Below, in pieces: positions 1 to 35,554 of a stretch of 35,554 nucleotides of DNA; the stretch's first letter is position 1, and each line of letters starts with the position of its first letter. Under the pieces are notes generated by a model, which ran no database searches, was not told where the DNA came from, and saw only the letters and a list, made by a program, of their open reading frames with translations. The position numbers and the translations under genes are program-made. The stretch is taken from positions 1 through 35,554 of the forward strand of contig NZ_JASAMB010000039.1 in the NCBI RefSeq assembly GCF_029948125.1. Reading direction: 5' to 3'. Source of the stretch: Catellatospora sp. KI3 (GTDB taxonomy: Bacteria > Actinomycetota > Actinomycetes > Mycobacteriales > Micromonosporaceae).

Positions 1-128
1 ACCCGGCTCCCCCGATCACAGCGACCACTGCCGGAAGTGCCCTATTCACACCGTTTCGCACCATCCGATCTGGACGGTGTGCCCTGATCGGCAGGTTTGC
101 CCGGCGGGATCGGGGGGATGCGCAGCGG

Positions 129-1265
129 GTGAGAAGAGGACGGATCACCTCCGGCGACATGTTCCGGTGGGCGGCGGCGGCCGCGGGCGGCGTGGCGGCG
201 GTGGGGCTGGGACTGGCGGCGCTCTGGACCGTGCGGGGCGTGCTGGTGCTCGTACTGGTGGCACTGTTCGTGGCGGTGAGCCTGGACCCCGCGGTGCGCT
301 GGCTGGTCCGCCACCGGGTGCGGCGCCCCTACGCCGTGGCCGTCATCCTGGCGCTCGCCCTGGGCTCCACGGCCGCGCTGGTGATCGGGGTCGGCCCGCC
401 GCTGGTGCGCCAGGCCGGCGAGCTGGTGAAGGACCTGCCGGGCTACATCGCCGGGCTGGACGAGCGGTCCCCGGTGTTCCGCGACCTCAGCGCCCGCTAC
501 GGCCTGGGCGACCGGCTCAACGAGCTGGCCGGGTCGATCCCCGCCTGGATCGGCGCCAGCCTGCCGGGGCTGTTCCAGACGTTCCTGGACGGCCTGGCCA
601 CCACCGTGACCGTGGTGGTGCTGGCGCTGTACTTCCTGGCCGACCTGCCCCGGCTGCGGCGCCGGGCCCAGCTGGTCGCGCCCGACCGGCACCGCGAGCG
701 GGTACGGCGCATCGTGGACACGGCCGTGGACAAGGTCGGCTCGTACATGATCGGCAATCTGATCGTGTCGGTGATCGCCGGTGTCGTCGCCTATGTGGGC
801 CTGCTGATCCTGGACGTGCCGTTCGCGCTGCCGCTGGCGTTGATCGTGGCGATCACCGACCTGATCCCGCTGGTGGGGGCGACGCTGGGCATGGCCGTCT
901 GCGGCGTGGTGGCCGCGATCGCCTCCGGCCTGTGGCCGGCCGCGATCATGATCGTGGCGTGGCTGCTGGTGTACCAGCAGGTGGAGAACTACTGGATCGT
1001 CCCCCTCGTGATGCGCCGGAGCCTGGACATGCCGTCACTGGCCGTCCTGCTCGCGGGCCTGGTCGGGGTGGCGATGCTGGGTCTGATCGGCGCGCTGATG
1101 GCCATCCCGATCGCGGCCGTGGTCAAGGCCGTCATCGTCGAGCTGCGTACGCCGGTGCCGCCGCCCGGGTACGCACCCGATCCGGTCCCGCAGGACGCCG
1201 AGCTCGCCGCCCTGGCCGAGCAGGCCGAGCAGGCCGACGCACCCGCGCCGCAGCCCGCGGGGTGA
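129..1265 (+). CDS. AI-2E family transporter-like integral membrane protein
   Basis: A 378-residue polytopic membrane protein starting at GTG 129. Several hydrophobic segments cover residues 10-60, 65-90, about 155-180 and 200-320. The middle soluble stretch (about residues 95-150) and the paired C-terminal helices with the sequence LIPLVGATLG and VYQQVENYWIVPLVM are typical of the AI-2E transporter family (PF01594, YdiK/PerM-like). The QQVENY...P motif near residues 285-295 is the most diagnostic part. Members act in the cytoplasmic membrane as exporters or antiporters; the family name does not prove autoinducer-2 transport. The last 40 residues form a Pro/Ala/Glu-rich cytoplasmic tail. No functional partner is evident next to it. 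Family assignment is firm, substrate unknown. Confidence 0.88.
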   Translation: MRRGRITSGDMFRWAAAAAGGVAAVGLGLAALWTVRGVLVLVLVALFVAVSLDPAVRWLVRHRVRRPYAVAVILALALGSTAALVIGVGPPLVRQAGELVKDLPGYIAGLDERSPVFRDLSARYGLGDRLNELAGSIPAWIGASLPGLFQTFLDGLATTVTVVVLALYFLADLPRLRRRAQLVAPDRHRERVRRIVDTAVDKVGSYMIGNLIVSVIAGVVAYVGLLILDVPFALPLALIVAITDLIPLVGATLGMAVCGVVAAIASGLWPAAIMIVAWLLVYQQVENYWIVPLVMRRSLDMPSLAVLLAGLVGVAMLGLIGALMAIPIAAVVKAVIVELRTPVPPPGYAPDPVPQDAELAALAEQAEQADAPAPQPAG

Positions 1266-1319
1266 TCCCGGCCGGGCCCGGCAGGTGTGGCCCCGGCCGG
1301 GCCCGGGTACTGCGCGAAC

Positions 1320-1571
1320 ATGGACGAACCGAACTTCACGCCGCCCGCCGAGGACTTCGAACCCCCGGTCGACGAGCAGCCGGCGCAGCCGCGGCCCGAA
1401 CCGCCCGCCGAGGATCCGCGCGACCCGCGGTCGGCGCCCGCGGACCCGGACACCCCGCCGCCGGGCATGGACGACCAGGGCACCACCGCCGGGGGCCAGC
1501 GGCGCGGCGACACCCTGGACGACCCCCTCGCCCGCGAGGACCCCGACTCGGTGGGCGAGCCACCGGACTGA
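1320..1571 (+). CDS. small acidic proline-rich hypothetical protein
   Basis: An 83-residue protein starting at ATG 1320 (MDEPNFTPPAEDFEPP). It is strongly acidic and rich in Pro, Asp and Glu, with no hydrophobic core, so it is probably intrinsically disordered. An in-frame GTG 33 bases upstream would add a non-conserved-looking Ala/Gly/Pro stretch, so the ATG is preferred; neither start has a clear ribosome site. It lies 54 bases after the permease gene. Function is not recognised. It resembles short disordered proteins seen beside stress genes in actinomycetes, but that is only a compositional similarity. Confidence 0.55.
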   Translation: MDEPNFTPPAEDFEPPVDEQPAQPRPEPPAEDPRDPRSAPADPDTPPPGMDDQGTTAGGQRRGDTLDDPLAREDPDSVGEPPD

Positions 1572-1706
1572 TCGGGGCCGCGGTCGGCGTACCTGCCACG
1601 GGCGTTCGATCCGCCGCCTTCCCACCCGGTTCACTTCCGTTTCGAGCGCCGCGGGAGCGGGCAGGGGTCTGGTAGTGGATCGAACACATGACGGAGGGAG
1701 CCGACC

Positions 1707-1919
1707 GTGGGCGCGATGGACGAGGCGAAGCACGAGGGCCAGGAGCTGCTGGGCAAGGCCAAGGAGAAGCTCGGTGACCTCACCGACAACCACTCCCTGC
1801 AGGCCGAGGGCCTCGCGGACCAGGCCAAGGCCAAGGTCAACCAGGCCGGGGACGACGTCCGCGACGCGCTTCGCGGCCGTGACCAGGACGAGGAGGACGA
1901 GGCCCGGTCCGCCCGCTGA
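1707..1919 (+). CDS. CsbD family stress-response protein
   Basis: A 70-residue hydrophilic, highly charged protein matching the CsbD family (PF05532): the pattern GKAKEKLGDLTDNHSLQAEGLADQ carries the family's characteristic G-x-x-KEK-G-x-LTD...L-x-x-EG core. CsbD proteins are small cytoplasmic proteins induced by general stress in Bacillus (sigma B) and in actinobacteria; their molecular role is unknown. The start at GTG 1707 is set by the GGAGGGAG ribosome site at 1693-1700; an ATG nine bases downstream is the alternative. The C-terminal 20 residues are acidic and unusual only in detail. A strong hairpin follows directly, so the gene is probably monocistronic. Confidence 0.9.
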   Translation: MGAMDEAKHEGQELLGKAKEKLGDLTDNHSLQAEGLADQAKAKVNQAGDDVRDALRGRDQDEEDEARSAR

Positions 1920-1930
1920 CCTCCGGACTC

Positions 1931-1960
1931 GGATGGCCCGCCGTTCGCGGCGGGCCATCC
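1931..1960 (+). terminator. hairpin terminator after CsbD gene
   Basis: Perfect 13-bp inverted repeat (1931-1943 with 1948-1960, GGATGGCCCGCCG arm) around a TTCG loop, 11 bases after the csbD-like stop codon. There is no T tract, as is common for actinomycete terminators. Confidence 0.75.
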
Positions 1961-2039
1961 GCCGTTACGGGCCGCGCATGGGTTTACCGGTTCACGTATC
2001 GGGAGAAAAGGGTCTTACACCCGACCAGTGGAGGACACC

Positions 2040-2327
2040 ATGCGACTCAACGACGACGACATCGTCGCCTCGACCGGGGCCGGCGGCGAAGGACCCGCCG
2101 ACGCCGGTGCGGGCGAGAACGTCGACCCGCGCGAGCAGGACGGCGGAGCAGACGGCAGTGCCGGCACCGAGGGCCCGGCCGACGCGGGCGCGGGCGAGAC
2201 CGCGGCGCCCGACGAGCAGGACGGCGGGGCGGACGGCGGCGCGGACACCGAGGGCCCGGCCGACGCCGGTGCGGGCGAGACGGTGGAGCCCGGCGAGCAC
2301 GACGGCGGAGCAGACGGCAGTGCCTGA
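2040..2327 (+). CDS. three-repeat acidic peptide, candidate multi-core RiPP precursor
   Basis: A 95-residue protein with a short N-terminal segment (MRLNDDDIVASTGAGG) followed by three head-to-tail repeats of 27, 27 and 25 residues (residues 17-43, 44-70, 71-95). Each repeat begins EGPADAGAGE and ends with E-Q/H-DGGADG. The middle varies (NVDPR, TAAPD, TVEPG). It has no Cys and is extremely acidic. The ATG at 2040 is chosen because GGAGG lies at 2030-2034; the GTG at 2028 overlaps that site. The stop codon overlaps the GTG start of the next gene, a cupin/JmjC-like oxygenase, by eight bases, so the two are translationally coupled. The unusual repetition directly before an oxygenase suggests a modified-peptide precursor with a short leader and repeated cores. 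That is inference; a disordered structural protein is the alternative. Confidence 0.65.
   Translation: MRLNDDDIVASTGAGGEGPADAGAGENVDPREQDGGADGSAGTEGPADAGAGETAAPDEQDGGADGGADTEGPADAGAGETVEPGEHDGGADGSA
2088..2324 (+). repeat. three tandem 81-bp coding repeats
   Basis: Repeat units at 2088-2168, 2169-2249 and 2250-2324 (last one truncated by the stop codon) encode the 27-residue motif. Units 1 and 3 share an identical 24-base stretch near their ends (2140-2163 and 2301-2324), while unit 2 differs there at several wobble positions, so the array is not a very recent simple duplication. Confidence 0.9.
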
Positions 2328-3549
2328 CCGGCTCGGCCGCCCAGCAGCGCCGGACCCGTCGGGTTCGGCGCTGCGGCGCTGCGTGGGCGACCCGGCCGCG
2401 TTCGCCGACGGGCACTGGGGCGCCCAGCCGCTGCTGCGCTCCGCCGGAGACTTCGCCGACCTGCTGGACCTCGACGCGGTCGACGAACTGCTCAGCGAGC
2501 GCGGGCTGCGCACCCCCTTCCTGCGGCTGGCCCGCGACGGGAAGCTGGTGGCCGCCGAGCGGTTCACCGGCGGCGGCGGGCTCGGCGCCGAGATCGCCGA
2601 CCAGGTCCGCGACGACCGGGTGCTCGACCTGCTGGCGGGCGGGGCGACCCTGGTGCTGCAGGGGCTGCACCGGATCTGGCCGCCGCTGCGGGCGTTCTGC
2701 CTTGAGCTGGCCGGTGAGCTGGGCTGCGCGGTGCAGGCCAACGCGTACCTGACCCCGGCCGGCAACACCGGCTTCGCGACGCACTACGACACCCACGACG
2801 TCTTCGTGCTGCAGATCGCGGGCACGAAGCACTGGCGGGTGCACGAACCGGTCTACCCCGATCCACTGGAGCGCCAGCCGTGGGGCGGCCGGGCCGACGA
2901 GGTCGCGGCGACGGCGACCGGGCCGGCGTACCTGGACCACGTGCTGTCCCCCGGCGAGCTGCTGTACCTGCCGCGCGGGTGGCTGCACGCCGCGTCGGCC
3001 ATCGAGGCCACCAGCCTGCACGTCACGCTCGGCCTGCGCCGCCCGACCCGGTACACGGTCGCGCAGGCGCTGCTGGATCTCACCGGCGCGGACCCGCGGC
3101 TCCGCGCCGGGCTCCCGCTCGGACTGGACCTGACCGATCCGGCGCAGCTGGCCCCGCACCTGGCCGCCACGGTGGAGGCCCTGCACGAGGCGATGGCCAA
3201 GGCCGATCCGGAGGAGGTCGCCCGGCGGCTGCGGGCGGCCCAGTGGACCGCGCACCGGCCCGCCCCGGTCCGGCCGGTGGCCCAGGCGGCGTTCGCCGAT
3301 GCGCTCACCGCGGCCGACCGGGTGCGGCTGCGGCCCGGACTTCGCTTCACCTGCGTGGACGGCCGGCTGGAGCTGCCCGGCCGGGTGCTGACCTTCCCCG
3401 GCGGCTGCCAGCGGGCGCTGGAGGCGGTGCTGGCCGGTCCCGCCGTGCGCGTGGGCGACCTGCCGGGGCTGGACGACGACGCGTCGCGCCTGGTGCTGGC
3501 GCGCAGGCTGCTGCGGGAAGCGGTGCTGGTTCCGGCCGACGAGGTCTGA
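2320..3549 (+). CDS. cupin_4/JmjC-like Fe(II)/2-oxoglutarate oxygenase
   Basis: A 409-residue protein starting at GTG 2320, with GGCGGAG at 2304-2310 as ribosome site. It shows the cupin_4 (ribosomal oxygenase, YcfD/NO66/MINA53-like) fold: the motif THYDTHDVFVLQIAGTKHW holds the iron ligands H155 and D157, and LPRGWLHAAS holds the distal ligand H223. Family members are cytosolic protein hydroxylases acting on Arg or His side chains of ribosomal proteins. About 170 C-terminal residues form a helical plus winged-helix-like region, also usual in the family. The gene overlaps the end of the acidic repeat-peptide gene, making that peptide the likely substrate (inference). Asp, Asn or His beta-hydroxylation would be plausible chemistry. 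The paired hairpins downstream end the operon. Confidence 0.85.
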   Translation: MPDRLGRPAAPDPSGSALRRCVGDPAAFADGHWGAQPLLRSAGDFADLLDLDAVDELLSERGLRTPFLRLARDGKLVAAERFTGGGGLGAEIADQVRDDRVLDLLAGGATLVLQGLHRIWPPLRAFCLELAGELGCAVQANAYLTPAGNTGFATHYDTHDVFVLQIAGTKHWRVHEPVYPDPLERQPWGGRADEVAATATGPAYLDHVLSPGELLYLPRGWLHAASAIEATSLHVTLGLRRPTRYTVAQALLDLTGADPRLRAGLPLGLDLTDPAQLAPHLAATVEALHEAMAKADPEEVARRLRAAQWTAHRPAPVRPVAQAAFADALTAADRVRLRPGLRFTCVDGRLELPGRVLTFPGGCQRALEAVLAGPAVRVGDLPGLDDDASRLVLARRLLREAVLVPADEV

Positions 3550-3567
3550 TCGCCGGGTTTGACAGCG

Positions 3568-3603
3568 GTCGGCGGTCGCCCACCCCCGTTGGCGACCGCC
3601 GAC
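3568..3603 (+). terminator. hairpin terminator after oxygenase gene
   Basis: Perfect 13-bp inverted repeat: GTCGGCGGTCGCC at 3568-3580 pairs with 3591-3603 around a 10-base loop, followed by CTTCTCT. It lies 18 bases after the oxygenase stop codon. Confidence 0.8.
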
Positions 3604-3613
3604 CTTCTCTGTC

Positions 3614-3649
3614 GGGTGGACGCCGTCCCCCAACGGCGTCTGTCCACCC
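3614..3649. terminator. second hairpin in same intergenic region
   Basis: GGGTGGAC (3614-3621) pairs with GTCCACCC (3642-3649), extended inside by GCCG/CGGC (3622-3625 with 3634-3637). It probably reinforces termination. The remaining sequence from 3650 to 3872 contains no gene I can support on either strand. Confidence 0.5.
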
Positions 3650-3872
3650 ATCCCCCTGTGACGCCCCGCCCGGTGCCGCGCGGTGGACCTGTCCACCGGA
3701 GCCGCCCTCGCCTTTCAGCTCGGACTGTTCGTCGAGCGCTGCATCACTGGAACCTAAGTTACGTTCTCTGACCTGCGGCGTCCAGGGTTAAGCCAAGATT
3801 TTTTCACTCTGGGTAGCTGGCCGATGACAGGGAGCGCTGGGCGATGGCCCAGGTCACAGCCCGCAAGACCAG

Positions 3873-3904
3873 GAGGGGGTACGGCGAGAGCGCCGTACCC
3901 CCTC
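3873..3904 (-). terminator. terminator of hemerythrin-like gene
   Basis: Perfect 14-bp stem (3873-3886 with 3891-3904) around an AGAG loop, 15 bases beyond the stop codon of the leftward hemerythrin-like gene. Confidence 0.8.
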
Positions 3905-3919
3905 ACCCGCTGTCGCGGA

Positions 3920-4543
3920 TCACGCCGAGGCGCTGCTCAGCGAGAGGGGGTCGGCCGGAGCGTCGGCCTTCGCCGCCTCCATCCGATCGGCCAGCTCCCG
4001 CAGCTCAGCACGGCCGATGGCCTTGCGCACCTGCGGGAACCACTCCTTCTCCTCCTCCTCGACGTGATGGCGCACGTTCTCCATCAGCACCGCCATCTTG
4101 GCGTCGAAGCGCTCGTCGGCCGGGTCCATCCCGCGCAGCTCCGACAGCATCCACGCGACCACGTGGTGCTCCTCGACGCTCTCCAGGACGTGCTCACCGG
4201 TGTCCGGGGCGGCCTTGCGCGCGGTCGGGTAGAAGATGCTCTCCTCGATGTACGCGTGCGTGGTCAGCTCCTTGATGACCTGATCCACGATCTTGCGCTT
4301 GGTCGCGTGCGCGTTGTCGCCCGCCTTCTCGAACTGCTTGAACAGGCCCTCGACGACCTTGTGATCGGCTTTGAGCAGCGCGATCGCGTCCATGCCCGTC
4401 GAAGTCGCGCCGCTGACCGACTTCTTCGCCGACGCGCTCGCCTTGCTCGTCGCGGTCGAGCGGGCGGCGGCCGTCGTGGACTTGCGCGCCGTGCCCGTCG
4501 CGGACTGCTTCTTACCCGTGCCCGCGGTGGTTGACTGAGCCAT
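3920..4543 (-). CDS. hemerythrin HHE domain protein with basic Ala/Lys/Ser/Thr tail
   Basis: A 207-residue protein. Residues 1-50 are a low-complexity Ser/Thr/Ala/Lys tail resembling histone H1-like extensions. Residues 52-185 form a four-helix hemerythrin-like (HHE, PF01814) domain with candidate diiron ligands H61, H96, E100, H126/H127, H159/H160 and E164 in the order expected for the family. Such domains bind O2, NO or act in oxidative-stress sensing in the cytoplasm. The ATG is at 4541-4543 (complement), with AAGGAGG at 4552-4558. The cationic tail could allow nucleic-acid binding, as in histone-like tails; this is inference. The gene stands alone between two short gaps and has its own terminator. 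Confidence 0.88.
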   Translation of the reverse strand: MAQSTTAGTGKKQSATGTARKSTTAAARSTATSKASASAKKSVSGATSTGMDAIALLKADHKVVEGLFKQFEKAGDNAHATKRKIVDQVIKELTTHAYIEESIFYPTARKAAPDTGEHVLESVEEHHVVAWMLSELRGMDPADERFDAKMAVLMENVRHHVEEEEKEWFPQVRKAIGRAELRELADRMEAAKADAPADPLSLSSASA

Positions 4544-4632
4544 TGCCGTGCCTCCTTCTTGCCTTGACACGATCATCACTACCCGGTTGTCGCTTATGTA
4601 CACATGTTTTCCGGCATTCACGGTGCTCGCGG

Positions 4633-5580
4633 TCAGGACTGTGGCAGGATCTCCTTGGCGTACATGTCGATCATGTCGGCGTAGTGCGGCCCCACCGACG
4701 CGACGTACAGCTCGTCGAACCCGGCGTCGCGGTACCGGGCGATCATGTCCCGGTGCACCTGCGGGTCCGGTCCGCAGGCGATCTTCTCCCCCACCGACTC
4801 CGGCGTCACCGGCTCCGACGCCTGCTGGAAGTGCGCGGGCGTGGGCAGGACCTGCGACAGCTCGCCGCTGAGCCCCGAGGTCGGCCACAGCCGGTGCGCC
4901 AGCCGTACCGCCTCGTCCCGGTCGGCGGCGAAGCAAGCCTTGGCCCCCGCCGCCGTCGGCTTGCCCGCGCCGCCGCTGTCGCGGAACAGCTGCAGCAGCT
5001 GCGCGTCGGGCTGGGTGCTGATGTAGCCGTCGCCGATCCGGCCCGCGAGCTTCGTGGAGTTCGGCGCCAGCCCGGACACGTAGATCTCGGGCGGCACCTC
5101 GGGCATGGTGTAGATCCGCGCGTTCTCGACCGTGTAGTACTCGCCGTCGTGCTCGACGTCCGCGCCGGTCCACAGCTCCCGGATGACCCCGACCGCCTCC
5201 TCGAGCATGTCGAGGCGGGCCTTGGCGGGCGGCCAGTGGTCGCCGGTGATGTGCTCGTTGAGCGCCTCGCCCGAGCCGACGCCGAGGATGAACCGGCCCT
5301 CGGTCAGCACCGCGCTGGTCGCCGCCGCCTGGGCGATGATCGCCGGATGGGTGCGCACGGTCGGGCAGGTCACCGCAGTCGTGATCGGCAGCCGGGTGAC
5401 CTGGCTCAGGGCTCCGATCATCGACCACACGAACGGGCTGTGGCCCTGGGCGTCGACCCACGGATGGAAGTGGTCGGAGATCCACAGCGCGTGAAAGCCG
5501 GCGTCCTCGGCCCGCCGCGCCTGGTCGAGCAGCTCCGGCGGGGAGTACTCCTCGCTGGACAGGAAGAATCCGATTTTCAT
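4633..5580 (-). CDS. F420-dependent LLM class oxidoreductase (TIGR03557-like)
   Basis: A 315-residue luciferase-like (alpha/beta)8 barrel protein. The stretch LWISDHFHPWVDAQGHSPF and the following LILGVGSGEALNEH-type motif (here RFILGVGSGEALNEH) are diagnostic of the F420-dependent glucose-6-phosphate dehydrogenase-like branch of the family; the length fits the TIGR03557 group better than true Fgd1 (about 336 residues). These cytosolic enzymes use deazaflavin F420, a cofactor common in actinomycetes. The substrate cannot be told from sequence. Start ATG 5580 is preferred as the barrel begins at once (MKIGFFLSS); an in-frame ATG at 5592 adds four residues. Neither has a convincing ribosome site. 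No F420 biosynthesis genes are nearby. Confidence 0.88.
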   Translation of the reverse strand: MKIGFFLSSEEYSPPELLDQARRAEDAGFHALWISDHFHPWVDAQGHSPFVWSMIGALSQVTRLPITTAVTCPTVRTHPAIIAQAAATSAVLTEGRFILGVGSGEALNEHITGDHWPPAKARLDMLEEAVGVIRELWTGADVEHDGEYYTVENARIYTMPEVPPEIYVSGLAPNSTKLAGRIGDGYISTQPDAQLLQLFRDSGGAGKPTAAGAKACFAADRDEAVRLAHRLWPTSGLSGELSQVLPTPAHFQQASEPVTPESVGEKIACGPDPQVHRDMIARYRDAGFDELYVASVGPHYADMIDMYAKEILPQS

Positions 5581-5783
5581 GACATGTCGCATACCCGTAC
5601 GCCAGAGCAAGGAAACGCCCAGCCCGGCGGGTCGGTCGCGGCGGCTGCGCAACCGACCGGCCGGGCAGCGTTCCGGCTAGAACGCCGGGTAGGTCGAGCG
5701 GGTCGCGCATACGCGTCGCAGGCACGGTACCCGTACAGCTCCGGCGTTGGACGGACGTCGTCCCGCCCCGCCGGCGGCGAGGG

Positions 5784-6644
5784 CTACAGCTCCGTCCAGG
5801 TGGTCATGGTTGCGCAGGTGACCGCGCCGTCGTTGGAGTAGTCGACGAAGACCCCGCCCCCGTCCATGTACCTCGGCGGGCCGATGGAGTACCGGCAGGG
5901 GCCGCCCGGCACGGCGTTGGGCCTGGCGCCGTGTACGAACATCCGGACCCCGTCGGGCAGCCCCGTCGAGATGCTGGCGGTCTCCCCCGGATCCCGCTCC
6001 CAGAGCACCGGGCGGTGGTCCACCGGCAGCTCGACATGGCGCAGTTCGGCCGAGCACGTCTGGACCCCGACGTTGGTGGCCGTGTAGTAGAACTCGCTCT
6101 CCCCGTCGGGCTGGGTGCGGTAGTGCGTCTTCACCTCGATCCGGCACGAGCCCGAGCCCGGCACCGAGCCCACCGCCCCGACGAGGTAGGCCCAGTCCTC
6201 GCTGTGGGCGTTGTTCCAGTGGCCGCTCCACGAGGCACCCGGCGCCAGGGCGGGCAGCACGTTGCGGCGGTACATCGTCAACCCGGCGAGCCACACCCTG
6301 ACCTGGCACGCCGTGCTGCTGTCCCCGGTCAGCTGCAGGTGGAACTCACGCTCACCGGTGGCTTCGCGCTCGTACCAGGTACGGGTCACCTCCACCGCGC
6401 ACGCCCGGCCCGACCGGGTGGTGGCGACCTCCAGCCCGACGGCGTACGCGTCGCTGGTGGCGTTGTTCCAGTAGACGTGCCTGACCGCCCCGGGCTGCAC
6501 GATGCCCGCGTCGAAGGAGAAGTAGTCGGCCGCCGCCGCTGCCGGATCCGCGGTGGCCGCGATGCCGACCGCGGCGACCAGCGACGTCGTGAGCAGCACG
6601 GACAACGCCCGCCGCACGGCCCGTACGAGATTGGTGGGAAACAT
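5784..6644 (-). CDS. secreted hypothetical protein with internal sequence repeats
   Basis: A 286-residue protein with a signal peptide: basic n-region (RAVRRAL), hydrophobic SVLLTTSLVAAVGIAA, and an Ala-rich cleavage area ending about residue 35 (DPAAAAA). Start ATG 6644 is chosen because further upstream Met codons add a long Arg-rich stretch without secretion logic. The mature part contains at least two related units, about residues 50-120 and 121-200, each with W-NNA-x-S, G-x-x-C-x-[VI]-EV-x-x-x-Y and a GE-x-EF motif with paired Cys residues; a third divergent unit follows. This suggests tandem disulfide-bonded beta-sandwich domains. Function is not recognised. It is divergently transcribed from the next gene. 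Confidence 0.75.
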   Translation of the reverse strand: MFPTNLVRAVRRALSVLLTTSLVAAVGIAATADPAAAAADYFSFDAGIVQPGAVRHVYWNNATSDAYAVGLEVATTRSGRACAVEVTRTWYEREATGEREFHLQLTGDSSTACQVRVWLAGLTMYRRNVLPALAPGASWSGHWNNAHSEDWAYLVGAVGSVPGSGSCRIEVKTHYRTQPDGESEFYYTATNVGVQTCSAELRHVELPVDHRPVLWERDPGETASISTGLPDGVRMFVHGARPNAVPGGPCRYSIGPPRYMDGGGVFVDYSNDGAVTCATMTTWTEL

Positions 6645-6714
6645 CCGCCGATGGTCGCAAGCAGAGCCCGCAGAAGCTCGGGACGTTGGACGGCATTGGA
6701 CGGTCCGCGCTCGG

Positions 6715-6743
6715 TTGACTGGCCCGGAAGTCATTGATCTAAT
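6715..6743 (+). promoter_or_regulatory. housekeeping-type promoter
   Basis: TTGACT (6715-6720), 17-base spacer, TCTAAT (6738-6743): five of six matches in both hexamers to the vegetative consensus. The expected transcription start near 6750 gives a leader of about 26 bases before ATG 6776. Confidence 0.65.
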
Positions 6744-6775
6744 CCAGCGCGATGTCGGCTTCACGGGGAGCGTTC

Positions 6776-7564
6776 ATGTCCGGTGGATGGTGGGCGCGCG
6801 CGGCGGCGGGCCTGGCCGCGGTCGCCCTGCTGGCGGTGGCGGCGCCCGCGCACGCCGGTGACGTCGCGCAGGTCCACAGCTGGATGACCGGGCCCGCGGC
6901 GGCCGTGGCGGGCGGCGAGCCGGTCGAGTTCCGGCTCAGCTTCACCCAGTCCGGCGGGCCGTACTTCGTCTACGCCCAGTCGATCGCCATCGACGTGGTC
7001 CCGCCCGCCGGGGCGAAGGCGAGCGCGGCCAAGGTCGAGTACCAGTACTTCACCGAGTGGAAGCCGCTGCCGCTCACCTCGATGCAGCTGGAGACCGAGA
7101 GCGTGGCGTTCCGGAACCTGCGCGTCACGTTCGCCGCCACCGCCGTCGGCGGCACGTGGCGGCTGCGGTCCCGGATCACCGACTACGACTGGATGATGAA
7201 CGGGATCATCATGACCGGTGCCGGCGGTGAGGTCGTCGAGCAGAGCGACTGGTACGCCATCACCGTGGCGGGCACGACGCTGCCCGCGAAGACGACCGCA
7301 CCCGCGCCCACCAGGACGAAGTCCACCGGCCCGACCCGCAGCAGCGCCCCCTCCCCCACCGCGGCCGCGGCCCCGACCGCCACTGCCATCGGAACCGATG
7401 CCGCCGCCGAGCCGTCGGCCACCCCGGCCGGGCCGGCGGAGCAGGTGCGGACGTCCGGCGGCGGACCGGCCGGCATCGGCTACGTCGTCCTGGGTATCGG
7501 ACTCGCGGTGGTGTTCCTCGCCGGCGGGCTGTTCGTCGCGCTGCGCCGGCGCCGCCCGGCCTGA
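6776..7564 (+). CDS. cell-surface protein with signal peptide and C-terminal anchor
   Basis: A 262-residue protein. Residues 1-27 are a signal peptide ending APAHA. Residues 28-150 form a Tyr/Trp-rich beta domain starting GDVAQVHSWMTG. Residues 155-225 are a Thr/Pro/Ala/Ser-rich linker typical of cell-wall spanning regions. A transmembrane helix (about 232-254, YVVLGIGLAVVFLAGGLFVAL) and a basic RRRRPA tail close the protein, so the domain is displayed outside. GGGGAG at 6765-6770 and the promoter position select ATG 6776 over ATG 6752, which would sit almost at the transcription start. The extracellular domain is not recognised. No sortase motif is seen. Confidence 0.75.
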   Translation: MSGGWWARAAAGLAAVALLAVAAPAHAGDVAQVHSWMTGPAAAVAGGEPVEFRLSFTQSGGPYFVYAQSIAIDVVPPAGAKASAAKVEYQYFTEWKPLPLTSMQLETESVAFRNLRVTFAATAVGGTWRLRSRITDYDWMMNGIIMTGAGGEVVEQSDWYAITVAGTTLPAKTTAPAPTRTKSTGPTRSSAPSPTAAAAPTATAIGTDAAAEPSATPAGPAEQVRTSGGGPAGIGYVVLGIGLAVVFLAGGLFVALRRRRPA

Positions 7565-7620
7565 TCAGGCCGCTCCGCGGTGGCCAGACGACGCCGACCG
7601 GTGGCCGCCCGCGCGGCTGG

Positions 7621-8226
7621 TCATACCTCGCGGACCACCTCGTCGTATGCCAGCCTCGGCAGCCGCTCCCGCCACGCGTTCGGCCCCGGTCGGCCGATGT
7701 TGACCAGCAGGAACGAGCGCAGCCGCCCGTCGGGGAAGAACTCGGCGTCGACCCCGGCCGGGTCGAAGCCGCTCATCGGTCCGGCGGCCAGCCCGGCGGC
7801 CCGGACCGCGATCAGGAAGTAGCCGGCCTGGAGGGCGGAGTTGAGCCGGGCCTGCTGCTCCCGGGCGGCCTGTTCGCCGAACCACTGCGCGGCGCGCGGC
7901 TCGGGCGGGAACAGCTCCGGCAGCCGGTGCTGGAACTCCGTGTCGGCCGCCAGCACCGCCACCAACGGCGCGGCCGCCGTCTTGGCCCGGTTGCCGCTGC
8001 TCAGATGCGGCAGCAGGCGAGCCCGGGCGGCGGCCGAGCGGACCAGCACGACCCGCAGCGGCTGCGAGTTGAACGCCGTCGGGCCGTGCCGGACCAGGTC
8101 GTGGATCAGCCGGACCTGCTCGTCGGTGACCGGCTCGTCGGTGAACGCGTGGGCGGTGCGGGCCTGGCGGAACAGCAGGTCCTGCAGCGGCCGCGGCAGC
8201 ACGGTCGCGGTCCCGGCCGGGATCAC
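7621..8226 (-). CDS. nitroreductase family protein, RutE/malonic semialdehyde reductase-like
   Basis: A 201-residue FMN-dependent nitroreductase-fold protein. The N-terminal FRQARTAHAFTDEPV, the GPTAFNSQPLR motif (FMN phosphate binding, residues about 49-60) and the C-terminal LVNIGRPGPNAWRERLPRL match the RutE/HadB branch of the family. RutE reduces malonic semialdehyde in pyrimidine-ring degradation, and relatives reduce other small carbonyls or nitro groups with NAD(P)H. The ATG overlaps the stop of the upstream flavin reductase gene by four bases, so the two form a coupled operon. The rest of the rut pathway is absent here, so the physiological substrate is open. Confidence 0.85.
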   Translation of the reverse strand: MIPAGTATVLPRPLQDLLFRQARTAHAFTDEPVTDEQVRLIHDLVRHGPTAFNSQPLRVVLVRSAAARARLLPHLSSGNRAKTAAAPLVAVLAADTEFQHRLPELFPPEPRAAQWFGEQAAREQQARLNSALQAGYFLIAVRAAGLAAGPMSGFDPAGVDAEFFPDGRLRSFLLVNIGRPGPNAWRERLPRLAYDEVVREV

Positions 8227-8735
8227 GGCGTGCCTGCGCGGTCCAGGCGCCGGTAGCCGCCCATGTGGTAGAGCAGCGGCTCGGCGTCGCGGTGCTCGGC
8301 GTGCACCGGCCGCCCGAGCACGATGGCGTGGTCACCGGCGGGCACCCGGGCGTCGACCTCGCACACCAGAGTCGCCAGGACGCCGCGCAGCAGCGGCATG
8401 CCGTACGGCCCCGGCGTCCAGGCGGTCTGGTCGGCGAACCGGTCGATGCCCTTGGTCGCGAAGGTGCGCGCCAGGTCGTGCTGTCCGGCCGCGAGCAGGT
8501 GGACGGCGACATGCCGGGCCTGCTGCACCGCGGGCCAGCTGGTCGACTCGCGGTCCAGGCAGAAGGAGACGAGCTGGGGGCGCAGCGAGACGGAGGTGAA
8601 CGAGGTGGCGGTGAAGCCGACGGGCGGCAGGCCGGGGCCGCCGGACAGGGTGACGACGGTGACCGTCGTCGCGTGCCGGCGCAGGGTGCCGAGCAGCAGG
8701 TGCGGGTCGATGCCGTAAGGCGCCGTGACGGTCAT
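8223..8735 (-). CDS. flavin reductase family protein (RutF/HpaC-like)
   Basis: A 170-residue flavin reductase-like protein (PF01613). The sequence VTVVTLSGGPGLPPVGFTATSFTSVSLRPQ is the family flavin-binding region: GxTxTSFxSVSLxPP-like, with S and T contacting FMN phosphate. The C-terminal GDHAIVLGRPVHAEHRDAEPLLYHMGGYRRL is also typical. These enzymes supply reduced flavin to a partner oxygenase using NAD(P)H. Its coupled neighbour is a RutE-like nitroreductase, reproducing the RutE/RutF adjacency of pyrimidine catabolism, but no RutA-type monooxygenase is in the window. An inverted repeat 75-100 bases upstream of the start could be its operator. Confidence 0.87.
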   Translation of the reverse strand: MTVTAPYGIDPHLLLGTLRRHATTVTVVTLSGGPGLPPVGFTATSFTSVSLRPQLVSFCLDRESTSWPAVQQARHVAVHLLAAGQHDLARTFATKGIDRFADQTAWTPGPYGMPLLRGVLATLVCEVDARVPAGDHAIVLGRPVHAEHRDAEPLLYHMGGYRRLDRAGTP

Positions 8736-8809
8736 GCCGACACGCCGGTCGGGCCATCGGATGCGGGGGTCATGGATGCAAGCTAACAGCCGCTCAGGCG
8801 ATACTCAAC

Positions 8810-8834
8810 ATCTCCTACCGGATTAATAGGAGAT
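8810..8834. promoter_or_regulatory. candidate operator between divergent genes
   Basis: Perfect inverted repeat ATCTCCTA (8810-8817), nine-base spacer, TAGGAGAT (8827-8834), in an AT-rich patch between the flavin reductase operon and the rightward membrane protein gene. The size and symmetry suit a dimeric regulator; which regulator is unknown. Confidence 0.45.
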
Positions 8835-8913
8835 TCGCCTGGCCGTAACGGCGCGCATTGCGGGTGTATGACATTGCCGCTTTCGCGCGTGTCACACCAT
8901 TTCGGCGGATAAG

Positions 8914-8950
8914 CGGGTCAATATAGTCCGATTCCATATCGTCTGACCCG
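8914..8950. promoter_or_regulatory. promoter region with second inverted repeat
   Basis: CGGGTCA (8914-8920) and TGACCCG (8944-8950) flank an AT-rich 23-base segment that contains TATAGT (8922-8927), a good -10 hexamer for the gene starting at 8966. No clear -35 is seen. Confidence 0.35.
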
Positions 8951-8965
8951 ACTGGAGCAACCGCG

Positions 8966-9739
8966 ATGGCCATCGCCCTGCCCGGATCCCGCGCGCTCGC
9001 CCGGCGGCTGCTGTGGGCGGTGGCCGCCCTGCACGTGGCCAGCTACGCCGTCAACCTCGCCTACCACGGGTGGGGCATCGGCCACGGCCACCGGCTCGTG
9101 ACCTGGCTGACCAGCTTCGTCAACGTGGACCACCGGCAGAACCTGCCCAGCTGGTTCGCCTCCGGCGTGCTGCTGGTGACGGCCTGCGTGCTGTGGGAGA
9201 TCGGCAGCGCCGCCACCGCCGCGGGCGAGTCCCGCTTCCGGCGGCACTGGCGGATCCTGAGCCTGGCGTTCGCCCTGCTCTCGCTGGACAACCTCGCCGA
9301 CGCCCACCAGGTGCTGCGCAGCCGGCACCTCGCCGCGCTCGGGGCCGCGTCGTCGTGGCTGCTCGTGCTCGCGCCGGTGGTGCTGGTGTTCGCCGCGTCG
9401 TACCTGCGGTTCCTGCTGCACCTGCCGGTGCGCACCCGGGTCCTGATCATCGGCGCGGCCGCCCTGTACGGGGCCGGGGTGGGCGCGATGGAGGTGTTCG
9501 GCGCGCTGACCGGCCTGCACGTGCCGGTCGCGCTGCCCGGACAGGCGCTGTCGGGCGGCCCGTTCCTGCAGCACCTGGCGGGCGCGTCCGTCGAGGAACT
9601 GCTGCAGATGCTGGCCAGCGTCGCCCTGCTGTACGCCCTGAGCAGCCGGTTGGAGCACTACCGCCGCACCGCCCCGGCCGCGCCCGCCCCCGTCCAGGCC
9701 CGGCCCGAGTCCGCCCCCGCACCGGCCGCGCTCGTCTGA
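8966..9739 (+). CDS. polytopic membrane protein of unknown function
   Basis: A 257-residue protein with about six hydrophobic segments (residues 12-32, 62-85, 100-115, 125-150, 158-178, 205-232). A conserved-looking loop, SFVNVDHRQNLPSWFASG, follows the first helix and includes charged residues likely at the membrane surface. The C-terminal 30 residues are a Pro/Ala-rich tail. ATG 8966 has GGAG upstream at moderate spacing. The next gene, an AAA ATPase, starts 31 bases later on the same strand, suggesting co-transcription. I do not recognise the family. Confidence 0.7.
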   Translation: MAIALPGSRALARRLLWAVAALHVASYAVNLAYHGWGIGHGHRLVTWLTSFVNVDHRQNLPSWFASGVLLVTACVLWEIGSAATAAGESRFRRHWRILSLAFALLSLDNLADAHQVLRSRHLAALGAASSWLLVLAPVVLVFAASYLRFLLHLPVRTRVLIIGAAALYGAGVGAMEVFGALTGLHVPVALPGQALSGGPFLQHLAGASVEELLQMLASVALLYALSSRLEHYRRTAPAAPAPVQARPESAPAPAALV

Positions 9740-9769
9740 CCGGCCCCGCGGCCGCCGTAGGCTCGCAGC

Positions 9770-10941
<1,172 letters not shown>

Positions 10942-10951
<10 letters not shown>

Positions 10952-10997
10952 CATCGAAACACGGCAACACCCCGGAAAACTGTCCGATAATGACATC
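10942..10997. repeat. 14-bp direct repeats upstream of carboxylase gene
   Basis: CCGATCATGACATC (10942-10955) and CCGATAATGACATC (10984-10997) differ at one base and are 42 bases apart, start to start, about four helical turns. The first overlaps the stop region of the ATPase gene. They could be regulator sites for the downstream gene. Confidence 0.35.
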
Positions 10998-11105
10998 TTT
11001 TGTCGAGTTGAAAGCCCCCTCGCTTTGGTGGATCCCCACAAAATTTGCTGTCGACTCCTGGCGCGAGCCACGGTTTTTTGCCGCGCGCTAGATGCAAAGG
11101 TGGTA

Positions 11106-11138
11106 GACGGGGACCCCGCCCTTGAAGGGGTCCCCGTC
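11106..11138 (+). terminator. hairpin before carboxylase gene: terminator or attenuator
   Basis: Perfect 12-bp stem GACGGGGACCCC (11106-11117) with 11127-11138, nine-base loop, then GGTTCTTT. It lies between the ATPase gene and the ribosome site of the carboxylase (GGGAGG, 11148-11153). It may end upstream transcription or act inside the carboxylase leader. Confidence 0.6.
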
Positions 11139-11160
11139 GGTTCTTTGGGAGGCTTGTCCG

Positions 11161-16614
<5,454 letters not shown>

Positions 16615-16630
16615 GAATCGGATGTAGCCC

Positions 16631-16673
16631 GAGGCGGGTCAGGTGTCCAGGTGACACCTGACCCGCCTCTTTT
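16631..16673 (+). terminator. strong terminator after carboxylase gene
   Basis: Perfect 17-bp stem (16631-16647 with 16653-16669), five-base loop and a TTTT tract: a classic intrinsic terminator, 16 bases after the stop codon. Confidence 0.92.
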
Positions 16674-16742
16674 CTGCCCCGTGAGCCGAGATGACACGTC
16701 CGGCGCGTTGCGCGGCCGCTGCCCGGCTGGCACGATGCAGTT

Positions 16743-16764
16743 CATCAATAGGCAGGTATTGATG
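16743..16764. promoter_or_regulatory. inverted repeat in front of the aromatic peptide gene
   Basis: Perfect inverted repeat CATCAATA (16743-16750), spacer GGCAGG, TATTGATG (16757-16764), just upstream of the ribosome site of the 31-residue peptide gene. It could be an operator or a leader hairpin. A weak promoter candidate is TTGCGC (16708-16713), 17 bases, CACGAT (16731-16736). Confidence 0.45.
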
Positions 16765-16777
16765 AAGGGAGGGAACC

Positions 16778-16873
16778 GTGAAGCGAGTGCTGCGTCACGT
16801 CGCGGCTCGCCTGGTGGGCAGGTCGCGGGTCAGCGGACGGTACATCTACTGGTTCTACAACTACGAGGCGTAG
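16778..16873 (+). CDS. 31-residue candidate precursor peptide of a P450-modified RiPP
   Basis: A 31-residue reading frame from GTG 16778, with a strong GAAGGGAGGG ribosome site at 16764-16773. Residues 1-21 are basic (VKRVLRHVAARLVGRSRV...GR) with seven Arg or Lys, fitting an amphipathic leader. Residues 22-31 read YIYWFYNYEA: four Tyr, one Trp and one Phe in eight positions. A cytochrome P450 gene begins 54 bases after the stop, with no other gene between. Known P450-crosslinked RiPPs have the same set-up: short leader, aromatic C-terminal core, adjacent P450. Cittilin derives from YIYY and tryptorubin from AWYIWY. The core here starts YIYW, so cross-linking between aromatic side chains is a reasonable expectation. 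Core boundaries, and whether EA is trimmed, are unknown. No signal peptide, Cys or repeats are present. Confidence 0.75.
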   Translation: MKRVLRHVAARLVGRSRVSGRYIYWFYNYEA

Positions 16874-16927
16874 GCCACGCGGCCCCCGCCGTACACGCGT
16901 GGATCCTGTGGTTTCCGGGAGGGCTGG

Positions 16928-18205
16928 ATGCCGCGAGCTGACGGACCGGCCCGGCCGCCGGGTCCGCGCGGGCACTGGCTCATGGGCAACACCCCGGCGT
17001 ACGAGGCCGACCGCATCGGCTTCCTGCGCCGCACCCACCACGAGTACGGCGACGTGTTCTCCTTCGACGAGCGGACGGTCTCCGTCGCCGACCCCGAACT
17101 CACCCATGCGGCCCTCGCCCGCACCAACAGCGGCTTCCTGACCGAGCTGCCGCCCTTCGGCAGCCGACCCGACCTCGACCGGGCCGCCGCCCAGGCCGAC
17201 GCCTGGATGCCGACGCGCCGCACCGCGTGGCCGGGGCTCAACCAGGCCGCATCCGCCGCCGCCGACGGCCGCACCGTCGAGATCCTCGACGAACTCGCCG
17301 CGGCCGCCGCCGACCGCGAGGTGGACGTCCTGCCGCTGGCGCGGGTCTTCACCGCCCGGCTGACCGCCGAGTACTGCTTCGGCCGCGACAGCGGCGGCAT
17401 CCCGGCGCTGCTCGCCGAGAACCTCGACGTCACCGAGCCGTTCACCGACGCGTCCTACCAGTTCCCGGCCTGGCTGCCGCTGCCGCGCCACCGCCGGTTG
17501 GCCCGCGTGCACCGGCGGACCGTCCAGACGCTGACCGCGACCGTACGCCGGCGCCGCGAAGCCGCGGCCGCGTCAGGGGCCGACCTGCTCGACTTCCTGC
17601 TGGAAGCCGATCCGCCGCTGCCGGACCGCACCGTGACGTCCACCCTGCGCGGCGTCATGATGGGCGGGCACGGCGTCCCGGCCGCGGCGGTCACCTCGAT
17701 CGTCCGGGAGCTGGCCCTGCGGCCGGAGTTGGCCGCCGAGCTGCGCGACGAAGCCGGAACCGGACCGGTCACGGCGCGGCTGCCGCTGGCCGAGGCGGTC
17801 GTCAAGGAGGTGCTGCGGCTCTACCCGCCAGTATGGCTGATGACCCGCACCGCGGGCGGCGCCGTCGCGCTCGGCGAGTGGACCCTGAACCCGGGCGACG
17901 AGATCCTGCTCAACCCGTACCTGATCCAGCGGGATCCGCGCTGGTGGCAGCGGCCCGACGAGTTCGACCCCGGCCGGTGGCTGGACGGGCGGACCGCGCC
18001 CCGCGCCGCGTACCTGCCGTTCGGGGCGGGTCCCCGGGTGTGCGTGGGCTCGGCGCTGGCCGTGCGGCAGCTCACCCTGACCACGTCGCGCCTGGCCCAG
18101 GCGTACGCCGTCGAGTCGTCGAACGCGGTCGGCGCCGCCCCGAGGTTCCACGGACGGCTCGCCCCGGCGGGGCTGCGCGCCCGGCTGCGGCCGGTCGCCC
18201 GCTGA
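16928..18205 (+). CDS. cytochrome P450, candidate peptide cross-linking enzyme
   Basis: A 425-residue soluble class I-type P450. Conserved parts are the K-helix EVLR (E294, R297), the PERF-like region DEFDPGRW, and the heme loop YLPFGAGPRVCVG with axial ligand C372. The I-helix reads MMGGHGVPAAAVTS (about residues 244-257): the usual acid-alcohol pair of AGxE/DTT is replaced by G249 and V250, which is odd for an O2-activating monooxygenase. ATG 16928 follows GGGAGGG at 16917-16923. The gene directly follows the aromatic 31-residue peptide and is followed by a terminator, so the pair is an operon. I infer that it forms aryl-aryl, aryl-ether or aryl-N bonds in the peptide. Redox partners would come from elsewhere. 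A stand-alone oxidase for a small molecule is the alternative. Confidence 0.9.
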   Translation: MPRADGPARPPGPRGHWLMGNTPAYEADRIGFLRRTHHEYGDVFSFDERTVSVADPELTHAALARTNSGFLTELPPFGSRPDLDRAAAQADAWMPTRRTAWPGLNQAASAAADGRTVEILDELAAAAADREVDVLPLARVFTARLTAEYCFGRDSGGIPALLAENLDVTEPFTDASYQFPAWLPLPRHRRLARVHRRTVQTLTATVRRRREAAAASGADLLDFLLEADPPLPDRTVTSTLRGVMMGGHGVPAAAVTSIVRELALRPELAAELRDEAGTGPVTARLPLAEAVVKEVLRLYPPVWLMTRTAGGAVALGEWTLNPGDEILLNPYLIQRDPRWWQRPDEFDPGRWLDGRTAPRAAYLPFGAGPRVCVGSALAVRQLTLTTSRLAQAYAVESSNAVGAAPRFHGRLAPAGLRARLRPVAR

Positions 18206-18238
18206 CAGGACTCGGTATCAGAGCATCATGAAGATTCG

Positions 18239-18273
18239 GGGAGCACTGCCAACTAAGACTTGGCAGTGCTCCC
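18239..18273 (+). terminator. terminator of the peptide/P450 operon
   Basis: Perfect 14-bp stem GGGAGCACTGCCAA (18239-18252) with 18260-18273 around a seven-base loop, 33 bases after the P450 stop. The stretch 18274-18438 holds no gene I can support. Confidence 0.8.
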
Positions 18274-18438
18274 GCTTCGCGGCTCAGTTCCATGACCTAG
18301 AACTGTCCATGCGCTCACCTGTTCAAGGCCCTTGTCGCACAACGTCCGCTGGCCGGACCTGAGCCGATGATCCCTCGGCCCAGGACTGACCGCTCGAGAT
18401 CGTGCACGTCAAGCCAGCCATACGCGCACTGACAGCAT

Positions 18439-19026
18439 TCACTGGTGCGATTGGTGACTTTCAGCACGTACCGCTCGTGGTTCCCCAGCGGTCCCCGCAG
18501 CGGTATTGGAGCTGGAGGCCTTTCGCGACTTTCGCGACCGGAGCCTATAGGCCCACACTCCCGTCCAATAACAGCCAACGAGCGCAGCGATGGCAAGAAA
18601 GGACCACTTCACGCCAGCCGGCAGAGGTGTAAGGTCCTCCGGCTGGAGGGCAACGCCGCCGTGCGCCTCGGACTGCAGATGGACTTCCATCGCACGCCCA
18701 AGAGCTTCGGGGTACCTAACGGACATAACGGTGAAGATGACAGCGACGACGGCACCTAGCCCCATGGCTCCACGAAATACAAGCCTGGCCGGGAGGTCCA
18801 GCGCATAGCTTCGCCTCCGGTCAAACTCCCTCGCGATCTGGGCGCGGGCCTCGGCGATTCCATCCGTGTCGCCAATCTTCTCCGCCGCATCCAGCCAGAC
18901 CAGATGCGCCTGAAGGCGTCGCTGCTGGCGCCAAGGAAACGTTTGGTCCAGGAGGAACTTGCCAATTGCTCCGACAAGTCCGGCGACTGTAGCGGCCGTC
19001 GCAATGTCGATCGATTCATTCCACAT
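18439..19026 (-). CDS. hypothetical membrane protein
   Basis: A 195-residue protein starting at ATG 19026 (MWNESIDIATAATVAGLVGAIG). Hydrophobic segments lie at about residues 8-25, 95-115 and 145-165. Between the first and second lies a charged helical stretch (about 30-85, QQRRLQAHLVWLDAAEKIGDTD) that may be cytoplasmic and coiled-coil-like. The C-terminus is a basic Ser/Arg tail. An earlier in-frame start at 19059 is possible. Base composition is lower in GC than the core genes, in keeping with its place at the edge of an accessory island. No family is recognised and no ribosome site is clear, so confidence is moderate. Confidence 0.55.
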   Translation of the reverse strand: MWNESIDIATAATVAGLVGAIGKFLLDQTFPWRQQRRLQAHLVWLDAAEKIGDTDGIAEARAQIAREFDRRRSYALDLPARLVFRGAMGLGAVVAVIFTVMSVRYPEALGRAMEVHLQSEAHGGVALQPEDLTPLPAGVKWSFLAIAALVGCYWTGVWAYRLRSRKSRKASSSNTAAGTAGEPRAVRAESHQSHQ

Positions 19027-19059
19027 CGGACCAGTGAAGCAGGCTGCTTCGACTCGCAC

Positions 19060-19486
19060 TTGCCGGCTTGCCCGACCTCCCCCTGGGTGGCGGCCGTCCC
19101 GCCTACCTCAGCGACCTCACCCTGCAATTTGTGAGGCCGCAGACGCCGCTCTCCGCATGTTCATCCGGCTCGGCCATCCCGGTCACCGCGAGCCGCTGCT
19201 GGCCTGCTGGGCCTCAGGCCGTGGCTCCCCTCGAACTTGAGGTCGCCCCGAAGATCAGGTTTGTAGCTGGCCAGGCCAAACTGAGCCCATCGGCACCAGA
19301 GGCGACGGCTCCGGTCAGGTCGGCGTTCTGGCGGAACGCCTTTCAGCGCTACGGCTGGCGCTGCTGCTGCATGCGCCCGAACGATCGTCACGATCAGCGT
19401 GAGCACTGAAGAAGATCCAATGGTATGGATCATGCGATGTGCATACGCCGCAGCAGTCCTCCGACGCGAGTACCCGGAATGAGATA
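19060..19486. other. gene-poor stretch
   Basis: About 430 bases between the hypothetical membrane protein gene and the terminator of the small secreted protein. Short open frames exist on both strands but none shows a ribosome site, a coherent composition or a recognisable motif. I see no RNA gene or repeat. Confidence 0.4.
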
Positions 19487-19520
19487 CGTGGCCCCCGACG
19501 AACTGACGGCGGGGGCCACG
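19487..19520 (-). terminator. terminator of small secreted protein gene
   Basis: CGTGGCCCCCG (19487-19497) pairs perfectly with 19510-19520 around a 12-base loop, four bases past the stop codon of the leftward gene. Confidence 0.75.
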
Positions 19521-19524
19521 CCGG

Positions 19525-19788
19525 TCACGGAACGTCCGGTCCCCATGACTGACAGTCCGTGTAGTACAACTGGCGCGGTTTGCCGCTCATCCCGCTGCGC
19601 TTCCAGTGGCACTGGATGAAGATGCCCGGAACGAATGGTCCGTTAACCTGGTAGCACCAGCCCCCGTTCGGGTTGCAGTAGAAGCGGTTAGGTACGGTCC
19701 CCGCACTCGCCGGAGAGGCTGCCAGAGTGAACAGGCCGCCGGCTACTAGTGCAAGCCCGACCATTCCGGCGCTGAATCTTTTTCGCAC
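19525..19788 (-). CDS. small secreted four-cysteine protein
   Basis: An 87-residue protein starting at GTG 19788 with AAGGAG seven bases upstream. Residues 1-29 are a signal peptide (MRKRFSAGMVGLALVAGGLFTL then ASPASA). The mature part of about 58 residues has four Cys in two pairs (FYCNPNGGWCYQ; IQCHW...TDCQSW) and is rich in Gly, Trp, Tyr and Pro, suggesting a compact disulfide-bonded extracellular fold. Function is not recognised. It has its own terminator. A second small secreted protein with four Cys lies 5 kb away in the same island. Confidence 0.75.
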   Translation of the reverse strand: MRKRFSAGMVGLALVAGGLFTLAASPASAGTVPNRFYCNPNGGWCYQVNGPFVPGIFIQCHWKRSGMSGKPRQLYYTDCQSWGPDVP

Positions 19789-19993
19789 AATGTGCTCCTT
19801 CCACGTCAGGTTCCACGAGAGAACCGCGGTGCGACCTATCGGCGCTTGCTACTAGGTTCGCGTATCGCACCTGCTCCGCCGACCGATCCTGGAAAAGGCT
19901 GGAAACATGGACGCGGCTGATGAACCAGTGCTCCGTGACTCTGGTCAACGAGTCCACGGTCCATCGTCGGCGAGGATTTCGGGTTTACGGCAG

Positions 19994-20786
19994 TCACGGT
20001 TGTGCTCTGATCTCCTGTAGGTCGTCGCGACGGCGGTAGTGGCTGATCCGTGCGAGAGCCTGGTGTCGGCGCCGCCAGTAGGACCAGTGCAGCAGATGCC
20101 TTACCTCGGGTGGCCGGTGGAGCAGCGCGGTGATCAGGCGCCTGGTCTCCGGGACGGTACCCGACCCGGATCCCCGCGACGATCGCAGCGTCGATCATCT
20201 GCCCGGCCAGGGCGGGCTTGGTCGCGAACTCCAGGCCGTCGGGGATGCCAGCCCGGCGGCAGCGGTCGGTATCGGCCGTCCACGACTTGGTGGGCATATA
20301 TAGTCTGCGGCCCACCAGCGCCCGGCCTCTTGGGGAGGCATAGGCGAGGATTACCGCGACCTGGCTGTTCTCGACTCGCCCGGCGGTCCCGCAGTGCTGG
20401 CGCTGCACCCCGGCTGAGCAAGCGCCTTTCTTCAGGAACCCAGTCTCATCGACTCCCAGCACCGCGTCCGGGTGGGCCAACTGGTCTGTGACCAGCCTGC
20501 GCTCGTCAGCGGCGACGGACTCGGCGTCCCACACCGCCTCGCGCAGGAGCCGCTGCATCCGCGACGGCCTGGCGTGCCCTGCAACCTCGGCCAGCTGCCA
20601 GCAGTTCTTCCTGTCCACTGTCATCAGCAGCGCGCGCACGAAGTCGCGAGCCACCAGCCTCGGCTCGATCCGCGTGAAACGGCACGCTACCTGGCACATC
20701 ACCGCGTCGAACACCTGCGATGCAGCAAGACCAACACTGGCAGCGGCTTCTGAGCGGTATTGGTTCACGGCACAACATTTGATCAT
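19994..20786 (-). pseudogene. internally deleted IS701 family transposase
   Basis: The N-terminal two thirds reads as an IS701-type DDE transposase: FTRIEPRLVARDFVRALL, RKNCWQLAEVAGHARP, MQRLLREAVWD, then VLGVDETGFLKKG with the first catalytic Asp, QRQHCGTAGRVENSQVAV, and RRLYMPTKSWT. After ...DAAIVAGIRVGY (about 20155) the frame shifts and continues at once as VPETRRLITALLHRPPEVRHLL then HWSYWRRRHQALARISHYRRR, which is the family's C-terminal end. The central segment that should hold the second Asp and the Glu is missing. So this is a deletion derivative that cannot encode an active enzyme. Terminal inverted repeats and target duplications were not found by eye. Confidence 0.8.
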
Positions 20787-20892
20787 CGAGTGCCGGTGAT
20801 CGCGAGGTGTTCTCGGCACACCGCGCCTACCGGCTGGATCTTCTGCAGCAATGCCGCCATGGCCTGGCAAGATCGGCGTCGGAGGTGGCGCT

Positions 20893-21408
20893 GTGGCCCT
20901 TACCTGGATCACGTCGGCCGGCGGGCCGCTGCTCGTGGCCCCGCAGTCGGCGCTGGCGTCGTGGGCCGGTGTGATCGACACCGACCGACCGGTGGAGACG
21001 TGGGGCGACTACGGCCGCGCCTGCGCGGTCGACGGCTATACCGGCCTGATAGCCATCGGCGATCAGGAGGGCCTCGTCCTGGGCGACGAGCCCGCAATGA
21101 CGACCTACCTCGCCGAGGACCGGCTGTTCGTCCGCTGGGCCGCCGCCTACGACGAGGACGAGCTGGTGGTCGCGGCAGGTCGTCTCGTCCAAGAAGACGT
21201 CAACTGGGATGTGAGCGAAGAACTCGTCTGGGACGTGGAGGGGCCGGTCGTGTTGTTCGACTCGGCCGAGCCCGGAGCCGATCCGGAGCCCGGCAACCAT
21301 CTCGTGATCGACTTGGAGCCCGGCCAGTACCGCGTCCGCGCGACCTACCGCGCCGAGGGCCACAACCAGATGATCCTGGTACAGCTTCAGCCCACCGGGC
21401 ACCCGTAA
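20893..21408 (+). CDS. Imm21-like immunity protein
   Basis: A 171-residue acidic protein. The N-terminal WITSAGGPLLVAPQSALASW, followed by YGRACAVDGYTGLIAIG, GLVLGDEPAMTTYL and the later VEGPVVLFDSAEPG, match what I know of the Imm21 family of immunity proteins, found in polymorphic toxin loci. Such proteins bind and neutralise a specific cognate toxin in the cytoplasm. GTG 20893 is chosen for its GGAGG ribosome site at 20881-20885; an earlier in-frame ATG at 20851 adds a non-conserved stretch. No toxin gene is adjacent: the left neighbour is the broken transposase, so it is probably an orphan. It may protect against toxins of neighbours. Confidence 0.7.
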   Translation: MALTWITSAGGPLLVAPQSALASWAGVIDTDRPVETWGDYGRACAVDGYTGLIAIGDQEGLVLGDEPAMTTYLAEDRLFVRWAAAYDEDELVVAAGRLVQEDVNWDVSEELVWDVEGPVVLFDSAEPGADPEPGNHLVIDLEPGQYRVRATYRAEGHNQMILVQLQPTGHP

Positions 21409-21625
21409 ATGCAGGCCGCCCCCGCCGAAGTTCCCACAACGGCGTCTGCGGCCAGCGGTAGTCGCCGTGACACGAGGAGCCCATCGTCCTACAGCACCCG
21501 ACCCGGTAGTCGACAACCTTGACCATCAGCCTGCAGACATCCTGGTCACGAGGCGATCCGGCACTGCCGTACTAGATGTCACCGATTCATGCAGCAGACC
21601 CCCCTTCGCATTTGCAGCCTCCCTC

Positions 21626-24082
21626 TCATCCATCACGTCGGCACCGCTCAACCGCACGCCGCGTGGCTAATGTGGCGGCATGATCCGGCCCGAGTACCTG
21701 CTCCTGGTCGGCCAGCAGAGATAGGTAAGTAGCAAGGGCTCCATCGGGCCGTGCCGCATCCTCATACGCCTTCCCCAGATCGTTTCGGGCAAGCAGCGTG
21801 AGAGGCTCTTGCGGACCCAGATGACGCACGTGCTGCTCGAGTACGAGTTCGAGCTGATGGACCGCTGATTCCACACTGCCGGCCGCTCGGTGGGCGTTGG
21901 CGAGATACCGTGCGGTAGTCAGCGTCGCCGGATTCCCTGGCCCTAGCGCCAGCTCAAGGTCGGACAAAAGGGTTTCGAACTTTTCTACGGCGACCAGCGG
22001 AACACCAGCGGCTTGATCAGCTCGGGCCAGGTTTCCCCGAGTCGCCAGCGTGTGGGGATGCTTGGGACCGAGGGCTTCGATTTGTTCGGCGAGGATGTCG
22101 GTCAGCTCGGCACGAGCTGAGGCCACGTCACCGGCTTCAAGACGCGCCCGCGCGAGATTATGCCGAGCTACAAGAGTCGCGGGATGGGTCAGGCCTCGGT
22201 TCTGGCCCTCCTGTTGATATAGGTCTTCGAGTTCAGCTATTGCCTCCGCTAGGCGCCCGGCGTCGGCGTACGCGGCCCCCAGGAATGTACGCGTCGTGAA
22301 GATGTCGAGCTCCGTGCCGCGGGCGTCCACCAGAAGCTGCCTGAACTGAGATACGGCAATCTCTGGATTGCCGCGCAGTCGATGTGCTTCGGCGAGCATC
22401 CCCCGCACCTGCAAGGTCTCGACGCTGGTCGGGCCATGCTTGGCGGCAAATGCAGGAACAAGTCGCTCGAAATACCTCAATGCAAGCCCGATATGTCCGG
22501 CCCAACTGCATGCGAAGGCCAGATGCGCTACAAATTGGAGCGTCTTATCGTCATCAGAACCGAAGAGACCAGACGACTCCTCAACCAGGGTCTCGAACCA
22601 GCCGATCGACCGCTTGATCTCCCCTTGACCCTGCAAGTAGGTGGCGGCCCGATCTAGGAGTTCCAACGACTTCCTATCGTGCTCCTCGGTCGGAAGTCGA
22701 GCAATGAGCGCATCGATGTGGGGAATCAGCGAGGACCACAGACTCCAGCCAGAAACGTTCTGGAACGGATCGTCCGGCACCACAGCGAGGATCGAGTCGA
22801 CGGCGAGTGCTCTATGCAGCAAGGCGTCCGTGTCGCGCGCTCGGGTCACGGAGGCCACGAGAGGATGGATGGTGATGCCGGCCCCGGTGCGGCGAATCAT
22901 GTGGTACGCATTGAGTATTGCAAGGCTTCGAGCGAGATCAAGTTCATCTGCCAGCGATTGGAGTACCAGGTCGGGGAGGTCGCGGCCCCCTAGCTGAGAG
23001 ATCACGGAGATGACGCGCGATGCCAACGGGTCCTGCTCCGCGATGCGTTCCGTGGTTACGTTCCACGTCACCGCGATCGTCCGCTCGCTCGGGTCGTCGA
23101 CACTGGCGAAGGCGGCGACGCGGGCGAACTCCGCGGCAAGAAGTTCCCGGTACTGGTCAAGACTGGAACTTGGCTGCTGGGTGACGAATGCCGCAGCTTG
23201 ACCGATGGCAAGCGGCAGATCTCCGAGCACCGCAGCCAATCGATCAGCCGCTTGCCGATCGGAAGAACCCGTAAGTCGGCACAGGAGATCGACTGCCGCC
23301 GGACGCGCGAGCACGTCCAGCTCCAACGGCATCAACCCGTGCCGCTTCCAGCGCGCGACACCCACGTTCAGACGAGTTGTAATGACCAATATGCCACACT
23401 TGCGCAGTTCGGCCAACACGTCGGCTACATCGTCCAGCCGATCTACGTTGTCCAGCACCAACGTCCAGCGATCATGCGTGCGGAGCCAGTTGATCGACCA
23501 CGCTGCTGCGGACGCATCCGTGGTCCGAGGGTTCGAACGAAGACGACGAGCCAGAGCCGCGAGACCGCTGCGGACTTCTCCGGCGGTCTGGGAGTTGATC
23601 CACCAGACCACTTGGTGTCTTCCACGCATCGTATGCGCCCACTGAAGGGCCAATTCCGTCTTGCCGACACCACCGAGACCATGCACGGCAACGTGCCCGT
23701 TCTCCGCCGTGAAGCGGGCAAGCGTGTCGACGCTCCCCCCGACGTATACGGCCGATTCGCCAGGCAGATTGTGCAGACAGCCGACCTCCGCAACCTCCAG
23801 TTTCGCTGTGCGCTCGGCCTTTTCTGCCCGATCGCGCAGCCTCATGAACTTGGCCCGCATATTGAGATCCGTTGGGAGCGCGTTCAAGATCTTGTCAAGT
23901 GCATCGGCCGACGGCAGCCGCGTGCCGTTCAAATAGTCATAGATGCTGGATTTTTTGTATCCGGTGGCCTTGACAAGCGCGTCAACGGTGCGTGGGGCAG
24001 TTGGATCATATCTGCGCGCGTGTGTGAAGTAACTGCTGAGTGCTTCGTGAAACAGCGGCTCTTCGAACAGCGGCTCTTCCAT
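21626..24082 (-). CDS. HTH/NB-ARC/TPR protein (STAND NTPase)
   Basis: An 818-residue protein with three parts. Residues about 30-62 are an XRE-like helix-turn-helix (VDALVKATGYKKSSIYDYLNGTRLP). Residues 115-400 form an NB-ARC ATPase: P-loop HGLGGVGKTE with K141, Walker B WTLVLDNVD with D211, sensor ILVITTR, and the GLPL-like GDLPLAIGQAAAF. Residues about 480-810 are TPR repeats of the NPxTL/HPxTL-type (for example GPKHPHTLATRGNLARA and GPGNPATLTTARYLANA). STAND proteins of this type are signal-sensing switches; in actinomycetes they act as regulators, and related NTPases act in phage defence. ATG 24080-24082 is the start; the ribosome site is weak. Lower GC than flanking core genes suggests horizontal acquisition. 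Confidence 0.85.
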   Translation of the reverse strand: MEEPLFEEPLFHEALSSYFTHARRYDPTAPRTVDALVKATGYKKSSIYDYLNGTRLPSADALDKILNALPTDLNMRAKFMRLRDRAEKAERTAKLEVAEVGCLHNLPGESAVYVGGSVDTLARFTAENGHVAVHGLGGVGKTELALQWAHTMRGRHQVVWWINSQTAGEVRSGLAALARRLRSNPRTTDASAAAWSINWLRTHDRWTLVLDNVDRLDDVADVLAELRKCGILVITTRLNVGVARWKRHGLMPLELDVLARPAAVDLLCRLTGSSDRQAADRLAAVLGDLPLAIGQAAAFVTQQPSSSLDQYRELLAAEFARVAAFASVDDPSERTIAVTWNVTTERIAEQDPLASRVISVISQLGGRDLPDLVLQSLADELDLARSLAILNAYHMIRRTGAGITIHPLVASVTRARDTDALLHRALAVDSILAVVPDDPFQNVSGWSLWSSLIPHIDALIARLPTEEHDRKSLELLDRAATYLQGQGEIKRSIGWFETLVEESSGLFGSDDDKTLQFVAHLAFACSWAGHIGLALRYFERLVPAFAAKHGPTSVETLQVRGMLAEAHRLRGNPEIAVSQFRQLLVDARGTELDIFTTRTFLGAAYADAGRLAEAIAELEDLYQQEGQNRGLTHPATLVARHNLARARLEAGDVASARAELTDILAEQIEALGPKHPHTLATRGNLARADQAAGVPLVAVEKFETLLSDLELALGPGNPATLTTARYLANAHRAAGSVESAVHQLELVLEQHVRHLGPQEPLTLLARNDLGKAYEDAARPDGALATYLSLLADQEQVLGPDHAATLATRRAVERCRRDG
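24051..24080 (-). repeat. 15-bp tandem duplication at start of STAND gene
   Basis: AACAGCGGCTCTTCG (24051-24065) is repeated as AACAGCGGCTCTTCC (24066-24080), giving a doubled EEPLF at residues 2-11. It lengthens the N-terminus by five residues and lies before the HTH. Confidence 0.85.
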
Positions 24083-24403
24083 AGAAACGCCTGTCTCCAG
24101 GGGTACATTGCGACCTGTCTATGCCGCTCACGGTAGCAGATTCGCGCCTCGTCGCTGCAACGTCAATCGGCGCTCGGACACTCGCAGCCCGATCGAAGAC
24201 GGCCGCTGACGCTCGAGCCGTAAGTCTCCCGTACGTATCCAGCTGTGTGACTGATCAGATGGCTGAAGTCGCGGACCGGTGGTCCGTGCAGTTGCGGCGC
24301 TTGGCAGCTGGATGCTCTGCAAGCCCGCAGCCGCTGTCTTTCTTTCCAGTCGTTTCCAGCCACAGCGTTTGAATCCCTCGAAGTCTGTTGGACTCGTAAG
24401 CGT

Positions 24404-24420
24404 TGACGCACGGTGCGTCA
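24404..24420. promoter_or_regulatory. palindrome before small secreted protein gene
   Basis: TGACGCAC-G-GTGCGTCA is a perfect palindrome with 8-bp arms, placed five bases before the AAAGGGGA ribosome site. It could be an operator, or a leader hairpin affecting translation. The rest of 24083-24403 shows no convincing gene; it should hold the divergent promoters. Confidence 0.45.
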
Positions 24421-24436
24421 GCGAAAGGGGATACTC

Positions 24437-24757
24437 ATGAACGTCAAGCGCAGCGGGCGGTTGCGCCGAGCAGCCACGATTGCTGTCGTGCTCGGCGCTG
24501 GTCTCACCGGTGTCGTAGCCACGGCGACACCTGCAGCGGCGGCGAGTAACTGCCAGGTGGGCACCTACAGCGCCCGCGGCTCCTGGGCTTCCTGCGCGTC
24601 GGGCGGCGGCTCGTACCAGTCGTGGACGCAATGCGAGGTGGCGGGCTCGTGGTACACGGTCTACGGACCATCCCAGGCCGCCGGCAGCGGGGTTCTGTCG
24701 ATCTCTTCCTGTCACTGGGGCTCCAACCGGCGCTCCTACGGAGTGATCACGTACTGA
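24437..24757 (+). CDS. small secreted four-cysteine protein
   Basis: A 106-residue protein from ATG 24437, with AAAGGGGA at 24425-24432. Residues 1-37 are a signal peptide: basic MNVKRSGRLRR, hydrophobic core AATIAVVLGAGLTGVVA, and cleavage at ATPAAAA. The mature part, about 69 residues, contains four Cys (SNCQVG, WASCAS, TQCEVA, SSCHWG) and many Ser, Gly, Tyr and Trp, suggesting a small disulfide-stabilised extracellular domain. I do not recognise the family. It is followed by an exceptional hairpin, so it is a single-gene unit. Bacteriocin-like or cell-wall-associated roles are possible but unsupported. Confidence 0.75.
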   Translation: MNVKRSGRLRRAATIAVVLGAGLTGVVATATPAAAASNCQVGTYSARGSWASCASGGGSYQSWTQCEVAGSWYTVYGPSQAAGSGVLSISSCHWGSNRRSYGVITY

Positions 24758-24763
24758 ATCGCA

Positions 24764-24810
24764 CGCGATAGTCGCGGGGGGCGGCTCAGCCGCCCCCCGC
24801 GACTATCGCG
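24764..24810 (+). terminator. very long perfect terminator hairpin
   Basis: A 22-bp perfect stem (24764-24785 with 24789-24810) around TCA, seven bases after the stop codon. It includes a G6/C6 block. This is far longer than needed for termination and may also protect the transcript 3' end. No T tract follows. Confidence 0.85.
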
Positions 24811-25018
24811 CCCACGCCGGTTGCGATTGGCACTACGGCAGATAAGCCCAAACAAGAGCCAAGGGGGTCACCGGCGGCGTCCGTTCGCTGCCAGGCTTGC
24901 ATGACCGGGCGTGGGCGACGCGGATGGCCACACCGTTACATCGACCGCAGCATTGGTGACAACTGTTACGTCACACCGGCTCTGAGGAGCGACAACACCG
25001 TACCAAGTCAGCGGTTTC

Positions 25019-25046
25019 TTGACATCGCCGAATATTCACTTATGCC
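25019..25046 (+). promoter_or_regulatory. candidate promoter of the dual protease gene
   Basis: Perfect TTGACA (25019-25024), 16-base spacer, TATGCC (25041-25046). The -10 is partial. It would give a leader of about 95 bases before ATG 25145. The rest of 24811-25144 shows no gene. Confidence 0.4.
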
Positions 25047-25144
25047 TCCGGCCCAGCGAAGCGCGGGCCTACCTTGTCGGCACCCTGTCCACCGGCTTCG
25101 ACGGCGGTACGACGCGCCGCGGAGCCGCATCCCCGGGAGGCACC

Positions 25145-28100
25145 ATGCCCACAAGGCGAACATCGCTGCTCACAGCCACGGCTACGGCTGTGCTGACCGT
25201 CCTGGCGTCGGCCCTGCCCGCCGCGGCGGCCGAGCCGGAAGGCGTAGTCCGGCACGCGGCGAAACATCCCGTGCCGGGCGTCTACCTGGTCACGTTCAAG
25301 GATCAGGCCGTGGCTAAATCGGACGCGGCGCAGACGACCCGGTCGCTGACCGCCCGCTACGGCGGCAAGGCCACCCACGTGCTCGACACCGTCATGCGCG
25401 GCTTCGTCGCCGAGGACCTGACCGAGCAGCAGGCCCGGCGGCTGGCGGCCAACCCGAGCGTCGCGTCGGTGACCCAGTCGGGCACGTCCCGGGCCGCCGA
25501 GACCCAGGACAACCCGGCCAACTGGGGCCTGGACCGCATCGACCAGCGGAATCTGCCGCTGGACAGGAAGTACGCCTACCCCGCGGACGGCGCGGGTGTG
25601 AACATCTACATCGTCGACACCGGCATCCGCTACACCCACCAGGAGTTCGAGGGGCGCGCCAAGTACGCCGCCGACTTCGTCGTGCCGAGCACCAACGGCG
25701 AGGACTGCGACAGCGCCAAGCAGGGCCACGGCACGCACGTCTCCGGCATCGCGGCTGGCCGAACGCGCGGCGTGGCCAAGAAGGCCAACCTGTGGTCCGT
25801 ACGCATCCTCGGCTGTCAGTCCACCGGCAAGGACACCGACATCGTCGTGGCCGCCGACTGGATCGCCAGGAACGCCAGGAAGCCCGCGGTGGTCAACATG
25901 AGCGTGTACGCCGACGACCCCGCCATCGGCGTCGACGCCATCAAGGGCGCCGTCGCCGCCGGTGTGCAGTGGTCGCTGATCACTGGCAACAACGGCGGCA
26001 ACGCCTGCGACTACGGCCCGGGCAGCCGGGTCGAGGCCGCGGTTCGGGTCGCGAACGCGACCAGCTCCGATCAGCGGGCCGGCGACTCCAACGACGGGCC
26101 GTGCACCGATCTGTTCGCACCGGGCAGCTCGATCGACTCGTCGGTCAACACCTCCGACACCGCGTACGGCCAGAAGTCCGGAACGTCGATGGCCGCGCCG
26201 CATGTGGCCGGCGCGATGGCGATCAGGCTGTCGCAGGATCCCACCGCGAGCCCGGCGGACCTGAAGAAGTGGATCATCGACAACGCCACGACCGGCAAGA
26301 TGACCAACATCCGCACGGGTACCCCCAACCGGCTGCTCTACCTCCCCAGCACACCGGCGCCGGCCGACGACTTCTCCCTGTCGGCCAGCCCGTCGTCGGT
26401 CAGTGTCGACCCGGGCCAGTCGGTGACCACCACGATCAGCACGGCGGTCACCAAGGGCAGCGCCCAGACCGTGACGCTGTCCGCGACCGGCCTGCCGACC
26501 GGCGTCACCGCGTCGTTCAACCCGTCGTCGGTCACCGCGGGCGGATCATCCACCTTGACCCTGGCCGCCTCCTCGTCGGCTGGCCCCGGCACCTCGACCG
26601 TCACGGTCACCGGCACCGGCACCAGCGCCAGCCATGCCGTGAACGTGGGTCTGACGGTCAACGGGACGGGACCGACCGACTTCTCGTTGAGCGCGAGCCC
26701 GGCGGCCGGATCGGTCGGTGCGGGCGGCACGCTGTCGACCACGATCAGCGCCACCAGCGCCCTCACCGGTGGCGGGAGCACGGGCGGCACCTCGGGCACC
26801 GGTTCCGGACCGGCCGTGGTGAACGGCACGCCCACCACGGTGGCGAAGTACCCGTTCGTCATCTCGCAGCACCGCACCGGTGGTGCACGGCCGCAGGAGC
26901 AGTCGTGCACCGGCTCGGTCGTGGCGCCGCGAGCGGTGCTGATCGCGGCGCACTGCAAGTTCGCCCAGGGCGACCCGAAGTACCTGGTCTACGGGCGCGA
27001 CGACCTCGCCGACACCGCCACCGGCACCCGGATCGAGATCGCCGAGTACCGGGTCCACCCCGGCTACAGCCCGCAGGACGGCACCGGTTGGCGCAACGGA
27101 AACGACGTGGCGGTCATCTTCACCAGGACCGACATCCCCGTCCCAGCGGGGATGGCGTTCCCGGCGATCGCCTCCTCCGCGGACAGCCTGGCGCTGGGCA
27201 CTCGGGGCACCGCGCTCGGATACGGCAAGACCGAATCGGACGACAGCGGCCGCAACACCAGGCTGCGCGAGACGATCCTGCCGGTGGTCGACGGCCAGAA
27301 CTGCGAGAACATCGACTCGACTTTCACCTCGGACACGATGTTCTGCGACGGCTACGGCGACGGCAGCACCAGCCTGTGCCAGGGCGACTCCGGTGGTCCG
27401 TACTACTACAACGGCAAGATCTACGGCGTCTTCTCCTGGCTGCGGACCGACTGCCGCTATTACAACGTCCACGGCAAGCTGTGGAGCGCGATGGGCGACT
27501 GGGCCAACGAGCAGATCGGCACCACCCCGCCGCAGCCGCCGACCGCCGACATCACGCTGTCGGCCAGCGGCCTGCCCGCCGGCACCGCGGCGACCTTCAA
27601 CCCCACGAAGATCGCCAGCGGGGGCAGCAGCACCCTCACCCTCACGACCTCGGCCGGCACCCCGGCCGGCACGTACCAGATCACCGTCACCGGCACCCGT
27701 GGCAGCGCGGCCCGCACGACCACGTACACCCTGACCGTGCAGACGGCGCCGCCGACGTCCGACGGCATCGCCAACGGCGGATTCGAGACCGGCAGCCTCA
27801 GCGGTTGGTCGGCCACCGGCACCACCGCCGCCGTCAGCCCCGGCCGTACCGGCAGCTACGCGGCGAAGATCGGCGGAGCGGGCGGCATCTCCTCGATCAG
27901 CCAGACGTTCACCGTTCCGACCGGCCGGACCTCGGCTTCGCTGTACTTCAAGGAGTCCGGCTGCCCGTCCGCATTCGGTGACTTCACCACGGTCTCACTG
28001 ACCGACAGCACCACCGGGTACACCCAGAACCTGGTCTACCGGTACTGCTCCAACTCCAGCTCCTGGACGAAGGGCAGTGCGTACGTCACGGCCGGGCACA

Positions 28101-28177
28101 CCTACACCCTGAAGATCGAGCACAGCAACTCCACCGGCGCCTCGGTCCTGACGGCGGACGACGTCACGCTCTCCTGA
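25145..28177 (+). CDS. secreted dual protease: S8 subtilisin plus S1 trypsin
   Basis: A 1,010-residue secreted protein; ATG 25145 follows GGGAGG. Order: signal peptide (1-30, ending PAAAA); I9-type propeptide (about 45-115, VYLVTFKDQAV...); S8 subtilase with D158 (VDTGI), H195 (GHGTHVSG), oxyanion N282 and S348 (GTSMAAPHVAG); an Ig-like repeat starting DFSLSASP (about 415); a second repeat starting the same way (about 517) that is interrupted by a complete S1 trypsin domain, with H603 (AAHC), D654 (NDVAV) and S749 (GDSGGP); the rest of the Ig repeat (ITLSASGLPAGTAATFNP...); and a C-terminal jelly-roll-like domain (about 872-1010, NGGFETGSLSGW...). Both catalytic triads look complete. It would act outside the cell on proteins. 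The S1 domain may be activated by the S8 domain; that is inference. Confidence 0.9.
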   Translation: MPTRRTSLLTATATAVLTVLASALPAAAAEPEGVVRHAAKHPVPGVYLVTFKDQAVAKSDAAQTTRSLTARYGGKATHVLDTVMRGFVAEDLTEQQARRLAANPSVASVTQSGTSRAAETQDNPANWGLDRIDQRNLPLDRKYAYPADGAGVNIYIVDTGIRYTHQEFEGRAKYAADFVVPSTNGEDCDSAKQGHGTHVSGIAAGRTRGVAKKANLWSVRILGCQSTGKDTDIVVAADWIARNARKPAVVNMSVYADDPAIGVDAIKGAVAAGVQWSLITGNNGGNACDYGPGSRVEAAVRVANATSSDQRAGDSNDGPCTDLFAPGSSIDSSVNTSDTAYGQKSGTSMAAPHVAGAMAIRLSQDPTASPADLKKWIIDNATTGKMTNIRTGTPNRLLYLPSTPAPADDFSLSASPSSVSVDPGQSVTTTISTAVTKGSAQTVTLSATGLPTGVTASFNPSSVTAGGSSTLTLAASSSAGPGTSTVTVTGTGTSASHAVNVGLTVNGTGPTDFSLSASPAAGSVGAGGTLSTTISATSALTGGGSTGGTSGTGSGPAVVNGTPTTVAKYPFVISQHRTGGARPQEQSCTGSVVAPRAVLIAAHCKFAQGDPKYLVYGRDDLADTATGTRIEIAEYRVHPGYSPQDGTGWRNGNDVAVIFTRTDIPVPAGMAFPAIASSADSLALGTRGTALGYGKTESDDSGRNTRLRETILPVVDGQNCENIDSTFTSDTMFCDGYGDGSTSLCQGDSGGPYYYNGKIYGVFSWLRTDCRYYNVHGKLWSAMGDWANEQIGTTPPQPPTADITLSASGLPAGTAATFNPTKIASGGSSTLTLTTSAGTPAGTYQITVTGTRGSAARTTTYTLTVQTAPPTSDGIANGGFETGSLSGWSATGTTAAVSPGRTGSYAAKIGGAGGISSISQTFTVPTGRTSASLYFKESGCPSAFGDFTTVSLTDSTTGYTQNLVYRYCSNSSSWTKGSAYVTAGHTYTLKIEHSNSTGASVLTADDVTLS

Positions 28178-28194
28178 CCCTCCTCCCTCCCCCC

Positions 28195-28228
28195 GCCGGC
28201 GGCCCGGATCATCACCCGGGCCGCCGGC
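28195..28228. terminator. bidirectional terminator between convergent genes
   Basis: GCCGGCGGCCCGG (28195-28207) pairs perfectly with 28216-28228 around ATCATCAC. It sits between the protease stop and the end of the leftward regulator gene and can serve both. Confidence 0.75.
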
Positions 28229-28246
28229 TCCTCGCCTTCGCCGGCC

Positions 28247-29203
28247 TCAGTCCCACTCCCAGCGCAGCCCCACCAGCCCCGGCGGCACGTCGGTGAGCAC
28301 CAGGTGCGCGGTGTGCGACTCGCCGATCCACAAGGGAGCCCCGAGCTGGCGGGGCGTCTGCAGCGTGGCCTGCCGGAACGGCACGCACGTGGCCGGCGGC
28401 CCGTCGGTGAACTCCACCTGGAGCACGTACTGCCGCGCCGGGCGGGTGAATCGATGGTGGTACCACGTCAGCTCGTCGGGCCAGTCGGCGAAGCCGTACT
28501 CGTACTCCACGACGGTGCGTTCCGTGGCCGCCAGCCGCTGGTCGAGCCGCAGCTCGAAGACCGTGGCACCGCCCTCGGCATCCGCCCGGACCCGCCCCTG
28601 ACGGCAGTAGCGCAGGTTGCGCAGCTCGGGCGGCGGACCCTCGCCCCAGTGGTACACCATGCAGCGGTCCACCCGGTCGGTGGTCGCCTCCAGCACCAGC
28701 CGACAGGTGACGGAGGCGAGCCGCCGCCGCTCGTCGAGCCGGACGCGTTCCTGGACGTCGAGATGGCGCAGCTGCCCGTCCGGCGGCGCGGCGAGCGCGG
28801 CCAGCAGCGGGGCGTGGGCCGGCCAGAGCCGGCGGCGGTCGACCGTACCGGGCTCGGCGGGACGGCGCCCCCTCGGCCGCGGCGGGCCGAGCATCGACAC
28901 CAGCGACGCCGGCGGCAGCTCTAGCAGCTCCTCCAGGGCGGTCACCGCACGCAGGGACTCCGACCGCTCCGGCCGGCTGCGCCCGTGCCGCCAGTAGCTC
29001 AGCGCCGCGCGGCTCACCTGGACCCCGCGTCGCGCCAGATGATGCTGCACGCGTTCCAGGCTGAGTCCCCGGGTGGTGAACGCGTGGTCGATCACCTGTG
29101 CGAACGTGCCGTTGCGCAGCAGCCGACGCAGCTCGCGATCGACCGGGCGGGGCTGCCGCACCACGTCCGGGTCGGCCGGGGCCGACGTGGGCTCAGGTCG
29201 CAT
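28247..29203 (-). CDS. HTH domain regulator with unknown C-terminal sensor
   Basis: A 318-residue cytoplasmic protein. Residues about 20-85 form an XRE-type helix-turn-helix: GLSLERVQHHLARRGVQVSRAALSYWRHGRSRPER, followed by AVTALEELLELPPASL, which resembles DNA-binding domains that pick a partner cell-cycle or differentiation program in actinomycetes. The C-terminal 200 residues (LDVQERVRLDERRRL..., VVEYEYGFADWP, YVLQVEFTDGPPATCVPF, LVLTDVPPGLVGLRWEW) look like beta-rich ligand or protein-interaction domain; I do not recognise it. ATG 29203 has a strong GGAGGAGG site. It converges on the dual protease. Target genes are unknown. Confidence 0.75.
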   Translation of the reverse strand: MRPEPTSAPADPDVVRQPRPVDRELRRLLRNGTFAQVIDHAFTTRGLSLERVQHHLARRGVQVSRAALSYWRHGRSRPERSESLRAVTALEELLELPPASLVSMLGPPRPRGRRPAEPGTVDRRRLWPAHAPLLAALAAPPDGQLRHLDVQERVRLDERRRLASVTCRLVLEATTDRVDRCMVYHWGEGPPPELRNLRYCRQGRVRADAEGGATVFELRLDQRLAATERTVVEYEYGFADWPDELTWYHHRFTRPARQYVLQVEFTDGPPATCVPFRQATLQTPRQLGAPLWIGESHTAHLVLTDVPPGLVGLRWEWD

Positions 29204-29368
29204 GGCACCTCCTCCGCCGACCTCGATTACCGCACTATCGCCGTAGTCGAGGCCGGTGTCCAGCGATACCAGCTAATGTCTCACCGCGCGGAGTCGAGTT
29301 CCGGGCCGGGTGAGACCCCCACCCGCACCGCTGCCCACCCGAAACGGCGGCGAGTGCGGCCGGTGCGG

Positions 29369-29716
29369 CTACCGGCCAGGGGTGGACCGCTGCGCCTCGC
29401 GCAGGTCGTCCAGCAACCCCATCTGGTTGGCCAGCACCTCGGTCAAGATGGTGCGGGCGACCGCGAGCAGTTCGGCCACGTGTGGGCTGACCAGCGAGTA
29501 GTAGACATTGGGGCCCTCTTTGCGAGTCACGACCAGGTTCATCTTGCGCAGCACCGACAGCTGCTGCGACAGGTGCGCCGGCTCGAGACCGACGTCGGGC
29601 AGCATCTCCGACACCGCGTGCTCGCGCTCGGACAGCAGTTCGAGGATCCGGATCCGGGCCGGATGGGCCAGCGCCTTGAAGAAGTCCGCCTTGGCCTGAT
29701 ATAGCGGTTTGCTCAC
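29369..29716 (-). CDS. ArsR family transcriptional repressor
   Basis: A 115-residue winged-helix protein, GTG 29716, with GAGGGGGT upstream. KADFFKALAHPARIRILELLSE and EPAHLSQQLSVLRKMNLVVTRKEG are the ArsR fold's H2-H4 and wing. There is no Cys, so the classical ELCVCDL metal site is absent and any ligand is not arsenic-type thiol-bound metal. A paralogue lies at 32341-32703. A perfect 20-bp palindrome (29837-29856) sits upstream beside a TAATAAT -10 element (complement of 29831-29837), giving likely autoregulation. Possible targets are itself and the divergent DUF2795-like gene. Confidence 0.88.
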   Translation of the reverse strand: MSKPLYQAKADFFKALAHPARIRILELLSEREHAVSEMLPDVGLEPAHLSQQLSVLRKMNLVVTRKEGPNVYYSLVSPHVAELLAVARTILTEVLANQMGLLDDLREAQRSTPGR

Positions 29717-29836
29717 CGGTGCACCCCCTCGCCGCCCGAAACCGTACCTGACTGCACCACGTACGAAGATGGCGTCGTTCGCCGCATGCCCGACTGAGAC
29801 GTTGTCACACCACCCGTCCACCCGACGAACATTATT

Positions 29837-29856
29837 ACTTGCTAAAGTTAGCAAGT
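29837..29856. promoter_or_regulatory. ArsR-type operator
   Basis: ACTTGCTAA-AG-TTAGCAAGT is a perfect 9-2-9 palindrome. On the leftward strand it directly precedes TAATAAT, a -10 element for the ArsR gene, so a bound dimer would block that promoter. Confidence 0.7.
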
Positions 29857-29874
29857 GCTTGAGAGCGGCGGGCA

Positions 29875-29905
29875 GGAACACGCCTTGCGCAGAAAGGCGT
29901 GTTCC
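29875..29905 (+). ncRNA. leader hairpin 1 upstream of DUF2795-like gene
   Basis: GGAACACGCCTT (29875-29886) pairs perfectly with 29894-29905 around a seven-base loop. No T tract follows on either strand, so it is probably not a simple terminator. No protein-coding gene is supported between here and 30085. Confidence 0.45.
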
Positions 29906-30005
29906 CGATGACCACGGCGTCGACGCCTGCCTGAAGTCGGCACAGCTGTGCGTCGAACCGGACATGCCGCAGACCCGCTACTACACGGGTAGCTGCACGT
30001 AGACC

Positions 30006-30049
30006 GGCGTGGCCCGCCGTCTCGCCTTCCCCAGGCGACGGGTCACGCC
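30006..30049 (+). ncRNA. leader hairpin 2 upstream of DUF2795-like gene
   Basis: GGCGTGGCCCG (30006-30016) pairs with 30039-30049 with one G-U pair; after a five-base bulge, TCGCC pairs with GGCGA (30022-30026 with 30034-30038) around a seven-base loop. It ends 24 bases before the ribosome site of the next gene and may control it. Confidence 0.45.
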
Positions 30050-30084
30050 CACTATGCACCTCCACGTGAAAGCCAGGAGATCAG

Positions 30085-30291
30085 GTGACCGTCACCCGCA
30101 CCGAACTTGCCAACCACATCGAGACCGCCTTCACCGACGGCCCCGCCACCCGCGACCGGCTGCTTGCGCACGCCGCAGGCAGCCACGCCCGACCCGAGGT
30201 CATCGACGTCCTGCACACCTTGCCAACCCGCGCCTACCACACCATGCGGGACCTGTGGAATGACCTGGCCCACGTCCCGATCGGCAGCTAG
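30085..30291 (+). CDS. DUF2795-like small protein
   Basis: A 68-residue protein from GTG 30085 with AGGAGA upstream. ELANHIETAF and ARPEVIDVLHTLPTRAYHTMRDLWNDLAHV resemble the DUF2795 pattern (helix, then DVLDALRRLPDRTYDSPAEVWAAL-type ending). Members are short cytoplasmic proteins of unknown role, common in actinomycetes, often beside stress genes. It sits divergently from the first ArsR gene and about 230 bases right of the ArsR operator, behind a structured leader. The acidic first helix and the conserved LP-x-R-x-Y motif are the visible family marks. Confidence 0.65.
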   Translation: MTVTRTELANHIETAFTDGPATRDRLLAHAAGSHARPEVIDVLHTLPTRAYHTMRDLWNDLAHVPIGS

Positions 30292-30340
30292 GTGTTTCGT
30301 GAGTCGACGCTCTTCGTTTTGCATCGGTGACGTTCAATCA

Positions 30341-30481
30341 TTAGCCGTCGACGCTGAGGCCGGTGGCCGCCAGGAGCCGTACACCGTTCAGCCCCCACGA
30401 CACCGCGTGTGCGTCCAGATGCGCGTGCAGGGCGGCGAAAAGCCGTGATGCGACCTGCTCGCGTACCCCATCCCGGCTCAC
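30341..30481 (-). CDS. small ORF of 46 residues at end of SulP operon
   Basis: A 46-residue frame (VSRDGVREQVASRLFAALHA...) whose GTG overlaps the stop codon of the preceding small ORF by four bases (GTGA). The tight overlap is the main reason to accept it. The sequence looks helical and amphipathic. Not recognised; may be non-functional. Confidence 0.35.
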   Translation of the reverse strand: MSRDGVREQVASRLFAALHAHLDAHAVSWGLNGVRLLAATGLSVDG

Positions 30482-30627
30482 CGCCGGATCAGGCCATGGA
30501 TCACGAACAGATATCCCTGCCACGCCGAGCGCTGGATAGGTGTCACGACATCCCACACCCCGTTCCGCCGCCTTCGCCGTGGCCGCTCACCACAGTCGTG
30601 CCACGCCGCGCGCCGCTGCGGTGTCAT
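30478..30627 (-). CDS. small Arg-rich ORF of 49 residues after SulP
   Basis: A 49-residue frame starting at ATG 30627, seven bases after the SulP stop. It begins MTPQRRAAWHDCGERPRRRRR and ends IQRSAWQGYLFVIHGLIRR: a basic N-terminus and a hydrophobic aromatic C-terminus. Placement suggests it is the third gene of the ArsR-SulP operon. No family is recognised and no strong ribosome site is visible. Confidence 0.4.
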   Translation of the reverse strand: MTPQRRAAWHDCGERPRRRRRNGVWDVVTPIQRSAWQGYLFVIHGLIRR

Positions 30628-30634
30628 CGGCTGC

Positions 30635-32341
30635 TCACACTTCTTCCAGCGACGCCCGCGCAGGTGCGAGCACACCGTGGTGGTGCAGGTGTGTCCGCGC
30701 TGCGGCGACGGCTTCGCCGATGTGCGCGAACACGCGGCGGTCGCGGCGCAGGCGCGTCAGGACACCGATCGCCGCCAGCGCCTTATCGTGCTCCGGGCGC
30801 ACGCCGGACAGGTAGACCTCGATACCTCGATGCTCGAGCCGCTCGATCGCGTCGCGCAGGACCGTAGCTCCGGTGCCGTCGAGGGTGGACACCCGTGACA
30901 TGCGCAGGATGACCACGCGCACGTCGGCGACCTCGGACAGTTCGAGCAGGAACCGGTGCGCGGCGGCGAAGAACAACGGCCCGTCGAACCGGTAGGCGAC
31001 GATGTGCTGGGCTAGCAGCGCCCCCTCTTCCGCCTGGTGGTCGGTCACGTCGAGGGGCACCTGCTCGAGCGTCGCGGCCCGGGCGATCTTCCGCACAGCC
31101 AGGAACGCCGCGAACACGACGCCGATCCCGACCGCGGCGACCAAGTCCAGCGCCAGGGTCGCCGCTGCGGTCAGCACCATCAGCACCGCGTCGGACCGGG
31201 TGGACCTGGCCAGTGCCAGCAGTGAGCTGACCTCGATCATCCGAATCGCGGTGGCCAGCAGCACGCCGGCCAGCGCGGCGAGGGGTATGTGGGCGACCAG
31301 GGGCGCGGCGGCGATCATGATCACTGCGAGGGCCAGGGCGTGGGTCAGCGCGGCCAGCCGCGATCGGGCGCCGCTGCGGACATTGACCGCGGTACGGGCG
31401 ATCGCGGCAGTGGCCGGCACCCCGCCGAACAGCGGCGCGGCCAGGTTGGCGATGCCCTGGCCAAACAGTTCGCGGTCCGGGTCGTGGCGCTGCCCGACGG
31501 TCATCCCGTCGGCTACCGTGGCCGACAGCAGGCTCTCTAGCGCCGCGAGCGCCGCGACGGCCAGGGCGGAGGTCAGCAGCGTCGGCACCGCGGCCGGATG
31601 CAGGAACGCAAGTGACGGCGCGGCCAGCGTCGGGGGCAGCGCACCGATGCGGGCGACGCCAAGGTGTGCCGCCGCGGCCAGCGCCGTCACCGCGCCGACG
31701 GCGAGCAGGGAGAACGGGATCGTCGGCTTCCAGCGCGCCCCGAACAGCATCGTCGCCGCGACGCCAAGCGCCACCGCGATCGCCGACCAGTTCGGGGCGT
31801 GGGCGAACCCGACGACGGCCTGCCAGGCGACCGCGGTGACCTTCTCCCCCGCCGGGGTCGGCACGCCAAGTGCGGCCGGGACCTGCTGCAGGAAGATGAC
31901 CGCCGCGATGCCGACCGTGAAGCCCTCCACCACCGGGGCGGGTACGTACTGCATGTAGCGGCCGGCCCGGGCGGCCGCGAGCACTACGAGGATCACTCCG
32001 GCGAGCAGGCCGACGGTCAGTACTCCGGATGGCCCGAAGCGGTGCACGATCGGCACCAGCACCACCGTCATCGCCCCGGTCGGCCCGGAGACCTGGAGGT
32101 TCGACCCGCCCAGCAGCGCCGCGAGCACCCCGGCCACGATCGCGGTCGCCAGCCCGGCCGCTGCGCCCAGGCCTGAGGAGACGCCGAACCCCAGAGCCAG
32201 CGGTAGAGCGACGATGGCGACGGTCAGCCCGGCGATCAGGTCCTGGCGCGGTTGGCGGCCCATCGCGACCAGGTCAGTGCGCCTGGGCAGCAGCCGCAGC
32301 AGGTGAGCCTGCCCCGAAACTCCTGTCGCTGCCGTGTTCAT
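30635..32341 (-). CDS. SulP family anion transporter with STAS domain
   Basis: A 568-residue inner-membrane transporter. Residues 30-430 contain 10-12 hydrophobic helices; the signature ALPLALGFGVSSGLGAAAGL and LGGSNLQVSGPTGAMTVV match the SulP (SLC26) family, whose members carry sulfate, bicarbonate, molybdate or other anions. Residues about 450-550 form a STAS domain (FDGPLFFAAAHRFL, VILRMSRVSTLDGTGATVL). The ATG overlaps the stop codon of the ArsR gene by one base (TGATG), so the two are translationally coupled; the ArsR presumably controls it. The substrate cannot be settled; no sulfate- or bicarbonate-metabolism genes are adjacent. Confidence 0.9.
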   Translation of the reverse strand: MNTAATGVSGQAHLLRLLPRRTDLVAMGRQPRQDLIAGLTVAIVALPLALGFGVSSGLGAAAGLATAIVAGVLAALLGGSNLQVSGPTGAMTVVLVPIVHRFGPSGVLTVGLLAGVILVVLAAARAGRYMQYVPAPVVEGFTVGIAAVIFLQQVPAALGVPTPAGEKVTAVAWQAVVGFAHAPNWSAIAVALGVAATMLFGARWKPTIPFSLLAVGAVTALAAAAHLGVARIGALPPTLAAPSLAFLHPAAVPTLLTSALAVAALAALESLLSATVADGMTVGQRHDPDRELFGQGIANLAAPLFGGVPATAAIARTAVNVRSGARSRLAALTHALALAVIMIAAAPLVAHIPLAALAGVLLATAIRMIEVSSLLALARSTRSDAVLMVLTAAATLALDLVAAVGIGVVFAAFLAVRKIARAATLEQVPLDVTDHQAEEGALLAQHIVAYRFDGPLFFAAAHRFLLELSEVADVRVVILRMSRVSTLDGTGATVLRDAIERLEHRGIEVYLSGVRPEHDKALAAIGVLTRLRRDRRVFAHIGEAVAAARTHLHHHGVLAPARASLEEV

Positions 32342-32703
32342 CAGTGCCCCACCGGCGCGCTTTCCTCGGTCTCGGCATCGCTCAAGACGTCCAGCAGCTG
32401 CGCCTGGCTGGCGATCATGTCGGTGAGGAAGCGGCGTGCCGCGTGCATGACGGCGGCCACGTCCGGGCCGGCCAGCGCGTACATCACTGCGGCGCCGTCA
32501 CGGTAGGAGACGACGATCCCGGCCCGGCGCAGCACCGCCAGCTGCTGCGACAGGCTCGACGCCTCGATGTCGACGTCGGCAAGCAGGTCCCGCACGGCCA
32601 ACGGCCCGTCGCCGAGCAGCTCCAGCACCCGGATTCGCACGGGATGCCCCAACGTACGGAAGAACTCTGCCTTGCTCTGATACAGCGGTACCGGCACCGC
32701 CAA
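32341..32703 (-). CDS. ArsR family repressor controlling SulP operon
   Basis: A 120-residue winged-helix protein. PLYQSKAEFFRTLGHPVRIRVLELLGDG and EASSLSQQLAVLRRAGIVVSYRDGAAVMY are the HTH and wing of the ArsR family. It is a clear paralogue of the repressor at 29369-29716 (shared PLYQ-K-FF-L-HP-RIR-LELL and SQQL-VLR patterns) and also lacks Cys. Start is TTG 32703, or GTG 32697, which would drop two residues; both are plausible. It heads the ArsR-SulP-small-ORF operon. An inverted repeat 30 bases upstream is the likely operator. Ligand unknown. Confidence 0.87.
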   Translation of the reverse strand: MAVPVPLYQSKAEFFRTLGHPVRIRVLELLGDGPLAVRDLLADVDIEASSLSQQLAVLRRAGIVVSYRDGAAVMYALAGPDVAAVMHAARRFLTDMIASQAQLLDVLSDAETEESAPVGH

Positions 32704-32732
32704 CCACCCGCTTCACGTTGATGCAACCATGC

Positions 32733-32752
32733 AATTGAACACCTCTTCAATT
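32733..32752. promoter_or_regulatory. operator of the ArsR-SulP operon
   Basis: AATTGAA (32733-32739), spacer CACCTC, TTCAATT (32746-32752): perfect 7-bp inverted repeat with a six-base gap, 30 bases before the ArsR start. Its sequence differs from the operator of the other ArsR gene, implying separate specificities. Confidence 0.55.
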
Positions 32753-32940
32753 ACTACATCACGCAAAGCTGCACCAAGTAAATCACGTCACCGCAGCTGG
32801 CTCCGGCAGCTCGCCTAGGTGTATCACCCAGGACCGTTGTTGACGCGGGCATGGAGCGGAACGGAGGCGCCGACACGGCATCGCCCGGCCGAGAGAGGGC
32901 GACCCATCGCGGCGGGTAGCAGGACCTACGCGACACGCCT

Positions 32941-32970
32941 CGGGCCGCGGCGGTCACCCGCCGCGGCCCG
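32941..32970 (-). terminator. terminator of the choice-of-anchor operon
   Basis: CGGGCCGCGGCGG (32941-32953) pairs perfectly with 32958-32970 around TCAC, just past the stop codon of the leftward gene at 32976. Confidence 0.8.
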
Positions 32971-32975
32971 TGCCA

Positions 32976-33800
32976 TCAGGTGACGAAGACCGTGAAGGCG
33001 GCCCGCTGGGGCTTCCCGGCCACTTGGAAGTCCATGAACAGCCGGTATTCGCCCCGGTTGGGGAACTGGACGTGGAAGGTCAGCTCGTCGGCCGCCGGGT
33101 GCAGGTGGGTGAGCGCCTGCGTGCGCACCTCGAACGCGGACATGTGCGCCAGCGCCCCCAGGTACGGCTCCAGCACCGCCCCCGGCACGTCGAAGCGCAG
33201 CAGGCCGGAGCGGCCCGCCCGCAGATGCGCCGTCCCGTCGAGCCGGTGCACCGTGTACGCCCCCGCCCTGCTGTCCGGTGCGGGCGCGGGCAGCGGCGCG
33301 AGCCTCGTATCGCCGGTGATGACGAACGGCAGGCCCAGCGTCGTGGTGTGCCCGCCGCGCCCCTTCGGCAGGAACTCGGCGTAGAACCGGTACGCGCCGC
33401 CGTCGCCGATGTCGACCGCGGTCGTCCAGGTCCCGTCGCGCAGCTCCGGGTGCAGGTGCTGGTATCCGCTGAGGTCGTCGCGGACCAGGTACAGGTGCAG
33501 CAGCTTGGTCTGCACCGGCTCGTACTCGGTCAGCGCCCTGCCGTCGGGTCCGAGGATCTGGAAGGCGACCGGGATGGCCCTGCCCCGCTTCTCCGGCAGC
33601 GCGACAGCGCGGATCAGGTAGCCGTCGTGGCTGTCGGAGAGCCCGTCGCCGTGCAGCGACGGCGACGGGCTGGGCGCCGCCGCCTGGACCGGGGGAAGTG
33701 CCGACCGCCCGGGGACGACGGTCAGCACATACGCCACGGTGGCCAGGAACGCGATGCCCAGCACCAGGTAGTAGGGCTTACTGCTGCGTGATGGTGACAT
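32976..33800 (-). CDS. membrane-anchored extracytoplasmic His-motif protein
   Basis: A 274-residue protein. One N-terminal transmembrane anchor (about residues 9-31, YYLVLGIAFLATVAYVLTVV) is followed by a short Pro/Ser linker and an extracellular beta-rich domain of about 220 residues. His-containing motifs recur: LLHLYLVRDDLSGYQHLHPELRDG and ALTHLHPAADELTF, plus LAHMSAF. Similar HLHPE patterns occur in proteins annotated as metal-binding or conserved secreted proteins, so copper or other metal binding is possible (inference). ATG 33800 lies inside the end of the upstream gene with a 23-base overlap, so the two are coupled and probably act together at the cell surface. Confidence 0.75.
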   Translation of the reverse strand: MSPSRSSKPYYLVLGIAFLATVAYVLTVVPGRSALPPVQAAAPSPSPSLHGDGLSDSHDGYLIRAVALPEKRGRAIPVAFQILGPDGRALTEYEPVQTKLLHLYLVRDDLSGYQHLHPELRDGTWTTAVDIGDGGAYRFYAEFLPKGRGGHTTTLGLPFVITGDTRLAPLPAPAPDSRAGAYTVHRLDGTAHLRAGRSGLLRFDVPGAVLEPYLGALAHMSAFEVRTQALTHLHPAADELTFHVQFPNRGEYRLFMDFQVAGKPQRAAFTVFVT

Positions 33801-35554
33801 CGTCCACGCCGGCCTCGACCAGGCTCGCGCCGGAGGCGTCGGCCGCCTCGATGAGGATGCGCACCGGCTGGCCCGCGTACGCCGACAGGTTCCAGCTGCC
33901 CGCCGTCCACGCGCCGTCGCGGTTGGACGCCGCGCCCGCCTGCTGGAACAGCTGCGTGGTGCCGCCGCTGTGCACGACGCTGACCCGGAAGTAGTCGGCG
34001 CTGGAGGCGTTGCTGCCGTGTGCCAGGTACCACGACAGGTTGACCTTCAGGACGCCGGACGCGGGCAGGGTGATCGCGGGAGAGCGGATGCTGCTGACGC
34101 CGCCGTCGAGGTCGTAGGCGCCCGCACTGGTCCCGGCCAGCCGGCCCGTGACCAGGTCGTTGGTGCCGTTGACGGTGGTGCCGAGCTGCTTGGTGCCGCT
34201 GGAGGTGGTGGCCTCCGGGTCGCCGCGTTCCCAGGCGCCCAGGGTCGCCGTGTCGGTGCCGTTGGGGTTCACGGTCCAGCCGGTCGCGGTCTCGAACGTG
34301 TCGCTCCACACCGTGGTCGTCGGCGGCTCGACCACCGGGTTGTGCTTGACCAGGACCAGGCCCTGCTCGATGCCGCTGATCGCGATCGTGCCGCTGGCGA
34401 AGAACGGGTAGACGTTCCACGCGCCGTTGAACCCGGTGTTGTTGGCGGCCGGGTAGATGTCGAAGTAGGCGATCTCCTGGAGCGTGTTCGACGCGATCCC
34501 GGAGATGTCGAAGATCCGCAGGCCCGCGCGGTAGGTGGCCTGGTAGGCCCTGTTGCCGATGATGTACAGGTTGTGGTCGGTCGCCTGGACCGTCGGCGAG
34601 GTGTAGACCCCGGTGTTCAGCGGGGCGTTGAGGTCCGACACGTTCCAGATGTACGTCTTGGTGCCGGGCAGGTCGGTGTCGAGCTCGTCGTCGAGCAGCA
34701 GGCGGCTGTGGTCGTCGGTGAGCCAGCCCTGGTGGGAGTACTTGACGCCGGTGTAGGTGGTGCGCGACAGCTGCACCGGCGCCGACTTCACGGTCACGTC
34801 GACGATGGTCAGCGTGTCCTCGTTGTAGTTGAAGCAGACCTCCCGGCCGCTGTAGGCCGTGTCGGGGCCGTGGTAGACCACGCACTGGTTCTCGTGGACG
34901 TAGCCGTCGTTGCTCACGCAGCCCGCGTTCACCGGCGACTTCGGGTTCTGCACGTTGACCATGTGCACGCCGCCGCTGCACGTGTTGGTGCCGACGGCGT
35001 AGATGTAGCCGGTCTGCTCGTTGACGGAGAGCGTGTGCGAGTTGCCGAAGCCGGTGTAGCGGGCGTCGGCGGTGAACGTCTGCGGCGTGGTCACGGTGCG
35101 CAGCCGGGTCAGGTCGAACACCTGCATGCCGTGGCTGCTGATGCTGTCCGCGCCGATGAAGGCGTGGTTGGCGTACACCTTGATGTCGCGCCAGGAACTG
35201 GACGTGCCGTTGTACGACGGCAGGTTGCCGAGGTAGACCGGGGTGGTCGGGTTGCTCACGTCGACGAACGCGGCGCCGGTGGTCCGGCCGAAGATGATGT
35301 ACTCCTTTCCGGTGGTGGAGTCCGTCCAGCCCCACATGCTGTTGCCGTTGCCGCCGCCCATGCTGGCCAGCGGCAGGACGCTGAGCAGGTCGACGTTCTT
35401 GCACGGGTACGTCCCGGCCATACCGCCGGAGCAGGCGGTGGCGGCCAGGGTCGCGGTGCTGTCGGCGCGCCACGGCGGTTCGTAGTTCGCCATGATCTTC
35501 CGGAACTCCTCCTGGCCTTCCAGAGAGTTCGGGTCGTGGGCCCAGGACGCTGTG
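33778..35554 (-). CDS. choice-of-anchor B family secreted protein (5' end cut by window)
   Basis: The visible 592 residues are the C-terminal part; the reading frame stays open to the window edge, continuing upstream of Met 35493 as ...SLEGQEEFRKIM, so the start and signal peptide are outside. The region with SMWGWTDSTTGKEYIIFGRTTGAAFVDVSNPTTPVYLG, HTLSVNEQTGYIYAVGTN and GVHMVNVQNPKSPV is a beta-propeller-like repeat area of the choice-of-anchor B group (LVIVP-type repeats, DVSNPTTP). The last 170 residues (VWSDTFETATGWTVNPNGTDTATLGAWERGDP..., ending VDDVTITQQ) form a jelly-roll domain often seen beside secreted proteases. Probably extracellular; no catalytic motif seen. It is coupled to the membrane-anchored His-motif gene. 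Confidence 0.85.
   Translation of the reverse strand, partial: TASWAHDPNSLEGQEEFRKIMANYEPPWRADSTATLAATACSGGMAGTYPCKNVDLLSVLPLASMGGGNGNSMWGWTDSTTGKEYIIFGRTTGAAFVDVSNPTTPVYLGNLPSYNGTSSSWRDIKVYANHAFIGADSISSHGMQVFDLTRLRTVTTPQTFTADARYTGFGNSHTLSVNEQTGYIYAVGTNTCSGGVHMVNVQNPKSPVNAGCVSNDGYVHENQCVVYHGPDTAYSGREVCFNYNEDTLTIVDVTVKSAPVQLSRTTYTGVKYSHQGWLTDDHSRLLLDDELDTDLPGTKTYIWNVSDLNAPLNTGVYTSPTVQATDHNLYIIGNRAYQATYRAGLRIFDISGIASNTLQEIAYFDIYPAANNTGFNGAWNVYPFFASGTIAISGIEQGLVLVKHNPVVEPPTTTVWSDTFETATGWTVNPNGTDTATLGAWERGDPEATTSSGTKQLGTTVNGTNDLVTGRLAGTSAGAYDLDGGVSSIRSPAITLPASGVLKVNLSWYLAHGSNASSADYFRVSVVHSGGTTQLFQQAGAASNRDGAWTAGSWNLSAYAGQPVRILIEAADASGASLVEAGVDDVTITQQ

Follow-up and report, generated by a model that had tools for sequence, protein, structure and literature searches.

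In cittilins, a core of the sequence YIYY is closed by coupling between residues i and i + 2. In Myxococcus, these compounds derive from a 27-residue precursor on which the P450 CitB acts, yielding a bridged tetrapeptide with two links; the myxobacterial clusters include an adjacent methyltransferase, whereas, according to the available part of this source, the clusters of other bacteria come without a methyltransferase gene for these classes (PMC8708641). Related chemistry is described in the accessible portions of several further papers. The P450 ApyO couples Tyr(i) to Tyr(i + 2) in Tyr-Leu-Tyr, needs an upstream Arg or Lys and accepts a C-terminal 10-mer (PMC13192836), and links between Tyr(i) and Trp(i + 2) occur in lapparbin, micitide 982 and pseudosporamide (PMC11002830, PMC7277628, PMC13250620). 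Biarylitides have a precursor of five residues with aromatics at positions 3 and 5 (PMC13417212), and atropopeptides need a KSLK-type leader motif (KSLK, RSLK, ESLK, KSRK, KPLK or PSLK) together with Trp2 of the core (PMC11450843). A published survey comprises 1,057 P450-RiPP clusters in 11 categories and, in the portions available, terms shandoamide, the syrinamides and citreamide 'cittilin-type' (PMC12299652, PMC12352619).

The locus described here lies in Catellatospora sp. KI3 (genome of 8.2 Mb; GCF_029948125.1, contig NZ_JASAMB010000039.1, positions 1 to 35,554, forward strand); this whole stretch of 35,554 nt is referred to as the window. A peptide gene on the plus strand (16778..16873) starts with GTG and encodes 31 amino acids, MKRVLRHVAARLVGRSRVSGRYIYWFYNYEA, in a frame that is conserved in relatives. 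It is preceded by a plausible ribosome-binding site, GGGAGGG (16767..16773, plus strand, read directly from the DNA), and 54 bases separate its stop from the start of a gene for a cytochrome P450 of 425 aa (16928..18205, plus strand; Pfam p450, 167 bits). An earlier note on this DNA had proposed the short frame with its ribosome site and the ending YIYWFYNYEA, as well as the P450 54 bases further on with its end at 18205; all of these were confirmed by reading. The peptide comprises a leader region (residues 1-21, 16778..16840, plus strand) and a core region (residues 22-31, YIYWFYNYEA, 16841..16870, plus strand) with the conserved aromatics Tyr22, Tyr24 and Trp25, the boundary between the two being a predicted one. 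Six of the eight residues from Tyr22 to Tyr29 are aromatic, as had been counted before, and among the 336 short frames of the window (15-70 aa, all six frames) this peptide is the only one with six of eight Y, W or F near its end.

The comparison with cittilins made by the earlier note is apt. Both systems combine a short precursor (27 versus 31 aa) with one P450, and both cores are of the type Tyr-x-Tyr-aromatic (YIYY versus YIYW), a likeness that concerns the precursor and the layout. Unlike cittilin, the Catellatospora core has Trp in place of the fourth Tyr, and a tail of six residues follows Tyr-x-Tyr-Trp. No methyltransferase was recognized beside the locus, where a carboxylase lies upstream and a gene without a family match (18439-19059) downstream.

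Upstream of the peptide gene, direct reading revealed a promoter-like pair, TTGCGC - 17 nt - CACGAT (16708..16736, plus strand), which would serve as its promoter. A similar TTG... / ...ACGAT or ACCAT pair was seen by eye 5' of the peptide in many relatives; a consensus promoter scan did not report the TTGCGC/CACGAT pair. A perfect 10-bp inverted repeat, TTCATCAATA-N6-TATTGATGAA (16741..16766, no strand assigned), is placed between this pair and the ribosome site and is possibly an operator or a hairpin of the 5'-UTR. It is the sole copy in the window, was found in none of 100 shuffles, and a scan of the genome that allowed up to three mismatches found no second copy. When 48 loci were compared, L012 and L014 had a shorter form of 7 bp in a comparable location, six further loci had repeats of 7-9 bp located elsewhere, and the remaining 39 had none. 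On the 3' side of the P450 gene there is a perfect, terminator-like hairpin of 14 bp (18239..18273, plus strand), and the fold of the region 18206-18290 has a z value of -3.8. The terminator that had been placed there is thus matched by a perfect hairpin, which has no T-run and was not called by a terminator scan.

The 5' neighbor of the locus is a carboxylase of 1,830 residues, followed by a terminator-like hairpin of its own. The next gene taken as real 3' of the P450 (18439-19059, minus strand) has no match in Pfam or NCBIfam, and none of the window's neighbor genes has a match in any other locus compared. Frames within 1.5 kb are common to sister loci only; the exceptions are a gene for a TPR protein in one subclade and two stray pairs (L034/L051 and L036/L056) at non-matching places. 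The flanks compared contain no transporter or tailoring gene common to the relatives, and therefore the P450 together with host functions probably suffices. Further away in the window, an FxSxx-COOH system tetratricopeptide repeat protein is encoded at 21626-24082 on the minus strand (NF040586, 314.5 bits, cut-off 300); no frames ending in FxSxx were found between 18000 and 28000. A member of the Imm21 (Immunity protein 21) family (Pfam; 20851-21405, plus strand) overlaps the start of an opposite-strand DDE endonuclease frame, and a long frame that resembles a secreted protease (25019-28177, plus strand) contains, by eye, a part resembling subtilisin and, after it, one resembling trypsin, along with recurring Ig-like stretches, and has weak family matches only.

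Relatives of the P450 were collected from the genus of the window (6 of 11 genomes), its family (32 of 354 genomes at E 1e-55, five candidates scored per genome), Streptomyces (7 of 392 at 1e-70, four candidates scored per genome), a Nonomuraea-like genus (13 of 54), the family of that genus (4 of 200), and named genomes (three loci). Because only some candidates per genome were scored, the resulting prevalences are lower bounds: such a P450 is present in at least 21 of 354 Micromonosporaceae, at least 6 of 392 Streptomyces and at least 10 of 54 genomes of the Nonomuraea-like genus. An order-level search of 21 genomes found the window's own copy alone, a search of three genomes aimed at Saccharothrix gave no match, and a class-level search of 394 genomes, which with four scored candidates per genome does not amount to a prevalence, found the window and one other.

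At all 37 non-duplicate loci with a P450 identity of at least 46% (identity of the best segment; L013, L015 and L045 were dropped as duplicates before counting), a matching precursor is found no more than 320 nt upstream, in which the leader is shared and the core has the form Y-x-[Y/W]-W; the distance between peptide and P450 ranges from 5 to 175 nt. The earlier note had proposed such a conserved two-gene P450-RiPP cassette and had named P450 homologues without the peptide, or a broken frame in close relatives, as the findings that would speak against it; both were looked for, and the proposal stood, as judged by conservation in all 37 loci. The pattern was found in none of 100 shuffle rounds (mean 0, maximum 0) and not on the antisense strand, and, as it was built from the same precursors, the shuffles show the rarity of chance matches rather than an advance prediction. 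Three downstream matches in the pattern control are second precursors of L025-L027. None of seven other P450 loci of the same genome has the precursor pattern; three of these were only partly matched, so that their true upstream region was perhaps not read, which leaves four full controls.

Below 46% identity, the pattern is present in 8 of 14 loci, including L050 (45.9%), which is of the Y-x-Y-W type, and four more (L033, L037, L038 and L051) have another short upstream peptide, as judged by eye. Altogether, 45 of 51 loci are recognized by the pattern and 49 of 51 when the four judged by eye are added. The short peptides upstream of L033, L036, L037, L038 and L051, for example ...AGRNQWPPEHFYG, ...SGAYLYIPTICERPGWPGSKTDDL, ...EVSGAYSGPYAVEAKCG, ...RTSGAYLYVPKICR and ...AVAGFYKY, are possibly further precursor types. 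The only two of the 51 loci without a recognized upstream peptide, L039 and L040, also lack the heme Cys: their heme loop reads PFGAGPGSRLSARLG, with the ligand Cys missing, and enzyme and substrate may have been lost together. As many soil actinobacteria retain both genes side by side, the product is very probably a small cross-linked peptide of a type with which chemists are already familiar.

The pattern was derived from the same loci, and therefore a comparison of identity and constraint carries more weight than the pattern count. In 13 pairs picked by us, DNA identity was 67-85% for the precursor gene and 73-86% for the P450 gene (first 600 nt), versus 43-67% for the intergenic gap, 47-76% for the 80 nt upstream and 51-57% for the 200 nt after the P450. 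The precursor gene is conserved to the same degree as the P450 gene; the surrounding DNA is not. The pooled pairwise dN/dS of 36 distinct sequences is 0.37, with 0.41 for the leader, 0.19 for the SGR triplet and 0.48 for the core. By this measure, constraint is no stronger on the core than on the leader, which counts against the explanation favored below.

Position counts were obtained for 33 distinct precursors from 40 loci, read directly from the DNA. Tyr22 and Trp25 are invariant, and position 24 is Tyr in 30 and Trp in three of the precursors. Positions 23 (P, I, T, E, D, L, G or S) and 29 are free, P, F, Y, N, L or A occurs at position 26, and position 27 is occupied by Tyr in 27 precursors, by Phe in four and otherwise by Ile or His. 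In the leader, R6 and G14 are invariant, R or K occupies position 15 and SGR stands ahead of the core, with R or K directly before the core in 28 of the 33 precursors. On these counts, the reacting set is likely to consist of Tyr22, Tyr/Trp24 and Trp25, and position 27 is a possible third partner in some branches. Across the family, half of the window's six aromatics are not fixed. The suggestion that all six take part as a set in cross-links was therefore not upheld (positions 26 and 29 vary, and 31 of the 33 precursors have Tyr or Phe at position 27); with Tyr22, Tyr/Trp24 and Trp25 as the only fixed aromatics, a cittilin-like ring system on Tyr-x-Tyr-Trp is favored over links among all six.

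The precursor gene is rarely annotated and easily missed, as the earlier note had suspected. A search of 5.8 billion predicted proteins matched three clusters, all Catellatospora-like; the query was a 47-residue in-frame extension of the C. paridis copy, and such a search finds only relatives that share exact 5-residue words.

The heme motif of the window's P450, FGAGPRVCVG, is complete. In its I-helix, GGHGVP replaces [AG]x(H/Q)ET, which four other P450s of the same genome keep. G249 and P251 are present in all 82 aligned P450s, and the usual acid-threonine pair is absent from all 82. This pair is also lost in some phenol-coupling P450s, and by this analogy its loss agrees more with phenol oxidation and coupling than with hydroxylation. 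The distant L051, outside the 82 aligned, retains an E..T-like I-helix, and this counts against the favored explanation. The best curated P450 family is ApyO, at 127 bits and thus far below its cut-off of 525. An AlphaFold2 model of the P450 alone has a mean pLDDT of 88.6, and the nearest solved folds among the best 50 matches listed are CYP184A1 and BM3, with a TM score of about 0.8; as these are general P450s, the fold match says no more than membership of the P450s. In a model of the read-through chain (peptide, 18 residues, P450), peptide residues 1-30 have a pLDDT of 41-49 with a tentative helix at residues 2-13, and this fusion model gave no confident placement of the peptide on the P450 and does not support docking.

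In a tree of 64 P450s, the core type of the precursor follows the P450 subclade. Cores of the type YxYW-(F/L)Y are found in Catellatospora, Micromonospora and one Polymorphospora-like genome, YIYW-PY cores in Solwaraspora-like genomes and one Micromonospora, Y(E/D)WW-YY in three Solwaraspora-like genomes and mostly YxYW-PY in Streptomyces and Nonomuraea-like genomes, while GGxYxYWN(F/I)F cores span three families. The whole Y-x-Y-W group (47 rows) has a support of 99/96; the neighboring G-R-Y-x-W group is a weaker fork (93/94, drawn open), and several distant rows sit on long branches. The distant relatives, with P450 identities of 34-43%, have Y-x-W or Y-x-Y cores (GGRYPWIP, AGRYPWRH, SGAYLYIP, SGAYLYVP), mostly Tyr-x-Trp. 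The Solwaraspora-like loci L025-L027 have a diverged first precursor, Y(E/D)WWYYHQA, and a second, canonical one, Y(I/M)YWPYHYE, which ends 168 nt past the P450; at the threshold used, a single P450 of this family is present in each of these genomes, the exception being G306, with the same match on two contigs. In L031, L050, L054, L055 and L056, a gene for a TPR protein lies on the minus strand 3' of the P450 and accompanies the GGxYxYWN subclade across its three families. We take this protein to resemble the TPR part of an AfsR-type regulator, and it is possibly a regulator of the pathway.

The P450s of Saccharothrix syringae (P0071) and Catellatospora citrea fall into the Y-x-Y-W clade. Going by the names, we would guess that the former is the source of the syrinamides and the latter that of citreamide. 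In the accessible portions of the survey, the 'cittilin-type' shandoamide, syrinamides and citreamide are, like the peptide described here, P450-RiPPs with several conserved aromatics that were found by pairing P450s with short peptides, and the 1,057 clusters may already cover this class. Among the papers listed by literature searches, none was seen to name this precursor, and 'YPYW' does not occur in the 20 papers of one listing, a result that carries no claim of absence from print.

Judged by the available parts of their sources, other described classes agree with the locus in single features. The Tyr-x-Trp motif of lapparbin, micitide and pseudosporamide equals the cores paired with distant P450 relatives (GGRYPWIP, AGRYPWRH), a likeness that concerns the cores, and pseudosporamide shares the host family Micromonosporaceae; the window's core, Tyr-Ile-Tyr-Trp, does not have the Tyr(i)-x-Trp(i + 2) form of lapparbin and micitide. 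The Arg or Lys that ApyO needs N-terminal to its motif has its counterpart in the R or K ahead of the core. We rejected an assignment to the aminopyruvatides: no MNIO, B12-radical-SAM or methyltransferase was found among the chosen window proteins scanned, and the peptide ends in Glu-Ala, not Asp. The biarylitides, with which the earlier note had also compared the locus, were rejected on precursor length. Rubrin was considered because 'Pru' might be the initials of Polymorphospora rubra, a species with a P450 (P0017) in the clade. It was rejected since its link is Trp(i)-Tyr(i + 3), as far as the source was available, whereas the nearest locus, L021 (YPYWFYNYQ), has no Trp-x-x-Tyr.

By sequence comparison, the locus can be regarded as a real, well-supported two-gene P450-RiPP family of an already known kind. 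We consider it probable that it is a minimal P450-modified RiPP cassette of a Catellatospora-group actinomycete, consisting of the 31-residue precursor and a P450 that acts on it. Conservation as neighbors does not prove the pairing of enzyme and substrate, and that the P450 acts on the peptide is what we infer from sequence. The short frame might instead be a regulatory leader peptide that controls translation of the P450, as it stands directly 5' of the gene, 5-175 nt away, and the inverted repeat lies ahead of it in the window. The constraint on the amino acids (dN/dS 0.37), the widely varying spacing with a gap sequence that is not conserved, and the second copies 3' of the P450 in L025-L027 make this very improbable, and we rejected it on account of the downstream copies and the constraint. 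Still less probable is a member of the tryptorubin family of atropopeptides. These have the same two-gene layout, an aromatic C-terminus and a P450 that cross-links aromatics; however, by the definition in the available part of PMC11450843, the peptide has neither precursor feature: a KSLK-type motif is absent, and core position 2 is not Trp, the core starting with Y22-x-[Y/W]-W. The atropopeptide assignment was rejected, and the likeness to tryptorubin drawn in the earlier note did not hold.

More weight is due to alternatives that accept the cassette and differ in its chemistry. That the P450 performs another reaction on the peptide (hydroxylation, backbone or side-chain N-cyclization, or nitration) is unlikely. 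From what is available of the respective sources, RufO, a RiPP P450, nitrates and SroB adds hydroxylation and C-N bonds, which shows that such reactions occur; the fixed Tyr-x-Tyr/Trp spacing, however, fits coupling, and so does the loss of the acid-threonine pair, which by general enzymology speaks against ordinary monooxygenation. A more serious competitor, possible though clearly behind the favored explanation, is that the same cassette forms one ring only (Tyr22-Tyr24, or Tyr22/24 to Trp25), with Trp25 and the tail serving recognition. Distant relatives have cores with one obvious pair, and the P450s ApyO (PMC13192836) and that of the biarylitides (PMC13417212) form a single link, according to the parts available. 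However, Trp25 is invariant in 33 distinct precursors, which is stronger than recognition alone suggests, and CitB, in the accessible text, forms two links in a tetrapeptide (PMC8708641).

In the favored explanation, the leader, which is basic and probably helical, would position the precursor on the P450 by its RHxxARLxG...SGR residues, so that the heme pocket could take in the stretch Tyr22-Ile23-Tyr24-Trp25. The P450 would oxidize Tyr22 and Tyr24 and couple both, that is, residues i and i + 2, and Trp25 would join in a second coupling, yielding a cittilin-like bicycle in which the fourth Tyr is replaced by Trp; the sole basis for this second link is the invariance of Trp25. Each coupling would take away two hydrogens, and a protease not encoded at the locus would free the product, perhaps near Arg21. 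A more far-reaching joint reading is tentative, and we rate it as rather doubtful: a P450-RiPP subfamily, beside one-ring Tyr-x-Trp and Tyr-x-Tyr lineages, in which one enzyme joins Tyr22 to Tyr24 and forms a further bond to Trp25, so that a cittilin-like bicycle containing Trp results; the Catellatospora/Micromonospora branch would add a third link, to Tyr27, and one Solwaraspora-like P450 would serve two diverged precursors.

The family represents a compact, genetically minimal source of rigid aromatic cyclic peptides, the precursors of which are easily missed: 33 distinct ones were read from DNA, versus three clusters, all near the query, in the protein database search. It offers a natural series of Tyr-x-Trp, Tyr-x-Tyr and Tyr-x-Tyr-Trp on one P450 tree, through which changes in the enzyme could be related to how many cross-links form and where. 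If the joint reading is true, the way in which a macrocyclase came to make a second coupling would be preserved in the P450 tree.
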